Shown: positions 1 to 64,000 of the stretch, in pieces
Layout of the letters: each line of letters opens with the position of its first letter
Numbering within the stretch: position 1 is the stretch's first letter
Assembly (NCBI GenBank): GCA_002973635.1
Contig: CP027224.1
Span: forward strand, 3,730,501-3,794,500
Length of the DNA: 64,000 bases
Direction of reading: 5' to 3'
DNA from: Lysinibacillus sp. B2A1
Lineage (GTDB): Bacteria; Bacillota; Bacilli; Bacillales_A; Planococcaceae
Notes under the pieces: generated by a model
Database searches by the model: none
Seen by the model: only the letters and a program-made list of their open reading frames with translations
Told to the model about the DNA's origin: nothing
Program-made: the position numbers and the translations under genes

Positions 1-417
1 CTCATCAAGTCCTTTAGTGACTTTGCCATCCTTGCTTAATTCGATTGTATTTCGATCAATAAGTCCTGCAACTAAGTCCGAATCATGTACTTTGCCAGAT
101 AAGGCTAATTTCAATGCACTTGATAAACGTTCATCTTTAAGTTCTTGCTCGTGTTGCTGTTTAGATGTCTCATTTGTTTGTTGGAGTTCAGTGATTTTTG
201 CTTGAAGCCCTTCAACATCTACTTTCTTCAATTCTTCAAGTTGTGTATCTCGCTCAGATAATTGAGTTTCAAGTGAACTTTTAGCAGTAGACAACTCGTT
301 ATATTTTGCTTTTGGTACCACATGCTTTGGAGCTTCTTTTGCTGCATTTGCCACAATTGTTTCAATCTGATCATCTGCAATACCAGCAGTTTTAAGTAAT
401 TCTTTTAACCAATCCAT
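1..417 (-). CDS. Phage minor structural / scaffolding protein (gp20-like), partial
   Basis: This is the N-terminal 139 residues of a protein that continues past the left edge. It starts MDWLKELLKTAGI and is followed by a charged coiled-coil stretch (about residues 45-95) rich in E, K and Q, then a segment on loss of a region and 'DGKVTKGLDE'. That layout matches the phage minor structural protein GP20 family, which acts as a scaffold during capsid assembly and usually lies between the gp7-like head protein and the major capsid gene, as here. I chose the ATG at 417 because GGAGGT lies 7 bases upstream; the ATG at 423 would be too close. Confidence 0.8.
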   Translation of the reverse strand, partial: MDWLKELLKTAGIADDQIETIVANAAKEAPKHVVPKAKYNELSTAKSSLETQLSERDTQLEELKKVDVEGLQAKITELQQTNETSKQQHEQELKDERLSSALKLALSGKVHDSDLVAGLIDRNTIELSKDGKVTKGLDE

Positions 418-526
418 TTTCATTACCTCCATACATTTTTATACAGGTCTGTGCCTGTTGGTGGTGTTCGCTTCTTTATGGTCTTGCCTTTAAAAAGACC
501 AAATTAAAAAGCCGTGAAGTCACGAC

Positions 527-757
527 TTATTGTTCTTCATACATACCATTAATGACATCCACTTTGGCGCATTCTAATAAACCTAAAGCCTCGACCGAGC
601 TTCCATCAGATGAAACTACTTTGATTGTGCCATCTTTCGTTTTAATAATGCTTATTACCATTTCGATATCTTCAACATGATCTAAAGTATCTTCCAACGA
701 TGCCCTTGGTGTGATAACGCCATCGCGAATTGCTTTCTTTTCACGAAAATCAATCAC
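527..757 (-). CDS. Small phage protein of unknown function
   Basis: A 76-residue acidic protein with no family I recognise. It starts with GTG, overlapping the stop of the preceding 39-residue gene by 4 bases (GTGA), so the two are probably translationally coupled. It lies between the head morphogenesis gene and the scaffold gene, a place where Bacillus phages often carry small accessory proteins. No signal peptide or membrane segment is visible. Confidence 0.6.
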   Translation of the reverse strand: MIDFREKKAIRDGVITPRASLEDTLDHVEDIEMVISIIKTKDGTIKVVSSDGSSVEALGLLECAKVDVINGMYEEQ

Positions 758-873
758 AGAACATCACTCCTTGGCACACCAATAATGCTACTTAATTTAC
801 CGTCTATAAAAATAGCGATTGTTTTTGGCGTTAAATATTCAATTGTCAGGATATAGGACGGTTTTATTTTCAT
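754..873 (-). CDS. 39-residue phage protein, coupled to head gene
   Basis: A short reading frame, MKIKPSYILT to GVPRSDVL. Its ATG overlaps the expected stop of the head morphogenesis gene (ATGA) when that gene is read through its frameshift, and its own stop overlaps the GTG of the next gene. Coupling on both sides supports translation. No family recognised; the pattern of alternating hydrophobic residues and a 'FIDGKLSSIIGV' segment suggests a small beta-rich fold, by inference only. Confidence 0.6.
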   Translation of the reverse strand: MKIKPSYILTIEYLTPKTIAIFIDGKLSSIIGVPRSDVL

Positions 874-1906
874 GCTACAAACCTCGCCTCCCACTCAGGA
901 TATTTAATTTTTGAATCAATGTAGTAGACCTTACCATCACGACCACGAGCAATCCTTTGACTGACATCATCTTCAAAATACGGTGCTGTGGTCGTTCGAC
1001 AAAAGGGTGGAAAGGATTTGCTGTTACACCAGGTTCAAAGTCTGTCATCTTAAATACCTTGCCATCCATCGATTGGCAAATATCACTCGTCTTACCATCA
1101 AGCGTAGCAATAATTTCATATCGCTCGATACTTAGCTCGTTAAATGCATCCTTTTGAGCCGAAGCACTAAAAAAAGCCGATTCTGTCATCACTAAACGCT
1201 TAATTTGATAGCGTGTGTTTTGAGAACCTAGCTTTTTGTGTAATGTGCTAATAATCTTTTCTGGGCCTGTACCTTGAGCAACAGATTGAATTAACTCTGT
1301 GTGTAGTGTATTAAGTAAGATGTTTTTATCTCGCCATATCTTTTGGCTGAATGTTTGACCATCAGCAGTCCATGGTTTACTAATTACTTTCGTTAGCTTG
1401 GTTTCATCAAGTGCCTGTAGAGTAAAGCCAATCTCAAAAGCTTTTTGTACCTCAAATGCTGTGTGATAGTACTGAGTTTGATACGTTTCTTTCATCAGTC
1501 GCTCAAAGCCCTCAATTTGCCCACCATACAGCTTTTCTACATGTTGCTGTAATTGTAGTTGCAAACTCTCTAAACGACTTATATGGACGCGAGAAGACGC
1601 ATTTTCGAGTTGTTTCATCCACTTTTGATTTACTGCATTCTTTTTGCCATAATCGATATATTCCTCTACAGTCCATCGGAACTCTCGTAATTCATTGCTT
1701 TTTAGAAGCTGCTTGGCTTCGTCTAATGTGATTTCATTGTTCTTAGCAAAGCGTTGATACCATTTAGCAATATCCTTTTCGATTTCTTGCATAGTCTGGA
1801 TATACGCTTTCTCGAGATCCTTATAATAACTCGCATTCTTCTCATGCTGTGATTGCTCAAGCATTTCGAATCGTTTACGCCAGTAGTCTCTTTGTTTGTT
1901 TGCCAT
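870..1906 (-). CDS. SPP1 gp7-like minor head protein, frameshifted near its C-terminus
   Basis: About 345 residues. The protein belongs to the phage head morphogenesis (SPP1 gp7, Mu F) family, which sits at the portal and takes part in head assembly and DNA delivery. The family signature near the C-terminus is a 'DGKTSDICQSMDGKVF' segment followed by NPFHP. At 1001-1007 the reading frame slips: adding one base in the T run restores CRTTTAPYFEDD and a normal end (EWEARFVA) with a stop at 870-872 that overlaps the next ATG. As read, the frame instead ends at 875 with an unrelated tail. This is either a real inactivating mutation or a sequencing error in a short homopolymer. Confidence 0.85.
1001..1007 (-). 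other. Single-base frameshift site in head gene
   Basis: In the coding strand a CCC-TTTT run precedes TGTCGAACG. One extra T would join the NPFHP motif to the conserved CRTTTAPYF of the gp7 family; without it the frame diverges. The downstream frame keeps family-like sequence down to a stop coupled with the next gene, which shows the loss is recent or artefactual. Confidence 0.8.
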
Positions 1907-2271
1907 AACATATCACCTGAATTCTTAAACTCATGAATATTACTAACGACTTTTAGTTGATGCGATAACAAAGGGTAACTTTTATTCGGGTCACTTAAAT
2001 TTAAAGGCAACACACCATAACCACCATTATTATGACAATAAACTATTACGCCACGTACTTTAAATCTCTTACCCAAAACATTCATCACAGTTCCTTCTAC
2101 AATATCCTTTTCAAAAATCAGTTCACCATCGATAGATATTGCAATAGCTCTCATTTCTTTACTGGAACAACTAGGTAACTTTACTTGTTCCTTTATTAAA
2201 TCATCAAAAGTGAATACAACCATTTGATCGCCTGTCCACACTCGATAAGTTTTAATTATTTGTGATTCCAT
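1723..2271 (-). CDS. YopX-like phage protein with anomalous C-terminal overlap
   Basis: 182 residues as read. Residues 1-115 resemble the phage YopX family (a 'YRVWTGDQM' opening, 'EKDIVEGTVM', then 'GVLPLN' and 'KVVSNIHE' near the end), whose function is unknown. The last 60 or so residues are simply another frame of the head gene, a 184-base overlap that is far larger than any other in this operon. A one-base slip near 1915-1930 would give a stop at about the expected end of a YopX protein, so the annotated tail is probably not real. A second, better YopX protein is encoded at 13906-14286. Confidence 0.6.
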   Translation of the reverse strand: MESQIIKTYRVWTGDQMVVFTFDDLIKEQVKLPSCSSKEMRAIAISIDGELIFEKDIVEGTVMNVLGKRFKVRGVIVYCHNNGGYGVLPLNLSDPNKSYPLLSHQLKVVSNIHEFKNSGDMLWQTNKETTGVNDSKCLSNHSMRRMRVIIRISRKRISRLCKKSKRILLNGINALLRTMKSH

Positions 2272-2312
2272 TTCATCACCTCACTTATTACAGAATAAAA
2301 GAAAGACCTCGT

Positions 2313-3806
2313 TTATTCAGCGATTTCATTGTTTTGCTTTTGTTGGAAAGTGGTGTCGTAATTATCAAACTCATTCATACGTTCCTGACGTTCTTTCTTG
2401 TTTCGTTGCATCTCTAATGGCGGATCTTTTACATAAGGGTGCTGCGCTACCTTCGTTTCTTCAGACAAGTAAGGTGATTTATTTAATACTTCAACAACTT
2501 CCATCTCGTTAATTAAGATGTCACGATTAAAAATGATATTTACATATTCATCTTCATAATCCCCTTGTCCTGTGTTTGCTAAATGAACATTGATAAACCA
2601 TAACAATTCCTCAAATGATGCTTGGAACTCTGTTTCAATACCATCTGCATCAAGATCAATCTCACTGTACATGGCCCTAATATTTAATTGATTTGGGTTA
2701 TTAGCCATACGTTCGTCTTTCGCATCATAGCCTCGTCCATTCTCAATCAAAGCCTTTTTAAACAGTGATAGAATTATCTTATAATTCTCAGGGTTAACTT
2801 CAACAGTTAATGTTTCTACACCGCCTTGGTTTTCCTTATTGCGGACCACTTTAACAACACCGTATTGTGCCAAGTTTCGCCTAAATTCCCCTAAATTCTG
2901 CCCTCCATAGTTATACAGAACAAGAAGTGTATTCCGTGCATCTTCTTGCATGTTGTTTTCAAAGTCGCTTAACATGATATTGATGCCGTCTTGTAGCGAC
3001 TTCACACGCTTAATAAGTGGTATTTCCTTGTTATTGAATTTAAACGGTATCAAAGGAGTTCGTTGCCAGTTCATACTTAATTTATTTCCGCCATCATTAA
3101 TAGTGATATAAGATGTCAGTACCTTCGTTACATCTTGTACAAGACGTCCTGAGAACCACTCATAATGTTCCACACCATTGGCGCTATAAACCTCTACCTT
3201 TTCAACTACAACCTCTCTATCACCTTCGTATGTCTTTACAGGATATACGCGAATTGCGAAATCAAGGATAGTCTGTTCTGAATCCTTCCAAAATGGAATA
3301 ATTTCATGTGGCTGGAACCTTTTAATAACAAACTCACTATTTTCATCGTAATACGGATATAACCAGCCAATACCGCCATTCAAGGCGTCCTGACCAACAC
3401 TTCTTATTGTTCTATGGAATCGTTTATTGAAAATCTCTTGTAATTTCTTTGAATACTCTTCATTTTCAGTTTCAATTGTTATTGGCTTACCAAGTTGATA
3501 GTTTACTTTTTGGTCAACAAGCTTGGCATACTGATTATCTAGTATCTTGTTATTTGGTAAGTTTTTATTAACCTCCAAACGCCCACCTTCTCCAATAACT
3601 AAACGCTCTCGCTTTAATATCTCTTGCTCGCCTTCGTAGTAATTTTCGCCCGTAAGCATCCACTTTCGCTTCTCTGACTTTTTAAACTTATTAATCTCGT
3701 TCTCGAGCCATTTGATGTCTGTTATTAAATCATTTGCACCAGTTGTTATATTTTCATTGATGACATCTGTGTCTGTAATGGCACCCTGGTATGGAAAATA
3801 ACTCAT
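2313..3806 (-). CDS. Phage portal protein (SPP1 gp6-like)
   Basis: 497 residues, the usual length of the SPP1-type portal family. The portal ring sits at one capsid vertex, docks the terminase and forms the DNA channel. Visible family features are the N-terminal 'QYAKLVDQKVNYQLGKPI' segment, an acidic central region, and 'NDGGNKLSMNWQRTPLIPF' followed by a helical stem with 'NNMQEDARNTLLVLYNYGG'. It lies directly between the large terminase subunit and the gp7-like head gene, the standard order. Confidence 0.93.
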   Translation of the reverse strand: MSYFPYQGAITDTDVINENITTGANDLITDIKWLENEINKFKKSEKRKWMLTGENYYEGEQEILKRERLVIGEGGRLEVNKNLPNNKILDNQYAKLVDQKVNYQLGKPITIETENEEYSKKLQEIFNKRFHRTIRSVGQDALNGGIGWLYPYYDENSEFVIKRFQPHEIIPFWKDSEQTILDFAIRVYPVKTYEGDREVVVEKVEVYSANGVEHYEWFSGRLVQDVTKVLTSYITINDGGNKLSMNWQRTPLIPFKFNNKEIPLIKRVKSLQDGINIMLSDFENNMQEDARNTLLVLYNYGGQNLGEFRRNLAQYGVVKVVRNKENQGGVETLTVEVNPENYKIILSLFKKALIENGRGYDAKDERMANNPNQLNIRAMYSEIDLDADGIETEFQASFEELLWFINVHLANTGQGDYEDEYVNIIFNRDILINEMEVVEVLNKSPYLSEETKVAQHPYVKDPPLEMQRNKKERQERMNEFDNYDTTFQQKQNNEIAE

Positions 3807-3820
3807 GTATTCACCTCTTT

Positions 3821-5254
3821 CTAATCAAAACTGAATGTTTCTCCTACTCCTATTTTTTCAGCAATGCCAGTAGTAGCGTCAGGAGCATCATCGTGAGCGT
3901 TTTTACCTTCACGTTGATACTCAGTCATCGCCTTGTAATATTCAGGCCATTTATCTTTCCAATTGATAGGGAAATAAATATGATTCATCACCCATGTTGA
4001 ATTGGATAGAATACGAGCTATTTTGTTATTTGATTGATGGAAAGGCTCGATGTATGTGTAATTGCTGTTGTGTTCTTCCATCAATATTTTCTCTACAGAA
4101 CGAGTAAAACCACGCCCTCCACCATTTGATTCGATGTAAGCATGATTTACTTTGTTGTCGTATAGCATCTTAGCTGTATCAGGTTCCGTTTCTTCCATAG
4201 GAGCTTTTGTATACAATACATCAAGCACATAAGCCTCGTTATCAAAAGTAGCACCATAAACGATACTGCAAAGGAAGTCATCTCCTGTATCTGCTGTATC
4301 CGTGTAGTTCTGAATAGATTTGAAAGTAGGTAATTCACCGTCATACGTCTTGAATGCTTTATAGAGTCGCCCTTTAAGGTCTAAAGGTTGCTGATAATAG
4401 TTAGCATTTAAAATAGCCTCATCCATAAAGTCGGATAAGGCATCAAAGTTTTTCCTATTCAACAGCTCTGGGCAAAGCATGTTTCCTTCTTCATCCATAG
4501 CTGGCATCATCAAAACATACCATTCAGAAGCACGTTTACTTTCAAGAATACGGCCACAAATGTCCTTTTTACTCCATCTAGTCATGTTGACGATTTTAAT
4601 TGATTGGTCCGTTTGTTCTTGTCGAGAAATGAATGTATCTACAAAGAATTGCCATTGTTTATCTAGAGCATTTTCATTTTGAGCTTCAGCGGCATTTTTT
4701 ATTGGATCGTCAACAATTAGAATGTTACCGCCCTTACCTGTAATAGAACCACCAAGTCCAGCGCCCTTATAATTGAAATGCTGTCCTTCTAACGCCCATT
4801 GACGATATGATGAGTCACCTTTTTTTATCTTTACATTAGGGAATATGTCACTATAAACAATTTCATGTGGATATATCTTTTCTTCACTTATCCCATCACG
4901 AGTATAACGGCTAAATGCTGTTGCTAAATCCTCGTTATAAGATACAGTAATAATACGGTTTTCCTGCCTATCTCCTAGCACCCACTCACAAAAATGAATT
5001 AATGTACGTGACTTACCATGACGAGGAGGTATGTTCATAATCATGTTTTCGTATGGCACACCATCTTCATTAAGCAAACGACCTTCATACAATGCCTGTA
5101 ACGTTTCACAAATTGTTTCTAAGTGTGTACGCCCATCAATGTAGAAATCAGGCGCTCGTGTCTTGCAATACTCCCAAAACGATTGTCTAGAAAGGTATTT
5201 TCGTTCCTCAATAAGTGCATCTAACAGTTCGATTTCGGCTTGTTCTGCATTCAT
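3821..5254 (-). CDS. terL: Terminase large subunit (DNA packaging ATPase/nuclease)
   Basis: 477 residues. Packages phage DNA into the prohead by ATP hydrolysis and cuts it with a C-terminal RNase H-like nuclease. The Walker A-like motif PPRHGKS is at about 76-82, and Walker B 'NILIVDDP' at about 177-184. Acidic residues of the nuclease are in 'TDTADTGDDF' (about 311-320) and near the end in 'HDDAPDATTGIAE'. The ATG overlaps the small subunit stop by 4 bases. The downstream gene is the portal protein. Confidence 0.95.
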   Translation of the reverse strand: MNAEQAEIELLDALIEERKYLSRQSFWEYCKTRAPDFYIDGRTHLETICETLQALYEGRLLNEDGVPYENMIMNIPPRHGKSRTLIHFCEWVLGDRQENRIITVSYNEDLATAFSRYTRDGISEEKIYPHEIVYSDIFPNVKIKKGDSSYRQWALEGQHFNYKGAGLGGSITGKGGNILIVDDPIKNAAEAQNENALDKQWQFFVDTFISRQEQTDQSIKIVNMTRWSKKDICGRILESKRASEWYVLMMPAMDEEGNMLCPELLNRKNFDALSDFMDEAILNANYYQQPLDLKGRLYKAFKTYDGELPTFKSIQNYTDTADTGDDFLCSIVYGATFDNEAYVLDVLYTKAPMEETEPDTAKMLYDNKVNHAYIESNGGGRGFTRSVEKILMEEHNSNYTYIEPFHQSNNKIARILSNSTWVMNHIYFPINWKDKWPEYYKAMTEYQREGKNAHDDAPDATTGIAEKIGVGETFSFD

Positions 5255-6150
5255 TGTTTCGTCATCCCTTTCAATCGTTCAATCGCCTCTTTGCGTTGTT
5301 CTGGTGTCATGTAGGCGTATTTATTATCTTCTGAACCAACTACATTGTCTTTTCGATATTGCTCTATTTCGATGCGTTTAGCTTCGGTAGAGAATTTCAA
5401 TTGTTCATTCTGTAGCTGCTTACGCTCGTTTTCATTGAGTAAATCCATATGCTTTGAAAGAAACTCAAGAGCTTTCATCTTGTCAGCAAGTTTGACAGTA
5501 ATGCCGTCTTTGCCTTGCTTTACTTCGGTTATTAATGTTCCATCTATTTCAGTAGATTCATTCAAATGAACATAGTTAAATGCATAAGTTTTGATGTTAC
5601 CATGCATATCTAACTCTGGTTGACCATCATCGTTGTAAATGACTTCTTCTTGCCTGCCGAATTTCATATAGTCTTTAATGTCAGCAAAGGCAATATCTAT
5701 CCACTTTTGAATTAGCGTTCGTTTATCAAGCAGCGCTTCCTCGGTTAAACCATCTCGAACCTTAATGATTCCTTCTCGAATCTTAGTATTTCTAAGTAGT
5801 TGATTGCCATTAGTCATTGCTGTTGAATAAGCACACCCATAAGCCTTTTGATAAGCCTTAGTAGCATTCCAACACTTCACATAGTAAGCAATAAATAAGC
5901 GTTGTTTGTCATTTAAGCCACTTTCGTCATCATCACTAAAATAGATAACTTCATCATCGGATGCATCCTCTTTTATGGTTGCAACCTTTGTTATTTTGGT
6001 TGCATCCTTTTCAGTTGCATCCCTCGACCACTTTTCGCGGCTTTTTCGGCTCTTTAGTGTACCGAGCTTTATCTCATGCTTTTCAGCAAGATCAGCAAGT
6101 GTAATCTTAGTGGTTTCCCACTCCTTTTTTATTTCATCCCAATTAGCCAT
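5251..6150 (-). CDS. terS: Terminase small subunit
   Basis: 299 residues, long for the family because of an N-terminal extension. The protein recognises the packaging site and hands DNA to the large subunit. An HTH-like segment occupies about 15-42 (ITLADLAEKHEIKLGTLKSR), a linker rich in D and K follows, and the core 'LNDKQRLFIAYYVKCWNATKAYQKAYG' with 'RNTKIREGI' at about 78-135 is typical of terminase_2-type small subunits. A C-terminal coiled coil carries MKALEFLSKHMDLL. Operon partner of TerL, 4-base overlap. Confidence 0.92.
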   Translation of the reverse strand: MANWDEIKKEWETTKITLADLAEKHEIKLGTLKSRKSREKWSRDATEKDATKITKVATIKEDASDDEVIYFSDDDESGLNDKQRLFIAYYVKCWNATKAYQKAYGCAYSTAMTNGNQLLRNTKIREGIIKVRDGLTEEALLDKRTLIQKWIDIAFADIKDYMKFGRQEEVIYNDDGQPELDMHGNIKTYAFNYVHLNESTEIDGTLITEVKQGKDGITVKLADKMKALEFLSKHMDLLNENERKQLQNEQLKFSTEAKRIEIEQYRKDNVVGSEDNKYAYMTPEQRKEAIERLKGMTKQ

Positions 6151-6309
6151 ATCTCATAAACACCACCTCCAGAATCATGTCTGGTTCACGATGAACCTGA
6201 CCTATTTATGTATTTCACTCTCAAAAGTAAGTACCGAATAGTCGGCGGAGGAGGAAACTCTGCTCGATACTCACTTTTCAGGGCAAAATAAAAAGCACCC
6301 AATAGGATG

Positions 6310-6774
6310 CTACTTACCTTCTAATATATATTTTTTCATTTCTTCAAAGTCAGATTCTCCAATCTCATCTATTAATTTTTCATACTCTTCTTTAGTCAAT
6401 AAATTATTATTTTCTAAAATTTTTGCTAATGCTCTTGTTCTAGTCCAATTGTGAATTGCGGTATGAAATAGACCATCAAACATAGTCCATTCTTTTTCTT
6501 CATCAACTATTTCGCTAATTTTGAATGAGAAGTAAACAATAGTGTTTTCGTTCAAATTACCTTTATGACTACTTACAAGATTAGTAATTTTGGATTCATA
6601 TTCTAAGTTGATATCAGGTAGTTTCACTCTGACTTTATCGTTTTTAAGTAAAGTTGAATACAGATTAAAGTTGTTCTCTCCTGTTACTTCAAATCCTACC
6701 TGAAACTCCTTTATTTCTTCATTTACTTTTTCAACATTTGCGTTAATTTTTACACCGTTAATTATTATTAACAC
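6310..6774 (-). CDS. Phage protein of unknown function
   Basis: 154 residues from the GTG at 6774, which has GGGGGTGA five bases upstream; the ATG at 6801 lies before that ribosome site and is unlikely to be used. The N-terminal two thirds alternate hydrophobic and charged residues as in a beta barrel ('VRVKLPDINLEYESKI'), and the C-terminus is helical and acidic. I do not recognise a family. It is the first gene of the packaging operon. Confidence 0.65.
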   Translation of the reverse strand: MLIIINGVKINANVEKVNEEIKEFQVGFEVTGENNFNLYSTLLKNDKVRVKLPDINLEYESKITNLVSSHKGNLNENTIVYFSFKISEIVDEEKEWTMFDGLFHTAIHNWTRTRALAKILENNNLLTKEEYEKLIDEIGESDFEEMKKYILEGK

Positions 6775-6988
6775 AATATTCACCCCCTTTATCGTTTTCA
6801 TTATTTATTCGACAAAGAAAGCTAATATCCTTCATAAAAGTATACTCTCAAAACCACACCAAACTCCGCCCCCCTCAACTCAAAGTGTTTTGGCTGTTTG
6901 ATGCAGTTTTCAAAGCAAAAGTCGATGTTCTATATTGAACCATCGTTTAATTTAACTCTGGTGCATGGTGAACCAAAGCATAATAAAA

Positions 6989-7014
6989 AGCCTTACCGTG
7001 CTAGTGATAAGGCT
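6989..7014. terminator. Hairpin upstream of packaging operon
   Basis: Inverted repeat AGCCTTA ... TAAGGCT with a 12-base loop, preceded by an A run, so it could terminate leftward transcripts arriving from the right. No long T run follows on the + strand. Confidence 0.4.
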
Positions 7015-7417
7015 CGTCTACTGCGGTAAAATATTTAATTGTCGAATGCTCACTTGCGACTCGTGGTAGAGCGACACCACGTTATTATTTGTAAAGCGAA
7101 TTGTGTTTTAGATTTATAGTGCATTTCCGTGCACTTTGTTGCTAGTAAGTTTGACTGAATTATGGAAAGTGGACGAAGTTCACATAAAAACCACTCCTTC
7201 AGCATTTTTTAGCCTTTTATATTAATTAAGATACCTAATCTCTTAAAAAATACGGGCCGGCCAAGTTTGTCACGCTCCGAACTAGTCTGTCGAGCGCTGG
7301 TCGGTCGTCGGTCTGTCTGTCCTGGTAATTTATTGATTTGAAAAATACCAAGGGAAGAAACATTTACCTGTCCGACCTCCCCTTCATTTTACACTGTATA
7401 TTATTTAAAATGATACG

Positions 7418-7471
7418 TTTGGAACATTTGGAACATCTGTCACACTTGGCACATTTGGAACATTTGTAACA
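7418..7471. repeat. Six tandem 9-bp repeats (TTTGGAACA type)
   Basis: Six head-to-tail 9-mers: TTTGGAACA, TTTGGAACA, TCTGTCACA, CTTGGCACA, TTTGGAACA, TTTGTAACA. The strict 9-bp period, with three exact copies, is unlikely to be chance. It lies in the divergent region between the packaging operon and the small rightward gene at 7576, which suits a multi-site regulator or a packaging signal. Confidence 0.8.
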
Positions 7472-7575
7472 CCTATTCTTTTAATCACACTACTCAAATC
7501 ACACCTCTCCAATTACTTACGCATTTATCTAAAATCTGTTAGATTATTCTCAAATACATGTAAGAGGTGATTTAA

Positions 7576-7836
7576 TTGCTAACTGAAAAGAAAAAGTGTC
7601 GTGACGAACTTCTAATTGCCTTCAAAAACTTAATTTCTTCCAAAGGAAAGAATGAATTCTCTATTCAAGAAATAAAAGACTACATGCTTCGTAATGGTGC
7701 CAGTTCTTCCGAAAAGACTATTGAAATTCATATTCGATATCGATGTTGTGCTAATGCTGAAAAACGATACCATACCAAAAATTATGATGATTTAATAATG
7801 CTAGAGAACGGATTGTACACTTTAAATACTAAATAA
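7576..7836 (+). CDS. Small rightward phage protein, DUF7669-like
   Basis: 86 residues from a TTG with AAGAGGTGA seven bases upstream. It runs against the flow of the phage operon. The 'NEFSIQEIKDYMLRNGASSSEKTIEIHIRYRCC' segment looks like a winged-helix fold that ends in a C-rich turn, similar to short helical proteins linked with restriction-type loci. Family assignment is tentative and the role unknown. Confidence 0.6.
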   Translation: MLTEKKKCRDELLIAFKNLISSKGKNEFSIQEIKDYMLRNGASSSEKTIEIHIRYRCCANAEKRYHTKNYDDLIMLENGLYTLNTK

Positions 7837-7854
7837 TGTGAAGTAACCCGAAGG

Positions 7855-8274
7855 TCACTTCATCATCATATCAATAACTCGTTCTCTCACTCGTTGTACA
7901 CTTGTATGGCTCATATTAAGCTTTGCACCAATCCAACGGAAAGGCATACCCTCTAGCAACCAGAAAAGTACTTCTTGTTCAATGTCACCAGTAACCTTGT
8001 CTGTTAGATTTTGAACCGATAGCAATTCATCTTTAATTTTGTTGATGCGCACTTCTCGTGATGCTCTGATTTGAACATGTGCATGCACTGGATCACTTGT
8101 ACTTCCAACAGCTTTCGGCATTGTTGCCTCAATACCATACTTTGTTGTAGATGCTGCAGCTGTTAATGAATCAAGCTCATCCTTCATCCTCATGTACTTG
8201 CACATGTTGTCATGGTACTTCTTAATTGCCTTGTCTAGTTGGTAGCGATTTAGTTGTGTATTCTCTTTTAACAT
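7855..8274 (-). CDS. Late transcription regulator (ArpU/RinA-like, sigma-70 region 4 fold)
   Basis: 139 residues. The C-terminus 'FWLLEGMPFRWIGAKLNMSHTSVQRVRERVI' is a region-4-type helix-turn-helix (about 105-137), preceded by a long helical N-terminus. Small proteins of this type activate late genes in Gram-positive phages and sit just before terS, as here. ATG at 8274 has AGGAGGG upstream. Confidence 0.72.
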   Translation of the reverse strand: MLKENTQLNRYQLDKAIKKYHDNMCKYMRMKDELDSLTAAASTTKYGIEATMPKAVGSTSDPVHAHVQIRASREVRINKIKDELLSVQNLTDKVTGDIEQEVLFWLLEGMPFRWIGAKLNMSHTSVQRVRERVIDMMMK

Positions 8275-8294
8275 AGGTTTGCCCTCCTAAGTTG

Positions 8295-8374
8295 TGGTAT
8301 AATGACTTATCTGACTAGCCGAAGGGCATGAACCAATTCTTTGCTGTAGCGTGTGAAGACGCTGCGGCTTTTTC
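8295..8374 (+). ncRNA. Candidate short rightward RNA A
   Basis: An extended -10 (TGGTATAAT, 8295-8303) is followed by about 65 transcribed bases ending in a strong terminator: GCTGTAGCGT (8343-8352) pairs with ACGCTGCGGC (8359-8368), then five T. There is no reading frame inside. It diverges from the late-regulator gene. Confidence 0.5.
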
Positions 8375-8566
8375 TATTTACTGCGTAATTTCCTCATATT
8401 GTGCAGCAAAATTCTTGATATACAATGTCCAGAAAATCCTTTAATATATTGTTCAAAGCAATTTCTTTAAACTCACCATTCTTCACACCTATTTAAATTC
8501 TATTTCCCATTTGTATTTTTAACGTTCCTTTACACAATTCTATTGAAATACTGAGGAGGTATGTTT

Positions 8567-9079
8567 TTGAACAGTTTTATTGTAAAATCATTGAAAGCCT
8601 TACAAAGTCGCCTAGATTCAGAAAATTCTCTAGTTGTTCAAAGAGAAGAAGGTTATATATATAATGTTGAATTCGAATTTAACAGTCCGGCATCAATTGA
8701 AGAAATAAATCAATTTACTGAAAAAACAGGATGGCATCTTCCGGATGACTATAAAGAATTCCTTCTTCTACATAATGGAGCCCACCTCTTTTCAGATGTT
8801 AAATATGGAGGTGGATATAAATTACTAAATCTTGATGGAATTCATCAAGAGTACGTGGAATACCTCGATGATGTACCTGAAAATTGGTACCCAATTTCCA
8901 TAGATAATGGAGACTATATTTTTATTGATTCTTCAAAAGTTAAGGATGGAGAAAGCGATTATCTAATTCGTTTCCAAGCCGATGAACCTGTAGAATATGC
9001 ATTAAAATTAAACATGAACTTTGAAACATGGCTAGACAAATTAATTATTTGTCAAGGATTAGAGTTTTGGTTATGGTAA
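8567..9079 (+). CDS. SUKH (SMI1/KNR4) domain protein
   Basis: 170 residues from a TTG at 8567; the ATG at 8561 directly abuts the GAGGAGGT ribosome site, while TTG has proper spacing. The SUKH fold is shown by 'SPASIEEINQFTEKTGWHLPDDYKEFLLLHNGAHLF' (about 44-80) and the 'YPISIDNGDYIFID' segment. SUKH proteins are best known as immunity proteins of polymorphic toxins; many also occur alone. It is a rightward gene of its own inside a leftward phage region, so it looks like a lysogenic cargo gene. No partner toxin is nearby. Confidence 0.8.
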   Translation: MNSFIVKSLKALQSRLDSENSLVVQREEGYIYNVEFEFNSPASIEEINQFTEKTGWHLPDDYKEFLLLHNGAHLFSDVKYGGGYKLLNLDGIHQEYVEYLDDVPENWYPISIDNGDYIFIDSSKVKDGESDYLIRFQADEPVEYALKLNMNFETWLDKLIICQGLEFWLW

Positions 9080-9252
9080 AATTTCATCCTATTGCATTCC
9101 TTAATGTAGATGTCTCCTTATACGGTACTGACTGCAAACGTAATTAATCATAGGCACTTACTGGTGCAGTTGCATCTTCAACTGCACCATATTGTTCGAT
9201 TACTCACACAACCCATACTGACTTGAGCATACTGGTACTTCCTCCATCAGTT

Positions 9253-10101
9253 TCAAAAGGTCATATTGTACCCCCCATAAGTTGTTTTTGACCATTCAAC
9301 AACATCGTGGATTCCATGACCTCTGTCATCACTAGTGAAGAACGTTGCTGATCCACGCTTAGATGCTTTTGAAACAATTTCTTCCCAGCGTGCTACCCTA
9401 TCGATTTCTTCAGGGAATCGTCTAGCAATCTCATACAATTCTTCTTTTTTGCTATTAATACATGGCATACAACCAACTCGTCCCATACCTTGTTTATACA
9501 GTGGGTTTGGCTTTATACCGTGCTTATCATGCTGCTTAAATACATCGTATACATCCCAATTGAGTATTGGCCGATAGATTGTGTACCCTTCTGGTGTTTC
9601 TTCTGTTTCGACCATTTTAGATCGGCTCAAACTTTCATTAGCTCTTATGCCTTGCCAACTTACAACATGATTCCCTTCCTCAAAAATCGGTACATATACT
9701 TGGTCAAACATCGGTCTTACTTTTAGTTCAACCGTGCAAAATCGCGCCATCGTTGAAGGGAAACGACCTTTCCACATACATAAATCTAAAAATGGGTTTC
9801 CTGTAGGATGCAGTACCTCTAAAGCCTGTTGGATCATGGTTTCAGATACACCATCTTTACGCCATTTCGTATCGACTACTTCACGTTTTCGTATGATCTG
9901 CTGGCTAAAATCAGGTTTAATTCTTGTAATAGGTCCTAATTCTTTTTCAAGATAATCAATATATTTATAGGTTTCAGGATGTTCGTGTCCAACATCGCTA
10001 AATACCACTTTTAAGTTTGGTGTGTCTCGTTCTAGTGCCAAGAGCCACATTGCTGTACTGTCTTTGCCACCACTGATTGATATTACATTTACTTGTTTCA
10101 A
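9253..10101 (-). CDS. PAPS-reductase-like enzyme (PP-loop ATPase family), phage type
   Basis: 282 residues from a TTG start with GGAGTGAGG upstream. The PP-loop SGGKDS is at about 10-15, followed by 'VVFSDVGHEHPETYKYIDYL' and a C-terminal 'GRVGCMPCINSKKEELYEIA' cluster with two cysteines. This is the phosphoadenosine phosphosulfate reductase superfamily; enzymes of this fold activate substrates by adenylation and include reductases and DNA phosphorothioation protein DndC. In phages the exact substrate is unknown. It could modify a nucleobase or DNA, by inference only. Confidence 0.8.
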   Translation of the reverse strand: MKQVNVISISGGKDSTAMWLLALERDTPNLKVVFSDVGHEHPETYKYIDYLEKELGPITRIKPDFSQQIIRKREVVDTKWRKDGVSETMIQQALEVLHPTGNPFLDLCMWKGRFPSTMARFCTVELKVRPMFDQVYVPIFEEGNHVVSWQGIRANESLSRSKMVETEETPEGYTIYRPILNWDVYDVFKQHDKHGIKPNPLYKQGMGRVGCMPCINSKKEELYEIARRFPEEIDRVARWEEIVSKASKRGSATFFTSDDRGHGIHDVVEWSKTTYGGYNMTF

Positions 10102-10140
10102 GTCCTCACTCCTTGCTGCACATTTTATTTCAAATGTTCA

Positions 10141-10362
10141 CTAAATCAGTTTCTTTATTTGCATCTTCCAACAATCAGATATAAATTCAGCAATTGCCTT
10201 TTCTGATTCATCAAACACATACGCATTTTCTCGATTGTTTGTTAGTGTGTAATGCCATCCTATATGTGAATCATTGGCTATATAGGTATACAGAACATCT
10301 GGTAAGTTCCCTTTAACTTTCGAAGGTATCAAACGACTAGAACATACGATGTAATTATTCAT
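10141..10362 (-). CDS. Small phage protein of unknown function
   Basis: 73 residues, start ATG with AGGAAGG upstream. The segment 'DSHIGWHYTLTNNRENAYVFDESEKAIAEFI' resembles small phage proteins that describe a compact alpha/beta fold, but I cannot name a family. It lies just 3' of the PAPS-reductase-like gene's upstream side and is probably co-transcribed with it. Confidence 0.55.
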   Translation of the reverse strand: MNNYIVCSSRLIPSKVKGNLPDVLYTYIANDSHIGWHYTLTNNRENAYVFDESEKAIAEFISDCWKMQIKKLI

Positions 10363-10401
10363 ACAATCGGACCTTCCTACCAGAAATTTTTAAAAATACC
10401 A

Positions 10402-10502
10402 TTTACAACAATTATCAGAATAGTTATACTATTTATAACCTTAATGAAATTTGTGTTAACCTCGAGTGGCGTACCCCCAGTACCAACTCGAGGCTTTTTT
10501 AT
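10402..10502 (+). ncRNA. Candidate short rightward RNA B
   Basis: A near-consensus promoter (TTTACA at 10402-10407, 17-base spacer, TATACT at 10425-10430) is followed 30 bases later by an intrinsic terminator: CCTCGAGT (10460-10467) pairs with ACTCGAGG (10486-10493), then CTTTTTT. The product would be about 65 nt, with no reading frame, and opposite in direction to the surrounding genes. Confidence 0.6.
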
Positions 10503-10507
10503 TTCAT

Positions 10508-10723
10508 CTACTTATTCCACCTACGCAAACGACTAATCTGCTCCAGCTCTTTTCCAATGCCTCTTAGTTCTCGATAAACCTTGCAACCTTGACACTTTTT
10601 AGCAGGATCGTATGCAGCACGTTTCGGACATCCTTTGCATTTGAGATAAGCTATATGGTCCTGTTGATTGATTAGCCTGGCTCTACGCTGTTTAACTTCC
10701 TTACGTACTGTTAAGCACCCCAT
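10508..10723 (-). CDS. Small zinc-finger-like phage protein
   Basis: 71 residues, basic. Cysteines at CKGCPKRAAYDPAKKCQGC give two CxxC pairs 15 residues apart, a likely zinc knuckle (about 29-47). Start ATG overlaps the end of the RusA gene by 13 bases, with GAGGTGA inside that gene as ribosome site. Similar small zinc proteins often sit next to rusA in Bacillus phages; function unknown. Confidence 0.7.
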   Translation of the reverse strand: MGCLTVRKEVKQRRARLINQQDHIAYLKCKGCPKRAAYDPAKKCQGCKVYRELRGIGKELEQISRLRRWNK

Positions 10724-11133
10724 TCAATTGTCACCTCTGCCCTCGGTTGCTCTGAATAAAACTTCCGTACATTCATTTCAACTATTTGCGAATCGTCATG
10801 CCAAATGATTTTGTTGCAACCATCTTTGATGCCTTTGATTAAATTATCAAGATCAGGTTTTGTTGTAGGTAATAAATCACCACTCGCTATAAGCGCTCTC
10901 TTTGGTCCTGTATGATATTTCTTTGGTGGCATGAGATAAATATCAGCTTGTAGCTTTATCGGCTCTGTAATCAATTCAGGTGGCTTATTTTGATGTGCTA
11001 CGAGCTTCACGAAATCTTTGAAGTCTTTGCTCTTTGGAGCATCATGTGTGACAACCTTCTTGCCATGTCTACTAAATCTTGGTCGTTCTTGCGGTTGAAT
11101 GACTCCTGGTATTTCAAATGTGAGTACGTTCAT
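10711..11133 (-). CDS. rusA: RusA-family Holliday junction resolvase
   Basis: 140 residues. Cleaves four-way junctions as a dimer, resolving recombination or replication intermediates before packaging. The opening 'FEIPGVIQPQERPRF' and the acidic signature KPDLDNLIKGIKDG followed by 'WHDDSQIVEMNVRKFY' (about 92-125) carry the catalytic aspartates. The ATG at 11133 follows AGGAGGGCAAAC; the longer frame from 11178 starts at TTG without a site. Confidence 0.9.
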   Translation of the reverse strand: MNVLTFEIPGVIQPQERPRFSRHGKKVVTHDAPKSKDFKDFVKLVAHQNKPPELITEPIKLQADIYLMPPKKYHTGPKRALIASGDLLPTTKPDLDNLIKGIKDGCNKIIWHDDSQIVEMNVRKFYSEQPRAEVTIEWGA

Positions 11134-11208
11134 GTTTGCCCTCCTGTTAGCACTCTTAGAAGTCTGCTGATAAAACAACCTAATGCCGTTCTACCAGCAG
11201 CGTGTATA

Positions 11209-11448
11209 TTATCGTTCTATAAATTGACTACAAGCTTTCCAGTTCACGCGTTGGTCTGTTGCAGCACCATTTGTATTTTGTCGTAGACCACATTTGTAAT
11301 AGGTTCCTGCATATCTCCTAGCAAATAGATGTTTACAATGTTTGCACCGTTTACCTTCTGGACCATAGCCATTTACATTCACCATTGGGTTAGGATCCAG
11401 TTTACTTTCATCGATCGGAACACCTAAATCCAGTTCAAATTGTTCCAT
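11209..11448 (-). CDS. Small cysteine-rich phage protein
   Basis: 79 residues. The C-terminal half has CKHCKHLF, then YKCGLRQ and 'WKACSQF', four cysteines that could bind one zinc ion. The N-terminus 'MEQFELDLGVPIDESKLDPN' looks like a flexible peptide. Such proteins are common in Bacillus phage replication regions and unassigned. Confidence 0.65.
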   Translation of the reverse strand: MEQFELDLGVPIDESKLDPNPMVNVNGYGPEGKRCKHCKHLFARRYAGTYYKCGLRQNTNGAATDQRVNWKACSQFIER

Positions 11449-11460
11449 GGGTTCACCTCG

Positions 11461-11640
11461 CTAATCCTCAAGTTTAATGAGCTGTAATCTGTTATTTACT
11501 TTGCTTTTAGCACGTCTTTGATAGACACCTGACATGTAAAATCGTATCGTATCTGGCTTAACATCACGTTCTGCAGCAATTTCTTTTATCGTTCCTATAG
11601 CAACCATTTGCTCACCTTTGTAAAGTGCGTATTCTTTCAT
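11461..11640 (-). CDS. 59-residue HTH-like phage protein
   Basis: Opening MKEYALYKGEQMVAIGTIKE; then 'IAAERDVKPDTIRFYMSGVYQRR' reads as a helix-turn-helix. It is short but has a clean ATG and lies tightly between two real genes. Proteins of this type in Bacillus phages look like small DNA-binding factors; the target is unknown. Confidence 0.65.
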   Translation of the reverse strand: MKEYALYKGEQMVAIGTIKEIAAERDVKPDTIRFYMSGVYQRRAKSKVNNRLQLIKLED

Positions 11641-11658
11641 GTGGCACCTCGGTAATTT

Positions 11659-11847
11659 TTATTTGTTGTAATTCAAAAATTCATTTAACTGTTCTTGTGA
11701 CTTACTAGTTGGAATAGCTAATTCAACACCCATCTTAATCATCTTAGTGATTACTTCTAGATGTTCTTTGTCAAAACCAACTAAATGTACTTGCCCATCT
11801 ATTTCTAGCAATATTGATACCTGTGCATTTGTAATGTCCGTTTGCAT
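11659..11847 (-). CDS. Small phage protein of unknown function
   Basis: 62 residues from the ATG that overlaps the dUTPase stop (TGATG), a coupled start; a TTG three bases upstream is the alternative. Hydrophobic-charged alternation ('VSILLEIDGQVHLVGFDKEHLEVITKMI') suggests a small alpha/beta protein. No family recognised. Confidence 0.6.
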   Translation of the reverse strand: MQTDITNAQVSILLEIDGQVHLVGFDKEHLEVITKMIKMGVELAIPTSKSQEQLNEFLNYNK

Positions 11848-12530
11848 CAATACCCACTCTCCTGTCTAGCGTGGTTCACCTTATTCTTAGCATAGTAAGA
11901 TTCTTCGACTTGCTCCCATGTGAAGCCAAGCATTTCACCTAAACCTTTAAAAATACCTAGCATTCTATGGTAATTAGAAAATGCTGTGTTCAAAGCCAAA
12001 GCACTTTTATTTTTATGAATATCCTTGAACCGTAAATTTTGTTTGATTTTAAATGGTTCTTCCATAAGGTAGATAAATTGATTTGTAATATCCGAATCAG
12101 GTACCGTTAACGCTACATCACAAATAATTGGTGTACATCCAATTTCTAATCCTATCGTCAAAATGAAATGCAAGCAGTCAACGTATTCTTCAAGAAGTGG
12201 ATTTCTATAGCCGATTTCGCCTGTTCCATTACATTCTTCGCATTTCATGAATTCATGTTTACAGCCTGATTCCGCATCCTCTGTGACCGTTTCATAATTT
12301 TCATCACCTGTACCTTGGCACGTTACACAAAGACAAACTACTGCTGTTCTTGGCTCCTGGTCCTTACTCCACTTCTTGAACCCTCGCCATTCATTAGCAC
12401 ATTCACCTAGCTCAACCTGCAGCGCAAGTAGTTTCCAATCAAGATTGTTTTGCCCTCGTAGTTCTGGATGTTCCTGCATGATGTGCTCGTCCAATGCTGC
12501 CTGTGTTTCAAATAGTTTTTTGATATCCAT
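11847..12530 (-). CDS. Dimeric dUTPase with zinc-ribbon-like insert
   Basis: 227 residues. Hydrolyses dUTP to dUMP, keeping uracil out of phage DNA. The all-alpha dimeric (MazG-like) family is shown by 'LLALQVELGECANEWRGFKKW' and 'LLEEYVDCLHFILTIGLEIG', whose E and D residues bind metal. Between them, about residues 72-110, is an insert with CVTCQGTG and CEECNGTG, a DnaJ-type zinc pattern, which enlarges the protein. ATG at 12530 has GGAAGG upstream; the ATG at 12539 is too close to it. Confidence 0.85.
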   Translation of the reverse strand: MDIKKLFETQAALDEHIMQEHPELRGQNNLDWKLLALQVELGECANEWRGFKKWSKDQEPRTAVVCLCVTCQGTGDENYETVTEDAESGCKHEFMKCEECNGTGEIGYRNPLLEEYVDCLHFILTIGLEIGCTPIICDVALTVPDSDITNQFIYLMEEPFKIKQNLRFKDIHKNKSALALNTAFSNYHRMLGIFKGLGEMLGFTWEQVEESYYAKNKVNHARQESGY

Positions 12531-13161
12531 GGTTATCATCCTTCCAAATTAATCTTTTTCTAATCGCATAAATTGTGCGTCTAGAGACTCCGTAATAATC
12601 TGCTTCTTCTTGCTTAGTATTAAATTGTTTGTCACCAAATTTAATTTCTGCTACTTGTTTTTGGGTTAATTTCGCTCTTCCGTTTTTAATTCCTTTTTGA
12701 AATCTATTCTTTTTCATAGCGTCATGTATATTGTCTTTTTGGGTACCTAAGAATAGATGATTTGGATTTACACATTTCGGATTATCACATTTATGGCAAA
12801 CAACCATACCTTTTGGTATTTCACCGTTAAATATCTTCCATGAAATCCGTGTTGCTACCTCTGGATACGAACCTTCATAAAACATCCCGTATCCTCCTGG
12901 GTTAACAGTTCTTGACCACTCCCAACAACCGTTTTCTTCATTAACAACATACATTTTCGAAAATTTTTCTATCATTGGCTTACCTTTAACTTTGCCGGCC
13001 CAAAATTTCTTTGGACTTACATTCTCACCGCATTTACTGCATTTTCCAAAGAAGCCGTTTTGATAAAGCGCGTAAATATTTTCGAATGTTTTTTTATAAT
13101 CCGGAACATTCCTACTAGATCTAGCACCACACTCACAAAATACAATCTTAGTTATTTTCAC
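12508..13161 (-). CDS. HNH homing-type endonuclease
   Basis: 217 residues, GTG start with GGAGGG. An N-terminal zinc finger (CECG ... CSKCG), then an HNH_3-type core: 'NGCWEWSRTVNPGGYG', 'VVCHKCDNPKCVNPNHLFLGTQKDNIHDAMKK' (about 115-150), and a C-terminal HTH 'TKQEEADYYGVSRRTIYAIRKRLIW'. This layout is that of free-standing homing endonucleases in phages. It lies between the dUTPase and a small gene, and overlaps the dUTPase start, as an inserted selfish gene would. Confidence 0.88.
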   Translation of the reverse strand: MKITKIVFCECGARSSRNVPDYKKTFENIYALYQNGFFGKCSKCGENVSPKKFWAGKVKGKPMIEKFSKMYVVNEENGCWEWSRTVNPGGYGMFYEGSYPEVATRISWKIFNGEIPKGMVVCHKCDNPKCVNPNHLFLGTQKDNIHDAMKKNRFQKGIKNGRAKLTQKQVAEIKFGDKQFNTKQEEADYYGVSRRTIYAIRKRLIWKDDNHGYQKTI

Positions 13162-13200
13162 ATTAGCCCTCCTTATCTCAAGAAGATGGATTTGTTAAGT

Positions 13201-13380
13201 TCATAAATTCACATGCTCCTTATCTGTTTCAAATGTCATTAGTATTTGATATGGTCTTGAATGATACGGAAAATGATTAACTTTACTTGCTACATTCCAA
13301 CCTCTCTCCGTTTCATCCGCAATCATTCGCTCTAACTCTTTCGCTGTTCTAGCCTTAGTGATTTTCTTTAGTGGTACCAT
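13201..13380 (-). CDS. Small phage protein of unknown function
   Basis: 59 residues from the ATG at 13380, five bases after GAGGTGAT. The 'ARTAKELERMIADETERGWNVASKVNHF' segment is typical of short phage proteins with an amphipathic helix followed by a strand. Next to ssb; role unknown. Confidence 0.6.
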   Translation of the reverse strand: MVPLKKITKARTAKELERMIADETERGWNVASKVNHFPYHSRPYQILMTFETDKEHVNL

Positions 13381-13402
13381 TTCTATCACCTCGATTATTT
13401 AT

Positions 13403-13909
13403 TTAGAAGGGGAGATCTGTTTCATCCACCTCAATCGGGCCCTTACTATTAGCAAATGGATCATCATCGACCCTTGTATAACTTGGCTGGTTGTTATTAC
13501 CGCCATAATGCCCTTGTGAACCGCCTTGATACGTTTCACCTGTATTTGTACTAGATTCGTAGTTCGATGCGCTCTGTGAGCCTCCTGCGCTGTTTCTCGG
13601 CTCTAAAAACTGAATACTGTCTGCTACAACGTTCGTAAAATAGATTCTTTGCCCGTCTCTCTCATACGAACCAGACTGTAGCTTTCCATCAATTCCAACC
13701 AGCGACCCTTTCTTTAGATAGTTAGCTGCATTCTCTGCCTGCTTTCTCCAAGCTTGAATCTGGATAAAATCTGCCTCTCTTTCACCACTCTGATTAGCGA
13801 ACGATCTGTTAACTGCTAATGTGAATTGAGCCTTCGCGATGCCTTGTGGTGTGTATGAAAGATCAATATCCTTTGTAAGGCGGCCAACTAAAATTACACG
13901 GTTAATCAT
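13403..13909 (-). CDS. ssb: Single-stranded DNA-binding protein
   Basis: 168 residues, normal for bacterial-type SSB. OB fold at about 1-105 (opening MINRVILVGRLTKDIDL, then 'ADFIQIQAWRKQAENAANYLKKGSLVGIDG'), a glycine/serine/asparagine-rich linker, and an acidic tip ending DETDLPF that recruits replication and repair proteins. ATG overlaps the YopX gene stop by 4 bases. Confidence 0.95.
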   Translation of the reverse strand: MINRVILVGRLTKDIDLSYTPQGIAKAQFTLAVNRSFANQSGEREADFIQIQAWRKQAENAANYLKKGSLVGIDGKLQSGSYERDGQRIYFTNVVADSIQFLEPRNSAGGSQSASNYESSTNTGETYQGGSQGHYGGNNNQPSYTRVDDDPFANSKGPIEVDETDLPF

Positions 13910-14286
13910 GATGTTGCCTCCAATAATTCTGGGTGTTCGTAAATGTTGCCAATGACTTCATAACTGGTCGCTGGTGCATTCCCTGCATCGATAAATGTAT
14001 AACCCATTTCTTCGTGTATAAGGAATCCACAATGTTCTGGTATCCATTTGATAACACCTTGGATACCTTTACCCGTGATAATATCCCCCTCAAAAATCTC
14101 CTTGCCGTTCTTGTCCTTTAAGCCTGTGTATTGCATAACTGGTGTTTTATCTAACTCGAAGCAATTCTCATCATCAATGCATCTAGTTGTCATAAAAATT
14201 GTTCTTTCATCAAAATCAATACTAGTTACATCACCCATCCATTCACCTATTTCATCCCAAGCCCGAAACTTAATCTCTCTACTCAT
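13906..14286 (-). CDS. YopX family phage protein
   Basis: 126 residues. Classic opening SREIKFRAWDEIGEWMGDV, central 'MQYTGLKDKNGKEIFEGDII', end 'YEVIGNIYEHPELLE'. The family is widespread in Firmicute phages; function unknown. 4-base overlaps on both sides put it in the replication operon. Confidence 0.9.
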   Translation of the reverse strand: MSREIKFRAWDEIGEWMGDVTSIDFDERTIFMTTRCIDDENCFELDKTPVMQYTGLKDKNGKEIFEGDIITGKGIQGVIKWIPEHCGFLIHEEMGYTFIDAGNAPATSYEVIGNIYEHPELLEATS

Positions 14287-14522
14287 GCTGAAACCTCCCT
14301 CTTATCCCACTTCTCAGTGATTCGATAGCCAGCCTTTTTCAACTGTTTAAAATCTGGATGCGCCATAGGAACGATTGTCCAAACATTTTGTCCATTCTCA
14401 TGTTTGAACATAGTCACATACACGTTGTACTGGTTGTATTCATTTGGCTTTTGCGCTTTAACTTTCGGCACTGACTTACGAGCACTAGGAATGTCGATTG
14501 GAATGCCGTTACGTCGTCTCAT
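14283..14522 (-). CDS. Small basic phage protein
   Basis: 79 residues, basic N-terminus (MRRRNGIPIDIPSARKSVPK), then a short beta-like domain with 'VWTIVPMAHPDFKQLKKAGYRITEKW'. Starts and ends in ATGA overlaps with its neighbours, which supports it as real. No family recognised. Confidence 0.65.
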   Translation of the reverse strand: MRRRNGIPIDIPSARKSVPKVKAQKPNEYNQYNVYVTMFKHENGQNVWTIVPMAHPDFKQLKKAGYRITEKWDKREVSA

Positions 14523-14725
14523 GCAATCAACTCCTGTTCTTGTGCCGTGTAGTAAACCCTCGGCTCATACTGGTGATAAAAGCCTTTCGGATCAGCATGC
14601 ATAGCCAGCGCAACTTGTACCTCCAGCTCGTCATAACAAATTGTTTTGGACTTATCTTCATCCCTGTCACGCCAAATGATAACTGCGTACGGTGTAACAC
14701 CGAAGCCTAAATATGTTGGATTCAC
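14519..14725 (-). CDS. Small phage protein of unknown function
   Basis: 68 residues from GTG, coupled to the stop of the upstream gene (GTGA), with AGGTGG upstream. Contains 'FGVTPYAVIIWRDRDEDKSKT' and ends EQELIA. No family recognised; co-transcribed with its neighbours. Confidence 0.6.
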   Translation of the reverse strand: MNPTYLGFGVTPYAVIIWRDRDEDKSKTICYDELEVQVALAMHADPKGFYHQYEPRVYYTAQEQELIA

Positions 14726-15237
14726 TTTGCTTCACCACCTAGTGCCTGACATGCATCTTTTACAATTTCCAACAAGGGTCTGGCATCGTTTGTAGTAGCC
14801 CAATAATCTATAAATTCTTTTACTACTTCGCGCAGCTGTTCATTTTCATCAACTTCAGCTTCTAGACTTTCGTCTAATTCTTCTGCGTGCCTGATAGATA
14901 CTTTCAAATGAAATTCAAGCGCTTCTTGCTTTGCCTTATGTTTCTTACAAGCATTCTGTAATGTTTTAATTCCTTTCACTTTTTGACGTACAATTCTTCT
15001 TGTATCTCTAAGCATTCCGCGTAGATACTCAACCTCATCAACAAGCGCTGGCACATCTTCACGAGCTTTTGTAACGAAATCTGCGTCATTCGCTTTCATT
15101 AAACATGCTGGCAAGTCATAGTTTTCATTGACACTAGCAGCGTTAAAACTTCCGAATCGTGACTCTTCAATAACCCACGGTCCTGGTGTAGCCTTCGCTG
15201 CACGTTCTTTAATGGCATTCAACTGTTCTTGATTCAT
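14722..15237 (-). CDS. Ead/Ea22-like phage protein
   Basis: 171 residues. The start 'NQEQLNAIKERAAKATPGPWVIEES' and 'NDADFVTKAREDVPALVDEVEYLR' are the hallmark of the Ead/Ea22-like family found in many phages; role unknown. The C-terminal half is a long coiled coil (about 75-140). ATG with GGACGTG upstream. Confidence 0.8.
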   Translation of the reverse strand: MNQEQLNAIKERAAKATPGPWVIEESRFGSFNAASVNENYDLPACLMKANDADFVTKAREDVPALVDEVEYLRGMLRDTRRIVRQKVKGIKTLQNACKKHKAKQEALEFHLKVSIRHAEELDESLEAEVDENEQLREVVKEFIDYWATTNDARPLLEIVKDACQALGGEAK

Positions 15238-15240
15238 TAC

Positions 15241-15591
15241 TCATTCACGTCCTTTCACTGGTAGATCAAACCATTCAGCTACAGCCAACATGCCACCCAA
15301 GAAATCTTTTTTGAATAAAATGTCAGATTGTGAATACTTATCGTAAAAGTAATTGAATCTTTCTACTGGCGTTTCTTTAACTTCATACTCGCCAAAGCAA
15401 ATTTGAATGGCATCTTCTAGTTCGTAATTATCTTTAACTAACAATTTAGCTAATCTGGTAGAAGATTTATCTGCCATGGTAAACCCTGCATAAATAGACG
15501 AAACATCACTAATTAACATTGCTCGACTGAACGCACTACAAATCTCTGCAGCTTCTGCAATCTCACGACTAACTTTCACTTTTTCTATCAT
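15241..15591 (-). CDS. Phage protein of unknown function
   Basis: 116 residues from the ATG at 15591, eight bases after GGAGG. The longer frame from 15642 runs through the dnaC-like gene end and lacks a site. Mostly helical; 'YDKYSQSDILFKKDFLGGMLAVAEWF' near the end. No family recognised. It follows the helicase loader in the operon. Confidence 0.6.
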   Translation of the reverse strand: MIEKVKVSREIAEAAEICSAFSRAMLISDVSSIYAGFTMADKSSTRLAKLLVKDNYELEDAIQICFGEYEVKETPVERFNYFYDKYSQSDILFKKDFLGGMLAVAEWFDLPVKGRE

Positions 15592-15626
15592 CCCTTCACC
15601 CTCCATCAAGGGGCTGTTGCCCCTCA

Positions 15627-16520
15627 TTATTTCAACCGCCAATCAATACCTTCCGTTTCTAAAACTTCACCGTTTTTATCTAGCAATCTACTAGCCCCTG
15701 CATATCCAATACGCTCGGCTATAGTAGCTCTATCTTCATTGCTGTTAAAAATGATTGGTAATTTACGTTTGTAACGTTCATCAATAATGTGGTAATACAA
15801 ACCCTCTCGAGCTTCTGTCCACTTTGCTTTTCCGACATCATCCCAAACAAGGACATCTGCTGATAACACGTTGTTTAATAATCCGTAATACGTTTCGCTA
15901 TTGTCATCCATTCTTTTAGCAGCCATCATTTCATCCATGAATGAAACATCTGATACAACCAGCACATTAAAGCCCTTTTTTATCAATTGTTTGGATAAAG
16001 CTATTTGTAAATGCGTCTTACCTATCCCGAAGTTGTTATGTCGATTCTTTAGCTCTAATCGTTCATTAGGTGGTAAAGAGCGTATACGCTGTTCTCCGAT
16101 AGTTGCTATAAAACCAATGTTTTGAGCCCCTTGCTTTTTAAGCGCATCACGATCAACAGGGAATGATTCTAAGTAGTCTTTAACCATAGAGAACATTCGC
16201 TGTTGCATATCTGTTTCTCGAACATAATTATCAAATTTGGCATGTACAAATTCCTCTGGAATCAATGCATTCTTAAATCTACGTTTCCAACTATTAACCT
16301 CTCGGCAATCACAAGGTTTATGAATTTCGTATTTTTGGTTCCCTTTTTCTTCGTAATGAGAGAAAACGAACTCTGTACCCTTACATTTAGGGCACTTATC
16401 CTCCCCAGGCTTGTTTGTCTCGTTCGAGTTGCTCGTAGAAGGCATCGATGCTTGTTCCTGCATGAACTTTAGAATTTGCTGAAATCTGTCCGTTTGCATT
16501 GTGTCCTTTAGTGATTCCAT
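15627..16520 (-). CDS. DnaC/IstB-like helicase loader
   Basis: 297 residues. AAA+ ATPase that loads the replicative helicase at the phage origin. Four cysteines (C43, C46, C70, C72) form a zinc site; Walker A FGIGKTH is at about 164-170, Walker B VLVWDDVG at 223-230, a sensor-like 'IIFNSNEDRATIAERIG' later. A 17-residue insert (about 143-160) before Walker A is unusual and breaks the typical spacing. The gene overlaps the initiator gene by 125 bases. Confidence 0.88.
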   Translation of the reverse strand: MESLKDTMQTDRFQQILKFMQEQASMPSTSNSNETNKPGEDKCPKCKGTEFVFSHYEEKGNQKYEIHKPCDCREVNSWKRRFKNALIPEEFVHAKFDNYVRETDMQQRMFSMVKDYLESFPVDRDALKKQGAQNIGFIATIGEQRIRSLPPNERLELKNRHNNFGIGKTHLQIALSKQLIKKGFNVLVVSDVSFMDEMMAAKRMDDNSETYYGLLNNVLSADVLVWDDVGKAKWTEAREGLYYHIIDERYKRKLPIIFNSNEDRATIAERIGYAGASRLLDKNGEVLETEGIDWRLK

Positions 16521-17364
16521 TAGGCTTAGCCTCCTTTAACTGCCAGTCGGCATAAGTATTGATGCCTTTTTCGATTGCCCAATTCTTTAAAATTCCTTCT
16601 ACGTATTCAATATTTGATTTTCCGTTATCAGCAGTGACCTTTATTGCTTCAATAATCAATAAGTGATCTGGATAAAATTCGAGGAGCATGTCCATTTTTT
16701 TGTGGTCTGTAAAGTTGCTAATACGGATGGTTGAGTCAAAGAAGTTTTTTATTTCAAGAAAAGAATTAGTAGAAGGACCGACCGACTGACCGACTTTCTT
16801 TTCTTCTCCTTCTTCTTCTTTTTCTTCTTCTTTTTCTCTTTCTTCTTCTCTTTCTTCCCCATAGTCTATGGAAGAGGTATTGATAGGGTATGGATACGGT
16901 ATCGAACCCTCACCGTTACTAGTGTTAGGTACTTTTGGCTCACTCTTTTCACCTAACAGTATTGATACGGTATCGATACGGTATCCTAACTGTTCCAAAG
17001 AGGTAACATAGCTCCTTACAAATGGTATATGTTTCACTGCAAGCAGCTCTTTTTCGATACATTTTTTTACTTTTGGTGAGTTAATAAAGTTGTATTTTGC
17101 CCAGTTATTTAACATGATTTCTTTCGTTGATTCGTTGTATGTGATTTTTCCATACTCCACAAATCGTTGTAATAGTTTCTGAACCGTTTCTCGGTTATAT
17201 CCTGTGTGCATTTCAATGACTCTATATGGCAATTCGTAGATGCCACATTGCGTTGTATTGCTATTCGTCATCAAATACAGATAGAAGTATTTCTCCTCCG
17301 GTGTTAGATCTAATACAAAGCCGTCTTCCCAAAAAGTTGTGTGTACATTTCTGTATTTAGCCAT
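16396..17364 (-). CDS. DnaD-like phage replication initiator
   Basis: 322 residues. Binds the phage origin and works with the DnaC-like loader. N-terminal winged helix 'TTFWEDGFVLDLTPEEKYFYLYLMTN' and 'HTGYNRETVQKLLQRFVEYG', then an acidic linker of E and K (about 168-190), and a C-terminal DnaD-type helical domain with 'YVEGILKNWAIEKGINTYAD'. ATG with GGAGGGGCGAGGGC upstream. Two pairs of 11-bp repeats lie inside the gene, as in other phages whose initiator gene holds the origin. Confidence 0.88.
   Translation of the reverse strand: MAKYRNVHTTFWEDGFVLDLTPEEKYFYLYLMTNSNTTQCGIYELPYRVIEMHTGYNRETVQKLLQRFVEYGKITYNESTKEIMLNNWAKYNFINSPKVKKCIEKELLAVKHIPFVRSYVTSLEQLGYRIDTVSILLGEKSEPKVPNTSNGEGSIPYPYPINTSSIDYGEEREEEREKEEEKEEEGEEKKVGQSVGPSTNSFLEIKNFFDSTIRISNFTDHKKMDMLLEFYPDHLLIIEAIKVTADNGKSNIEYVEGILKNWAIEKGINTYADWQLKEAKPNGITKGHNANGQISANSKVHAGTSIDAFYEQLERDKQAWGG
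16793..16860. repeat. Homopyrimidine tract inside initiator gene
   Basis: An almost pure C/T run of about 65 bases on the + strand, encoding the E/K-rich linker on the other. It adjoins the 11-bp repeats at 16882. Such tracts unwind or form triplexes readily. Confidence 0.6.
16882..16985. repeat. Candidate phage origin: two pairs of 11-bp iterons
   Basis: Pair one, 16882-16903: GATAGGGTATG then GATACGGTATC. Pair two, 16964-16985: GATACGGTATC twice, head to tail. Each perfect copy is itself a dyad (GATAC-G-GTATC). Three exact copies in about 100 bases inside the initiator gene, with a pyrimidine tract alongside, is the layout of a phage replication origin. Confidence 0.72.
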
Positions 17365-17379
17365 TTGCCCTCGCCCCTC

Positions 17380-17607
17380 CTAAAATGGCAGTGGTGTGCC
17401 ATCGATAAATAAATAACTAACATTTTTATCATGAATTACAGCTTCTACAGCTAAAGATTGCAGATCTTTATAAGTCGCATTATTGATTTGTTGAATAAAT
17501 TTAAAAGCTGTGTTTGTATCTAGTTGTTGATTATTTTTTTGAGCGATAATTTCTTTGATGATCTCTTTCCGAATTTGTTCAAGTTTTAATCTAATAGTTT
17601 TGTTCAC
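17380..17607 (-). CDS. Small helical phage protein
   Basis: 75 residues from a GTG with GGAGG seven bases upstream. Entirely helical and basic at the N-terminus (NKTIRLKLEQIRKEIIKEI); ends LFIDGTPLPF. No family recognised. It precedes the initiator gene in the same operon. Confidence 0.6.
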   Translation of the reverse strand: MNKTIRLKLEQIRKEIIKEIIAQKNNQQLDTNTAFKFIQQINNATYKDLQSLAVEAVIHDKNVSYLFIDGTPLPF

Positions 17608-17659
17608 GTTCAGTCCTCCATATTCGCAATATTCGAATTATTAATCACAGACTTGATCT

Positions 17660-18115
17660 TTAGCAAAACTCCCAAATTGTTTTTTGTTCTGTAGGGTAAC
17701 GTTCTGCCATTTTTCTACGCCTACTAGGTGTATCCCATCCTTTAGGACGTGCCTGTGTTTGTCCAATCACTTTTGCACCTGCCGCAATTAATGAAGTACC
17801 TGGCTCTGATATAAGTGTGTAAGTAATTAACTTCTGATAACCCATATTTCGTGCTGCTCGCCAAGCTGCAGCATATAATTTTGAACAAGCATTTCTATGC
17901 CCATCTAAAACACAACAGCGAACTACCTCTAGTGTCCAGCCATCATCATTATGTCGAGCTACAGGGCGTCCCACCATCACGACACCTACTAACTCATCAC
18001 CTAAAGCAAGTCCAATCCTGAATTTATCTCTATGTGGTGCTACATTGTGTCTATGATGCTTTTCTACAAATGCTTGTGCATCAACTAATTCAAGTGGTAC
18101 CAATTCGTATTTCAA
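17660..18115 (-). CDS. GNAT-like (XF1762-type) phage acetyltransferase-fold protein
   Basis: 151 residues from a TTG with GGGGTGATAA upstream. Phage proteins of this type share 'VEKHHRHNVAPHRDKFRIGL', 'VVMVGRPVARHNDDG', 'LEVVRCCVLDGHRNACSKLY' and 'RPKGWDTPSRRRKM'. The fold is that of GNAT acetyltransferases, but the substrate is unknown. The R/N/C-rich central motif is well kept. Confidence 0.8.
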   Translation of the reverse strand: MKYELVPLELVDAQAFVEKHHRHNVAPHRDKFRIGLALGDELVGVVMVGRPVARHNDDGWTLEVVRCCVLDGHRNACSKLYAAAWRAARNMGYQKLITYTLISEPGTSLIAAGAKVIGQTQARPKGWDTPSRRRKMAERYPTEQKTIWEFC

Positions 18116-18127
18116 ATTATCACCCCT

Positions 18128-18304
18128 TTATAAAAACCCATCTAACCTCTCACAAACTGCAAAACTACCATTTACTTTAGTAACTCGATAGTTTGGATAC
18201 CTAGTCATGTACTGCAGCACCAAGCGTCTGATTTCATCGTTATCCTTAGCCTGTTGGAATATCCAAGTAGGCAGAAGGACTTTGTGCGGTACGTTACTGC
18301 TCAA
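18128..18304 (-). CDS. 58-residue phage protein between recT and GNAT gene
   Basis: Start TTG overlaps the recT stop, with GAGG nine bases upstream; opening MSSNVPHKVLLPTWIFQQAK, ending 'GSFAVCERLDGFL'. The tight overlap and lack of any gap on either side support translation. No family recognised. Confidence 0.6.
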   Translation of the reverse strand: MSSNVPHKVLLPTWIFQQAKDNDEIRRLVLQYMTRYPNYRVTKVNGSFAVCERLDGFL

Positions 18305-19100
18305 TGATTAATTCCTCTTGCGTTGAATCTTCTTCAACAACTGAGTATTCCGTTACATCGATAACATCACTCATATCCTCTGAAACCTCAGTTTTTATAG
18401 TTTCATCAGCTTCTACGACCTTCTGCAGTTCAATCGACTTAGGTGCATACTTTAATACTTCTTTCAGTACAGTTTTCTTAGCCATTGCGTCATAGTTGGT
18501 TTCCCAAGGACTTGTCCAACCTTTTTGAACAGCTTGAGAGAACTTTTGGGCATGCTTTTCTATACGTTCCCTAGTCCAATAAACAAAGTCATATCCACCG
18601 TTTTTTAAATGATAGACTGCATAATAACCGATAGGCTCACCTTCTGGATTGGTTGAAGGAACATGCACTAAATCCTTGTGCAATCCGTATGCAAACGAAA
18701 ATTTATCTTCTTGATACACCTCATGAGCATAAATTGCCTTATATTGTCCACTTCTTACAGCTAAATCTATTAAACCTTTATATCCTAGTTGGAACTGTAC
18801 TTTGCCTCCATAAGGAATTAAATAGGCTTGTCCAAGTCCAGTGTTTGGCTCCACTCCTAGTTGAGCTGATTGCATAAGTGCTGCCACAAAACTGATTTGA
18901 TCACATTTCAGTAGCTTTGGCGTCGTGCGAACTGCTGTTAAAGCGATTCGAGCGATACGATCAGCATCCATATGTTTTGGTAGAGCACGTTGAATTTCAG
19001 GACCCATCTTTTTTAGCAAAGCATTTAAGGAAGTTTCAGGAGAAACTTGCTTTTGTACTTGATTTTGTGCCTGTGCTTTTAACTCATTTGTAGTTGCCAT
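18294..19100 (-). CDS. recT: RecT single-strand annealing protein
   Basis: 268 residues. Anneals complementary single strands made by the partner exonuclease. The core 'PKLLKCDQISFVAALMQSAQLGVEPNTGLGQAYLIPYGGKV' (about 60-100) and 'LGYKGLIDLAVRSGQY' are diagnostic of RecT. An acidic C-tail follows. GGAGG upstream of the ATG; pairs with the YqaJ exonuclease directly upstream. Confidence 0.95.
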   Translation of the reverse strand: MATTNELKAQAQNQVQKQVSPETSLNALLKKMGPEIQRALPKHMDADRIARIALTAVRTTPKLLKCDQISFVAALMQSAQLGVEPNTGLGQAYLIPYGGKVQFQLGYKGLIDLAVRSGQYKAIYAHEVYQEDKFSFAYGLHKDLVHVPSTNPEGEPIGYYAVYHLKNGGYDFVYWTRERIEKHAQKFSQAVQKGWTSPWETNYDAMAKKTVLKEVLKYAPKSIELQKVVEADETIKTEVSEDMSDVIDVTEYSVVEEDSTQEELIIEQ

Positions 19101-19103
19101 TTA

Positions 19104-20042
19104 TTAAGCCTCCAATTTTTTATAGTTGAATCTTCTAGACTTAGACTGTTTTGTGTATTTCTCGTAGATTTCAGGCACTTCTTCCTTTAAGCGCTTGCTA
19201 TCTATACGATTAGAGACAATTGTTTTAAAAGTTACTTTATGGCGTGGTGTATGCCCTTCTACAGCGTTTTCAAGCTTGAGTTTTAACTTATTCTCATACT
19301 CTTGCTTTTGCTGTTCTAACGCTTTGATTTCGCTTGAAATGGAGTCGATAGCATCCAGTAGAACATCATCATCCTTTGTGAGCATAATGGCTGTCCCGTC
19401 ATCTTGTGGGTACATTTTTTTGATTAAGTCGTTTGTTGCATCTGAGCCATCAATTGGTGGAGCAACATTCTTCAAAACATGATTCTCCCAGAAGTCTTTT
19501 TCTCTTTCGATAAGGATCTGTATGAACTCCTCGTCACGTTCGATTTCTTTCCAGACGAATTTATTGCCTCCTAATAAAACGGCTATATAAGCCTTTTCAA
19601 AGCCAGTAACAGCTAAATAATGATGGACTTGGCATAAATAACTAGCTGGTATTTCATCACCTTCCCATTCACCTTTCAAGTACTCATTAGCCGTTTTACA
19701 TTCAAGTACAGCTCGCTCACCAACAACTACGCGATCAAGATTAGCAAGCATAAAATGGTGTTCTGGATGGACCAACATTTTATTCATGCGACGCACTTTT
19801 TTACCTGTGCGCTCTGCAAATTCTTCTGCAACTAAATTCTCAAACTTATTACCGAAATGAATTGCTTCATTTTCCACTTTTTCATAGAATTGACCTGTTT
19901 TTTCTAAAAATAATTGGTAAGCACTTTTATATTGATTGAATCCCATAATTGCGCCAACATCTGACCCACCGATACCAGCGCGACGAGCGTCTAACCACTC
20001 GTCACGACTCATATCAGTAGTCGTAATTTTTGCTAAAACCAT
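19104..20042 (-). CDS. YqaJ-type (lambda-exonuclease-like) viral recombinase
   Basis: 312 residues. 5'-3' exonuclease that gives RecT its single-stranded substrate. PD-(D/E)XK features: 'RRAGIGGSDVGAIMGFNQYKSAYQLFLEKTG' (about 20-50), 'HPEHHFMLANLDRVV', and the catalytic ECKTANEYLKGEW near residue 115, with 'HYLAVTGFEKAYIAVLLGG' after. C-terminal coiled coil about 235-275. Confidence 0.93.
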   Translation of the reverse strand: MVLAKITTTDMSRDEWLDARRAGIGGSDVGAIMGFNQYKSAYQLFLEKTGQFYEKVENEAIHFGNKFENLVAEEFAERTGKKVRRMNKMLVHPEHHFMLANLDRVVVGERAVLECKTANEYLKGEWEGDEIPASYLCQVHHYLAVTGFEKAYIAVLLGGNKFVWKEIERDEEFIQILIEREKDFWENHVLKNVAPPIDGSDATNDLIKKMYPQDDGTAIMLTKDDDVLLDAIDSISSEIKALEQQKQEYENKLKLKLENAVEGHTPRHKVTFKTIVSNRIDSKRLKEEVPEIYEKYTKQSKSRRFNYKKLEA

Positions 20043-20060
20043 GCAAATTACTTCCTTTCG

Positions 20061-20116
20061 TGATATGATGGTAAAAACGTTTTTCTAAGCCACTCTGCCA
20101 AGTGGTTTATTTTTTT
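20061..20116 (+). ncRNA. Candidate short rightward RNA C
   Basis: Extended -10 (TGATATGAT, 20061-20069), then an intrinsic terminator: AAGCCACT (20087-20094) pairs with AGTGGTTT (20101-20108), followed by a T run to 20116. Predicted product about 40 nt, divergent from the exonuclease gene. Confidence 0.45.
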
Positions 20117-20337
20117 GTACAAAATACCGCATTGTAATGATCCTCAAGGTACGTATGAATGTTATCCATGTGGACAATATCACCGTTTGGAAACTCCATG
20201 TAATCGTCGTTGTAAACGATTAAGCTGCCGTAAATGTCTCGAAAGTCTTTCACAACCTCTACATAACGAAATGTTGGTACCTTATTGACTGGCTCAATAG
20301 TGCCAAGCACCATCGGATTTTCCACTTGATAGTTCAT
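20107..20337 (-). CDS. Small phage protein of unknown function
   Basis: 76 residues from ATG with GAAGGTGAG upstream. 'PTFRYVEVVKDFRDIYGSLIVYNDDYMEFPNGDIVHMDNIHTYL' reads as a small beta protein. No family recognised; first in line after the immunity region genes. Confidence 0.6.
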   Translation of the reverse strand: MNYQVENPMVLGTIEPVNKVPTFRYVEVVKDFRDIYGSLIVYNDDYMEFPNGDIVHMDNIHTYLEDHYNAVFCTKK

Positions 20338-20495
20338 GTTCTCACCTTCTTTCTGTATGTATTTGATGGCATATCCACCAATCTACCTACAAAACTGTCA
20401 TCGCAACTGGGGCCTATCGGCTGTCGCTCGCAAATGGTCATGGCGTACTGGCTCGGTTTATATAAGTAGATTGCTAGTTCCATCAAGCAGCCCAT
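20334..20495 (-). CDS. Possible 53-residue phage protein
   Basis: An open frame from ATG at 20495 (or 20483) whose stop overlaps the ATG of the next gene by 4 bases. It has no clear ribosome site, which weakens the case; the overlap and otherwise empty gap support it. Contains 'SQYAMTICERQPIGPSCDDSF'. Confidence 0.35.
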   Translation of the reverse strand: MGCLMELAIYLYKPSQYAMTICERQPIGPSCDDSFVGRLVDMPSNTYRKKVRT

Positions 20496-20578
20496 AATGT
20501 TTGGCTAACCAACCAAAGTATTGAGGATTATGAACTGCTGGACGGAAGCGAGATTGTTCTCGCAAGCGTCTGATTTTG

Positions 20579-20645
20579 TGGTATAATAGGTTTGTATTGT
20601 AGTTGGCTGTTTAACCCCTCGCTAAAAAGGTTAAGCAGCTTTTTT
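20579..20645 (+). ncRNA. Candidate short rightward RNA D
   Basis: Extended -10 TGGTATAAT (20579-20587), the same nine bases as candidate A, then a terminator: GCTGTTTAACC (20606-20616) pairs with GGTTAAGCAGC (20629-20639), followed by six T. About 50 nt. Its 3' end is antisense to the stop of the 35-residue gene at 20631. Confidence 0.5.
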
Positions 20646-20738
20646 ATTTGCCAAAAACTTCAGATTAGCTTTCTTTTCTAGCATTAAACTACGAATCTTT
20701 TTGTTTAGATGTAACCAATCCCCTGCTTTAATGTTCAT
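20631..20738 (-). CDS. 35-residue basic phage peptide
   Basis: MNIKAGDWLHLNKKIRSLML then a lysine-rich helix ending NKKAA. A strong GGAGGG lies seven bases before the ATG. Short but plausible; similar basic peptides sit near phage immunity regions. Function unknown. Confidence 0.55.
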   Translation of the reverse strand: MNIKAGDWLHLNKKIRSLMLEKKANLKFLANKKAA

Positions 20739-20749
20739 GCTTTTCCCTC

Positions 20750-20986
20750 CTATAAATTGATAACCTCACGACGATTTTTACTCACCGATTCCACAGCATA
20801 TAAGTACAATTCCTTTTGGCGTTCCAGTTGTTGGATACGAATAATTGAGTTTTGCATATCACGACCTCGTTCTGCAGCTAGTTGATAGCGCCCAACTTTT
20901 GTATGGAGTGCAACTTCCTTTACCAAGTCATCCACACACAATTTTTCTTTAGTTATTTGAGTTTCGATAAGTTTTAATGGATCCAA
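20750..20986 (-). CDS. Small coiled-coil phage protein
   Basis: 78 residues from TTG with GGAGG nine bases upstream. Mostly one long helix pair; 'AAERGRDMQNSIIRIQQLERQKELYLYAVE'. The start overlaps the end of the XRE gene by 13 bases. No family recognised. Confidence 0.6.
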   Translation of the reverse strand: MDPLKLIETQITKEKLCVDDLVKEVALHTKVGRYQLAAERGRDMQNSIIRIQQLERQKELYLYAVESVSKNRREVINL

Positions 20987-21273
20987 AATGCAAAACCTCC
21001 TACTATCGCTGGAACCGTTTGTGATAAGTGTGTAAGAACATTTGCTACTTCCACTCCAAGCATCATTGCTGTTCCAGCAAACTCAGATTCGGTAATTTTT
21101 AACCATTTAGCATAAGTGAAAATATCTATTGTCTTTCTGCCACTTTCTAATTTACTGACAGCTGATTGTGTACTATTTAATTTTTCTGCCATTTCCTCCT
21201 GAGTAATATTTGCATTGACGCGGAATTTTTTTAACATCTTTCCGACTTTCACGAAATCTGCAACCATATTCAT
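20974..21273 (-). CDS. XRE-family regulator
   Basis: 99 residues. HTH_3 domain at about 12-66 ('LKKFRVNANITQEEMAEKLNSTQSAVSKLESGRKTID'), then an unusual hydrophobic tail with 'GTAMMLGVEVANVLTHLSQTVPAIVGGF' that could bind a membrane or partner. Dyad sites lie just upstream, so autoregulation is likely. ATG 21273 or 21267. Confidence 0.8.
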   Translation of the reverse strand: MNMVADFVKVGKMLKKFRVNANITQEEMAEKLNSTQSAVSKLESGRKTIDIFTYAKWLKITESEFAGTAMMLGVEVANVLTHLSQTVPAIVGGFAFWIH

Positions 21274-21283
21274 TTGCCCCTTT

Positions 21284-21315
21284 ATTCCAATTTAGAATAT
21301 ATTCCATGAAGGAAT
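21284..21315. promoter_or_regulatory. Two ATTCC-type operator dyads before XRE gene
   Basis: ATTCCAATTTAGAAT (21284-21298) and the perfect dyad ATTCC-ATGAA-GGAAT (21301-21315) lie 17 bp apart centre to centre. The equal length, arms and spacing suggest paired binding sites of the adjacent XRE protein. Confidence 0.55.
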
Positions 21316-21347
21316 ACTAATTTCTACCAAGTTAACTTAATATAGTG

Positions 21348-21420
21348 ATAAGAGGTAGTTGCCCTACCTCTTTTACTAGATTGGTAGTTTGACTTGAGGC
21401 CATTTGCCCTGGCCTCTTCT
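21348..21420. terminator. Two consecutive hairpins with a shared loop word
   Basis: AGAGGTAG/CTACCTCT and GAGGCCA/TGGCCTC, each with TTGCCCT in or beside the loop, lie in the gap between the XRE gene and the next operon. The first is followed by TTTT on the + strand and preceded by A runs, so it can stop transcripts either way. Confidence 0.55.
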
Positions 21421-21421
21421 A

Positions 21422-21724
21422 TTAATTCCATTCATTCATAATGATTTCTTGAAGTGATTTTGCTGTTGGTTCTCTTAGCCAGATACGTTTACCGCCTTTT
21501 TCACGTTGGCGCTCATATCTTTGTATACGTGGATCATTTAAAATATGGTCCTCTAAAAACTTACGACTGAATGTAGTCGCTTTTATGATGTCGTTTATAT
21601 CCCAAAACAAAATAAGTGGTTTAGCTGCATCATTAGCAATCGAAATCAACATTTGATTTACTGTTTCAGGAGTAATACCTGACATTTCAAAAAGTGTTTT
21701 GACCAATACGCTTTCTGTTGACAT
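21422..21724 (-). CDS. Phage DNA-binding-like protein (DUF771-type)
   Basis: 100 residues. 'LILFWDINDIIKATTFSRKFLEDHILNDPRIQRYERQREKGGKRIWLREPTAKSLQEII' resembles the winged DUF771 family of phage proteins, with the K-R-W core near the end. Strong AAAGGAG before the ATG. Likely an excisionase- or regulator-type factor, by inference. Confidence 0.65.
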   Translation of the reverse strand: MSTESVLVKTLFEMSGITPETVNQMLISIANDAAKPLILFWDINDIIKATTFSRKFLEDHILNDPRIQRYERQREKGGKRIWLREPTAKSLQEIIMNEWN

Positions 21725-21764
21725 ATAGTTGCTCCTTTCTTAAGTTGCTAACAGAATGTCTTAT

Positions 21765-22541
21765 TCACATGGCTCTTTTGTGAACAAATTTGTTGATGAA
21801 GTAAGCTTGTCCTTTACCAGTCATCTTTGTTGTTCGGCTTATGGAAATCTCGCCACTATTGTGATGTATTGGTGTTTCTTTAATTTCGAACAAACCTAGT
21901 TCCATTGATCTTTGTGTTGGAGAGTTATAATCAGACCCTTTACGTTTGATTAAATAGCCATTTTCCCTTAACCATTCGAATAGACGTTTTTGCCCAACAT
22001 CTACACCGTTTTGTTTTAGGATTTTGGCGAACTCACCAATTAAAATTGTTGTTTCACTTGCCTGTATAGCATCTGCAAATAAAACTTTTGGTTTCTGAGC
22101 TTCAATTATTAGTTGTTGCTCAACGATTTTTTTCTTGTTATTTTCAATAGTTTTATTAGCGATGAGTAAAGCTTTTGCCATGATTGATGCTTCGTCATCA
22201 TTTTCGTCTGTAGCAATATAACCTCCATCTTTACGTATTGATGGAAGAACCTCTGATGTTACCCACCGTTTGAATCGTTTTGCTGATTCAAGTTTTGATG
22301 AAAGAATTAGGCTATACAAACCAGATTCATTTATCAATGTTGTTTCTTGTACCCGATTGAGTGAATCGGTGATGCCTCGTTTAAGGGCATCATCTTCATC
22401 AACATGTTTGATAATGGCATTTTGAGGTTTGCTATAACCAAGAACTGAAGCTACATCTCTACCTACAAACCAAGGTTGTTCATTTATTTTTAAAATCCGG
22501 ACCTTTTGGTTTTCAAAATCGAATAATTGTAGTTGATTCAT
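21765..22541 (-). CDS. BRO-N / ANT-type phage antirepressor
   Basis: 258 residues. BRO-N domain at about 1-105 ('LQLFDFENQKVRILKINEQPWFVGRDVASVLGYSKPQNAI' and 'LSSKLESAKRFKRWVTSEVLPSIRKDGGY'), a helical linker, then a KilA-C/ANT domain with 'ILKQNGVDVGQKRLFEWLRENGYLIKRKGSDYNSPTQRSMELGLFEI'. Antirepressors of this type bind the repressor and trigger lytic growth. Lies directly 3' of the Cro-like gene. Confidence 0.93.
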   Translation of the reverse strand: MNQLQLFDFENQKVRILKINEQPWFVGRDVASVLGYSKPQNAIIKHVDEDDALKRGITDSLNRVQETTLINESGLYSLILSSKLESAKRFKRWVTSEVLPSIRKDGGYIATDENDDEASIMAKALLIANKTIENNKKKIVEQQLIIEAQKPKVLFADAIQASETTILIGEFAKILKQNGVDVGQKRLFEWLRENGYLIKRKGSDYNSPTQRSMELGLFEIKETPIHHNSGEISISRTTKMTGKGQAYFINKFVHKRAM

Positions 22542-22592
22542 AAAAATCCTCCTAATTTGTTTTTGTCAATTAAGCATAAAAGCAAAATATTT

Positions 22593-22847
22593 TTATGCCG
22601 TTTTATTACCTTTTGGTAATTTGTTAATATAAGTAAAAACTTGCTCAAATTTTAAGTCTTCAAAGTTTGATAAAACACCAGTAATAAATTTTCCACCAGG
22701 ATTTCTTTTGCCGTTCATCACACGGTTCACAGTACTATGAGCAACACCAATGATTTTTGCAAACTCACTTTCAGTAAGGTTATTGTCTTTTAAGTATGCA
22801 TTTAAAAAATCAACCTTCACTTTTACACTGTTTACATAAGTTTTCAT
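22593..22847 (-). CDS. Cro-like XRE regulator
   Basis: 84 residues. HTH at about 23-55 ('LTESEFAKIIGVAHSTVNRVMNGKRNPGG'). Divergent from the repressor across five operators, the standard position of Cro. Its last codons (LPKGNK) contain a sixth copy of the operator, so the repressor may also bind inside this gene. Confidence 0.85.
   Translation of the reverse strand: MKTYVNSVKVKVDFLNAYLKDNNLTESEFAKIIGVAHSTVNRVMNGKRNPGGKFITGVLSNFEDLKFEQVFTYINKLPKGNKTA
22606..22619. promoter_or_regulatory. Operator inside cro-like gene
   Basis: A perfect TTACCTTTTGGTAA lies within the coding 3' end of the Cro-like gene, identical to the first operator at 22864. It is about 250 bp from the main cluster, a distance that allows looping. 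Confidence 0.8.
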
Positions 22848-22863
22848 GTTATCACCACCCTCT

Positions 22864-22964
22864 TTACCTTTTGGTAATTACCTTATGGTAATAATATAAA
22901 TCATTTTTTACCTTTTGGCAACACTTTTGGTAAAAAAATTTCTAAATAAATTGCCTTTTGGTAA
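22864..22964. promoter_or_regulatory. Immunity operator cluster, five sites
   Basis: Sites: TTACCTTTTGGTAA (22864-22877), TTACCTTATGGTAA directly adjacent (22878-22891), TTACCTTTTGGCAA (22908-22921), a half-degenerate AACACTTTTGGTAA (22920-22933) and TTGCCTTTTGGTAA (22951-22964). They cover the divergent promoters of the repressor and Cro-like genes. The shared TTACC-N4-GGTAA dyad and the differences between copies fit graded affinity for two competing regulators. Confidence 0.88.
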
Positions 22965-23014
22965 TTAAGAGCTTTAGAATTTTGATATAGATGCTTTACG
23001 GAGGTGAATTGTTT

Positions 23015-23482
23015 ATGAATGAGTTTGGAGATTATATAAAGAATATTCGAGAGTCAAAAAATATGACTTTGAATCAAGTGGCTTTATATGCTGAAATAAG
23101 TGCTGCGCAACTTTCTCGTATTGAGACTGGGAAACGTGGTACTCCAAAACCTCAAACAATTGAAAAAATAGCTCGTGCATTAAAAGTTGATTACACTGAG
23201 CTAATGGAAATAGCAGGATATCTTGAAACAGATACTACAACAGATTATGTTTCTGATAATAAATCGACCTATTATGTTTCGCGACTAACTGAAAAAGATG
23301 AACATGATATTGGAAAATTATTAAAAAAATTTAGTGAAGATATTGAGCATTCAGATGCATTAGCTTTTGATGGAGAACCTTTATCAGAAGAAGCAAAAGA
23401 ATCTCTAATAGAATCAATGGAGCATATCTACAGAACAACACAAAGGATCAACAAAAAATATACACCAAATAAGTATAAATAA
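23015..23482 (+). CDS. CI-like prophage repressor (XRE)
   Basis: 155 residues from the ATG at 23015, seven bases after GGAGGTGA. HTH at about 4-60 ('FGDYIKNIRESKNMTLNQVALYAEISAAQLSRIETGKRGTPKPQTIEKIARALKVD'). The C-terminus is helical and acidic and lacks a LexA-type protease domain, so induction is more likely through the ImmA-type peptidase or the antirepressor than by RecA-driven self-cleavage. A GCC/GGC hairpin with a T run follows at 23485-23506. Confidence 0.9.
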   Translation: MNEFGDYIKNIRESKNMTLNQVALYAEISAAQLSRIETGKRGTPKPQTIEKIARALKVDYTELMEIAGYLETDTTTDYVSDNKSTYYVSRLTEKDEHDIGKLLKKFSEDIEHSDALAFDGEPLSEEAKESLIESMEHIYRTTQRINKKYTPNKYK

Positions 23483-23551
23483 AAGGCAGTAGAAGCCTTT
23501 TTTTATTAATAATCTTTGTAATATTTATACTTTTATGGAGGGGCTGGGCAT

Positions 23552-24292
23552 ATGAGTTTCTTTAAGAAATTACTAGGAACGCAAAATAAGACACCTGATG
23601 AACTAGAAGCTGATCGAATTAGAAAAATGGAAAAGCAAGCAGAAATGAAGAGGCAGGAAGAAATAAGAAAAAGAGAATATGAAGATAAAAAGCGTGAGCG
23701 TGATGCTAAAAATGCCCAAGACAAAGCATTACAAGAAAAATATATTGGTCTTGGTTTTGGAACAGGTTTTGATTTTGCTATGTATAAAGGAACCATTCAA
23801 TATTTCGAGAGTGTCGTTTTACAAGTGAATGAGCAAGTATTACATTCTATAAAAGCAGAATATGACAAAACAAAAAAGCGAGAAATAAAAGGTTTACTAA
23901 TTGCAACTAATCAACGACTTGTTTTCGTCTCTTCTGGTGCAGGGTATGGACAATTCTTTGAAGAATTTGATTACAGAAAAATGAATGGTATAGCTCAAGC
24001 AAATGATGGTTTTTTTGAAAAAGAAATGTACATCGACATGGGTAGAAGTCGTAAGAAATTTGATGATATTATCCGGAATGAACGCTTTAATCAATTTGTT
24101 GCTATTGTCACAGAACAGATTAACCTATCAAGAAATTCAATTATTAATAGAAATTCTACAAAATCTACTTCATCTAGAAACACAAACATAGATAAATATA
24201 GTGCACTAGAAAAAATAGCCAAATTAAAAGAACAAGGTGTCTTAACTGAAGAAGAATTTTTAATTGAAAAAGATAAAATACTAAAGTCTTGA
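23552..24292 (+). CDS. YokE-like PH/SHOCT domain protein
   Basis: 246 residues. A charged coiled coil (about 15-65) is followed by a bacterial PH domain ('LHSIKAEYDKTKKREIKGLLIATNQRLVFVSS' and 'YRKMNGIAQANDG') and a C-terminal SHOCT motif 'YSALEKIAKLKEQGVLTEEEFLIEKDKIL'. B. subtilis SPbeta carries a similar gene (yokE) next to a secreted nuclease (yokF), as here. Lysogenic cargo; function unknown. Confidence 0.75.
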   Translation: MSFFKKLLGTQNKTPDELEADRIRKMEKQAEMKRQEEIRKREYEDKKRERDAKNAQDKALQEKYIGLGFGTGFDFAMYKGTIQYFESVVLQVNEQVLHSIKAEYDKTKKREIKGLLIATNQRLVFVSSGAGYGQFFEEFDYRKMNGIAQANDGFFEKEMYIDMGRSRKKFDDIIRNERFNQFVAIVTEQINLSRNSIINRNSTKSTSSRNTNIDKYSALEKIAKLKEQGVLTEEEFLIEKDKILKS

Positions 24293-24300
24293 GGTGCAAA

Positions 24301-25338
24301 ATGAAAGTTGTTAAATGGTTATTACTAGTATTCTTCTCTTTAATAACACTAGGTTTAGTAGGTGTTTCCCCATTAGTATGGATTGGAATTATATTAATAG
24401 TATTCGGGATATACCAAAAATTCCAACAAAGCAAAGGAAAAGTAACGTTTTCGAGACCAGGTTTAATAATAGCAGCTGGCTTTGCTTTTAGTTGGATTAT
24501 AGCTATTATACTCACGGAACCAGCAACAGAAGAAATAGATAAAGAAAAAGCCACAATCGCTATTGAAAAAGAAAAAAAGCAAAAAGAAACCTTACCTGTT
24601 GTAGCAACTGATAATAAACAATCTGATGAAGAGATTCAAAAACAAGAACAAGAGAAGAAAAAAGCAGAAGAACAGCTATTAAAAGAAAAACTATTGAATC
24701 TAGGGTTGGTTACGGCCACTATTTCGAGGGTAGTTGATGGAGATACAGTTGAATTATCAGATGGCAATAAAGTTCGTTTAATTGGTGTGAATACACCAGA
24801 GTCAACTACTAGAACTGAAACCTATGGAACCGAAGCAAGTAACTTCACTAAATCTCAGTTAGAAGGTAAACAAGTGTACTTGCAAAAGGATGTGTCGGAG
24901 ACAGATCAATACGGAAGGTTATTGAGGATAGTATGGACTGAGATACCAACTGACTTAAAAAATGAAAATGAAATCCGTTCAAAAATGTTCAATGCTAAGT
25001 TAGTACTTGACGGTTTTGCAGAACCATCTACTTATAACCCCGATGTCACTTACAGTGAACACTTTGTTTCGTTCGCTCGTGAAGCACGAAATCAAAATAA
25101 AGGTTTATGGGCTTATGGTACAGAAGGTACAACCAAGGGAGACCTAGACACACCTCCTACAAAAACTGTTTCTAATAATAGTACTACTACAAATCCCAGA
25201 GCAACTTCTAGTGGAAATGAGTATTATCAGAATTGCACAGAATTAAGAAAAGTTTATCCTTCGGGTGTTGGACAAGACCACCCTGCTTATGCTTCTAAAC
25301 ATGATCGGGACAAAGATGGCTGGGCTTGCGAAAGATAG
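24301..25338 (+). CDS. Membrane-anchored thermonuclease with excalibur domain (YokF-like)
   Basis: 345 residues from the ATG at 24301, preceded by GAGGTG. Two membrane segments (about 3-40 and 55-75), a K/E/Q coiled coil, then a staphylococcal-nuclease domain: 'ISRVVDGDTVELSDGNKVRLIGVNTPES', 'YGTEASNFTK', 'DQYGRLLRIVW', 'ARNQNKGLWAY'. A C-terminal excalibur calcium-binding motif (CTELRKVYPSGVGQDHPAY ... DRDKDGWACER) follows. Likely degrades DNA at the cell surface; could affect competence or superinfection. Overlaps the end of the previous gene's region closely. Confidence 0.88.
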   Translation: MKVVKWLLLVFFSLITLGLVGVSPLVWIGIILIVFGIYQKFQQSKGKVTFSRPGLIIAAGFAFSWIIAIILTEPATEEIDKEKATIAIEKEKKQKETLPVVATDNKQSDEEIQKQEQEKKKAEEQLLKEKLLNLGLVTATISRVVDGDTVELSDGNKVRLIGVNTPESTTRTETYGTEASNFTKSQLEGKQVYLQKDVSETDQYGRLLRIVWTEIPTDLKNENEIRSKMFNAKLVLDGFAEPSTYNPDVTYSEHFVSFAREARNQNKGLWAYGTEGTTKGDLDTPPTKTVSNNSTTTNPRATSSGNEYYQNCTELRKVYPSGVGQDHPAYASKHDRDKDGWACER

Positions 25339-25356
25339 AAAAAGAGAAGTGATTAC

Positions 25357-25794
25357 ATGTGGATTAGAGAAAAAGTGTTACACCTTAAACAGAAATTTAG
25401 AACTGATTGTCCATATGAATTGGCTGAGTGTTTAAATATCCATGTCTTTTTTCATAATTTACATGAAGAAATTCGAGGTTACTACAAATATGATCGTCGG
25501 AATCAATATATTGTTATTAATTGTAACCTAGATGACCAGCAAAAATTATTAGTTTGTGCGCATGAGTTAGGACATGCATTGTTACACCCTAGAATAAACA
25601 CCCCTTTCATGCGCCAAAATACTTTGTTTTCCGTAGATAAGATAGAACGTGAAGCAAATCGTTTTGCAGCTGAGCTGTTAATACCTGATGAAAATTTATT
25701 TGATACATATCATCAAATGACTATCTTTGATATAGCTTCTTTACACCATGTACCAGTTGAACTGGTAAAGTTGAAGTATAAGGAGCTATTTTAA
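25357..25794 (+). CDS. ImmA/IrrE-type metallopeptidase
   Basis: 145 residues. The zinc motif HELGH is at 69-73 with 'EREANRFAAELLIPD' downstream supplying the third ligand. In ICEBs1 and several phages ImmA cleaves the repressor to induce the element after DNA damage. It lies between the nuclease and the integrase and probably acts on the repressor at 23015. Confidence 0.9.
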   Translation: MWIREKVLHLKQKFRTDCPYELAECLNIHVFFHNLHEEIRGYYKYDRRNQYIVINCNLDDQQKLLVCAHELGHALLHPRINTPFMRQNTLFSVDKIEREANRFAAELLIPDENLFDTYHQMTIFDIASLHHVPVELVKLKYKELF

Positions 25795-25806
25795 TACCAT
25801 TAAATA

Positions 25807-25818
25807 GAACATTCGTTC
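25807..25818. promoter_or_regulatory. LexA (SOS) box-like site before integrase
   Basis: GAAC-ATTC-GTTC, with a following C, matches the B. subtilis LexA consensus CGAACRNRYGTTYC at most positions. It lies 18 bases before the integrase start, overlapping the 5' leader. Confidence 0.5.
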
Positions 25819-25836
25819 CATGAAGGAGTGATTATT

Positions 25837-27024
25837 ATGGCTCGTGAAAAAATGACAAAAACAAAAATAGATGGTATCTATTGGTATAAACAAAAAGGTA
25901 AGAAAAAATTTGCATATCGATATAAATATTATGACAGCAGCAATAAAAGACGAGAAAAAACGGAACGAAACTTTGATACAATCGAAAAAGCTGAACGAGC
26001 ATTAATTGAAGTAAAGGCTGCGATATTAGACGGAAATGCAAGTTTTGTTGAAAACGATAATTTAACAGTCGAACAACTAAATGAAATATATATTGAAGCT
26101 AATAAAACGAATTGGAAGCCAACTTCTGAAAGAAATCATATTTATGTGATGGATAAATATGTATTAGGTTCTATAGGGCGAATTAAAATAAAAAGTGTGA
26201 ATAATTTAATTATCCAAAGAGAATTAATTGATCCTTTGATAAATGAAGGATTTAAAGAAGGTACTCTTTTATCTATATATAGACGAGTGAATGCTATTTT
26301 TTCATTCGCTGTTAAAAATGAATTTTTAGATCGAAAAAGATTCACCTCTCCTAATTTGAAAAAAGCCACTGAAAGTATTAAACGAAACGCTCTTACTATT
26401 AATGAAGTAACAGAAATACTAGAAATCGCACGTACTAAATACAAAATAACTCATTATACTTGCCTGAGCCTATTATTTTTAACAGGAATGCGTGTTGGTG
26501 AATTAAGAGCTTTACAATGGGAAACTGATATTGATTTTGAAAATAATTTAATCCATATTAACAAAACTAAGGATCGCTTTGGCTCAAGGTCTCCAAAAAC
26601 TAAAAATAGTTACAGAAAATTTCCAATGAACGAAAGTATCAAAAGTATTTTACTTGATTATCGAAAGTGGTATGAGGAAATAATGGAATCCTGTAATTTT
26701 AGGAATCCAGAAGGACATGTGATCATTACGTATGCTGGTGAACCGATTGGTGAACGCTATTTGAAACGTATTATTGATTTGATATGTGAAAGAGAAAATA
26801 TAACTTACTTTACGCCTCACTTTTTGCGGCACACATTTGTAACAATACAACTATCTAATAATATTCCAGTTTCAACAGTTGCAGCTTTAGTTGGGGATAC
26901 TCCAGAAACAATTTACAAAGTTTATGCACATTCATTTGCAAAAGATGAGGTACATGCATCTAATCTTATGGATGAAATTATTAACTTAAGTTCATTTGAA
27001 AAAACTAAAGAAATCAAAAAATGA
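25837..27024 (+). CDS. int: Tyrosine integrase
   Basis: 395 residues from the ATG at 25837 with AAGGAG eight bases upstream. N-terminal AP2-like arm-binding domain ('DGIYWYKQKGKKKFAYRYKYYD'), SAM-like core-binding domain (about 75-170), and catalytic domain with R219 (GMRVGELRAL), H328 and R331 (HFLRHTF) and nucleophile Y363 (VYAHS). It integrates and excises the prophage and stands at the prophage end next to ypjP. Confidence 0.95.
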   Translation: MAREKMTKTKIDGIYWYKQKGKKKFAYRYKYYDSSNKRREKTERNFDTIEKAERALIEVKAAILDGNASFVENDNLTVEQLNEIYIEANKTNWKPTSERNHIYVMDKYVLGSIGRIKIKSVNNLIIQRELIDPLINEGFKEGTLLSIYRRVNAIFSFAVKNEFLDRKRFTSPNLKKATESIKRNALTINEVTEILEIARTKYKITHYTCLSLLFLTGMRVGELRALQWETDIDFENNLIHINKTKDRFGSRSPKTKNSYRKFPMNESIKSILLDYRKWYEEIMESCNFRNPEGHVIITYAGEPIGERYLKRIIDLICERENITYFTPHFLRHTFVTIQLSNNIPVSTVAALVGDTPETIYKVYAHSFAKDEVHASNLMDEIINLSSFEKTKEIKK

Positions 27025-27029
27025 TGAAA

Positions 27030-27051
27030 TTGGGGTACATTTTGGGGTACA
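27030..27051. repeat. Direct repeat at integrase 3' end (arm-type sites)
   Basis: TTGGGGTACA occurs at 27030-27039 and 27042-27051, a 12-bp period just after the integrase stop. Short direct repeats at this spot are common as integrase arm-type sites. Confidence 0.5.
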
Positions 27052-27115
27052 CGCATTCCTCTCCCCTACTCCGTTAAAATGGTTTCATAATTCAATAAAT
27101 TAGTTACCTTCCACA

Positions 27116-27135
27116 AACGTTGATATATCAACGTT
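27116..27135. other. Perfect 20-bp palindrome, candidate attachment core
   Basis: AACGTTGATA followed by its exact reverse complement. It lies between the integrase and the ypjP terminator, where the right attachment site must be. The partner site is outside the window, so the core cannot be fixed. Confidence 0.45.
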
Positions 27136-27146
27136 TACGAAGAAAA

Positions 27147-27173
27147 AAACACTCGTATTTTTTACGAGTGTTT
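27147..27173. terminator. Bidirectional terminator of ypjP and integrase
   Basis: AAACACTCGTA pairs perfectly with TACGAGTGTTT over a T5 loop, with A and T runs on both sides. Confidence 0.85.
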
Positions 27174-27181
27174 CTTAATTT

Positions 27182-27790
27182 TTATGACAACCATTTTGGA
27201 GGAGTATTTTTCTCCCAATAGATATCTCCTAAATTGTAGTGTGCCATGAAGTTATCCTCGGCACTATGATAATGGAAGTTATAATAATAGCCTTCCTGTG
27301 GTCTTTTTTCAGTACGCACATGGAAACGAATTAAATCATTACCTGTTTCATTATTAATGACATTGAAGATTTTTTCTCCATAATTTCCACTTGGTCTTTC
27401 TGAGATTGTTAAGGATGCTAATGATGTATTGTCTAAGCCACCTACCGTCATCGCAATGGCTTCCTCCATTTTTGGAAAAATAATAGCATCAAATTCATTG
27501 CTGATTTTTGGACCAATTTTTGTTCCGAACTTTATGTAGGATTGTTCCTTCGCAGCATCTATAAGTAACGAATTATAGTCTACTGGGTCTTGCTGTATTT
27601 CTGTTTGCACTACCTGGGTGTCATCTGGTGCTGCAGCAAGGGCAGTGCCTGTCCCTTGATCTGGACCTATTGAAGCACGATTTGAAGGATTATAATCAAA
27701 TGCTTCCCATATCTCATGTGTTGGCGTAATTAATCCAAATGTTAAAAACGCAACCATAATGACAATACTCTTTTTAACCCACTTCTTCAT
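27182..27790 (-). CDS. ypjP: YpjP family protein
   Basis: 202 residues. N-terminal signal or anchor segment (about 8-25: VIMVAFLTFGLI), then 'FPKMEEAIAMTVGGLDNTSLASLTISERPSGNYGEKIFNVINNETGNDLIRFHVRTEKRPQEGYYYNFHYHSAEDNF', which matches the YpjP family of Bacilli. Function unknown; extracytoplasmic. The prophage ends right at its 3' side without touching the coding region. Confidence 0.85.
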   Translation of the reverse strand: MKKWVKKSIVIMVAFLTFGLITPTHEIWEAFDYNPSNRASIGPDQGTGTALAAAPDDTQVVQTEIQQDPVDYNSLLIDAAKEQSYIKFGTKIGPKISNEFDAIIFPKMEEAIAMTVGGLDNTSLASLTISERPSGNYGEKIFNVINNETGNDLIRFHVRTEKRPQEGYYYNFHYHSAEDNFMAHYNLGDIYWEKNTPPKWLS

Positions 27791-28030
27791 TAATTAACAC
27801 CTTCTCTCTTTTATGTACAAATTGGTAATTCTGCTACTAATATATACGTACAAGCTAATAAAAGGTTTCATATTTCTAAAATTCATTGTACAATATTTAT
27901 GTATAAAGAGAAACTTCATGCACTGGTGGAAATTTCAATCACCTATGAATGTAAGTTAAAGCAATGTTGCACTTACTGGAAGGAAAGTATTTGCAGATAA
28001 ATGTGTCGTTTTTTAAAAGGAGGTACAAGC

Positions 28031-28102
28031 ATGGAAATCGCAATGGGTATTGGTCTTTTATTAATGTTAGGTTACTTATCATCTTTATGCTTCACTGACT
28101 AA
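28031..28102 (+). CDS. 23-residue membrane peptide
   Basis: Opening MEIAMGIGLLLMLGYLSSL; a single hydrophobic helix. AAAAGGAGG lies eight bases before the ATG, a site strong enough to suggest real translation. It could be a small membrane protein or a leader; no family recognised. Confidence 0.45.
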   Translation: MEIAMGIGLLLMLGYLSSLCFTD

Positions 28103-28304
28103 TTTAGTCATAATGCAAATTGAAAACAATTCGTATGTATAATGCCGTGTTATCAAGCTTTTGCTATTATTTCTGAATTTTATTTAATGCAATGATGTAA
28201 AAAAAATGCTTTAAATTGGAGCTGGTTGAGGCACTTCTGTGGGGCAACTCTAGGGCAATTGGAGCAAACAATATACGGCGTGTGTATAGGAATGTGTAAG
28301 TGAG

Positions 28305-28337
28305 AAAGATTGGGGCAAACCGCTTCAATCTTTTTTA
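28305..28337 (+). terminator. Rho-independent terminator
   Basis: AAAGATTG pairs with CAATCTTT, followed by TTTT. Lies after the tiny membrane peptide. Confidence 0.65.
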
Positions 28338-28456
28338 TTTGTTAAATATCAAAATCACTTTCTTACAAAAAAAGCTTTTATTTGAGATCCTAATCATATG
28401 AATAAATTTTGTTCCAACAAATATGATTAGGCTCACTAATTAACATTAAATACTTT

Positions 28457-29825
28457 GGCTCAACACCAAAATCTGTTCTTGCTAAAAAAGTATACAAAAA
28501 AACATCTGTATCCGCTAGAGTTGAGAGTACGACCAAACAACACAGCGAGGTATACAGATGCACTCTCATTCTATCAAGGATTTATGGGATTTACCAGAAC
28601 TAAAAATTATCGCAACCACTAAAATAAATCACCAAATTTTCATTGATGTCATGCCAATTCAATCTAAACAGGCCTGTCCCATTTGTGCATTTGAAAATAC
28701 GACTCGTCGCGGAATCGGCTATGTTCGAAAAGTGCGTCATCTCGAAGCGTTTGGTTGCCCTGTTTACTTGAACTTACCTGCCATTCGTATGTCATGTACA
28801 GCTTGTTTTGCACATTTTGTGTGGGCATATGAGTGTGTGGCACCGAAAAAACGATACACAAAGGCATTTGAAGCCACGCTGCCGAAGCAGGCAATCGGCG
28901 CTACAATCACGCATACATCACGTGTGGCAAACACACCTGCTACAACCGTTGCGCGTATCGTCCGTTCATGGAAAATGGAGGAAGCCACACGTGTCCAAAA
29001 AACTTGTCAGAAAAAAGCATTGGCGTGTCACAATCTCGTGCTAGGCATTGATGATTTTGCCATTCGTAAAGGGCATACGTATAACACGGGTCTCCATGAT
29101 TTACGTGGTGGCACATTTTTAGATATTATTCCTGGACGAAGAATCGAGGAATTACACGCCTATTTCAATACACAATCTACTCTTTGTGCGCTGAAGCCTG
29201 TCGCGATTGTCATGGATTTGGCAAAGGCCTATCATACGTTTGCGAAAAAGATGTATCCTGCAGCGATTCGTATTGCCGATCGTTATCATGTCAATCGTTA
29301 CGTAACTGAAGCGCTTCAAGCCGTACGAAAATCCGTTCAAAAGCAGCTAGCACCATATGCTAAAAAGGACCTTAAGCAACACTTCCGAATTCTTGGTAAA
29401 CGACGTGATCAATTGAAGAATGATGAAAAAAATAGCCTACACCGACTGCTTCAATACGCCGAAATCCTGCATCAAGTCTACAGTTGGAAAGAAGCCTTTA
29501 TCGAATGGTACGACTGTAGCTCCACGTATGAACTGGCGAAAAAAGGCTTCGGACGTTGGCTGGCGCAAGGTACTACAATCAAGCATCCAGCCGTGGAATC
29601 CTGTCTGTCAACGATGCGCAATTGGCAAGAAGAAATCTGTAATTATCATCAATTACGCTTTACTAATGCGGCAGTAGAAGGGAAAAATAATCTCATTAAA
29701 GCACTGCAAAGACGCCATTTTTTCACGCGCAATCCGCAGCACTATAAAGAGACAATTTTACTAGAATGCAATGCCGAATGGATTCAGTATGGCTCTTAGT
29801 CAAGCACATGTTTTGGTGAAGAGCC
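28457..29825 (+). mobile_element. ISL3-type insertion sequence, complete
   Basis: 1369 bp with imperfect terminal inverted repeats: left GGCTCAACACCAAAATCTG, right (reverse complement) GGCTCTTCACCAAAACATG. It is flanked by a perfect 8-bp duplication AATACTTT (28449-28456 and 29826-29833), the size typical of ISL3. One intact transposase gene. The clean duplication means a fairly recent insertion. Confidence 0.95.
28558..29799 (+). CDS. ISL3-family transposase
   Basis: 413 residues. N-terminal zinc ribbon (CPICAFENTTRRG ... CTACFAHFVWAYE), HTH (about 105-140), and a DDE core with 'NLVLGIDDFAIRKGHTYNTGLHDLRGG' (first D), 'VAIVMDLAKAYHTFAKKMYPAAIRIADRYHV' (second D) and 'FTNAAVEGKNNLIKALQRRHF' (E). 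Full length and intact, so probably active. Confidence 0.93.
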   Translation: MHSHSIKDLWDLPELKIIATTKINHQIFIDVMPIQSKQACPICAFENTTRRGIGYVRKVRHLEAFGCPVYLNLPAIRMSCTACFAHFVWAYECVAPKKRYTKAFEATLPKQAIGATITHTSRVANTPATTVARIVRSWKMEEATRVQKTCQKKALACHNLVLGIDDFAIRKGHTYNTGLHDLRGGTFLDIIPGRRIEELHAYFNTQSTLCALKPVAIVMDLAKAYHTFAKKMYPAAIRIADRYHVNRYVTEALQAVRKSVQKQLAPYAKKDLKQHFRILGKRRDQLKNDEKNSLHRLLQYAEILHQVYSWKEAFIEWYDCSSTYELAKKGFGRWLAQGTTIKHPAVESCLSTMRNWQEEICNYHQLRFTNAAVEGKNNLIKALQRRHFFTRNPQHYKETILLECNAEWIQYGS

Positions 29826-30142
29826 AATACTTTTACACATAATTAAGAAAATACATATTTTTAAACAACAAAATTTTTCCAATTCATCTATTTGCTTTTC
29901 AAATTCTGGTCTTTTGAACTTACTCTTGCATATCCAATTATCATACACTAATGGCATCTCTACATGTATCATTTAAACAATTTGAAAATGCATGATGACT
30001 GACTTTAAGCCTACTTAATAATGAACATTTTCTGAAGTGACAATAAAGTTCATTAAAAAATAAAATTAGTTACTTTGTTTAAAAGTATTAAACATGGAAT
30101 TATTTGTACGATAATTATCATGTGCTAAAATAAGTGGTTTAT

Positions 30143-30689
30143 TGGGGCTAAATAGTGCTGAAGTTTCAGAAGTAGAGAAAGATATGATTGAAGTAGCTCC
30201 ATTAATTGAAAATCTAAAAACAAAACATCCTGATTGGACTATTACATTAGAAACTTCCGATGAGGCTGCTAAAGTTAACGAAGAATTAATAAATAGTCCA
30301 CACCACCATTAACAGCTCTCTATATTGATCAAATAGCATCACAAGTTGGAACAATCAATGAACAAACTGAGGATACTGGCTTTGAGCAAACTTCTCATGC
30401 AGTTTCAAGCACTGTTGCCGTAGGAGCAGTGGAAGTTGGATATGGAAATGACAATCAATGGTTCGATGCTTGAGCGTATTACTTATCAAAATCGAGATTA
30501 TAAAATTAATGTTGATTCCTAAGATTTTAATAATGACAGAATATTTGAATGGGTTTTATCATAAAGTAACTTTTAATTCAGACTTAAATATCTCAAGTGG
30601 AACTTCTGCATGATATAAGTTTACTTCTACTTCACAAAGTTACCCTTGGAACACCATTGAAAGAACTATAAATATTCCACATTTATAAT
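30143..30689 (+). pseudogene. Decayed gene of unknown family
   Basis: Coding-like sequence in changing frames: 'EVSEVEKDMIEVAPLIENLKTKHPDWTITLETSDEAAKVNEEL', then after a shift 'YIDQIASQVGTINEQTEDTGFEQTSHAVSSTVAVGAVEVGYGNDNQWFDA' and a stop, then 'DLNISSGTSA' and 'YKFTSTSQSYPWNTIERTINIPHL'. At least one frameshift and several stops. I do not recognise the parent protein. Confidence 0.6.
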
Positions 30690-30722
30690 TTAGAAATCCA
30701 TTGAAGAGAGGTGTATTTAAAA

Positions 30723-31064
30723 ATGGTTTCTATGGAAGATATGGGTATAAGGTTAATTATCCTTCAAGGAGCTTACGGATATAAAGGTTTTACTGAACAA
30801 ATTGGCGAGAATACGTATAAAACTGATGTGAAAGCTTTTCAAGAAGCAATAGAAAATACCAAAGAACCTATTGATGCTAGTAAAGTTTCAAAGTTATCAT
30901 CCGATCAAATTAAAGTGTTACAAGGTGCTCCAAGTGGTAGTTGGTTGATTCCTTTACTGAATAGAATGGGACAATTAGGGATGATGGATTTACGTGAGGG
31001 ACTAGTCAACCCCAAATTATTCCAATATACTTCGACAATGAATGCTTATAAAAGATCTATTTAA
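30723..31064 (+). CDS. Protein of unknown function after decayed gene
   Basis: 113 residues from the ATG at 30723, with GAGAGGTG upstream. 'LQGAYGYKGFTEQIGENTYKTDVKAFQEAIENTKEPIDASKVSKLSSDQIKVLQGAPSGSWLIPLLNRMG'. It may have formed an operon with the decayed gene before it. No family recognised. A strong terminator follows. Confidence 0.5.
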   Translation: MVSMEDMGIRLIILQGAYGYKGFTEQIGENTYKTDVKAFQEAIENTKEPIDASKVSKLSSDQIKVLQGAPSGSWLIPLLNRMGQLGMMDLREGLVNPKLFQYTSTMNAYKRSI

Positions 31065-31079
31065 GCTAAGTGAAAATAA

Positions 31080-31126
31080 AAGGCATTAACGCGAAGGATT
31101 TATCCCTTCTTGTTAATGCTTTTTTC
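31080..31126 (+). terminator. Strong rho-independent terminator
   Basis: AGGCATTAAC pairs with GTTAATGCTT, with an inner GAAGG/CCTTC stem, then TTTT. Confidence 0.8.
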
Positions 31127-31667
31127 AGCACTGTTACTATAATTAACATTGATTAAAAGTATACTGCTAACATCAGGTCTATATATAGTAGAAGCTCACC
31201 ATATCAATCATGCCAGGAACATCAGTTGAGTGTCTTTTTTCTCTTAATTACTTTCTGGAAATGGTTCATCCACACAACTACTTCAATTATCCCCGAAATA
31301 AAAACTTATGAGATAAGTCTTCCACAAAATTAAGGTCATTTCATCTGCAAAAACCAACTATTTCACAGCCCGAAATAGATTGAAACGCCATCAAAAAAAG
31401 CAGAACTTGAACATTCTCTTGATGCTAATAACGATACTCTCTATTTCTCTGATCTTTAAGGTGGACCCAGTACAGATACATGTATTCCTTCATGACAAAT
31501 AGCCCTTTCTGAATAATATCTTCTGAAAAGGCACTTACTGAAATTGCACACTTACAACAATGTGCGTTTCTTTATACGTGATAGCGTAACTGTTGCTCCT
31601 CCTGCATTAGCTACGCCTATACACTGAAAAAGAATAGGACACTCAAATATCCTATTCCTTTGCTGCA
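31127..31667. other. 540-bp gap without a recognisable gene
   Basis: All frames are broken. A short self-complementary patch at 31545-31567 (GCACACTT ... ATGTGCGTTTC) is the only structure I see. Probably decayed coding DNA. Confidence 0.4.
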
Positions 31668-33743
31668 TTATTCATTTAAAAATTTCGGGAGATAAATCAT
31701 CGCCTTAAATAAATCGCCGTCTACTTGAACTAAGAACTTTCCGTGCTGGATGTGAATAAGGCTTTCAGCAATTGACAACCCTAATCCGCTGCCTTGACTT
31801 GATCTAGATTCATCTCCTCGTTTAAAGCGTTCCATTAGCTCATCGACAGAAATATTTAATTCATATGCTGAAATATTTTTAAATGTCACGAGTATTTCAT
31901 TCCCTAAATCTTCAACCCCAATATATACCCTTGATGCAGGCTGTGCATATTTAAAAATATTCGAGAATAAGTTTTCGACAGAACGCCATAGGAGCTTACC
32001 ATCAGCCTTCACATACACCTTTTCTGTTGGGTAGGCTAACTTAAAATCTAATGACGACGCTTCAATTTTTTCTCCCATTTCACCTATTCCTTGTGTTAGT
32101 AATGATACGATGTCAATCCGTTCTAACCGGACAGGCATACTTCCGCTTGACGCTTTAGCTGCTTCAAATAAATCATCCGTTAAGAGCTTAAGTCTTTTCG
32201 ATTTTTGGTCTAACACGTCTATATATTCAGCAATTAATTCAGAGTCGTTTTCTATTTTTAATAAATCTACATACGTAATGATTGACGTTAAAGGCGTTCT
32301 GATATCATGCGAAACATTCGTAATGAGCTCTGTTTTTAAACGTTCGCTCTTGATTTCACTATCCACCGACTTTTTTAACCCATCGGTAATACTATTAATA
32401 TTCTCCGCAAGTCTGCTAAACTCCCCTTTTCCGTCTACTTCAATTCGATGATGAAGATCTCCATTCTTAATTTGCTCTACGCCCTCTTTAATGCGGTTAA
32501 ACGACTTCACCTTTTTCATCGCAAACCAGGCAGCTAGACCTATCGTAATGGGAAACACAAAAAACGTCGCAGCAATAACTATTGGATAGCCAATGACAAG
32601 CAGCACGATTTTCACAGCGATACTGCCACTATCAAATACATGTTTCACCGAAAGAAAAACCTTTCTGAGAATTTGGTATATGAGTGTATGCTGAAATAAT
32701 GATCTATTTTTGATATGCTTTACGAGCGATAAAAGCATCAGTAAAGCAATGATAAAAATAGGTACAGTGAGAAGCATGTACATATCATGTAATACTTCAA
32801 CAATCATTGCTATCCACATCGCTATTAAACTCGCGACTATCACAATATTGAGATCAGTATATAGTTTGTCAATGACATAAAAATGAATTTCTTTATCATT
32901 AAATGACGTTCTTCCAATAACCATGATTAAATAAACAAAAGATATAATAAAACCTATTAGATATATAATGAATTCATTGAGGTGATTTTGGGCAATTCCT
33001 TTGTCTTTTTCCCATTCTGACATTTTTTGTTGTAAGAAAGATTCTTTAAACGCAACATAAATGACGTCTGTTTGTGGATTCAACTTTTCAACTTCATGTG
33101 TAAAGTAATCCAAATATTGACTTTCCTTCACTTCATTTGGATAAAGCTTTTGTTGATAATTCTCAAATAGCATATATGCACCAAATGATTCAAATTGCTC
33201 TTTCTTATTTAGTTCACTATTGGAGAATACATGTTGACCGTCACTCGCATAAAACTCGATTCCTTTATATGCTTCTAATGTGCTGAGTAACCGATAAAAT
33301 TCCCTTACCTGTTCTTTCATTCTTTCGTCTTTTTTACTATTTATGTCATCTGCATATGTTTCTTGATATATGCGCCTATTTTCCACTTCATTCAAACTAG
33401 GATTATATCTGTATGAATTGCGGAATTCATAATATAGATTTTCTTCGATTTCTCTAATATCTTCTTGTGTTAGTGTCTTACCGCTTAAAATATGTTCTTC
33501 ACTTTTGTATTTTCCGATTAAAAGTGCTAAGGAGGCAATAAGGCTGTAATTTTCATCAGCGAATGCTCGGCTTTCAAAATAATTATTTTGATTGATACTA
33601 CTAAGATGAATCTCATTTAATTCCATGTTGATAATTGCCCTCGATGTACCAGTTAAACAAACAATGGCAATCAGAAACACAATCACTTTCGTAATAAGTG
33701 CATGACTAATATTTCTCAACTTTATACCCAACTCCCCATACAA
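31668..33743 (-). CDS. Sensor histidine kinase
   Basis: 691 residues. A first membrane helix (about 16-38), a 210-residue outer sensor region rich in charged residues, then four or five more helices (about 255-410), a HAMP-like linker, HisKA with H479 (NVSHDIRTPLTSIITYVDLL), and a HATPase with 'NLFSNIFKYA' and 'GSGLGLSIAESL'. Unusual in size and in its multi-helix block. It overlaps its regulator gene by 38 bases; a TTG at 33719 is the alternative start. Confidence 0.9.
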   Translation of the reverse strand: MYGELGIKLRNISHALITKVIVFLIAIVCLTGTSRAIINMELNEIHLSSINQNNYFESRAFADENYSLIASLALLIGKYKSEEHILSGKTLTQEDIREIEENLYYEFRNSYRYNPSLNEVENRRIYQETYADDINSKKDERMKEQVREFYRLLSTLEAYKGIEFYASDGQHVFSNSELNKKEQFESFGAYMLFENYQQKLYPNEVKESQYLDYFTHEVEKLNPQTDVIYVAFKESFLQQKMSEWEKDKGIAQNHLNEFIIYLIGFIISFVYLIMVIGRTSFNDKEIHFYVIDKLYTDLNIVIVASLIAMWIAMIVEVLHDMYMLLTVPIFIIALLMLLSLVKHIKNRSLFQHTLIYQILRKVFLSVKHVFDSGSIAVKIVLLVIGYPIVIAATFFVFPITIGLAAWFAMKKVKSFNRIKEGVEQIKNGDLHHRIEVDGKGEFSRLAENINSITDGLKKSVDSEIKSERLKTELITNVSHDIRTPLTSIITYVDLLKIENDSELIAEYIDVLDQKSKRLKLLTDDLFEAAKASSGSMPVRLERIDIVSLLTQGIGEMGEKIEASSLDFKLAYPTEKVYVKADGKLLWRSVENLFSNIFKYAQPASRVYIGVEDLGNEILVTFKNISAYELNISVDELMERFKRGDESRSSQGSGLGLSIAESLIHIQHGKFLVQVDGDLFKAMIYLPKFLNE

Positions 33744-34392
33744 CTTTTAAATATTTCGGCTCCTTTGGATTAATTTCTATTTTTTCTCGAATCTTTCGAA
33801 TATGAACAGAAACCGTATTTTCTGGATTAATGGCCCTTTCATTCCATACCTTTTCATAAATCTCTTCCATTGTGAACACTCTCCCAGCATTTGCTGTGAG
33901 AAGCTTTAAAATTTTATACTGTACTGGTGTCAAATGAACCTCTTGTTTATCAACAGTGATGACTTTCTGTTCATCATCAATTATGAGTCCGCCCGTTTGC
34001 AATACATCACTACTTACCTCAAGACTCCCAAATGTCGTATACCTTCTTAGCTGTGATTTCACTCTAGCCACAAGTTCTAATGGATTAAACGGCTTGGCCA
34101 TATAATCATCTGCTCCGATATTTAATCCGAGTATTTTATCATAATCCTCTGACTTAGCAGAAAGCATAATTAAAGGAATCATATGATCTTGACGAATCTT
34201 CATCGTCGCCGTAATACCATCCATTTTTGGCATCATAATATCCATAATAATTAGATGAATAACGTGATCCCGAATAAGATCGATTGCCTCAATACCATTG
34301 TAAGCTTTGTATACTTGATATCCCTCATTTTCTAAGTAAATGCTAATCGCCCTTACAATTTCTTTATCATCATCACAAATCAAAATGTTCAA
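33706..34392 (-). CDS. OmpR-family response regulator
   Basis: 228 residues. Receiver with acidic pocket D7-D9, phospho-acceptor D51 (LIIMDIMMPKMDG) and K near 103 (LSAKSED); C-terminal winged helix ending 'ENTVSVHIRKIREKIEINPKEPKYLKVVWGVGYKVEKY'. Partner of the kinase downstream. A dyad CCTTAGA ... TCTAAGG at 34432-34452 lies in its promoter region and may be its own site. Confidence 0.93.
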   Translation of the reverse strand: MNILICDDDKEIVRAISIYLENEGYQVYKAYNGIEAIDLIRDHVIHLIIMDIMMPKMDGITATMKIRQDHMIPLIMLSAKSEDYDKILGLNIGADDYMAKPFNPLELVARVKSQLRRYTTFGSLEVSSDVLQTGGLIIDDEQKVITVDKQEVHLTPVQYKILKLLTANAGRVFTMEEIYEKVWNERAINPENTVSVHIRKIREKIEINPKEPKYLKVVWGVGYKVEKY

Positions 34393-34927
34393 CTACTTTC
34401 ACTCCTCCATCTCTTTAGGCTCATGTGATCACCTTAGAGGATTCGTCTAAGGATATAATACTAATTAAATCTTAACAAACTTATACACCAATTCTTAAGA
34501 TTTTCTTATTGTTTTCCAGTTTTCCAATGTGGAGTAATAATGCCAAATAGATGATTTGTGTTTTTCCTGATTCAATAACACAAGTTCAATATTAAAATTC
34601 TAGATATTATTGCAATTAGCCTACACTAACGGCTCTTGCTTAATTGGTTAAGAGAAGAGACAGTTCAGAGCAAATGCTAGTGAAGGTGGAAGCCATGGCT
34701 CTTATCGTCAGCAAGTGCAGAATTTGAAGCGTTGTTTAAGTGACAAGAATAAGCAAGAGGAACATGTAAAGCGAAATTTTGTTTTTTCGGAAGGGTTAAT
34801 CCTCCCAAAAGCAAAATCATTCCTTCGAACAAATTTTTAATAATCAAAAAGAGAAGCTCTATAACGTGGAGCTGCAATTCACAAAATGGAATACTATTTT
34901 AAAGGCTGGCATATTTGACAAGGATAG

Positions 34928-35053
34928 TGAACCTTCATAGTTTACGTCATACTCATGCTACGATTTTATTGAATAGCTGGTAAAACGTAAGAGCTATTGT
35001 GAGATGATTTGGAAATACCTGCCAATTATTTATGAAATTTACTGACATTTAAT
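34928..35053 (+). pseudogene. C-terminal remnant of a tyrosine recombinase
   Basis: In one frame: 'VNLHSLRHTHATILLNSW', a stop, 'NVRAIVR', a stop, 'FGNTCQLFMKFTDI'. The HSLRHTHATILL motif is the integrase H-x-x-R box and NVRAIVR continues the family. Two in-frame stops and no upstream domain mean a dead fragment of a lost element. Confidence 0.75.
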
Positions 35054-35200
35054 GAGAGAGTTAGGATAATAAGCAAAGGGAGTTTTCAGTAGGAGCTTAG
35101 AAATTGATAATGGGGCTATTTAATCTAAAAAGTCGTGTAAACAATGCTCCTATCATTTGTTTAATGTTAAAAGAACTACTTCAATCTATCTCTTACAAAA

Positions 35201-35225
35201 AAGCCCGTGAAATCACGGACTTTTC
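35201..35225 (-). terminator. Terminator of AbiEii-like gene
   Basis: AAGCCCGTGA pairs with TCACGGACTT, with A and T runs on the two sides; works leftward for the gene ending at 35231. Confidence 0.75.
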
Positions 35226-35230
35226 TATCT

Positions 35231-36058
35231 TCATTGCCATTTTAGTTGTGTACAATCCCAATATTTTAAAAATTCTTCTTCATGCAAAATCTCATCATAT
35301 ATGGGGCTAAGGAACTCTTGTACTTCTCTTGTTACTATTTCCGTTTTGGCCTGCCTCATAAAAAATGGGTGTTCCTTTTCTATAGTGTGACGCTGTTGAT
35401 CTAATAAAGAAACAATACATTCTTGTAAGACCCGCCCTTCTATTGTTTGTGTCTTGATCAATGCAAAAATTATTTGAATGGCATTCACTGTTGTATCTAA
35501 GGTCGGTGTTTTATATATTTCTGCAAATTTAGATGCAATAACATGCTCAGGAGCTTCTATTATCAGTACAGGAGAAGCCGATTGGAACAATGTTGGATAA
35601 GCCATTGTTTTAGATGCCACAGGTGTATTCTTCATAAAGTTAACCTGTAATGTTATGTATGTTTTCAAATGCGCCAGGTTCGTAGGTATTTTAATATAAA
35701 GCCATTCATTTTCTAAAGAGATAGTCAATTCGTCCCCTAAAAATTCAATACCATCCTCTTGCCCCTCCATTGAACAAGTCTCCTTGTATGCTTGTTTTAT
35801 AATATCTATATGATAAGCAACTGGTTTGGCTGCAAGTGTAGCATTTTTTGGGGGCTTTACAACACCTTCTGTTACAGCGAACAATAAAGAATCTCCTGCA
35901 AGCCAAAATTGATCGTGATAGGAAGAAATGGATAATCGATAAAAAAGCCTTTCTTGACAATAAAGTGCTATAAGTGTGTCAAAGCTTTCCTCTCGATCCT
36001 TTGCCACCTTTGTTAATTGCTCAATAATATTCACTGATATCGTGTTTACATCTCTCAT
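35231..36058 (-). CDS. AbiEii/AbiGii-like protein with degenerate active site
   Basis: 275 residues from the ATG at 36058, six bases after GGTGAGG. AbiEii toxins are nucleotidyltransferases of abortive-infection systems. The family frame is clear: 'ERLFYRLSISSYHDQFWLAGDSLLF' near residue 40 and 'LQVNFMKNTPVASKTMAYPTLFQSASPVLIIEAPEHVIASKFAEIYK' near 180. But the catalytic GS ... DxD motif that should follow the LAGDSLLF segment is absent. No AbiEi antitoxin gene is adjacent. It may be a decoy, a regulator or a decaying copy. Confidence 0.65.
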   Translation of the reverse strand: MRDVNTISVNIIEQLTKVAKDREESFDTLIALYCQERLFYRLSISSYHDQFWLAGDSLLFAVTEGVVKPPKNATLAAKPVAYHIDIIKQAYKETCSMEGQEDGIEFLGDELTISLENEWLYIKIPTNLAHLKTYITLQVNFMKNTPVASKTMAYPTLFQSASPVLIIEAPEHVIASKFAEIYKTPTLDTTVNAIQIIFALIKTQTIEGRVLQECIVSLLDQQRHTIEKEHPFFMRQAKTEIVTREVQEFLSPIYDEILHEEEFLKYWDCTQLKWQ

Positions 36059-36079
36059 TGTCGTCCTCACCTTTATCAA

Positions 36080-36529
36080 AATTTTACTAAAATTCTAATT
36101 ACAATTATGACGTAAAGTAGAAATGGAGTAAACGGTAATATATACCAATAAGCATCAAAAAACCTTTCGTTCATCTGAGCGAAAGGTTGCTGAATTAGAC
36201 AAGGGGCAGCCTCGCAATTGCGAAGCCACCCCTTTAGTATTTAATAGGTAACATTTTCGTAAATTGTAAAAGTCTCAACCCAATCATCTGGGGAATATTA
36301 TCTTGAAACACGATTGTTTCATCACCGCGGTAAAATTCCACTGTGTGCCTTCTAACTTAAGCAACGCAAACCCAACCTTCTTTTGCGTCCTTGCAGCCCC
36401 AAAGCATGCGCCAGTGTGAATAAGTATCTACAAAAACAAAAAGCAGAATGCCAGATTACGGAAATATGCCACCTAAAATAGCACGTTAATAATTATAGCA
36501 CATTATTTCCAAAGAGTAAAGCACTAAAA
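36080..36529. other. Gap with two hairpins and possible gene remnant
   Basis: AACCTTTCG/CGAAAGGTT at 36161-36188 and a GGGG ... CCCC hairpin at 36201-36234. Leftward at about 36236-36410 a frame reads 'EFYRGDETIVFQDNIPQMIGLRLLQFTKMLPIKY' after broken sequence with GCKDAKEGWVCVA, which looks like a decayed gene that I cannot name. Confidence 0.45.
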
Positions 36530-37288
36530 TTACCAGGGTATTTCCTGTGAAACATTTATCATATATCCATGTCGTGTAGACCATGATACTAGTGAATCCC
36601 AAAAACCTTCGCAAACTAACATAATTTGCTGTGGATTCGAAAGATTGCCAGTCATCACCAACTCACATAAACTTGCAAATTCTTTTGGCTTATCAGTATA
36701 TGTTTGGGCTTCTGATAGAACTTGGGCAGAGGTTGTATAACATCGTTGGTGGTGTAGGCCAACAATCATGGCACCCCCCATTGCCAGTTTCATCGCTAAA
36801 ATCGGTAAAAATGCTTTGGGACCCTGAACTTGAATATTCCTAATCTTTCCCATGTACTCATACATTTCTTCCACTAATGTCTGGCAAATCACTTCTTTAT
36901 AAACAGATGAATCTATGGTATTCATTTTTTCTTTAAGGTCACGGAAAAATGAATCAGGGTCATAGAGGGGAAGAATATCAAGAAATTGTCCATGTGTTAG
37001 TGGCCATTCTTCATCAACACTTATTGCTTCTTCTAATATCGATTCAACATCATTAAAATTCACTTCTGCTTTCCAATCCCCTGCAGTCCACTCATAGGAA
37101 AAACTCTCTGTTAAAGAATTGAGTACACATTTTATTTCAATATCAGAATATGGTCCATCTGTTTTTCTTGCCAAAGAACCATACAAACCTATTGCTTTTA
37201 CCTTTGCACCATATTTCATTAAAAGTTGATTAACAATCGTCATTACAATATTCATCTTATCTTCTCTAGTCATTTTACTTGGACCCAT
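36530..37288 (-). CDS. ANT(4')-like aminoglycoside nucleotidyltransferase
   Basis: 252 residues. ANT(4') enzymes adenylylate the 4'-hydroxyl of kanamycin-type drugs. The match runs over the full length: 'KAIGLYGSLARKTDGPYSDIEI' with GS and D-x-E metal ligands (GS at about 37-38, D49, E51), 'WKAEVNFNDVESIL', 'WPLTHGQFLDILPLYD', 'RNIQVQGPKAFLPILAMKLAMGGAMIVGLHHQRCYTTSAQVL', 'RHGYMINVSQEIPW'. Chromosomal context without mobile genes at its side. Whether it confers resistance cannot be read from sequence. Confidence 0.88.
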   Translation of the reverse strand: MGPSKMTREDKMNIVMTIVNQLLMKYGAKVKAIGLYGSLARKTDGPYSDIEIKCVLNSLTESFSYEWTAGDWKAEVNFNDVESILEEAISVDEEWPLTHGQFLDILPLYDPDSFFRDLKEKMNTIDSSVYKEVICQTLVEEMYEYMGKIRNIQVQGPKAFLPILAMKLAMGGAMIVGLHHQRCYTTSAQVLSEAQTYTDKPKEFASLCELVMTGNLSNPQQIMLVCEGFWDSLVSWSTRHGYMINVSQEIPW

Positions 37289-37433
37289 TATCAATGTCTC
37301 TCCTTTTAAATTTGTTATAGGATGGCGTTGATAGATAGACCAAGGTGGGCCTCGGGCTTAACGGGGAATCTTCTCTGGTGCCATTGTCAATTTCTCCTTT
37401 CACCTCTCCATTGTTAAAAATAAGGGAAATATT

Positions 37434-37646
37434 TTACGTATTGAAGTAACTATAAATGATATAGCCAATAAACAGCATAAAAATCAAAAAAATCATACCT
37501 TTCCAACCCATGCCACCTGATACATCCACTAAATTTCCATTTTCTGCTCGATTTAATCCTTCATTCAAAGTCCCTAAAGGATTATTTTTCAATTCATTTT
37601 GCCTTAAACGTTCTCTTTTTTCTTGTGGTGTTTCTTTCGAATCCAT
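37434..37646 (-). CDS. DUF6366-like small membrane protein
   Basis: 70 residues from the ATG at 37646 after GGAGGTGA. N-terminal 'KETPQEKRERLRQNELKNNPLGTLNEGLN', C-terminal single membrane helix (about 48-68). This matches a short Bacilli family I know as DUF6366; function unknown. Confidence 0.7.
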   Translation of the reverse strand: MDSKETPQEKRERLRQNELKNNPLGTLNEGLNRAENGNLVDVSGGMGWKGMIFLIFMLFIGYIIYSYFNT

Positions 37647-37730
37647 ATAAATCACCTCCGTATTTATTTTTAGCAGTCAAGGATTTCTCTTATTCTTTAT
37701 ATATTATCATATTTTGAATTTTAGGATAAT

Positions 37731-37773
37731 AAAGGAAGAGCTTTAGCAAATACTGCTAAATGCTCCTCCTTTA
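37731..37773. terminator. Terminator of methyltransferase gene
   Basis: GAGCTTTAGCA pairs with TGCTAAATGCTC with an outer AAAGGA/TCCTTT extension; lies directly after the methyltransferase stop. Confidence 0.65.
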
Positions 37774-38568
37774 TTAGTTAGAGGTATCTATCACACCATA
37801 ATGAAACTTCGCTGTCAATCGCTCATAGCGCTGAAATTGATATTTGGCAAACCATTCTGAACGAAAGTGGGCTTTTAACACAACCCGCTTTTTCGCCACA
37901 CGTTGTGCTTCACGCACCCATTCATCTGATAATGAAGCATGCTCTCCTACTCGTCGAAGCGCCTCAAAATTAGTAGCCTCACCAATAATCTCCTCAAACA
38001 TTGGGTCCATATAGACAACATCAAAAGATTTATCTGGCAAATTTTTTAAATAACGAGTAGCTTCTGCTTGAATCACTTCAATACGGTGCATACATTCCGT
38101 TAATGGTAGCTCTGAAGTATCATAGGTTTGCATCCCCTGCTTGACAATAAACGCCACATTAGGATTTGCTTCAAGCCCTACGACACGCCCTTCTTCACCA
38201 ACTGTATATGCTGCAAGCATAGCATCTGCGGCAAGTCCAAGCGTACAATCAAGCAATGAGTCTCCTATTTCTAGCTGCACCGCTTCTAAAAATGGCTCTG
38301 CTTCTCCACGAGCTACACGCTTTAAGCGAAATGCCGCTGAATTGGGATGAAAGAAAAAAGGTTCATTTGCCCCAAAAGCATAGTATTCAAAGCGATTTTT
38401 TCCAGCAACTATTACATGTGCATGAAGTTCCTCCGAAATTTTACGAATAGAACGTTTTTTTCGCAGCTCGAATGAAGCCTCTAATTCATTACATGCAAAA
38501 GCAGCGAGCGCCATCGATACATCGTCTGGTCTGCCCGCTGTCGTAACAATAGTCTTTATTTCTCGCAT
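37774..38568 (-). CDS. Class I SAM-dependent methyltransferase, YpiP-like
   Basis: 264 residues. N-terminal part about 1-95, then a Rossmann methyltransferase core: 'DSLLDCTLGLAADAMLAAYTVGEEGRVVGLEANP' (SAM site), 'IEVIQAEATRYL', and the catalytic-type 'FDVVYMDPMFEE' (about 179-190). In B. subtilis ypiP adjoins yphP (brxA), the same pair as here. Substrate unknown; the DPMF motif suggests RNA or another planar amino group. Start overlaps the brxA stop by 13 bases. Confidence 0.8.
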   Translation of the reverse strand: MREIKTIVTTAGRPDDVSMALAAFACNELEASFELRKKRSIRKISEELHAHVIVAGKNRFEYYAFGANEPFFFHPNSAAFRLKRVARGEAEPFLEAVQLEIGDSLLDCTLGLAADAMLAAYTVGEEGRVVGLEANPNVAFIVKQGMQTYDTSELPLTECMHRIEVIQAEATRYLKNLPDKSFDVVYMDPMFEEIIGEATNFEALRRVGEHASLSDEWVREAQRVAKKRVVLKAHFRSEWFAKYQFQRYERLTAKFHYGVIDTSN

Positions 38569-38987
38569 GTTTGCTCTAAAACACCTGTTAAATGAGTAAC
38601 GATTTGCTCTACTGGGAATCCTTCAATTTGTTCACGTGGAATAAAGTATGCCAATTCCCCATCCTTTAAAATCGCCATTGATGGTGAGCTCGGTGGTACA
38701 TCCTCAAAAAAACTACGCATCGCTGCAGTCGCTTCCGGATCCTGGCCCGCAAAAACCGTTACCAGATGATCTGGCTTCACCGCCGCCACAGCCTCACGAG
38801 CTGCAGGACGTGCCAGCCCCGCCGCACAACCACAAACCGAGTTAATCACCACTAACGAAGTCCCCTTCGTCTCTGCCATAAATTCATTCACCGCATCAGC
38901 CGTCGTCAGCTCCGTAAAGCCAGCCCCCACCAGCTCTTCACGCATAGGTTTCACAACCTGCTTCATATATTCATCGTAAGCGTTCAT
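38556..38987 (-). CDS. brxA: Bacilliredoxin BrxA (YphP)
   Basis: 143 residues from the ATG at 38987. De-bacillithiolates oxidised proteins. Active site CGC at about 52-54 in 'VVINSVCGCAAGLARPAA'; further match 'TVFAGQDPEATAAMRSFFEDVPPSSPSMAILKDGEL' and 'FIPREQIEGFPVEQIV'. All of this is as in B. subtilis YphP. Operon with the methyltransferase. Confidence 0.92.
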   Translation of the reverse strand: MNAYDEYMKQVVKPMREELVGAGFTELTTADAVNEFMAETKGTSLVVINSVCGCAAGLARPAAREAVAAVKPDHLVTVFAGQDPEATAAMRSFFEDVPPSSPSMAILKDGELAYFIPREQIEGFPVEQIVTHLTGVLEQTCEK

Positions 38988-39204
38988 GCTTTTACCCTCT
39001 TTCATATGTATTCGCAAAGCTTATTATAGCAAGGTTTCTCACGAATGTACAAAAACATGCTTTTATCTAATTTCGCAGGTTTTCGGGGGAAATGTGACTT
39101 TTTTGTGATTTTGGTGACTTTTTTGTGTAACGAAGTGGTGTTAAAGTACGGGTCGTTACACACCTAAAAAATGGAATTACTAAGTTTATAAATAATATAA
39201 GAAA

Positions 39205-39236
39205 GACCAGGTATCATTTTGAAAATGGGCCTGGTC
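39205..39236 (-). terminator. Hairpin after small gene
   Basis: GACCAGG pairs with CCTGGTC around an AT-rich loop, 24 bases downstream of the leftward gene ending at 39260. Confidence 0.5.
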
Positions 39237-39259
39237 ATTTATTTATATGGCTTAAACGT

Positions 39260-39481
39260 CTAAAATTGATCACCAAAATTAACACATATTATATTTTCAT
39301 CATTATGAATCATCCTGATTACGTTGTAGCCTTGTTCTTGTAAAAGATTTAGAGCAATTTCATCTGTTAATGTCTCATGTTCTTCATGAGTCAAAAATAA
39401 GCTGGATAAACCTATAATCGCTAAATCATCTGGTTTACGTTTGAATAAAAAACGTACTGGCACTATTGTTACGTAACTCAT
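39260..39481 (-). CDS. Small protein of unknown function
   Basis: 73 residues from the ATG at 39481 after GGTGG. 'LTHEEHETLTDEIALNLLQEQGYNVIRMIHNDENIICVNFGDQF' suggests a small alpha/beta fold. No family recognised; monocistronic. Confidence 0.55.
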   Translation of the reverse strand: MSYVTIVPVRFLFKRKPDDLAIIGLSSLFLTHEEHETLTDEIALNLLQEQGYNVIRMIHNDENIICVNFGDQF

Positions 39482-39667
39482 GACATCCACCACCTTTTAC
39501 AGATATTTCTACATATCATGGTGAATAACCTTCTTACTAACAATAAAATCAGATACTAACACTTTCATTTATTGGAATTTAGGATATTGTTATCTAATTT
39601 TTGTATACAATTAAAAATAAATTTCCTAGAATGGTAAATAGTAGACTAGATAGGAAGGAGATTGAAA

Positions 39668-39976
39668 ATGAATACTTGCCCAAACTGTTTAGCCCAAAAT
39701 TCTTTTAAAAAGTGTATACAAGATGATCACAGCTTAACTGCTTGTGAATATTGCAATTCAGTGATTGAAAAAATACCAATTTCGAGTGAAGATATTGTTG
39801 ATGAGGATTTTTCTTCACCGAGTATATTTACATCTTCACTTGATCGCCCCCCAGTGTATGATGAAAAAAACATTGCTACATTTAATACTTTAATAAAAAT
39901 TACACTTCTTATCGGTTTAATAATATTTGTATGTGTAATAATATATAATGTTTATACATTTTCATATTTCTTTTAA
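39668..39976 (+). CDS. Zinc-ribbon membrane protein of unknown function
   Basis: 102 residues from the ATG at 39668, seven bases after GGAG. CPNCLAQ ... CEYC gives a zinc ribbon in the first 27 residues; a membrane helix spans about 73-95. The middle is acidic and probably disordered. Small proteins of this layout are common in Bacilli; role unknown. Confidence 0.65.
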   Translation: MNTCPNCLAQNSFKKCIQDDHSLTACEYCNSVIEKIPISSEDIVDEDFSSPSIFTSSLDRPPVYDEKNIATFNTLIKITLLIGLIIFVCVIIYNVYTFSYFF

Positions 39977-40038
39977 TTCTCTTGACAAGTATTCTATTTT
40001 TTATTGTTCAACACAAATAAATGTTGTATCACACAAAA

Positions 40039-40070
40039 GACCAGCTCGGCTAATAATAGCTTTGCTGGTC
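40039..40070 (+). terminator. Hairpin after zinc-ribbon gene
   Basis: GACCAGC pairs with GCTGGTC over a long loop; no T run, so weak. Confidence 0.4.
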
Positions 40071-40116
40071 ATTGATATTTATTAGATTAATTTCAACAGG
40101 TACCTTACTTATTAGA

Positions 40117-40476
40117 TTACTTTTTATCGTTTCTTCGCTGTTGAATAGTAATATGTAACCCAATTAAACGGTCAGTTGTCATTGTGTCATTCTGTAAATC
40201 TTTTAAATGGGATTCCTGAATGATGCCGTCTTTAACCACCTGTGCAATAAAATTCTCCGTTTCGGTTTTCATAGCTGGGCTTCCTGGATTCCATGTTCGA
40301 GTCATTTTGATTTCCTCCTTTTTATCCTCTTTATCTTCCACAATTAATTGGACTTGCATTTTACTGTTGCTTGGAACGATTACATTTCCTAATTTATAAC
40401 CTGTAGGCATCTTCCAATTTGACTTTACTTCAAAGTGTGGTCGGTCAATACTGCCAACCCAATCACCACCCCACGT
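40117..40476 (-). pseudogene. C-terminal part of an M15-type phage endolysin
   Basis: Read leftward from about 40480: 'VITWGGDWVGSIDRPHFEVKSNWKMPTGYK', then 'LGNVIVPSNSKMQVQLIVEDKED' and a 60-residue tail. WGGDW and DRPHFE are the metal-binding end of M15 L-alanyl-D-glutamate peptidases (Ply500/CwlK type). The N-terminal catalytic half is gone; a shorter internal frame from the ATG at 40410 could be translated but would have no catalytic part. Confidence 0.72.
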
Positions 40477-40574
40477 AATAACGCTTTTATTAGATGGTCA
40501 ACGCCACCAAAAAAATAAGCGACCCATGCCATGGAGCCGCCTACAAGTGATGTATATAGTGTGTCTGTTTTCAT
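40425..40574 (-). pseudogene. N-terminal holin fragment fused out of frame to endolysin tail
   Basis: From the ATG at 40574 (GGAAGGTG upstream): 'MKTDTLYTSLVGGSMAWVAY', then FFGGVDHLIKALL as in the phage_holin_4 family (GG-x-D-x-L-x-KAL). After KALL the sequence changes to 'RGVVIGLAVLTDHTLK', a wrong-frame reading of the endolysin remnant. This marks a deletion joining the holin to the middle of the endolysin gene. Confidence 0.72.
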
Positions 40575-40653
40575 ATTACACCTTCCTTTTTTCCAATATA
40601 AAAGCCCTCCACCATTTATCTGTGAAAGGCAAATTCCAAGCGTATCCACAAGT

Positions 40654-40965
40654 TTATAAACTCGTGGATTTTATTTTTTTATATAAAATATAGTTGTATA
40701 TGAAATCTAAAATTGAAACTAAATAAGCTGTGCCGGCTAATAATAACGTAGGAGAATCGTATCCGTAATAAATAAAGTCTTGTAAATGTCGATAAAGTAA
40801 CCAAATTGTTGTAATGACGAAAAGAGAAATATCGTAAGCGATACTTAGTGGGCGTTTAATGTTTTTTAGAGCAAAATTAAAAACGACAACTCTGAAAATA
40901 ACAAAAAGGAATAAATAAATAAAATAAGCGGTGGTAGTATAGATGATTGATGGTGGTATCGACAT
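40654..40965 (-). CDS. Small membrane protein, paralogue of 46128-46424
   Basis: 103 residues with about three membrane helices. The core 'LFVIFRVVVFNFALKNIKRPLSIAYDISLFVITTIWLLYR' matches 'LFIILRIVFFNFAFKTHKRPLSMFYDTTLFIATTIWLIT' of the gene at 46128, and both end in 'DFxYNxYxxKxIKxST'. Family unknown. ATG with GGGG upstream. Confidence 0.7.
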   Translation of the reverse strand: MSIPPSIIYTTTAYFIYLFLFVIFRVVVFNFALKNIKRPLSIAYDISLFVITTIWLLYRHLQDFIYYGYDSPTLLLAGTAYLVSILDFIYNYILYKKIKSTSL

Positions 40966-41117
40966 CGGTATAAAACCCCTTAATAAATTTTACGAATAGT
41001 GTATCAATCGGAAAGGTGCGTGTCTATATCAAGATGTAAAAAAGAGCAAATTTTACATTTTAAAAAAAGATAAACTTAAAAGAAATTTTTTAGGGATTTT
41101 TGGCAATAAAAATAACG

Positions 41118-41273
41118 CTAAGCTTCTGCTTGCGTTTTAAATTCTTGCCGAGTGATTTCTTTGTATTGTTCTTTTGTAATTTCACCGAAAGGATTGGCAT
41201 TGGTTTTTACAGCAATACGTAATTGTTCTGCTGTTATCCATCTCGAGATAAAAGCAATTTGCCAAAAATTCAT
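41118..41273 (-). CDS. XkdX-like phage protein, prophage remnant
   Basis: 51 residues: opening MNFWQIAFISRWITAEQLRI, then 'TNANPFGEITKEQYKEITRQEF'. This is the XkdX family (a small protein between tail-fibre and holin genes of PBSX-type prophages). Its ATG overlaps the stop of the XkdW-like gene (ATGA). Confidence 0.75.
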   Translation of the reverse strand: MNFWQIAFISRWITAEQLRIAVKTNANPFGEITKEQYKEITRQEFKTQAEA

Positions 41274-41485
41274 CAGTCTCCACCGCCATTCATTGAAATC
41301 ATATCGAGTTTTAGTTGTGTTAACGGGGTACCTAGATTGTTTATAAGAATGTCCTTTTGATTTTTCACTTTCTCTTGGGCCAACTGTTCACCTAAAGACA
41401 TGACTTGTTCTTCTGTTGTGGGTATAGTAACTACTATTTCGAGCTCACCAAATGTACCATCAGGCAATCTTCTCCGTCTCAACAT
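41273..41485 (-). CDS. XkdW-like phage protein, prophage remnant
   Basis: 70 residues from ATG with GGGGGTG upstream. 'RRRRLPDGTFGELEIVVTIPTTEEQVMSLGEQLAQEKVKNQKD' fits the short protein that precedes XkdX in PBSX-like clusters. With XkdX, the holin and the endolysin remnant it shows the 3' end of a lost prophage's late operon. Confidence 0.6.
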   Translation of the reverse strand: MLRRRRLPDGTFGELEIVVTIPTTEEQVMSLGEQLAQEKVKNQKDILINNLGTPLTQLKLDMISMNGGGD

Positions 41486-41587
41486 TATTCAAGCACCCCC
41501 TTAATTAGATTCATGTAAGCACAAAAAAGTCCTTTATAATGGTTTGGTGGTAGTAACTATCCAAATCCACTAAAAAGGACCAATCTC

Positions 41588-42721
41588 ATGGATAAGATTA
41601 CACGAATAAATCATTTGAACAATGGTTTTCACCGATTTCAACAGAATAAATGCAGGAATACATGGAAAGCCACCAATTAAACTACTATACAAAGAAGCTG
41701 TACATGGCTTCCTTTCTAAAATTACTCTTATATGCACAGTTGAACGAAACCGAAAGTATGTGCGCTGTGCGTGACGCGCAATTTTTAGAAGAACTCCAGC
41801 AGCTCACCCATTTAGATTCGATTAGCAACTCGCAATTAGGACGCCGATTGAATCAGGTACCAACCGAATTCTTTCAACAGGTTTTTCACGATTTGATGGC
41901 GCAAATTCATATGAAAACTGAATTTGAGCAACACCGGAAAATATCGACGCCCTTAAAGATCATTGATTCCAGTGTGCTGTCACTGAATTTGAACAATCAT
42001 AAGTGGGCCAAGTTCCGCAAAACCAAATCTGCATTTACTCCTCGTCTACATAGAAAAAGACTGTTCATATCCTAACTAGGCAGTGCTTACGAATGCAATA
42101 GAACATGATCTCGGACAGCTTGAAGTGTTGGTTGACGATAAGGAATCTATGTACGTATTTGACCGAGGCAACTTTGATTATGATCGTATTGATCGGATGA
42201 CCGATGACGGCTATTTCTTTGTCTCGTGCTTGCGTAAAAATGCGGTAACACGCGTCATGGAAACACTCGAATTACCCGAGGATTCACTGGTTTTATCGGA
42301 TGAAATAGTTGTCATTGGTATGACACAGAATCGCGCTGAAATCGTCTTTCGCTTATTAAAAGTAATCGATTCAAAAGGTAATGAGCTACAACTCCTTACG
42401 AATCGGTTCGACTTAGATGCAGAAGAACTCGCTGAATTGTACAAGTCACGTTGGGCGATCGAATTATTCTTCAAATGGATGAAACAACATTTGAACATTA
42501 AGAAATTCTACGGTCACAGTGAACAGGCAGTGCATAACCAAGTATATATCGCGATGATTGTATATTGCTCAAACGTGTTGGCACAGCTCCGCACAAATAG
42601 TTCGCATACATATTTAGAAATTGGTCGTTTCTTGAAGGTATCGTGGAGGAATTCTGCTAAAGGTTATAGTGAAAAAATGGATGTTCACTACCACTGCTTA
42701 CGTGTCTTTGTTTTCTTCTAA
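41588..42721 (+). pseudogene. Decayed IS4-type transposase
   Basis: Reads 'MDKITRI', shifts frame to 'NKSFEQWFSPISTE', stop, 'MQEYMESHQLNYYTKKLYMASFLKLLLYAQLNETES', 'LQQLTHLDSISNSQLGRRLNQVPTEFFQQVF', 'IDSSVLSLNLNNHKWAKFRKTKS' (first D), another shift and stop near 42040-42078, then 'VFDRGNFDYDRIDRMTDDGYFFVSCLRKNA' (second D) and 'LYKSRWAIELFFKWMKQHLNIKKFYG' (E with the YREK-like region). At least two shifts and two stops; inactive. Inverted repeats not found. Confidence 0.85.
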
Positions 42722-42794
42722 TTGTAGAAAAAAATAAAACTGAAATTTCGGTTAATATTTATGCAATGCTAGTGAATTTTAATATAAAAATATA

Positions 42795-42829
42795 AGAGCC
42801 CTTCTACATTTGACTGTAGAAAGCCTCTT
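42795..42829. terminator. Hairpin near lipoprotein gene
   Basis: CTTCTACA pairs with TGTAGAAAG, within an outer AGAG/CTCT stem. Stands between the dead IS and the lipoprotein gene. Confidence 0.5.
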
Positions 42830-42944
42830 TAAAGTTATTTGATTTCTCGTCAAATAAATGTGTTAACACCAAAAAATGAATAATAAAGTTGTTTAATTCT
42901 TGTTCAACTAAAGCACGTTAGTTTAAGTGTTATTCTTCACGAAT

Positions 42945-43376
42945 TCAATTTATTCTTTTTATATCAGCATCATTTATTGAGTCACCAGTAATCTCAAAGA
43001 ATAGTTCTTTATTATTGTCCAATTCAAGTGTAATTTTTTTATTTATTGGTATTAAATTGTCATTATTTTTAGTGTTGTTATTTATTAAAATCGATACTTC
43101 TATTGTAGTCTCGCCATCTAACTTGATGTCTTCAGCAAGAAATTCAAACCTAAGTGAATCACGTTTTTTAATTTTAGAACCGTCAGCATTAACACTTGTT
43201 GGTGAGTATTCTAATATATTTACTTCCACTCCGTAGATATCAAAATTAGCATTATTTTTTATATTAATTATCATATTTTCATTGTTCGGTTCAATTGAAT
43301 CTTCAGAAGTTTCCGTACAGGCTGATAAAATAATTATTAATAAAACTGTCATTGATAACGGTAGTATTCTCTTCAT
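42945..43376 (-). CDS. Lipoprotein of unknown function
   Basis: 143 residues. Signal peptide with lipobox LSAC (C20): 'MKRILPLSMTVLLIIILSAC'. The mature part is beta-rich and acidic ('NADGSKIKKRDSLRFEFLAEDIKLDGETTIEVSILINN'), like an Ig-type surface protein. No enzyme motif. Confidence 0.75.
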   Translation of the reverse strand: MKRILPLSMTVLLIIILSACTETSEDSIEPNNENMIINIKNNANFDIYGVEVNILEYSPTSVNADGSKIKKRDSLRFEFLAEDIKLDGETTIEVSILINNNTKNNDNLIPINKKITLELDNNKELFFEITGDSINDADIKRIN

Positions 43377-43634
43377 TTACCCATCCCCTTTTTGTTTTTC
43401 TATTTATACAAACGAAACAAAATGGAGATTGTTCCCAATGTGTATTTTACTAGTCATTTTCTCTCATTTCTTTATATAAAATTTCTCGAAATGGGCGCGT
43501 TCTCTCATGGAACTTTTTATTTTTTCAAGATATTCACGATACAGATCTTGTATTTCCTGCGGTGCTTCAGTATTGAGTGTTCATTTCAGTTCCCTTTTTA
43601 CTGGAAAATATGTATACTTAAAATATAGTAAGTT

Positions 43635-43830
43635 GCCTCTGTAGCTATAGAAGGGAAGAGCGCCGGAAAACATTGTAGATACCGGGTCGCAAGGCAAGGG
43701 TTTCAGAAGCACCGAAAAGCAAATGAGCTGAGGCAGGTGAAATTCCTAGCCGGTGAAAGTCCGTAGGGAAGCGTGTTCCCCCTAGCCTATGCTTACGAAA
43801 GGAGTACGGGTTCGAATCCCGTCAGAGGCA
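43635..43830 (+). ncRNA. tRNA-like RNA with anticodon arm replaced by a structured insert
   Basis: 5' GCCTCTG (43635-43641) pairs perfectly with CAGAGGC (43823-43829); positions 8-9 are TA; a D-arm GCT ... AGC (43644-43661) carries a GGG-containing loop; a canonical T-arm ACGGG-TTCGAAT-CCCGT (43806-43822) abuts the acceptor stem with no gap; A43830 is the discriminator, no CCA is encoded. Between D-arm and T-arm, where a tRNA has about 43 bases, there are 144 with their own hairpins: CCGG/CCGG (43663-43685), GGCAGG/CCTAGCC (43732-43750 region), TAGGGAA/TTCCCCCTA (43764-43785 region). A weak promoter (TATACT at 43613) precedes it. No group I intron or tmRNA features seen. Confidence 0.75.
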
Positions 43831-44120
43831 TATGCAAACTGATGTCTTCATACTATTAAATCCTCCAAATGTAATTCTGAATAAAACCTTCTGTTTAACT
43901 CCTATTCTATAGAGAATTATTATTTATTTAAAAATAAATAAGACCAGGCTCAATAAAATCGAGTACCTGGCCCTTCTTGCTTTGTTGTAGAAATAGGAAT
44001 TGAAAAGACATTTTTAGCATATCATAGCAGCCTGAACAATTTCTGAACACTATGAATTTATTGTTAAGATACATGTTTGTCTCATCCATTACCCATCTTC
44101 CTATAAAAATAAACGGTTGC

Positions 44121-44360
44121 CTATTGGTTTGCAATAGGTAATTGTAGTAAATCATCTACAAATTTATCAATCGTAATCATTTGACTGGCATAGTCATAGT
44201 TCATAATAGTGTCTTTGACTGAATAATAATAAACATTTTCTTTTTGTACCGCAGGGATACTGTTCCAAACTCTTCAAAGTTGGTATATGCAATGATGTCT
44301 GCATCAGCTAAGTATTCTGGCAGCAATTCAAATGAAATAGAAGCACTATAGCATCAATGC
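44121..44360 (-). pseudogene. C-terminal remnant of siderophore-binding lipoprotein (FeuA-like)
   Basis: Leftward: 'ISFELLPEYLADADIIAYTNFEEFGTVS', a frameshift, then 'SIPAVQKENVYYYSVKDTIMNYDYASQMITIDKFVDDLLQLP' and a stop at 44121. This is the end of an iron-siderophore ABC transporter substrate-binding protein. The first two thirds are missing. Confidence 0.72.
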
Positions 44361-44388
44361 TAAATGTGTATAGAAGTAAAAACGTATG

Positions 44389-44706
44389 TTAACTTTTTTG
44401 AAGGTCTTTCATCAATAATTTTAACTCTTCTGAGCCTATTTTATTAATATGAATCAAATTCATTAATTGTTCCATTGCATTTATTTTATTTTCAAATGCC
44501 GTTGTAAGCTGATTATGATTGTTTTTCATCATGCTTCCTGGATCTAGCTCTTTTAATTTCCCCTTTGCTTTTCGAAGAATTTCTAAACCATCCTCTAAAC
44601 GCTTTGTAGTTGAATCACTTTCATCAATATTATCACTATTAAAATTCATAAAAAAATCTAATGTTTCTTTTAATATTTCATTCACTTGCTCTATATAGTC
44701 ATGCAA
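44389..44706 (-). CDS. Small helical protein of unknown function
   Basis: 105 residues from a TTG at 44706, eight bases after GGAGG. All-helical, charged: 'YIEQVNEILKETLDFFMNFNSDNIDESDSTTKRLEDGLEILRKAKGKLKELDPGSMM'. No family recognised; single gene. Confidence 0.55.
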   Translation of the reverse strand: MHDYIEQVNEILKETLDFFMNFNSDNIDESDSTTKRLEDGLEILRKAKGKLKELDPGSMMKNNHNQLTTAFENKINAMEQLMNLIHINKIGSEELKLLMKDLQKS

Positions 44707-44913
44707 TGTAACATCCTCCAATCTACCTATATCATAGGATAAATAGGATGTTTTGTCATTTAAAAAAATGATTTACACATTAGTAGTCTAAAATCCTCAA
44801 TTATACTCTGTACAAGTAATCATTTTAACATTCTCTTCTGTTTGTAGTTATTAAAAAAGACTGCTCTCAAAGGTTATTTATACGAACCAAAGAGACAGCC
44901 TTTAAAACTTAGT

Positions 44914-45275
44914 CTAAGCTTTATTTTGTAGAGATGCCACCCAGTTATTTGTATCAGCAATCGTTGGATTAGCAAGGTAATACCCACCTTCTATTTGAAG
45001 GGTTTGACCAGATAAATTTCGATTCATCAGAAGTTAGGAATACGACTGTATGTCCGATATCAACTGCTTCACCGTGGTATGGTAATGCATTAAATTTTGA
45101 ATAAATATCGAGCATCTCTTGCGGCATATTACTTTTGCAGCTGGTGTAAAAATTAGTCTTGGTGTGACGACATTACAGCGGATTTTATCTTTTCCATATT
45201 GAGCGGCTATATTTTTTGTCATATTGGCAACTCCCGCTTTTGTTGCACCATAAGCAGCACGACAAATGATTTAAA
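44914..45275 (-). pseudogene. Remnant of a short-chain dehydrogenase/reductase
   Basis: Leftward: 'AAYGATKAGVANMTKNIAAQYGKDKIRCNVVTPRLIFTPAAK', a frameshift, 'MPQEMLDIYSKFNALPYHGEAVDIGHTVVFLTSDESKF', another slip, 'SGQTLQIEGGYYLANP'. This is the C-terminal half of an SDR (Y-x-x-x-K active site kept); the N-terminal NAD-binding half is missing. Confidence 0.82.
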
Positions 45276-45433
45276 ATTAAACTATTCATTTTTTAAACTA
45301 AATACTCTTACGTTCGTTGGATATGTGCTTAAAAACTTTTGACCGACTCATATTATTAGTATAACTTTTTGATTTGCAGTGAATAGTAATAGTGGTGCAA
45401 ACACACCTATAAACTACGATGGAGGGATATTTT

Positions 45434-45610
45434 ATGAATAACATTCGTGAAGGATTAATCCCAACAATTTTAGGGTCTGCTGTTACTGCTACTGGTTATG
45501 CATTAAAGCAAAAAAGTGGTTCTAACAAAATGATTGCCAATACTGTATTCGGTTTCGGTTTAGCGCATATTGTATTAGGTACAATAGACCTTATTGAACA
45601 TCGTCGTTAA
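45434..45610 (+). CDS. Small conserved membrane protein
   Basis: 58 residues from the ATG at 45434 with GGAGGG upstream. 'NNIREGLIPTILGSAVTATGYALKQKSG', then 'NTVFGFGLAHIVLGTIDLIEHRR': two short membrane segments joined by a polar turn. I recall similar proteins in Bacilli, without function. A perfect terminator follows. Confidence 0.65.
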   Translation: MNNIREGLIPTILGSAVTATGYALKQKSGSNKMIANTVFGFGLAHIVLGTIDLIEHRR

Positions 45611-45614
45611 GAGG

Positions 45615-45645
45615 AAGAGAGCTCATTTTTCGAGCTCTCTTTTTA
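45615..45645 (+). terminator. Rho-independent terminator
   Basis: AAGAGAGCTC pairs perfectly with GAGCTCTCTT, then TTT. Confidence 0.85.
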
Positions 45646-46127
45646 ATTACATGTAGAAAAAGTCCCTGCTAAATATGGAAGGTTATGATTCATCTATTTT
45701 TTCCTATCCGTCTCCTTAAGTTTATTATTGCGTAAAAAATAAGGATTATTATATTTTAAAACTATACATCTCCTTTATTTTCCAATAAAATAAAGGGATA
45801 GCTTTAAAATATTAGGAGATGCTAAATGAAAAATTATCCCAATTATAATCTTACCGAATAAGAAATCTCCATTAAATTAAGTGAGAAAGAAAAAATAGTC
45901 TTAACACCACTAATGAGTCTAAAAAATTTGTTTTTTTAGAAAAATTCAGTATATAGATTGTACTGTCACCATTAAAGATACGAATTCTGAAACAATTATT
46001 TGTAATTTTAAACCAAAGAAAAAAAACTAGTTACAGATAATCTTGATACTATTGAATTTCTTAATATTCATGAATAATAAAGCAGACTTAGAATCGTATT
46101 AATAAATCTATGAATGAGGGAAAATAT
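45646..46127. other. Gap with broken coding remnant
   Basis: At 45826 ATGAAAAATTATCCC opens a frame that meets a stop after nine codons; the following 200 bases look coding in several frames (KETISIKLSEKEK-like) but are broken. No family recognised. Confidence 0.35.
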
Positions 46128-46424
46128 ATGATAAATCCAATTACTTCTACCATCATCTTTTTTTCATATTTAATACTATTTATTATTTTGAGAATTGTTT
46201 TCTTCAATTTTGCTTTCAAAACACATAAACGACCACTTTCAATGTTTTATGATACGACACTTTTTATTGCAACGACAATATGGCTAATTACTATTAGAGA
46301 AATCATTTGGTTTAATTACGAATCATCAATACTTTGGCTAGGTGTAATACTTTATGTAGTAGCCATTTGTGATTTTGGCTATAATATTTATCAATTTAAA
46401 AATATAAAGCATTCAACAAATTGA
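46128..46424 (+). CDS. Small membrane protein, paralogue of 40654-40965
   Basis: 98 residues from the ATG at 46128 after GAGGG. Three membrane helices; the closely similar gene lies 5 kb away on the other strand. The FNFAFKTHKRPLSMFYD loop is the best kept segment, so it may be the functional site. Confidence 0.7.
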   Translation: MINPITSTIIFFSYLILFIILRIVFFNFAFKTHKRPLSMFYDTTLFIATTIWLITIREIIWFNYESSILWLGVILYVVAICDFGYNIYQFKNIKHSTN

Positions 46425-46440
46425 TTTCGTTGAATGCTTT
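46406..46440 (+). terminator. Terminator overlapping the gene end
   Basis: AAAGCATTCAAC pairs with GTTGAATGCTTT; the gene's stop lies in the loop. Confidence 0.75.
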
Positions 46441-46481
46441 CAAAGGTTACTCTAGATGTCTAAAGGGATCTTTCAGTACAC

Positions 46482-47492
46482 TTATTTTACTTCTTCCATA
46501 AACGTTCTAAGATTTTCGACTATTTCTTTAGATCTGGTATGGTGTAAATAGTGTTCCCCCTCAAGTGTCATCACTTTTCCATGTACTGAGTGTTTGACTT
46601 GCGCTTCGTGTAGATTTATCCAATTTTTAACAGTTTCATCTTCTGTCACAAATAAAATAAGCGGTAGCTCTTTAGGGAATGTTAGATTTTCTGCTGCTGT
46701 AAAGTTTCTATAAAAGTTTATCATTTCATTAGAAATGCTAGTATTATAAAAGTTTTTAAGCATAATCATCCTCATTTGTTCTTTTGTCTCGTCATCATGG
46801 GGTAGTCCTGCATATGGATCTTCATCTTCTAGTTTTAACATCAATCTGCCTATACCCGATTTCTTAAGAAATTGAAATGTTTTTATAGGAAACTTTGTAT
46901 CCATACCCCCCTGTGTTGGTACACTGCTGTCAATACCTACAAATGCACTGACCTCGTTTGGATATTTATTTACATAATCTAATCCATAAATACCTGCAAT
47001 GGAATGACCCATAAGAATATATTGGTCAATATTCAATTGTTGTAAGGCTTCATGAATTTCACTAACGATATTTTCTGTGCTTCGTTCTGTATCTGTAACA
47101 TCACTTAATCCATATCCAAAAGGCTCAATTATGACAACCTTATAATATGGAGCTAGCTCTTTCACAAGCGGCTTAAAATCAAGTGCTGGGGCCGCTGTTC
47201 CAAAACCTGGTAGTAGCACCACTGTTTCTTCACCAACTCCTTGAATTGTGACATTCATATTTTGTCCGTTTACGGATACAAGCTGACCATAGGATTCTAT
47301 TTTTCCTTGTTCTATTTTGTTGCAGACAATGTTTACGATAAATACAATCGCTAGTGCAAGGACAATTGCCACAGCTATTATGCCAATTGATTTAAGTATA
47401 ATTTTTAATACTTTATTCATCTGTAGACACGAGAGGTTAGAACACCGTTGAGGTCGTTTTTCACCTGTGCTCGTGCTTTCCCTCCTTTTCAT
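46482..47492 (-). CDS. Membrane-anchored alpha/beta hydrolase
   Basis: 336 residues as read; the ATG at 47420 (M25) is a credible alternative start because the anchor helix (about 33-56) follows it. Oxyanion-type LPGFGTAAP (about 94-102), nucleophile S164 in GHSIAG, acid in 'LFVTEDETVKNW', histidine in 'LEGEHYLHHT'. A full catalytic triad is present. Substrate unknown. Confidence 0.85.
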   Translation of the reverse strand: MKRRESTSTGEKRPQRCSNLSCLQMNKVLKIILKSIGIIAVAIVLALAIVFIVNIVCNKIEQGKIESYGQLVSVNGQNMNVTIQGVGEETVVLLPGFGTAAPALDFKPLVKELAPYYKVVIIEPFGYGLSDVTDTERSTENIVSEIHEALQQLNIDQYILMGHSIAGIYGLDYVNKYPNEVSAFVGIDSSVPTQGGMDTKFPIKTFQFLKKSGIGRLMLKLEDEDPYAGLPHDDETKEQMRMIMLKNFYNTSISNEMINFYRNFTAAENLTFPKELPLILFVTEDETVKNWINLHEAQVKHSVHGKVMTLEGEHYLHHTRSKEIVENLRTFMEEVK

Positions 47493-47656
47493 AACACCTT
47501 GATGATTTCTGTTGGCTTATTCCAGCTTCTTTATAGGCTGTTAATGAAAGTGTATATGTTGAAGATGTATTCTCTATGACAACAATATGAACGCAATATG
47601 AACAATAAAAAAATGTTACAACTTATGTTCACAAGTCGTAACATTTAATATTGGTT

Positions 47657-49024
47657 TTAATTTGTTGGTGCTATGATAGGTAATGTGACAATGAAAGTCG
47701 TGCCTTGCCCAAGCTGGCTTTGCACTTGGATGTCTCCTTGATGAAGCGATACAATCTGTTTCACAATAGCCAGTCCCATACCACTTCCGTCATATTTACG
47801 GCTATGGGAGCGATCAGCCTTAAAAAAACGCTCGAATATACGCTTTTGATCCCCTAAAGAAATTCCAATGCCCATATCAGCTACTCGGACTATTACATGA
47901 TTGACCTCTTGTTTTATGCTGACATCAATCATATCACCGTCACTTGAAAATTTGATGCTATTGGTAAAAATATTTGTCCATACCTGATTTAATTGATCAT
48001 AATCAGCCATTAGGTGAACAGCCTGTAAATTGACATTAAAATGGATGTTGCGAGCAGACCATTGCGGCTGAATTGCGATGATAACACGCCTAATTTGTTC
48101 ATCAAGGCTAAATGTAACAAGCTGTAATTGCTGTGCCTTCGATTCAAGCAAACTCAGCTTTAGTAGACTATCACTCATCTTGGACATTCGATTTGCTTCA
48201 GCAATGATAATATCGAGATAACGACTTTTCTCGTCTTCAGAGAGGTCGACTTGCTTCAGTGCTATAGCATAACCGGATATTGATGTAAGTGGCGACTGTA
48301 CTTCATGAGAGACGTTGGATACGAAATCTCTTCGCATCTGCTCAAGCTGCTGTAAATCGTGTGCCATTTCTTCAAAGCTCCGAGCCAAGGTACCTAACTC
48401 ACCCGTTTGCTTAATATTCAGCTCGACATTGAAATCTCCTCCTGCTATATGCCTAGTAGCTTTTGTTAATTTTTTGATTGGCTTTACAAAAAACATCGCC
48501 GCTACTAAAAACACTAGGCTTCCTAATACAAGGGCATATGTTGAAAAATTCAATATCAATTTTATTGCAAACGAGGTAGAAGGTAAGGAGATTGGTTCTA
48601 CAAACATCGCTTTGGTACCCATTTCAGTTGTTAAAGGCATTCCTAAGAGAGTAGATGAAACACCACTTGACTCCACTTGAACAACCTCTCCAGCCAAAAC
48701 TTTTCTGACCTGTTCATTTGTCACAGCTGCAAATTTATCGCCGTTCAACTCTCCGTAACTTTGAAACTGCCCCGTTTCTTCATAAATGCGTATATGATAG
48801 GATTGGAGCTGATTCATCTCACTTACGAATGTCACCGCTTCATTATATGGTAATGTATCAAAAATCAGCACGATGTCCTGTCCAAAGTTCAGTAAGGGGA
48901 TTTGCAAGTTTTCGTTCAATTTATCTTTAAACACCCATGTTGCCATGAAAAAGGAAATGATTGTACCTCCAATTACGGCAACTAAGAATGTTACTACAAC
49001 ACGTGTATATAAAGATCGAATCAT
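47657..49024 (-). CDS. Sensor histidine kinase
   Basis: 455 residues. Two membrane helices (about 8-30, 160-180) frame a 130-residue outer domain; HAMP follows ('KPIKKLTKATRHIAGGDFNVEL'), HisKA with H240 (FVSNVSHEVQSPLTSISGY), HATPase with 'NIFTNSIKFS', 'DMGIGIS' and 'YDGSGMGLAIVKQIV'. ATG overlaps the regulator's stop by 4 bases. Signal unknown. Confidence 0.92.
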   Translation of the reverse strand: MIRSLYTRVVVTFLVAVIGGTIISFFMATWVFKDKLNENLQIPLLNFGQDIVLIFDTLPYNEAVTFVSEMNQLQSYHIRIYEETGQFQSYGELNGDKFAAVTNEQVRKVLAGEVVQVESSGVSSTLLGMPLTTEMGTKAMFVEPISLPSTSFAIKLILNFSTYALVLGSLVFLVAAMFFVKPIKKLTKATRHIAGGDFNVELNIKQTGELGTLARSFEEMAHDLQQLEQMRRDFVSNVSHEVQSPLTSISGYAIALKQVDLSEDEKSRYLDIIIAEANRMSKMSDSLLKLSLLESKAQQLQLVTFSLDEQIRRVIIAIQPQWSARNIHFNVNLQAVHLMADYDQLNQVWTNIFTNSIKFSSDGDMIDVSIKQEVNHVIVRVADMGIGISLGDQKRIFERFFKADRSHSRKYDGSGMGLAIVKQIVSLHQGDIQVQSQLGQGTTFIVTLPIIAPTN

Positions 49025-49695
49025 TCATAAACCTCAAGCCGATAGCCAAGCCCACGTACCGTCTCTATTTGAAATTCTGTTGAAGTTGTGAACCTCTCCC
49101 GTAGGCGCTTTATATGTACATCGATAGTTCGGTTATCTCCTGCAAAATCAATTCCCCACACCTGATCAATCAACTGCTCCCGTGTGTAGACCTGCCCTGG
49201 TGTTCCAGCTAGCTTATATAGCAATTCAAATTCTTTGAGCGGCAGCGAAATGGACTCGGCTCCTCTCATAACCTTATATGTCCGACGGTCAAGTGTAATA
49301 GTACCAAGCTTAATAGTCTGTGTGGAGCCAATTTTGTAGCGCTTCAATAATGCCTTTATACGTACCGTTAACTCTAACGGATCAAACGGCTTAGTCAAAT
49401 AATCATCAGTTCCTAGTTCGAAGCCTTTCACTTTTTCCCATGTTTCACCTCTTGCAGTCAACATAAGTAACGGGAGTTCAGCATTTACGCTACGTAGCTC
49501 TTTACATAAAGTCCACCCATCCATTATCGGCATCATAATATCAAGCACAACAAGGTCAACATGTGTTGCGTGATAAATGGACAGTGCTTCCTTCCCATCC
49601 TTTGCTTCAATTGTTGTGAATCCATCTTTGCGCAAAAATAGGCAGACGAGTTCGCGAATGTTCGCATCATCGTCAGCAACAAGTATAGTAGGCAT
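49021..49695 (-). CDS. OmpR-family response regulator
   Basis: 224 residues. Receiver with D8-D10, phospho-acceptor D52 (LVVLDIMMPIMDG), K near 104; winged helix ending 'DNRTIDVHIKRLRERFTTSTEFQIETVRGLGYRLE'. Forms a two-gene operon with the kinase. Confidence 0.94.
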   Translation of the reverse strand: MPTILVADDDANIRELVCLFLRKDGFTTIEAKDGKEALSIYHATHVDLVVLDIMMPIMDGWTLCKELRSVNAELPLLMLTARGETWEKVKGFELGTDDYLTKPFDPLELTVRIKALLKRYKIGSTQTIKLGTITLDRRTYKVMRGAESISLPLKEFELLYKLAGTPGQVYTREQLIDQVWGIDFAGDNRTIDVHIKRLRERFTTSTEFQIETVRGLGYRLEVYE

Positions 49696-49864
49696 TCGTT
49701 TCCTCTTTTCATTTCTAGATTTACGTTACAATTATACAATAAATTTAATTCTATTACCTTTTGGAGTTAGCATCCGTTATCAGCATAATCTTTACACAGA
49801 AAAAAGACTGTAAACAAATATAAGTCTGTCTACAATCCCCATATTATCCTTTGTTTTCAAATCT

Positions 49865-50284
49865 CTATTTATACAATTCCTTATAAACGATTACTTTTAG
49901 AGCCGTAATCTCTTCCTCTGTTAATTTCCCCTGAACTTCTTGAAGAACCTCATCCTTCGTCATCGAACCATTTTGAACTTTTTCTCGGATAGTATTCAGC
50001 TCCGAGATTCCCACTTTTTGAATTAAGACTTTGGTAGCCTCTTCTTTAGTTGTAAACGGCAATTTGCTGCTGTCAGCCGATTTTGCCTCATCCATAAACG
50101 ACTTTAGTTCAGGATCACTTTCAATCGTTTGCTTAATTTCTTCGATTTCACCACTATTCTCTAATTCTGTTGAAATCGTCTCCACTATTTTATCGGAGGC
50201 AAACTTTGTACCGTAGTGATACACTCCGTAACCAATCACGCCTAGGAAAATTAGAAATATTAATAGGAATTTAATGAATCTCAT
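49865..50284 (-). CDS. Membrane-anchored helical protein of unknown function
   Basis: 139 residues. N-terminal membrane helix (about 4-23), then an acidic helical region with 'TKEEATKVLIQKVGISELNTIREKVQNGSMTKDEVLQEVQGKLTEEEITALKVI'. Such proteins recur in Bacilli without an assigned role. It is transcribed away from the sigma operon. Confidence 0.65.
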   Translation of the reverse strand: MRFIKFLLIFLIFLGVIGYGVYHYGTKFASDKIVETISTELENSGEIEEIKQTIESDPELKSFMDEAKSADSSKLPFTTKEEATKVLIQKVGISELNTIREKVQNGSMTKDEVLQEVQGKLTEEEITALKVIVYKELYK

Positions 50285-50474
50285 ATTCTCACACTCCTTT
50301 ATCCTAAAGATAATAATACTATATAAAATGAAGTGAAGAGAAATGAAAGCCTTTGAAGGATGGCAGGGACAAGTGACAGATTAAACCTATTACCTGCATA
50401 GCCTCAAAAAATATTTTCTATTTCTTGAGATTTTTTTTAATAGTATGCGTTTTTAAGATAAGGAGGTGTATTTC

Positions 50475-51026
50475 ATGAATGAGCAGCTTATCCAAAAAGT
50501 CTTAGCTGGTGATCAACAGGCTTTTCGTATCATTGTCGATACATATAAGCAGCCGCTTGTCAGTTTTTTAAACTATCATACGAAGGATGAGGAGTTGGCA
50601 AAGGATATTGCACAAGAGGCTTTTATAAAATGCTATGAAAACCTACAACACTTTAAAGGTAATCACTTTAAGGCTTGGCTTTTTCGAATAGCAATGAATC
50701 AGCTAATTGATTTTAAAAGAAAACATAAGGAAGATGCATCACCGCTTGAGGAAACTCCCTCATTGCTGACACCTGAATCTGTAGTTATTGCGAAGGAGCA
50801 GAATGCGCTGCTCCAGCAATGGCTTCAAACGCTGGACGACAAAACTCGTCAAATATTTGCTTTGAAGTATACTAGTGATTGCTCTTATGAAGAGATTGCT
50901 GAGACGCTCAGTATATCCATTGCCGAGGTCCGAAATCGGCTATATCGGACAAAAATTCGGCTAAGAAAAGCAGAGAAGAAAGGAGACATAAATGGTGAAA
51001 TGCTTATCGATGGAAGACATGTTTGA
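50475..51026 (+). CDS. ECF sigma factor (SigY-like)
   Basis: 183 residues from the ATG at 50475 after AAGGAGGTG. Region 2 'YKQPLVSFLNYHTKDEELAKDIAQEAFIKCYENLQHFKGNHFKAWLFRIAMNQLIDFKRK' (about 22-80), region 4 'LDDKTRQIFALKYTSDCSYEEIAETLSISIAEVRNRLYRTKIRLRK' (about 122-168). The next gene is a zinc-type anti-sigma factor that overlaps it by 35 bases, the usual arrangement. Confidence 0.9.
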   Translation: MNEQLIQKVLAGDQQAFRIIVDTYKQPLVSFLNYHTKDEELAKDIAQEAFIKCYENLQHFKGNHFKAWLFRIAMNQLIDFKRKHKEDASPLEETPSLLTPESVVIAKEQNALLQQWLQTLDDKTRQIFALKYTSDCSYEEIAETLSISIAEVRNRLYRTKIRLRKAEKKGDINGEMLIDGRHV

Positions 51027-52350
51027 TTTTCTCGATGGACGAATGGAAGGCAAGAAAATAACGCAAATTGAAAGACATATGCAAGATTGTCCCTCTTGCT
51101 CAGCACGATTTGAGGAACTTCTGGAAACTGAGCACACAATAAGTACCCTGTTCCCACCTGTTAGTGTAGAGGCTACCTTTACAGATCAAGTGATGGATAA
51201 ATTAACTAAGAAAAAGACTACAAAAAAACATCATTGGCGAGCAACCTTAGCAACAGTGATGATCACAGCAGCATTCATTTTTCTGATATTTTCGATACTC
51301 CAAAAGGAAGACTATCAAAATGCCTCTTCAGTATCCATAAAAGTCAAGGATGTAAAGATATCAGATGCTTTCATCTATGTGACATTAGCTACATCTGGCT
51401 ATGACGGCGAACACCTTCTTTTAAATGATCCAGATGATTATGACACATCAATGGTATTTTCAAATGGAGAAAACAGGCTCTCTGGTTTTATTACAGAAAA
51501 ATCAAAGAGTGAAGTCACATTTGAGTTTCCATTATTTGATGTACCTGATTCTAGATTTAATTTGCTTTTTTACATTAATCGTTTGTATGGAATAGATGGA
51601 AAATGGTCAATTCAAGTACCAATTGATCGCAGGGATATGTTAGCACAAACCGAAAATGTTACACTTCAAACATCTTTTGAAAAGGATGGTATTGATGTTA
51701 ACTTTATCCGTGCTCAACACGGGCCTGAGAACTCCCTTATCCAATTCGAAACAAAGTTTACAGAGGAAATGGCAACATTCGTAGAGCAGCAAGTGACTAA
51801 ATACACTGTGGATTTACCACAAGATGAAAAATCAGCATTTGTAGGTTATAATGCACAAATTCTTTTTGATGTTTTTAATGCTGAGGGGCAAAAATTAAGT
51901 CGATCAATTCCAGAAGATACCATAAGTGTCCAAAATGATCGATATGCACATACAATAACACTTAGTGGCTATCCTAGCGTTCAAAATGGTGGGTATTTAT
52001 TAGTAACGGGCGTCAAGTTTGAGCTGCCAACGAATATAAGACATCCACTTTCTATTGATCAATTGCCTTATACATTTACCTACAATGGTACAGATTATGA
52101 GGTGAAGCTTCTACCAGATCAACGTCTTGAAGTTTCTTCAGATGCCAAGACAACTAGCATTAAAAATTGGCATATTACAGTTGATCATAAAACCGCTTGG
52201 GATTACTCCGAATTCAGAACTGAGAATCAAAAACTGTATACGACATTTACATTAGAAAAGGATATTCCATTCGATTCATTTATTCTTTATGGTCAAACAG
52301 AATTAAAATACGTATATTTCGATAAACCAATTACTGTAGATATTCACTAA
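50992..52350 (+). CDS. Membrane anti-sigma factor with zinc finger
   Basis: 452 residues. N-terminal ZAS-type motif H29-x3-C33-x2-C36 (RHMQDCPSC), one membrane helix (about 76-97), and a long outer part of beta-rich repeats like DUF4179-type anti-sigma factors (several 'F-x-V-x-F' strands). It should hold the sigma factor inactive until an envelope signal. ATG after AAAGGAG. A terminator follows at 52371-52408. Confidence 0.85.
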   Translation: MVKCLSMEDMFDFLDGRMEGKKITQIERHMQDCPSCSARFEELLETEHTISTLFPPVSVEATFTDQVMDKLTKKKTTKKHHWRATLATVMITAAFIFLIFSILQKEDYQNASSVSIKVKDVKISDAFIYVTLATSGYDGEHLLLNDPDDYDTSMVFSNGENRLSGFITEKSKSEVTFEFPLFDVPDSRFNLLFYINRLYGIDGKWSIQVPIDRRDMLAQTENVTLQTSFEKDGIDVNFIRAQHGPENSLIQFETKFTEEMATFVEQQVTKYTVDLPQDEKSAFVGYNAQILFDVFNAEGQKLSRSIPEDTISVQNDRYAHTITLSGYPSVQNGGYLLVTGVKFELPTNIRHPLSIDQLPYTFTYNGTDYEVKLLPDQRLEVSSDAKTTSIKNWHITVDHKTAWDYSEFRTENQKLYTTFTLEKDIPFDSFILYGQTELKYVYFDKPITVDIH

Positions 52351-52370
52351 AATTATTTGAAATCATTCCT

Positions 52371-52408
52371 CCTTCTGAAATGGATCAACCAATTTCAGAA
52401 GGTTTTTT
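52371..52408 (+). terminator. Terminator of sigma/anti-sigma operon
   Basis: CCTTCTGAAAT pairs with ATTTCAGAAGG, then TTTTTT. Confidence 0.9.
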
Positions 52409-52436
52409 AGTTGGTCATGCATCAGGTTAAACTAAT

Positions 52437-52727
52437 TTATTTCACAAAATAGTATAATATAATAGTAATCAATATATTAGGAACAGCCATTAGAAACGAA
52501 TTAGCCGTAAATTTATTTCGTTCATCCCTATGCTCCCTTGTTTCAGTAGCAAAGTTTGCGCGCATACGATCTCCACTCACCATTGAGCCTGACATAATCA
52601 TTGCTACTACAATTAAGATGCAGCCAATGATTCCTGAAATGAAATAAGCTCTTTCCATACCCCATAAAAGCATCGATGCCGAGACACCTATGATGGATAA
52701 AATTGTGCCAATGAATAAATATTTCAT
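52437..52727 (-). CDS. DUF5316-like membrane protein
   Basis: 96 residues. Three membrane helices (about 3-20, 29-46, 75-95) with 'SGSMVSGDRMRANFATETREHRDERNKF' in the loop, which matches the DUF5316 family of Bacilli. Function unknown. Confidence 0.78.
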   Translation of the reverse strand: MKYLFIGTILSIIGVSASMLLWGMERAYFISGIIGCILIVVAMIMSGSMVSGDRMRANFATETREHRDERNKFTANSFLMAVPNILITIILYYFVK

Positions 52728-52869
52728 CTAAACACCCCCATTACCTATTATACGGCCACCCCCATATTTTGTTTCAATTACATTTATTCTACTGGAAAAT
52801 TCCAACGAAAAGACGATAATAGACAATGAAGAAGATAGTATATATTTACATAAAGTGAGGTGAATATCG

Positions 52870-53394
52870 TTGACGATAAGCTCATTATCTAGTGAGAATC
52901 TATTGATTACTCAAAAATTATTACAAGATGTTTCTGATAACAAAAAATTAAATTTATCTGCAGAACAAAAAATTGCCTTCAAGGAAGTATTAACGGAAAT
53001 TCTTTTAGGCAATGGTACAACTAATGCCGTTTCTGACATACAGAAACAATCCATTATCAATGAACTAAAAAATTCAAATGGTCTAAATAGTTATCTTAAT
53101 GCTCTCAATCCTAATGCATTGTATGGCAGTGGTGAATCAACCATTCAACAACAGATTTTTAACAGTTTAGGGCTAGCGAATAGTAACAACCAATCATCTT
53201 CCAATCTTTTATTGGCAGCTCTTAGTAATTCTTCTGTAGCAGGTGAAGGTGCTACCTCAAAAATTGGAAACAATACTGCAGCAAAGACAAAAGCAATGGC
53301 ATCCTATCAACAACAAACCCCTATGAATTTGAGTACAAATATGGGTGCGTTGGCCTCAAGAATTGGTGACATTAGATCAGGCTTTTTTATTTAA
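52870..53394 (+). CDS. Low-complexity protein of unknown function
   Basis: 174 residues from a TTG with GTGAGGTGA upstream. Rich in S, N, L and Q, with 'SAEQKIAFKEVLTEILLGNGTTN' and 'ALYGSGESTIQQQIFNSLGLANSNNQSSSNLL'. No signal peptide. Similar to surface or flagellar-hook-like sequences in composition only. Terminator AAAAAGCAG/CTGCTTTTT follows at 53462-53502. Confidence 0.6.
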   Translation: MTISSLSSENLLITQKLLQDVSDNKKLNLSAEQKIAFKEVLTEILLGNGTTNAVSDIQKQSIINELKNSNGLNSYLNALNPNALYGSGESTIQQQIFNSLGLANSNNQSSSNLLLAALSNSSVAGEGATSKIGNNTAAKTKAMASYQQQTPMNLSTNMGALASRIGDIRSGFFI

Positions 53395-53568
53395 AAGTAT
53401 CTTCTTCTTGTTAAAGTGACGGCTTGATTACCTTCCCTTTAACACTCCTTCCAGCACACCAAAAAGCAGGATTCTCTTTTTAAAGGGGAATACTGCTTTT
53501 TAGAAGTTTTCGATACCAACACTAAATATTTAAATAGATAATGATGTAATTTGAAGCCTGTAGGGTAC

Positions 53569-53877
53569 TTACTTAACATATTTTAAATACTTTTTAACAA
53601 AATCTACGATGTAATACACTTCTTCTTCAGTAATATTTAACAGATTAGAAATTCTTTGTCGTTTTGCAGGTGATTTTAATTGTTCCTTCACTTGATCGAT
53701 TCTCATATATTTACACTTCCGAGGATTAACATGATCTCTAATTTGCTTGTATCGAGTGTAAGCGTAACGAGCAAGTGCATTCAGCATTTCTCCCTCCTGC
53801 TCATCACGTTGCTGATTCTTCGCAACTACATCGATTACCTCAGTATCAAACGTCCATGTACCATCAGTAAATTGCAT
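53569..53877 (-). CDS. Protein of unknown function
   Basis: 102 residues, ATG after GAGGTGG. Acidic-basic helical: 'EGEMLNALARYAYTRYKQIRDHVNPRKCKYMRIDQVKEQLKSPAKRQRISNLLNITEEEVYYIVDFVKKYL'. The C-terminal part looks like an HTH-type helix bundle. No family recognised. Confidence 0.6.
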   Translation of the reverse strand: MQFTDGTWTFDTEVIDVVAKNQQRDEQEGEMLNALARYAYTRYKQIRDHVNPRKCKYMRIDQVKEQLKSPAKRQRISNLLNITEEEVYYIVDFVKKYLKYVK

Positions 53878-54018
53878 CGTACCACCTCTCTAATCACTGT
53901 CATGGTCCTTAAAACCTCTTTTGAGTTTCATCATTAACCTTCTAATTATTAAATGCATTATAAAAAGCCACACCTAGTTAGATGTGACCCCTGTTTAATT
54001 TTTAATTGTATCTTACCG

Positions 54019-54486
54019 GAGCGGTTTTTCTGTCGAGCCGAGCAATTTCAAGGGGACCTGAGCGGTTTTTCTGACCAGCCGAGCAATTTCAAGGGGGACC
54101 TGAGCGGTTTTTCTGACCAGCCGAGCAATTTCAAGGGGGACCTGAGCAGTTTTTCTGACCAGTCGAGCATTTTCAAGGGGGACCTGAGCAGTTTTTCTGA
54201 CCAGCCGAGCATTTTCAAGGGGACCTGAGCGGTTTTCTGTCGAGCCGAGCAATTTCAAGGGGACCTGAGCGGTTTTTCTGACCAGCCGAGCATTTTCAAG
54301 GGGGACCTGAGCGGTTTTTCTGACCAGCCGAGCATTTTCAAGGGGGACCTGAGCAGTTTTTCTGACCAGCCGAGCATTTTCAAGGGGGACCTGAGCAGTT
54401 TTTCTGACCAGCCGAGCAATTTCAAGGGGGACCTGAGCGGTTTTTCTGACCAGCCGAGCAATTTCAAGGGGGACCTGAGCAGTTTT
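54019..54486. repeat. 42-bp tandem repeat array, left part (about 11 copies)
   Basis: Units of 42 bp built on CTGAGCGGTTTTTCTGACC followed by AGCCGAGCAATTTCAAGGGG. Copies differ by AATTT/ATTTT, GCGG/GCAG, GACCAG/GTCGAG, and by four or five G. 42 is a multiple of 3, so all frames stay open and give spurious reading frames; I see no start that would make them genes. Confidence 0.92.
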
Positions 54487-54564
54487 GAGGTTAGTATAAA
54501 AAGTGGACACGGAAAACTGAGAGTAGCTATGATAGAAATAACTATTTTAAAGGACGTGTACCGA

Positions 54565-54858
54565 ATGACTAAAAAAATAACCCAAGAATATCGTGATTAT
54601 GTTGTGAAATTAGTAGTAGAAGAAAATCGAAAAGTAACAGAATTATCGTATGAATTAGGGCTTGGGGAATCTTCTATTCATCGCTGGGTAAAAAAGTATC
54701 GTGATGGAAAAAAGCAAGAAAATGGCGACGTAAAATATATAACCCCTTCGGAGCTAAAGAAGTTAGAAGCAACTTATGAAAAGAAACTTCGTGACGTAGA
54801 AGAGGAGAATGCCATTCTAAAAAAGGCGATGCACATCTTTGCCAAAAACCCGCAGTAG
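54565..54858 (+). CDS. IS3-family transposase OrfA
   Basis: 97 residues from ATG at 54565. HTH 'RDYVVKLVVEENRKVTELSYELGLGESSIHRWVKKYR' then a leucine-zipper coiled coil 'LKKLEATYEKKLRDVEEENAILKKAMHIF'. Overlaps the orfB start by one base; OrfAB would need a -1 slip near the end. Confidence 0.9.
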   Translation: MTKKITQEYRDYVVKLVVEENRKVTELSYELGLGESSIHRWVKKYRDGKKQENGDVKYITPSELKKLEATYEKKLRDVEEENAILKKAMHIFAKNPQ

Positions 54859-55736
54859 TGTTTGAATTTATTGAAGCGCATAAACAGGAGTTTTCGATTG
54901 TAAAGATGTGCCGCGTTTTAAAAGTGTCGACGAGTGGCTATTATAAATGGCTGGCAAAACAGGCAGCACCGATAACAGAAAAAGAAGAATATAAAATGAA
55001 AGTTACACAAAAAATTAAACAATCGTTTCATGAAAGCTATGGTACGTATGGCAGCCCGCGAGTACATAAAGATCTGTTGGAATGGGGTTATCCTCTTTCA
55101 CAAAAAACAGTGGCAAACATCATGCGAGGACTGGAACTGTGCGCAACACAGCCGAGAAGCTATGTGACGACAACAGATTCAAATCATGACGCACTGGTGT
55201 ATCCGAATATACTGAAACGCATGTTTTATGTGGAAGAACCAGATCAAGTATGGGTCGCTGATATTACCTATATCCGAACGCTGGAGGGATGGGTGTATTT
55301 AGCGAGTATTATGGATCTGTATTCTCGTAAAATTGTAGCGTGGGAAATGGCCGATCATATGAAAGTAGATTTAGTGTTAATAGCTTTGAAAAAAGCGTTC
55401 TTCATACGCCGACCCAAAAAAGGACTCATTCATCATTCAGACCGTGGGGCGCAATACTGTTCAACGGAATATATCGAACTTTTAAAAAAGCATGGTTGCC
55501 AAATTAGTATGAGTAAAAAAGGTGATCCGTATGACAATGCCTGCATTGAATCGTTTCATGCGACCATAAAAAAAGAAATGATTTATCGCCAAAAATTCCA
55601 AACAAAGAAAGCAGCCTTCAAAGCGATAAATGGTTATATTTCTAATTTTTATAATGAACATAGAAGACATTCGACCCTTGGCTATCGTTCACCGAACCAA
55701 TTTGAACGCTTAACGTTTCAGAAACACGCAAGTTAA
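54858..55736 (+). CDS. IS3-family transposase OrfB (DDE catalytic)
   Basis: 292 residues from GTG. HTH_21-type N-terminus 'YGTYGSPRVHKDLLEWGYPLSQKTVANIMRGLEL'; DDE: 'DQVWVADITYIRT' (D), 'HHSDRGAQYCS' (D), 'CIESFHATIKKE' (E), then 'RRHSTLGYRSPNQF'. Complete and probably active. Confidence 0.93.
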   Translation: MFEFIEAHKQEFSIVKMCRVLKVSTSGYYKWLAKQAAPITEKEEYKMKVTQKIKQSFHESYGTYGSPRVHKDLLEWGYPLSQKTVANIMRGLELCATQPRSYVTTTDSNHDALVYPNILKRMFYVEEPDQVWVADITYIRTLEGWVYLASIMDLYSRKIVAWEMADHMKVDLVLIALKKAFFIRRPKKGLIHHSDRGAQYCSTEYIELLKKHGCQISMSKKGDPYDNACIESFHATIKKEMIYRQKFQTKKAAFKAINGYISNFYNEHRRHSTLGYRSPNQFERLTFQKHAS

Positions 55737-55868
55737 TCTCAAAACCGTTTCAAGCGATGGAAATCAATTGTTCAAGCTCTTTGAACAATTGACTTCCATT
55801 GCCCACCAAACGCAGTGCGGTAGCTTTGAAGCTCTCACTTTATTATGTCCACTTTCTTGACAGAAGAC

Positions 55869-56137
55869 CAGTTTTTCTGACCAGCCGAGCATTTTCAAGG
55901 GGGATCTGAGCGGTTTTTCTGTTGAGCTGAGCAATTTCAAGGGGGACCTGAGCGGTTTTCTGACGAACCGAGCATTTTCAAGGGGGACCTGAGTGGTTTT
56001 TCTGTCGAGCCGAGCATTTTCAAGGGGGACCTGAGTGGTTTTTCTGTCGAGCCGAGCATTTTCAAGGGGACCTGAGCTTTTTTTTTGACCAGCCGAGCAT
56101 TTTCAAGGGGGATCTGAGCGGTTTTCTGTCGAGCTTT
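55869..56137. repeat. 42-bp tandem repeat array, right part (about 6 copies)
   Basis: Continues the array beyond the IS with more diverged copies (gatctgagc, gttgagctg and gagtgg variants), decaying into GAGCTTTTTCTGCTAAGTCGAG. Together both parts held about 17 copies before the insertion. Confidence 0.88.
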
Positions 56138-56140
56138 TTC

Positions 56141-56475
56141 TGCTAAGTCGAGTTCCTGGTTTGCTTGAGCAGCTTTCCTTCGACGCGAGCAGCTGTCTAT
56201 TATGATTCCACATTAGTAAATTAAAAAAGCCCTTTATTCTTTATTTATTTTTTAAATCTACTTCATAGACAATTCACTATACAAATATAGTTATTAAATC
56301 ATAGTAATAGTAGTGTAAAGCTAATTTAGCTTTGCACCTCCTAGTTTTGTGGTTTAGGGTCACTTTGGTTCGAGTGACCCTTTTTTTTATTTATACCGTA
56401 GTCTTAATAGATGAATAACTCCCTTCCTGATTGATTGCTTAACATATTATAGATTGTAGAAAGGAGGGGTAAATT
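56141..56475. other. Gap with a terminator
   Basis: Decayed repeat sequence followed by AT-rich DNA and the hairpin GGGTCACT/AGTGACCC with eight T (56357-56388). A similar hairpin (CAGGGTCACT/AGTGACCCTG) recurs at 56733-56764 and a GGTCAC/GTGACC one at 60521-60552. Confidence 0.6.
56357..56388 (+). terminator. Rho-independent terminator
   Basis: GGGTCACT pairs with AGTGACCC, followed by eight T. Confidence 0.85.
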
Positions 56476-56619
56476 ATGGGTTACTGGCAATGTGGAAATG
56501 TAGGCGGCTGGAACGATTATAACTGTGGAGGCAATAACAATGGCTACGGTTCAACATTTGTCCTAATTGTTGTTCTATTTATTCTTTTAATTATTGTCGG
56601 TGCAACTTTTATTTATTAA
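56476..56619 (+). CDS. YjcZ-family sporulation membrane peptide
   Basis: 47 residues. Aromatic/Gly/Asn/Cys-rich N-terminus 'GYWQCGNVGGWNDYNCGGNN', then GYGSTFVLIVVLFILLIIVG, the signature of the YjcZ family of small sporulation-linked peptides. GGAGGGG upstream of the ATG. Single membrane helix (about 26-46). Confidence 0.85.
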   Translation: MGYWQCGNVGGWNDYNCGGNNNGYGSTFVLIVVLFILLIIVGATFIY

Positions 56620-57068
56620 GCATTCATTTTTAGCTACGCAATATGATTGGAAAGTTTTAGTACCTTCATCAATGTCACCATAAAAATACTCCATACAGGC
56701 ATTAACTAGTCAACCTTACCTACTACAGTAAACAGGGTCACTTTTACATGAGTGACCCTGTTTTAAAGTAATATTGAGCGTTGATTATTTCCTACTTTTG
56801 TCCTTAACCTTGTCTCTTAACTTTTCCTCAAGTTTTCACCTCTTGCAAATACTTTCTATCCCTTTATGCTTTGATTTTTGTTTTATTTAAAGTCTAAAAA
56901 ACAATTATTAAAAACAATTTCTGCATTGTGGGTTGTTAAATGGTATAGTGATAGTTAGGTATATTTTTTGTAAATAAAGGTAAAATGTCTAGAAAGAAAA
57001 ATCTTCAACTAGGTACTTACTTTTATTACTTTTAGCAATTCATACTATTTCGCAAAAGGAGTACTGTA
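56620..57068. other. Gap with a hairpin and csaA promoter region
   Basis: Contains the hairpin at 56733-56764 and an AT-rich stretch before csaA. No frame of interest. Confidence 0.5.
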
Positions 57069-57166
57069 ATGGCAACTATAGAGGACTTTGTTAATCTTGA
57101 TATTCGAATCGGTACTGTTATCCAAGCAGAAGTACTTCCAAAAGCTAGGGTTCCTGCAATTAAAAT
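57069..57166 (+). pseudogene. csaA: 5' fragment of csaA, split by IS
   Basis: ATG after AAGGAG; 'MATIEDFVNLDIRIGTVIQAEVLPKARVPAIKM' up to the IS. CsaA is a tRNA-binding-fold chaperone tied to protein export in Bacillus. With the IS and one ATTAAAAT removed the frame joins exactly to the fragment at 58483 and gives about 109 residues, the family's normal length. Confidence 0.93.
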
Positions 57167-58482
57167 GGTTCTTCACCATAACTTGTGGTTGATTTTCTAT
57201 TAATTCAATAATTTTACATTTCCTTATAGAAGAAAAGCGAAAACTCACGTATCGTAATTGTTGTCGAGACAAACCACGAGAGGAGTTTTCGCTTTGTACT
57301 CCAAGTTTATCAAAATGCTATTACCGTTACCATCTTTTTTCGAAGTTTCTTTTCCATCTGATGAAGAACCAAATGTATTTCCTATTACAGTAGGTGCTTA
57401 TTCAGTGCCATGTCCAATTTGCCAAGAAAAAACAATTCGTCATGCACAAACATTACGTCGTTTTCGTCATGGCTATGCTTGGCACCTTGGATTTATTTGG
57501 ATTGAGATGGCGATTCCACGTCATCGTTGTGTTGCTTGCAACCTCACATTTACCTATGACTTCGGTTTAGGGATTGTACAAGCGTCTTCGGCTCTGTTTC
57601 GTAGAGAACTTGTGAGGCGTTGCCACGGTCGTTCCATTGCTGATGTAGCACGTGAATATGAACTGCCCTACACGACTGTTGAGCGTTGGTATTACTTGCT
57701 GGCAGCTGATGAATTAACCGAAGAAATTGCCACAACTATCTGTGTAGACGAGTTCGCTTTGCGCAAAGGACATCATTATGCGACCAGTGTTTTAAATGCC
57801 GACACAGGTCGTATTTTGGCGATTGTTCCTCACCGAAATCAAGACGCAATTACTGCTGTTTTACAGAAAGTAACAGGTCCTATTCGTGCGGTGGTCAGTG
57901 ATTTTGCTCCAGCGATGGCGAACGCAATTCAAGCCGTTTATCCAACTGCGATTCATGTGCTGGATCGCTTTCATCTCGTACAATTTTTTACCGAAGCTCA
58001 GCAGCGAAGACGACGGTATTTAGGAGAAGCCAAAAAGCAACATAAATCGCGATTCATTGACCGTTGTTTGGCACGAAAACCTGAACAATTAACGGAAGAA
58101 GAACGCGGATTTGTTGCACAGTGGCACAAGGAAGATTTGCCTACAAAACATATTTATCAAGCATTGAATCATATGCGTTATGTACTGAAAGCGACAACGA
58201 TGACACAAGCAAAACGACGATTAACAGAATGGTTTAAAAGGTATCAATTTCATCTTTGTGGTGCCGTTTCTAAAATCGCAAAAACATTGATAACACGTGA
58301 AAAAGCATTGCTGGATACCATTATTTCACCGCTATCAAATGGCATAATGGAAGGCACAAATAATAAAATTAAACTCATCAAAAGACGTGGTTTTGGCTAT
58401 CGAAATGAAGACCGTTTATTCCTTCGTTTACGTTTAGAAACAGGTCGCTGATTTTGTCACCCACGACTTTTGGTGAAGAACC
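57167..58482 (+). mobile_element. ISL3-type insertion sequence inside csaA
   Basis: 1316 bp; ends GGTTCTTCACCATAACTTGTGG (left, first 19 bases used here: GGTTCTTCACCATAACTTG) and GGTTCTTCACCAAAAGTCG (right, reverse complement). Perfect 8-bp duplication ATTAAAAT at 57159-57166 and 58483-58490. Its termini differ from those of the IS at 28457, so it is a second element of the family. Confidence 0.95.
57294..58451 (+). CDS. ISL3-family transposase
   Basis: 385 residues from a TTG eight bases after GAGAGGAG. Zinc ribbon CPICQEK ... CVACNLTF, HTH 'RSIADVAREYELPYTTVERWYYLLA', DDE with 'ICVDEFALRKGHHYATSVLN', 'VVSDFAPAMANAIQAVYPTAIHVLDRFHLVQFF' and 'NGIMEGTNNKIKLIKRRGFGYRN'. Intact; about as similar to the 28558 transposase as family members usually are. 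Confidence 0.92.
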   Translation: MYSKFIKMLLPLPSFFEVSFPSDEEPNVFPITVGAYSVPCPICQEKTIRHAQTLRRFRHGYAWHLGFIWIEMAIPRHRCVACNLTFTYDFGLGIVQASSALFRRELVRRCHGRSIADVAREYELPYTTVERWYYLLAADELTEEIATTICVDEFALRKGHHYATSVLNADTGRILAIVPHRNQDAITAVLQKVTGPIRAVVSDFAPAMANAIQAVYPTAIHVLDRFHLVQFFTEAQQRRRRYLGEAKKQHKSRFIDRCLARKPEQLTEEERGFVAQWHKEDLPTKHIYQALNHMRYVLKATTMTQAKRRLTEWFKRYQFHLCGAVSKIAKTLITREKALLDTIISPLSNGIMEGTNNKIKLIKRRGFGYRNEDRLFLRLRLETGR

Positions 58483-58725
58483 ATTAAAATGAACATTGAT
58501 TTTGGTGATGTTTTAGGAATTAAGCAATCATCCGCACAAATAACTAAACGCTATACACCAGAAGAGATTATGGGGAAGCAAGTCGTAGCTATTGTCAATT
58601 TCCCTCCTCGCCGGGTGGCAGGCTTTAAATCTGAAGTTTTAGTAATCGGTGGCGTTCCTGTAGAAGGAGACGTCATTCTCCTGGCTCCTGATCAACCTGT
58701 GCCTAATGGAACTAAAATAAGCTAA
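58483..58725 (+). pseudogene. csaA: 3' fragment of csaA
   Basis: 'NIDFGDVLGIKQSSAQITKRYTPEEIMGKQVVAIVNFPPRRVAGFKSEVLVIGGVPVEGDVILLAPDQPVPNGTKIS', the remaining two thirds of CsaA, including the conserved KQSSAQITKRY and NFPPRRVAGF segments. No start of its own with a clear ribosome site. Confidence 0.93.
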
Positions 58726-58807
58726 AACTAGATTTTCGTAAAGAACTAAAAATCATCATTACATCTTTTCCATAATAAGTTATAATTGATGTAAAAAGGA
58801 GCTTGTT

Positions 58808-58969
58808 ATGGAGCTAATTTTTGCACTCCTACCTCTTGTAGGCATTTTTATTTTTTATCTTATTCCTGCTATTGTTATCATTTGGTTTTTATTTAAATTT
58901 ATTAAAATACAGCAGGAGCAGACTGAAATCCTTAAAAGCATTTCAGAAAAGTTAAATAAAAATATTTAA
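58808..58969 (+). CDS. 53-residue membrane protein
   Basis: Hydrophobic helices (about 2-36), then 'KIQQEQTEILKSISEKLNKN', a short amphipathic tail. AAAAGGAG before the ATG. Such one- or two-helix proteins with a coiled-coil tail are common in Bacilli. Terminator AAAGACTG/CAGTCTTT follows (58977-59020). Confidence 0.65.
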   Translation: MELIFALLPLVGIFIFYLIPAIVIIWFLFKFIKIQQEQTEILKSISEKLNKNI

Positions 58970-59068
58970 ATTGATAAAAGACTGCAGCTAAACCGGAAGC
59001 GTTTGCCAACAGTCTTTTTATATGTATAGTCACTACCACAATAATCTGGAATTGGTGGGATTAATGCA

Positions 59069-59268
59069 ATGTTCACATTTGTCTTATTTCAATTATTTTG
59101 TGGCATAATTGCTGTCTATGGGCTTTGTTTTGAGAAAGCGTTAACAAGCAAAAACACATGGTCTTGTCTAAATGATTGTAGGAATCCTAACTGACATTGC
59201 TGGATAGGTTCTCCATTATCTTTACTTTTACGTTACGAAAAAACACCAACAAACCACATAATCTGTTA
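59069..59268 (+). pseudogene. Decayed small membrane protein
   Basis: 'MFTFVLFQLFCGIIAVYGLCFEKALTSKNTW', then a frameshift to 'MIVGILTDIAG', a stop and 'VLHYLYFYVTKK'. Reads as one hydrophobic protein broken twice. Confidence 0.5.
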
Positions 59269-59301
59269 GTGCTTTTGAATTGATCATGTACATGGTGCTT
59301 T

Positions 59302-59937
59302 TTACTTCACTTTTGAAATTGTCATGCCATCACCAATTGGTATAATGATTGACTCTAGCTGAGGATGGTTTGCTACTGTTACATTGAATTCTTTCATTAA
59401 TGCTGTATAGCGCTTAGGTGGCACATTAGAATCAGCCACACTTCCAGCAGCAAGGACATTATCAGTAACAATAATCGCATTAGTATTTGCAAGCTGTACA
59501 CAATAATGTAAGTAATTCTCATAATTTTCTTTATCAGCATCAATAAAGAAAAAATCAAATCTTCTTCTATCCTTAACTAACTTTTCTAAGCTTTGTAAAG
59601 CATGCCCTGTCATATAGCTCACTTGTTCACCAAATCCTGCTTTCGATACATTGTTGTAAGCTAATTGTGCGTATTTTTTCTCTAACTCTAAAGATAATAA
59701 TGTACCATCACAATCAAGGCCTCTAGCTAAACAAATCCCGCTATATCCGCCAAGTGCCCCAATTTCAAGAATACTTTTAGTTTTAGTCATGGAAACAAGC
59801 ATCGTTAAAAGCTTTCCAGATGAAGGTGAAACGGAAATAGCAGGCATTCCATGTTCTGTAATAGATGAAATAACCTCCTCTAAAATGGGGTCTTGCCCAT
59901 AAAAGACAGTATCAATGTATTGATTAACTATTTTCAT
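59302..59937 (-). CDS. O-methyltransferase (family 3, SAM-dependent)
   Basis: 211 residues. Catechol-type fold: 'ILEIGALGGYSGICLARGL' (SAM motif, about 56-74), 'LLSLELEKKYAQLAYNNVSKAG', metal and SAM residues in 'FFFIDADKENYENYLHYCV' (about 128-146) and 'IVTDNVLAAGSV'. Overlaps the end of the upstream gene; the two form an operon under the TGTATACA dyads. Substrate unknown. Confidence 0.9.
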   Translation of the reverse strand: MKIVNQYIDTVFYGQDPILEEVISSITEHGMPAISVSPSSGKLLTMLVSMTKTKSILEIGALGGYSGICLARGLDCDGTLLSLELEKKYAQLAYNNVSKAGFGEQVSYMTGHALQSLEKLVKDRRRFDFFFIDADKENYENYLHYCVQLANTNAIIVTDNVLAAGSVADSNVPPKRYTALMKEFNVTVANHPQLESIIIPIGDGMTISKVK

Positions 59938-60304
59938 TCAAGCTATTCCCTTCCGCATCAATAACAACAGCTGGCTCTAACGATGAATTTTCCTTTTCTT
60001 CTTGTGTATCAGCATTTTCCTCTGTTTCACTTTCATGAATATCAAATAGTTGGATAAATTCATTAATAACCATATCAATAGCCTTTAACTCTCCAATTAG
60101 AATAGGCTGAATGGATTGAAACTCTGGTTGTTCTAATTGTTGCTTAATCGTTGCACGCTTTAAATTCATCATTTCTAAAAATGCAATAGCTCTTCCACGA
60201 CGGAATGTTTTAGGACCTCGATGTGAAGAACCATCCCTTCCACTAAGACGCTCCCCGCGATGATGCCGTTCTTTTTTAAAATCCTTATATATTTCACTTC
60301 TCAT
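59924..60304 (-). CDS. Basic N-terminus protein in O-methyltransferase operon
   Basis: 126 residues from ATG at 60304 with GGGAG upstream. 'RSEIYKDFKKERHHRGERLSGRDGSSHRGPKTFRRGRAIAFLEMMNLKRATIKQQLEQPEFQSIQPILIGELKAIDMVINEFIQLFDIHESE', ending in an acidic tail. I recall relatives beside this methyltransferase in other Bacilli, without function. Its promoter carries the two dyads, so its product or a remote regulator may control it. Confidence 0.65.
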   Translation of the reverse strand: MRSEIYKDFKKERHHRGERLSGRDGSSHRGPKTFRRGRAIAFLEMMNLKRATIKQQLEQPEFQSIQPILIGELKAIDMVINEFIQLFDIHESETEENADTQEEKENSSLEPAVVIDAEGNSLNENS

Positions 60305-60325
60305 ATTGATAATCTCCCTTTCTTT

Positions 60326-60378
60326 TGTATACATATGTATACATTATATCACAAATCAATTGTATACATATGTATACA
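60326..60378 (-). promoter_or_regulatory. Two identical 18-bp dyads and promoter
   Basis: TGTATACATATGTATACA stands at 60326-60343 and again at 60361-60378, 35 bp centre to centre. Leftward, TTGACA (about 60381) and TACAAT with a 17-base spacer frame the distal copy, and an extended -10 TGATATAAT lies between the copies. A tight repressor site pair; PadR- or TetR-type dyads look like this. Confidence 0.82.
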
Positions 60379-60520
60379 CATTGTCAATTATCTTTAAATT
60401 GGATCAATCATTTTTTATAATTTTTATATCTAAGGCAAATGGCTGAGCTAAGAGTTTTTTTACTTCATATTTATAGTAGTATACCAGCGCTTTAACCTTA
60501 CAAAAGCACTCCTTTTTGAC

Positions 60521-60552
60521 GGTCACTTTCTATCTTTGAAGGTGACCCTTTT
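60521..60552 (+). terminator. Hairpin
   Basis: GGTCAC pairs with GTGACC, then CTTTT. Confidence 0.5.
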
Positions 60553-60568
60553 CCAAAATAAAAAGACG

Positions 60569-60724
60569 TCATTTAGACGCCTTTAATGTCTTATCAATTT
60601 CCTCAATTAACCTATCAACATGTTCTTTTGTTATGTTTATTACATATAATTGTGTCGTTTCTCCAATTTCATATAGTTTTTTATGCTTAGGATATTTGAT
60701 TGCAATCGAAATATCTTTCTCCAT
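60569..60724 (-). CDS. 51-residue protein of unknown function
   Basis: From ATG with AAGAGGTGA seven bases upstream: opening MEKDISIAIKYPKHKKLYEI, then 'GETTQLYVINITKEHVDRLIEEIDKTLKASK'. A small strand-strand-helix protein. No family recognised. Confidence 0.65.
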   Translation of the reverse strand: MEKDISIAIKYPKHKKLYEIGETTQLYVINITKEHVDRLIEEIDKTLKASK

Positions 60725-61072
60725 AACAATCACCTCTTAAAAGATATATTCGACATAAAGTATAATTCACCTTCTATAAAAAGGAAAATACACGCTACAT
60801 TTTGCTCTTTATTTAGCCATAAAACAACAGTTATGAGGTAATTTCATTTTGAATAATAGGAATTTTAATTGGGAACCAAATTTTCTAAACTAAAGGACAT
60901 CAACCAATTATTATTATCCTACCCAACAAAATGACCACTCCATTTGAATTCGCTACTAAAACTTTTTTACATTTGAATAAACTAGGCAAAATCATTCCAT
61001 GGATAAAAAATACTGTATAGAAACACTAATCCATATATCACTTCACTTTTTTCAAACATTTTTTGTAAACTA
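60725..61072. other. 350-bp gap, nothing recognised
   Basis: AT-rich with no frame above 40 codons, no clear hairpin and no repeats that I can see. Confidence 0.5.
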
Positions 61073-61693
61073 TTAGTACGCAATTCCAACACGAGCTTTT
61101 AAATAATCAGTATTTTGGATTTGTTGGTAAGTAAATTCTGCTGTATCTGCTACCGATATCTCTGACCCACCCTCGGGTAAAAAGCCTCGTTCGATACGAT
61201 AGTGACCAGTATATGCTCCATTAGGTAAATAGGTAGGGCAAACAATGGTCCAATCCAGCTCTGACTGTTTCAAGATTTCAAAGACCTGATGATGCTCCTG
61301 AGCAGAGAACGTAGTTGTTCTTCTTGATTCACTTGACTGGTAGCGTAATAAATTTGGATTCAGACGACTCTGTAAAATTCCAGCAGTTCCAACAGTTATA
61401 ATTCGTTTAACATTCTCTTTTGACATAACATCAAGAATTACAGGTATACTTTTTGTTAGAGTAGTCGTCCCATCTGTGCTTAAGGCACTAATGACAATAT
61501 CAATATCTATCATAGCCTCTTCGATAGTGCGTTTGTCAGTGACATCCCCTTTAATAATATGTAAATTTTCATGGCATAAATTTAGCTTGCTGGGCGTGCG
61601 AACTACAGCTGTCACATGGTGATTATCATGTAACGCAAGTGAAACTACATGACTGCCTACACGGCCCGTTGCCCCTAGTACTAAAATTCTCAC
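61073..61693 (-). CDS. NAD(P)-binding NmrA/SDR-like protein
   Basis: 206 residues from a GTG after GAGGTGAG. Rossmann motif 'RILVLGATGRVGSHVVSLAL' at 2-21, 'IIKGDVTDKRTIEEAM', 'DIVISALSTDGTTTL', and 'VKRIITVGTAGIL'. Atypical SDR without the Y-x-x-x-K pair; likely an oxidoreductase or a redox-sensing protein of the YwnB/NmrA type. Confidence 0.85.
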   Translation of the reverse strand: MRILVLGATGRVGSHVVSLALHDNHHVTAVVRTPSKLNLCHENLHIIKGDVTDKRTIEEAMIDIDIVISALSTDGTTTLTKSIPVILDVMSKENVKRIITVGTAGILQSRLNPNLLRYQSSESRRTTTFSAQEHHQVFEILKQSELDWTIVCPTYLPNGAYTGHYRIERGFLPEGGSEISVADTAEFTYQQIQNTDYLKARVGIAY

Positions 61694-61788
61694 AATACTC
61701 ACCTCTTCGTATGGATTATAACACACAAATAATTTACCACATTTTACTCACCCGAGGTATATACCACATACTTAAAGCTTTTCCATCT

Positions 61789-62187
61789 CTATCTTTGTAA
61801 ATTCATATCTACTAGTCGAACATTAACGATAAAATTATGAAGATTATTATTTTTCGCAATACTATTTACAATATATTGGATTTCACTTTCTGTACTCTTA
61901 TCAATTTTATCAATGTTATGTAGGTGGATAGTCATTATTTGATTAGTTGGGGATTCAATTAAGTAACCAATCGTACTATCTGGAGAATAGCCTGCTGCTC
62001 TAAGTGCGACGATTGTTTTTTTTGTAAAATCAGAGGTTTGTAACTTGTCACCAATTTCTTCAGCATAATTTGTTGTGGAAGGAGTTTGGATAGCAGGTAC
62101 ATATAAGGGTTGTTTAGTTGCAAACAGTACCAAACTAATGAAAATGATGAAAAATAAAATAAAACTACTTTTTATTAAGAATTTCAT
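61789..62187 (-). CDS. Membrane-anchored protein of unknown function
   Basis: 132 residues from the ATG at 62187 after GGAGAG. N-terminal helix (about 4-25, SSFILFFIIFISLVLFA), then an outer domain with 'FTKKTIVALRAAGYSPDSTIGYLIESPTNQIMTIHLHN', ending in beta strands. No family recognised. Confidence 0.6.
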   Translation of the reverse strand: MKFLIKSSFILFFIIFISLVLFATKQPLYVPAIQTPSTTNYAEEIGDKLQTSDFTKKTIVALRAAGYSPDSTIGYLIESPTNQIMTIHLHNIDKIDKSTESEIQYIVNSIAKNNNLHNFIVNVRLVDMNLQR

Positions 62188-62262
62188 CCATTCTCTCCAT
62201 TCCATCTGTAATTATCCTAGACATGACCTTTATAGAAAAAAATTCACCGTCACCTGAAAATT

Positions 62263-62298
62263 GCCAGGCTATACATAAAGCTGCCTGGCAGATTTTTT
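62263..62298. terminator. Terminator between two leftward genes
   Basis: GCCAGGC pairs with GCCTGGC, with T runs on both sides. Confidence 0.7.
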
Positions 62299-62620
62299 AT
62301 CGAAAAAGCTTTCTTGAACGGTTTTTTACAACTACTTTGACAACTGGTTCTAGTTTTCCAACATAAGTATCTCCTAAATAATCCACATCTATTATGATAG
62401 CTCGTGGTTCAAAGCGTTGGATGCTCTCAATAAGACGTGCCGTATTACGTCTTTTGACAAGCTGGAAAGGTGTAAGAGAATTCGACCTAAAATCATTTTC
62501 TCTTGAAAATGGGCAAGAAATTACGAAAGTAGATAAGATTAAAGCTACATTTTGTAATATTTCATCAACGCCTGTAGCACTGAAGTCAATGTTACTTGCA
62601 GCAGTTACTTGATGTGTCAT
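62297..62620 (-). CDS. Orphan gp25/GPW-like baseplate protein
   Basis: 107 residues from ATG at 62620. 'VDEILQNVALILSTFVISCPFSREN' and 'VKRRNTARLIESIQRFEPRAIIIDVDYLGDTYVGKLEPVVKVVV' match the gp25-like wedge protein of contractile tails over the full domain. No other tail gene is nearby, so it is a stray from a lost phage or tailocin or has been adopted for another use. Confidence 0.75.
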   Translation of the reverse strand: MTHQVTAASNIDFSATGVDEILQNVALILSTFVISCPFSRENDFRSNSLTPFQLVKRRNTARLIESIQRFEPRAIIIDVDYLGDTYVGKLEPVVKVVVKNRSRKLFR

Positions 62621-62803
62621 TCTATCAACCTTTCTTCTGCAATGCATACTATTAAGTTTATTTTCTCTGAAAAAAGAGCACTTAAATATGTATGCTAATT
62701 GCTCAAAAGATATGAACGATGTATCTTTTCTCTTATAACAGTACCCTTCTCCATTTTCCTTTAAACACTTACCATATGCTAACGAATGACTGTTACTAGC
62801 CTT

Positions 62804-62998
62804 CTATCTTACCAAAGCGTAGTAGACAACATACAACCAACTTAAACAGCCATGTATAATAGCCCACAGTATTGAATGATTGGCACTCCAAGAAATTGTA
62901 ATCGCTAGAACAGAACCAAATCCAATACCGTTTTTCACAACTGTTTTATTTTCCAATTTTAGCACCTTCCTTGTCTTATTGTTTTGAAGCCTCATCAT
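62804..62998 (-). CDS. Small two-helix membrane protein
   Basis: 64 residues from ATG at 62998 after GGAGG. 'MMRLQNNKTRKVLKLENKTV' is basic; then two membrane helices ('GFGSVLAITISWSANHSILWAIIHGCLSWLYVVYYAL'). Short proteins of this type occur in Bacilli; role unknown. Confidence 0.65.
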   Translation of the reverse strand: MMRLQNNKTRKVLKLENKTVVKNGIGFGSVLAITISWSANHSILWAIIHGCLSWLYVVYYALVR

Positions 62999-63085
62999 AT
63001 TTCCTCCTCTAGCAATTTTATGTTTACAAACATATGCACCTACCATTTATCTACACATATGATAAAGCAAAAGGAGGGAGCATAA

Positions 63086-63295
63086 TTGCCATGGCAACAT
63101 AAAATTCAATATTTAATTGGCCAGCCTGTTGGAATTTCATTGGCAAATGGTCAAGGAACATCAGGTATATTATGTGGTGTATCTAGAGGGAAACTTATGG
63201 TTCTTGAATATTTATATCAAGCTCAATTTGCGTTAAAGCAATATGAATTTCAAATGATTCAAGACGTTAATGGTTTTCCACCCTGCCAAATGTAA
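63086..63295 (+). CDS. Small conserved protein of unknown function
   Basis: 69 residues from a TTG with AAGGAGGG upstream. 'WQHKIQYLIGQPVGISLANGQGTSGILCGVSRGKLMVLEYLYQAQFALKQYEFQMIQDVNGFPPC' looks like a small Sm- or SH3-type beta barrel. The family is known to me only as a Bacilli hypothetical. Terminator AAGCCTTCGCAA/TTGCGAAGGCTT follows. Confidence 0.65.
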   Translation: MPWQHKIQYLIGQPVGISLANGQGTSGILCGVSRGKLMVLEYLYQAQFALKQYEFQMIQDVNGFPPCQM

Positions 63296-63300
63296 CGTGC

Positions 63301-63340
63301 AAGCCTTCGCAAACTCTTTCATCGACCATTGCGAAGGCTT
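63301..63340 (+). terminator. Rho-independent terminator
   Basis: AAGCCTTCGCAA pairs perfectly with TTGCGAAGGCTT, then TTC. Confidence 0.8.
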
Positions 63341-63441
63341 TTCGTTTATGCGTAGCTACAATGAGTACATACTATCAAGCTATTGTTGAGTGTTGGATCT
63401 ATGACTAGTAAAGTCACTGTGAATGAGAGACGATATTACGT

Positions 63442-64000
63442 TTAATAAAAATCACAGTGAACACGCCACTCTTTTAGAGTTGGGTTAAAAAAGAAATAGA
63501 AATTCCCACTATCCACAATATTGAAATACGCCTTTTCGTCTGAGGCTATCTGTAAGACAAATGGATAGTCCTCGCCATAATCATGACCGCTTTGGCAAAA
63601 TGCTGGATAGCCACCTATTTTATGAACAGCGTAAATTTCCTCCACAATATCATCAAAATAATCTAGCTCTTCGTCATTTTCGAGCCTTAAAATTTCATCC
63701 TCCACCTCACAAGGGATACCTCCCCCATCCCATGAAGGATAATCATTAACTATTAGCTTAGGCATAAGTGGAAATGCACGAATATGGTCATGCTGCCAAT
63801 TTCGCTGTATCAAACCCTTTAATGATGTATAGACTCTAATTTCAAAAAATCGACTTAGATCATCCTCTATTAAATGATGAAATATTTCCTCGTGGATAAA
63901 TACAGTCAATAGCTCTATTGATTGTAGTGATTCTGGTACAAAAGGTAGCTCCTTCAAAAACAGTGTAGCAAGTGGCTGAAACTCTTTTGGTCTCTGTTCC
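63442..64000 (-). CDS. DUF1963 (YwqG-like) protein, partial
   Basis: The frame stays open to the right edge, so the N-terminus is missing. The visible part starts 'EQRPKEFQPLATLFLKELPFVPES' and ends with the DUF1963 signature 'HKIGGYPAFCQSGHDYGEDYPFVLQIASDEKAYFNIVDSGNFYFFFNPTLKEWRVHCDFY'. The YwqG family is common in Bacilli and often near polymorphic toxins; function unknown. Confidence 0.8.
   Translation of the reverse strand, partial: EQRPKEFQPLATLFLKELPFVPESLQSIELLTVFIHEEIFHHLIEDDLSRFFEIRVYTSLKGLIQRNWQHDHIRAFPLMPKLIVNDYPSWDGGGIPCEVEDEILRLENDEELDYFDDIVEEIYAVHKIGGYPAFCQSGHDYGEDYPFVLQIASDEKAYFNIVDSGNFYFFFNPTLKEWRVHCDFY

Follow-up and report, generated by a model that had tools for sequence, protein, structure and literature searches.

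Our results argue that positions 43635-43830 on the forward strand of the window, the 64,000-nt stretch of the Lysinibacillus sp. B2A1 genome analysed here, hold a predicted gene for a 196-nt structured RNA in which the body of a tRNA carries a large additional folded domain. Homologs across many genera and in phages, with helices that covary among them, indicate that the locus is more than a chance resemblance. The anatomy of the RNA, read by comparing sequences, is well supported and much surer than its function, which is deduced from that anatomy. The minimum free energy of the 196-nt RNA is no better than that of shuffled sequences (z -0.99), and for this reason the case for an RNA is built on comparison; the folding energies of the inner domain, computed for the window copy and two phage members, lie at z 0.65 to 1.09 against shuffles. 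No second copy was found in the genome of the window (5.51 Mb, single contig).

A preliminary description of the window had placed the RNA at these coordinates and given it this length, and both the sequence and the homologs agree with it. The gene runs from G1 to discriminator A73, with no CCA encoded. Its acceptor 5' strand, GCCTCTG (43635-43641), forms seven of seven pairs with 43823-43829 and is followed by TA at positions 8-9; at the other end the T-arm, ACGGG-TTCGAAT-CCCGT (43806-43822), has a perfect stem and abuts the acceptor 3' strand CAGAGGC with its discriminator A (43823-43830), the acceptor helix being one that the family shares. All of this can be seen in the sequence as it had been described. 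The D-arm (43644-43661), whose loop contains GG, is likewise present, but in the window copy it has three standard pairs and one A.G mismatch. The distance from D-arm to T-arm had been correctly counted as 144 nt (43662-43805). However, these nucleotides do not stand in place of an anticodon arm, as had been thought: a hairpin whose stem covaries in the family, CCGG-AAAACATTGTAGATA-CCGG (43663-43685), lies at the anticodon position, and we therefore assign the extra RNA to a giant variable region. The loop of this hairpin includes the segment AAAACA (43667-43672), of which AACA is able to pair with TGTT at 43774-43777 in a predicted pseudoknot.

The variable-region domain is enclosed by a helix with the 5' strand GGCAAG (43693-43698, recognised by eye in Bacillales copies) and the 3' strand CTAGCC (43782-43787, read in the sequence); its final base and the partner of that base covary in Bacillales, by eye, as G/C, C/G, A/T and T/A. 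Sequence comparison places core motif 1, GGTTTCAGAAGCACC, at 43699-43713, with GGTTGCGGATGCACC as its phage form. Core motif 2, GTAGGGAAGCGTGTT (43763-43777), is the longest near-invariant stretch of the family, and its constancy among viral loci is partly due to selection, as it was also the handle in the viral searches. Between the two motifs comparison of copies reveals hairpins of a Bacillales type (43718-43763), where phages have other hairpins. Two GGTGAAA-N-TCC hairpins belong to this region (43735-43747 and 43751-43763). Their words had been pointed out in the preliminary description and are found at 43736-43746 and 43752-43762, but they are a Bacillales detail, and of 58 distinct full-length copies six (L008, L028, L036, L039, L040 and L047) have lost or never had one of them. 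A last hairpin, CTTAC-GAAA-GGAG (43792-43804), lies 5' of the T-arm and shows a C-G to G-C change in L022, L073 and L074. Upstream of the RNA are two -10-like hexamers, TATACT (43613-43618) and TATAGT (43624-43629), and two weak sigma-70-like sites fall at 43613-43629 (+); a scan of 43400-44050 gave four such sites against 2.3 in shuffles. Scans of the flanks revealed neither a strong promoter nor a terminator for the window copy.

Conservation in relatives, which the preliminary description had regarded as critical to its proposal, is found on plasmids, in Bacillales and in phages. Whole close copies on plasmid records and Bacillales stretches are 84-99% identical. A DNA search recovered the RNA from 18 of 72,556 plasmid records (16 whole and 2 partial; Listeria 8, Cytobacillus 5, Peribacillus 2, Bacillus 2, Priestia 1), and 13 of 151 searched genomes, the window's own counted, contain it (12 whole copies, the thirteenth being the diverged L022). 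An exact pattern retrieved 48 stretches of named Bacillales records, 46 of them with whole copies; L071 is partial and L059 is cut at the edge of the extracted stretch. These three sets overlap, and at least six of the searched genomes are probably duplicates of Bacillales records. Comparison of 15 close Bacillales pairs gave identities of 97.8-100% for the RNA and 65-93% for the flanks, where random sequence reaches about 71% with the aligner used and the high flank identities come from the downstream side in the B. pumilus group. Acceptor pairs change jointly among Bacillales copies (GCCTCTG/CAGAGGC, GCCTCCG/CGGAGGC and GCCTCAG/CTGAGGC).

A TATAAT-like hexamer (at least 5/6 matches) lies near the start of the RNA in 48 of 53 distinct Bacillales upstream sequences, compared with 23.5 in shuffles, and exact TATAAT is present in 35 of the 53, compared with 2.8. 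Terminator-like hairpins follow in 7 of 57 downstream sequences (shuffles: mean 0.9, maximum 4). No protein neighbour is conserved, the largest shared protein cluster occurring in 6 of 66 Bacillales loci, and a tRNA gene was found in 1 of 51 Bacillales loci examined and in none of 5 more. Because the RNA outlasts its flanks, has -10 sites, lacks a shared neighbour and has few tRNA genes around it, the Bacillales RNA looks like an independent, mobile and conserved RNA gene. Partial 3' copies, comprising approximately the last 50-97 nt, also occur (L052:2306-2377, L038:2645-2716 (-), L071:5722-5819 (-) and L010:6001-6050); in L052 and L038 a whole copy is found roughly 2 kb from the partial one, and the downstream flank is shared. 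One bacterial genome (G010) has two copies of the RNA.

Phage records gave no BLAST match to the window RNA, divergent forms being the sole route to the phage relatives. The divergent form that seeded pattern scans of viral contigs was L022, a diverged copy in a Bacilli genome that encodes CCA and adjoins tRNA-Trp, -Ile and -Glu. By eye, this copy sits within an apparent integrated element (L259, G091:C1:2239000-2258500) with a site-specific recombinase beside a comM-like gene, primase- and helicase-like ORFs and three tRNA genes. At least 49 IMG/VR loci carry a relative of the RNA, mostly a divergent one; the Bacillales type is represented among them by L074 and by L072, which holds the Listeria plasmid copy next to a prophage. 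As the viral loci were retrieved with core words as handles, their agreement in these words is partly by selection. A script delimited the RNA in 46 loci, 45 on IMG/VR contigs and one in Streptomyces phage Satis, with failures on L022, L166, L204 and L236 that were corrected or dropped afterwards, and the covariance model found three IMG/VR loci that the script had missed (L230, L232 and L233).

BLAST with the phage forms identified a relative in 25 named Streptomyces phages; named phages with the RNA include Satis, Quantum, Kradal, Comrade, Gilson, SparkleGoddess, Alone3, LuckySocke and pSt2308. Their records annotate no feature over the RNA, except for a "hypothetical protein" in Moab and LuckySocke that is probably a spurious gene call. 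tRNA genes are present in 18 of 20 viral loci and in 1 of 3 more, with up to 29 in a single locus. The RNA occupies the gap between tRNA-Arg and tRNA-Asp in Satis, lies between tRNA-Asp and tRNA-Glu in Alone3 and comes after tRNA-Leu in Gilson; in Comrade about 1.2 kb separate it from the closest annotated tRNA. Two copies occur on one viral contig, L166, at 7551-7790 (-) and about 2160-2400 (-). Five loci (L222, L223, L224, L225 and L231) form a subgroup that has the core but reads CA at positions 8-9 and carries a CAACGAAA-type loop in the anticodon place.

The phage consensus consists of a 7-bp acceptor, UA, a D-arm, a 4-5-bp anticodon-place stem with the loop AAAACGGA, the variable region and a T-arm. 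In the variable region a 6-bp closing helix surrounds core word 1 (GGUUGCGGAUGCACCG) and core word 2 (GUAGGGAAGCGCGUUUCC), and the hairpins between the two words vary freely. In an alignment of 14 phage sequences (A4), 96.3% of cells are paired, pseudoknot included. The acceptor and T-stem are paired in all cells, the closing helix in 98.8% with five of six pairs changed on both sides, and the anticodon-place stem in 88.6% with changes on both sides in five of five. The covariation score of A4 was reached by none of 500 shuffles and its count of further pair types by 8 of 500; pairing drops to 30-48% in slid controls, a comparison that favours the tested structure, which was drawn on a single member (L087). 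When the Bacillales are included (A2), 90.1% of cells are paired: the acceptor helix in 99.4%, with five of seven pairs changed on both sides, the T-stem in 100%, with four of five, and the closing helix in 71.4%, this helix being misaligned between the phage and Bacillales groups. One family alignment left out L003, L019, L085, L222, L223 and L231.

The tertiary contacts of a tRNA elbow are also apparent. With L003, L072, L085 and L236 set aside, the 15:48 (Levitt) pair is present in 37 of 40 phage-type sequences, a set that includes L022 and the Bacillales-like L074 (A-U in 23, G-C in 14, three exceptions), and the D-loop GG in 95 of 95 distinct members. Permuting position 48 gave a mean of 20.2 pairs and a maximum of 31 in 10,000 permutations. 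Together, the covarying helices, the 15:48 pair and the D-loop GG lead us to conclude that an L-shaped tRNA body is very probably kept. Among 93 distinct members the discriminator is A in 70, T in 20 and G in 3, and CCA is encoded in six, as it also is in L022 and L085, which lie outside the 93; acceptor sequence and discriminator reveal no single-synthetase identity common to these members.

The phage and Bacillales RNAs belong, on these comparisons, to one family, a link made firm by the shared core words. R2, a covariance model built from the 14 phage sequences of A4 only, finds the window copy at 70.6 bits (E 7.5e-18), and core words 1 and 2 align between the phage model and the window in the match line. 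The element was found by R2 in 33 of 35 searched sources, the two that it missed (L009 and L010) being truncated copies, and the best ordinary tRNA in that search scored 43.7 bits. The margin of R2 over ordinary tRNAs is real, not vast. Diverged viral members fall within the tRNA range (L223 41.2, L222 36.4 and L085 33.1 bits, with tRNAs up to 41.9) and L137 was not found by R2; such diverged members are assigned to the family by their core words. A second model, R1, was built with the window sequence included and scores it at 147.5 bits. In an R1 survey of 398 genomes of the phylum, 169 had a match, and ordinary tRNAs reached 58.6 bits. Ten survey loci that were read are non-members (nine pairs of neighbouring tRNAs and one single tRNA, L245); clear members among the matches listed are G000, G032, G103 and G124, with short matches assigned to tRNAs by length and about ten further listed genomes with long matches standing outside this count. 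Below about 60 bits neither R1 nor R2 separates the family from tRNAs.

Could the RNA belong to a class already described? The preliminary description had suggested an unrecognised class of tRNA-mimicking RNA and had recommended Rfam and ARAGORN scans. Rfam 15 has no family at 43635-43830 at gathering score and ARAGORN called no gene in the 64-kb window; together with the homologs and the covariation, the absence of an Rfam family favours the suggestion. The Rfam tRNA model (gathering score 29 bits) gives the window copy 17.5 bits, over the 3' part of the RNA, and the phage members L087 and L203 38.9 and 19.4 bits; one of these three passes, L087, and it does so with its insert in place, under lax filters and with two phage members scanned. 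The arms of a tRNA (acceptor, D, anticodon-place and T) and the tertiary elbow were all found. Matches to FMN (13.8 bits) and group II D1-D4 (11.9 bits against 49) at low Rfam thresholds are far below gathering and attributable to chance, and no ribozyme, intron or riboswitch matched at gathering score in the window and the scanned phage loci. The earlier judgement that a normal tRNA, an intron-bearing tRNA and tmRNA do not fit accords with the A33 loop described below and the lack of an intron or tmRNA match.

tmRNA has tRNA-like ends and a large pseudoknotted insert, and our RNA resembles it in its tRNA-like ends and large insert but differs in retaining a D-stem and the anticodon-position hairpin. 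There was no ARAGORN tmRNA call where that program was run and no Rfam tmRNA match, and single-base indels inside the domain between close copies (by eye) speak against a reading frame and thus against read-through of a peptide tag. GOLLD and ROOL are likewise large structured bacterial RNAs (PMC12286853). They are found near phage tRNA genes, but they are much larger and are not known to have a tRNA body, and neither has an Rfam match at the window. YrlA (Rfam RF02553), according to passages of one article, is a non-coding RNA in which a second domain accompanies a tRNA-like one built of D, T and acceptor-like arms (PMC8394870). The fusion of a tRNA-like domain to a second domain is a point of likeness, but in YrlA it is the Ro-binding stem that the RNA's own two ends make, whereas the ends here form a true acceptor stem; two phage loci scored 13.7 and 19.6 bits with the YrlA model (gathering score 69), over stretches that only partly overlap the element. 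A search for Ro60 (Rsr, PF05731) that was positive in 1 of 14 control genomes found none in the genome of the window.

Other tRNA mimics differ as well. tRNA-Other of Bacillus cereus is presented, in parts of its report, as a tRNA-like non-translating RNA at a genomic island with a Trp anticodon (PMC3399842). The window RNA has no decoding loop and lacks the Trp-anticodon loop, and we treat the two as different RNAs, set apart by description. The yjdF riboswitch is, according to sections of a further paper, a bacterial RNA with a tRNA-like fold that binds ribosomes when folded (PMC9142559); unlike the RNA described here, it lies within an mRNA leader and lacks free ends, and Rfam gave no yjdF match at the window. 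Since each tested tRNA-mimic family fails, with tRNA-Other set apart by description, we consider the family, from its sequences, a new RNA class, tRNA mimicry as an idea being old. A literature search confined mainly to open-access papers found no report of the family, and passages of Listeria plasmid transcriptome papers name other RNAs (PMC9484302, PMC6985202). An RNA class with a tRNA body would thus have been overlooked among the tRNA genes of named phages and on Gram-positive plasmids because tRNA finders reject the insert and Rfam has no family for it.

The anticodon loop, AAAACGGA in most phages, is unlike that of a decoding tRNA. Decoding tRNAs have U at position 33. Base 33, counted from the D-stem and with L003, L072 and L236 set aside, is A in all 41 phage-type and all 55 Bacillales-type sequences; a 7-nt decoding loop with U33 and a free anticodon was sought, and U33 was found in 0 of the 96 members. 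The loop's AAC and the base after it are complementary to GUU and the base preceding it in core word 2. By script, and with L003 and L072 set aside, all four loop-core pairs are possible in 102 of 110 scored members, 65 of which are near-identical Bacillales copies, so that the counts are not independent. The pairs take the form AACG/CGUU in phages, AACA/UGUU in Bacillales and AGCG/CGUU in L144. Among the eight members in which the script found no outermost pair, L237 is a misread loop; the real mismatches are G.G in L022, L073 and L075 and G.A in L215, L222, L225 and L231.

As the AAC/GUU core hardly varies, support for the pseudoknot comes from two matching changes: the phage G-C pair is A-U in Bacillales, and in the second RNA of L166 the loop AAAAGCG gains a G where the core CGCUUUU gains a C (by eye). 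L085 retains the pairing through AAAUG/CGUUU (by eye). We infer from these comparisons that the loop pairs with the core in the folded RNA. Only 24 of the 41 phage-type sequences have AAC at loop positions 34-36, most others being shifted by one or two (by eye); where they do, GUU reads as its codon. An arrangement of the kind predicted here is known from pseudoknot I of the dicistrovirus IGR IRES, described in PMC3517527 as an anticodon-loop-like hairpin that is paired in cis to a codon-like stretch and docks in the ribosome. The anticodon-position loop of our RNA may likewise pair in cis with a codon-like stretch, but the IRES is part of a eukaryotic virus mRNA whereas our RNA is a separate, bacterial and tRNA-like one, and we claim no homology.

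What might such an RNA do? We lean, tentatively and at somewhat less than an even chance, toward a model in which it undergoes tRNA-like maturation and, its anticodon loop being engaged in cis, docks on the machinery of translation, decoding no mRNA. In Bacillales it would be transcribed from its own promoter and in phages together with neighbouring tRNA genes; it would then be trimmed as a tRNA is, with CCA added by tRNA enzymes where not encoded. Pairing of the loop's AAC plus G or A with the core's C or U plus GUU would occupy the anticodon loop, and an RNA whose loop is taken up in this way could not read mRNA. The pre-paired loop would resemble a codon-anticodon helix supplied in cis. From there the RNA may act on a universal host target, be it the ribosome, an elongation factor or a tRNA-handling factor, by occupying or resetting ribosomes or by binding EF-Tu or tRNA enzymes. 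That the target would be universal is suggested by a core kept across unrelated phages and hosts and by the absence of a conserved protein neighbour in Bacillales, and the tRNA body points to the translation machinery, which makes the ribosome or an elongation or tRNA-handling factor the most likely target. The occurrence of relatives among phage tRNA genes and on plasmids implies that mobile elements likely use the RNA to act on the machinery of protein making. The family thus offers a handle on the old question of what roles phage tRNA arrays have beyond codon supply, and if cis pairing of the anticodon loop is borne out, the RNA would be a bacterial equivalent of the codon-anticodon mimicry seen in viruses.

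There is a real, if smaller, possibility that the matured RNA is a decoy that soaks up tRNA-handling or tRNA-cleaving proteins, such as host defence nucleases, and spares the phage tRNAs, with the additional domain as bait or armour. Its position among or near phage tRNA genes is what a decoy would have, and its acceptor, elbow and T-arm keep the features recognised by tRNA enzymes. However, a loop that has no natural anticodon and is probably paired makes anticodon nucleases unlikely targets, the strict core would go unexplained, and the Bacillales copies lie outside tRNA arrays. We consider it unlikely that the RNA is instead a ligand-binding or catalytic core on a tRNA scaffold that provides stability and end maturation only. 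The near-invariant segments and predicted pseudoknot do resemble the centre of an aptamer or ribozyme, joined by hairpins that are free to vary, but no ribozyme, intron or riboswitch family reached its gathering score in the Rfam scans of the window and phage loci, and no conserved gene adjoins the Bacillales copies as a candidate for regulation in cis. Quite unlikely, in our estimation, is a self-decoding tRNA borne by phages and plasmids, in which the variable arm would fold back and its GUU, preceded by C or U, would serve as the RNA's own codon for the AAC of the anticodon loop; needing no mRNA to enter the ribosome, it could switch translation, rescue it or block it on behalf of the mobile element.

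The suggestion that integrases might target the gene holds in at least one case. On the Listeria plasmid pCFSAN008100 a prophage with annotated holin, peptidase and tyrosine integrase starts within the final nucleotides of the acceptor strand of the RNA. A 10-bp core from the T-stem/acceptor region is common to both of its junctions (by eye), and the displaced flank matches a sister plasmid over at least 193 bases, up to the end of the compared stretch. These junctions and the displaced flank indicate that integration can use the 3' end of the RNA gene as its attachment site, a role familiar from tRNA genes. It is very improbable that the locus is an attachment site or relic of mobile elements and nothing else, with no function for the product: this prophage and the partial 3' copies in some Bacillales loci would fit, but the compensatory changes, the 15:48 pair and the conserved -10 sites need selection on the product. 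Least probable of all is a tRNA gene whose intron-like insert is removed by splicing, leaving an ordinary tRNA, for although other interrupted tRNA-like genes occur in the same phage loci, removing the domain would leave a non-decoding loop such as AAAACGGA with A33 in every member counted, the domain itself covaries and can pair with that loop, and no group I or II intron matched at gathering score.

Those other insert-bearing tRNA-like genes lack the family core and are located at L230:11710-11859, L230:10721-10848, L144:1836-1962 (-), L205:405-546, L190:3616-3771 and L230:13962-14127. One core-less example is, by eye, an Asn-like tRNA with its insert 5' of the anticodon arm, and the group could possibly represent small tRNA introns or further interrupted tRNAs. 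Elsewhere in the window, 36351-36439 matches the BsrC RNA (RF01410) at 57.1 bits against 38, and two adjoining ORFs at 41650-42721 resemble, by eye, fragments of a broken IS transposase.
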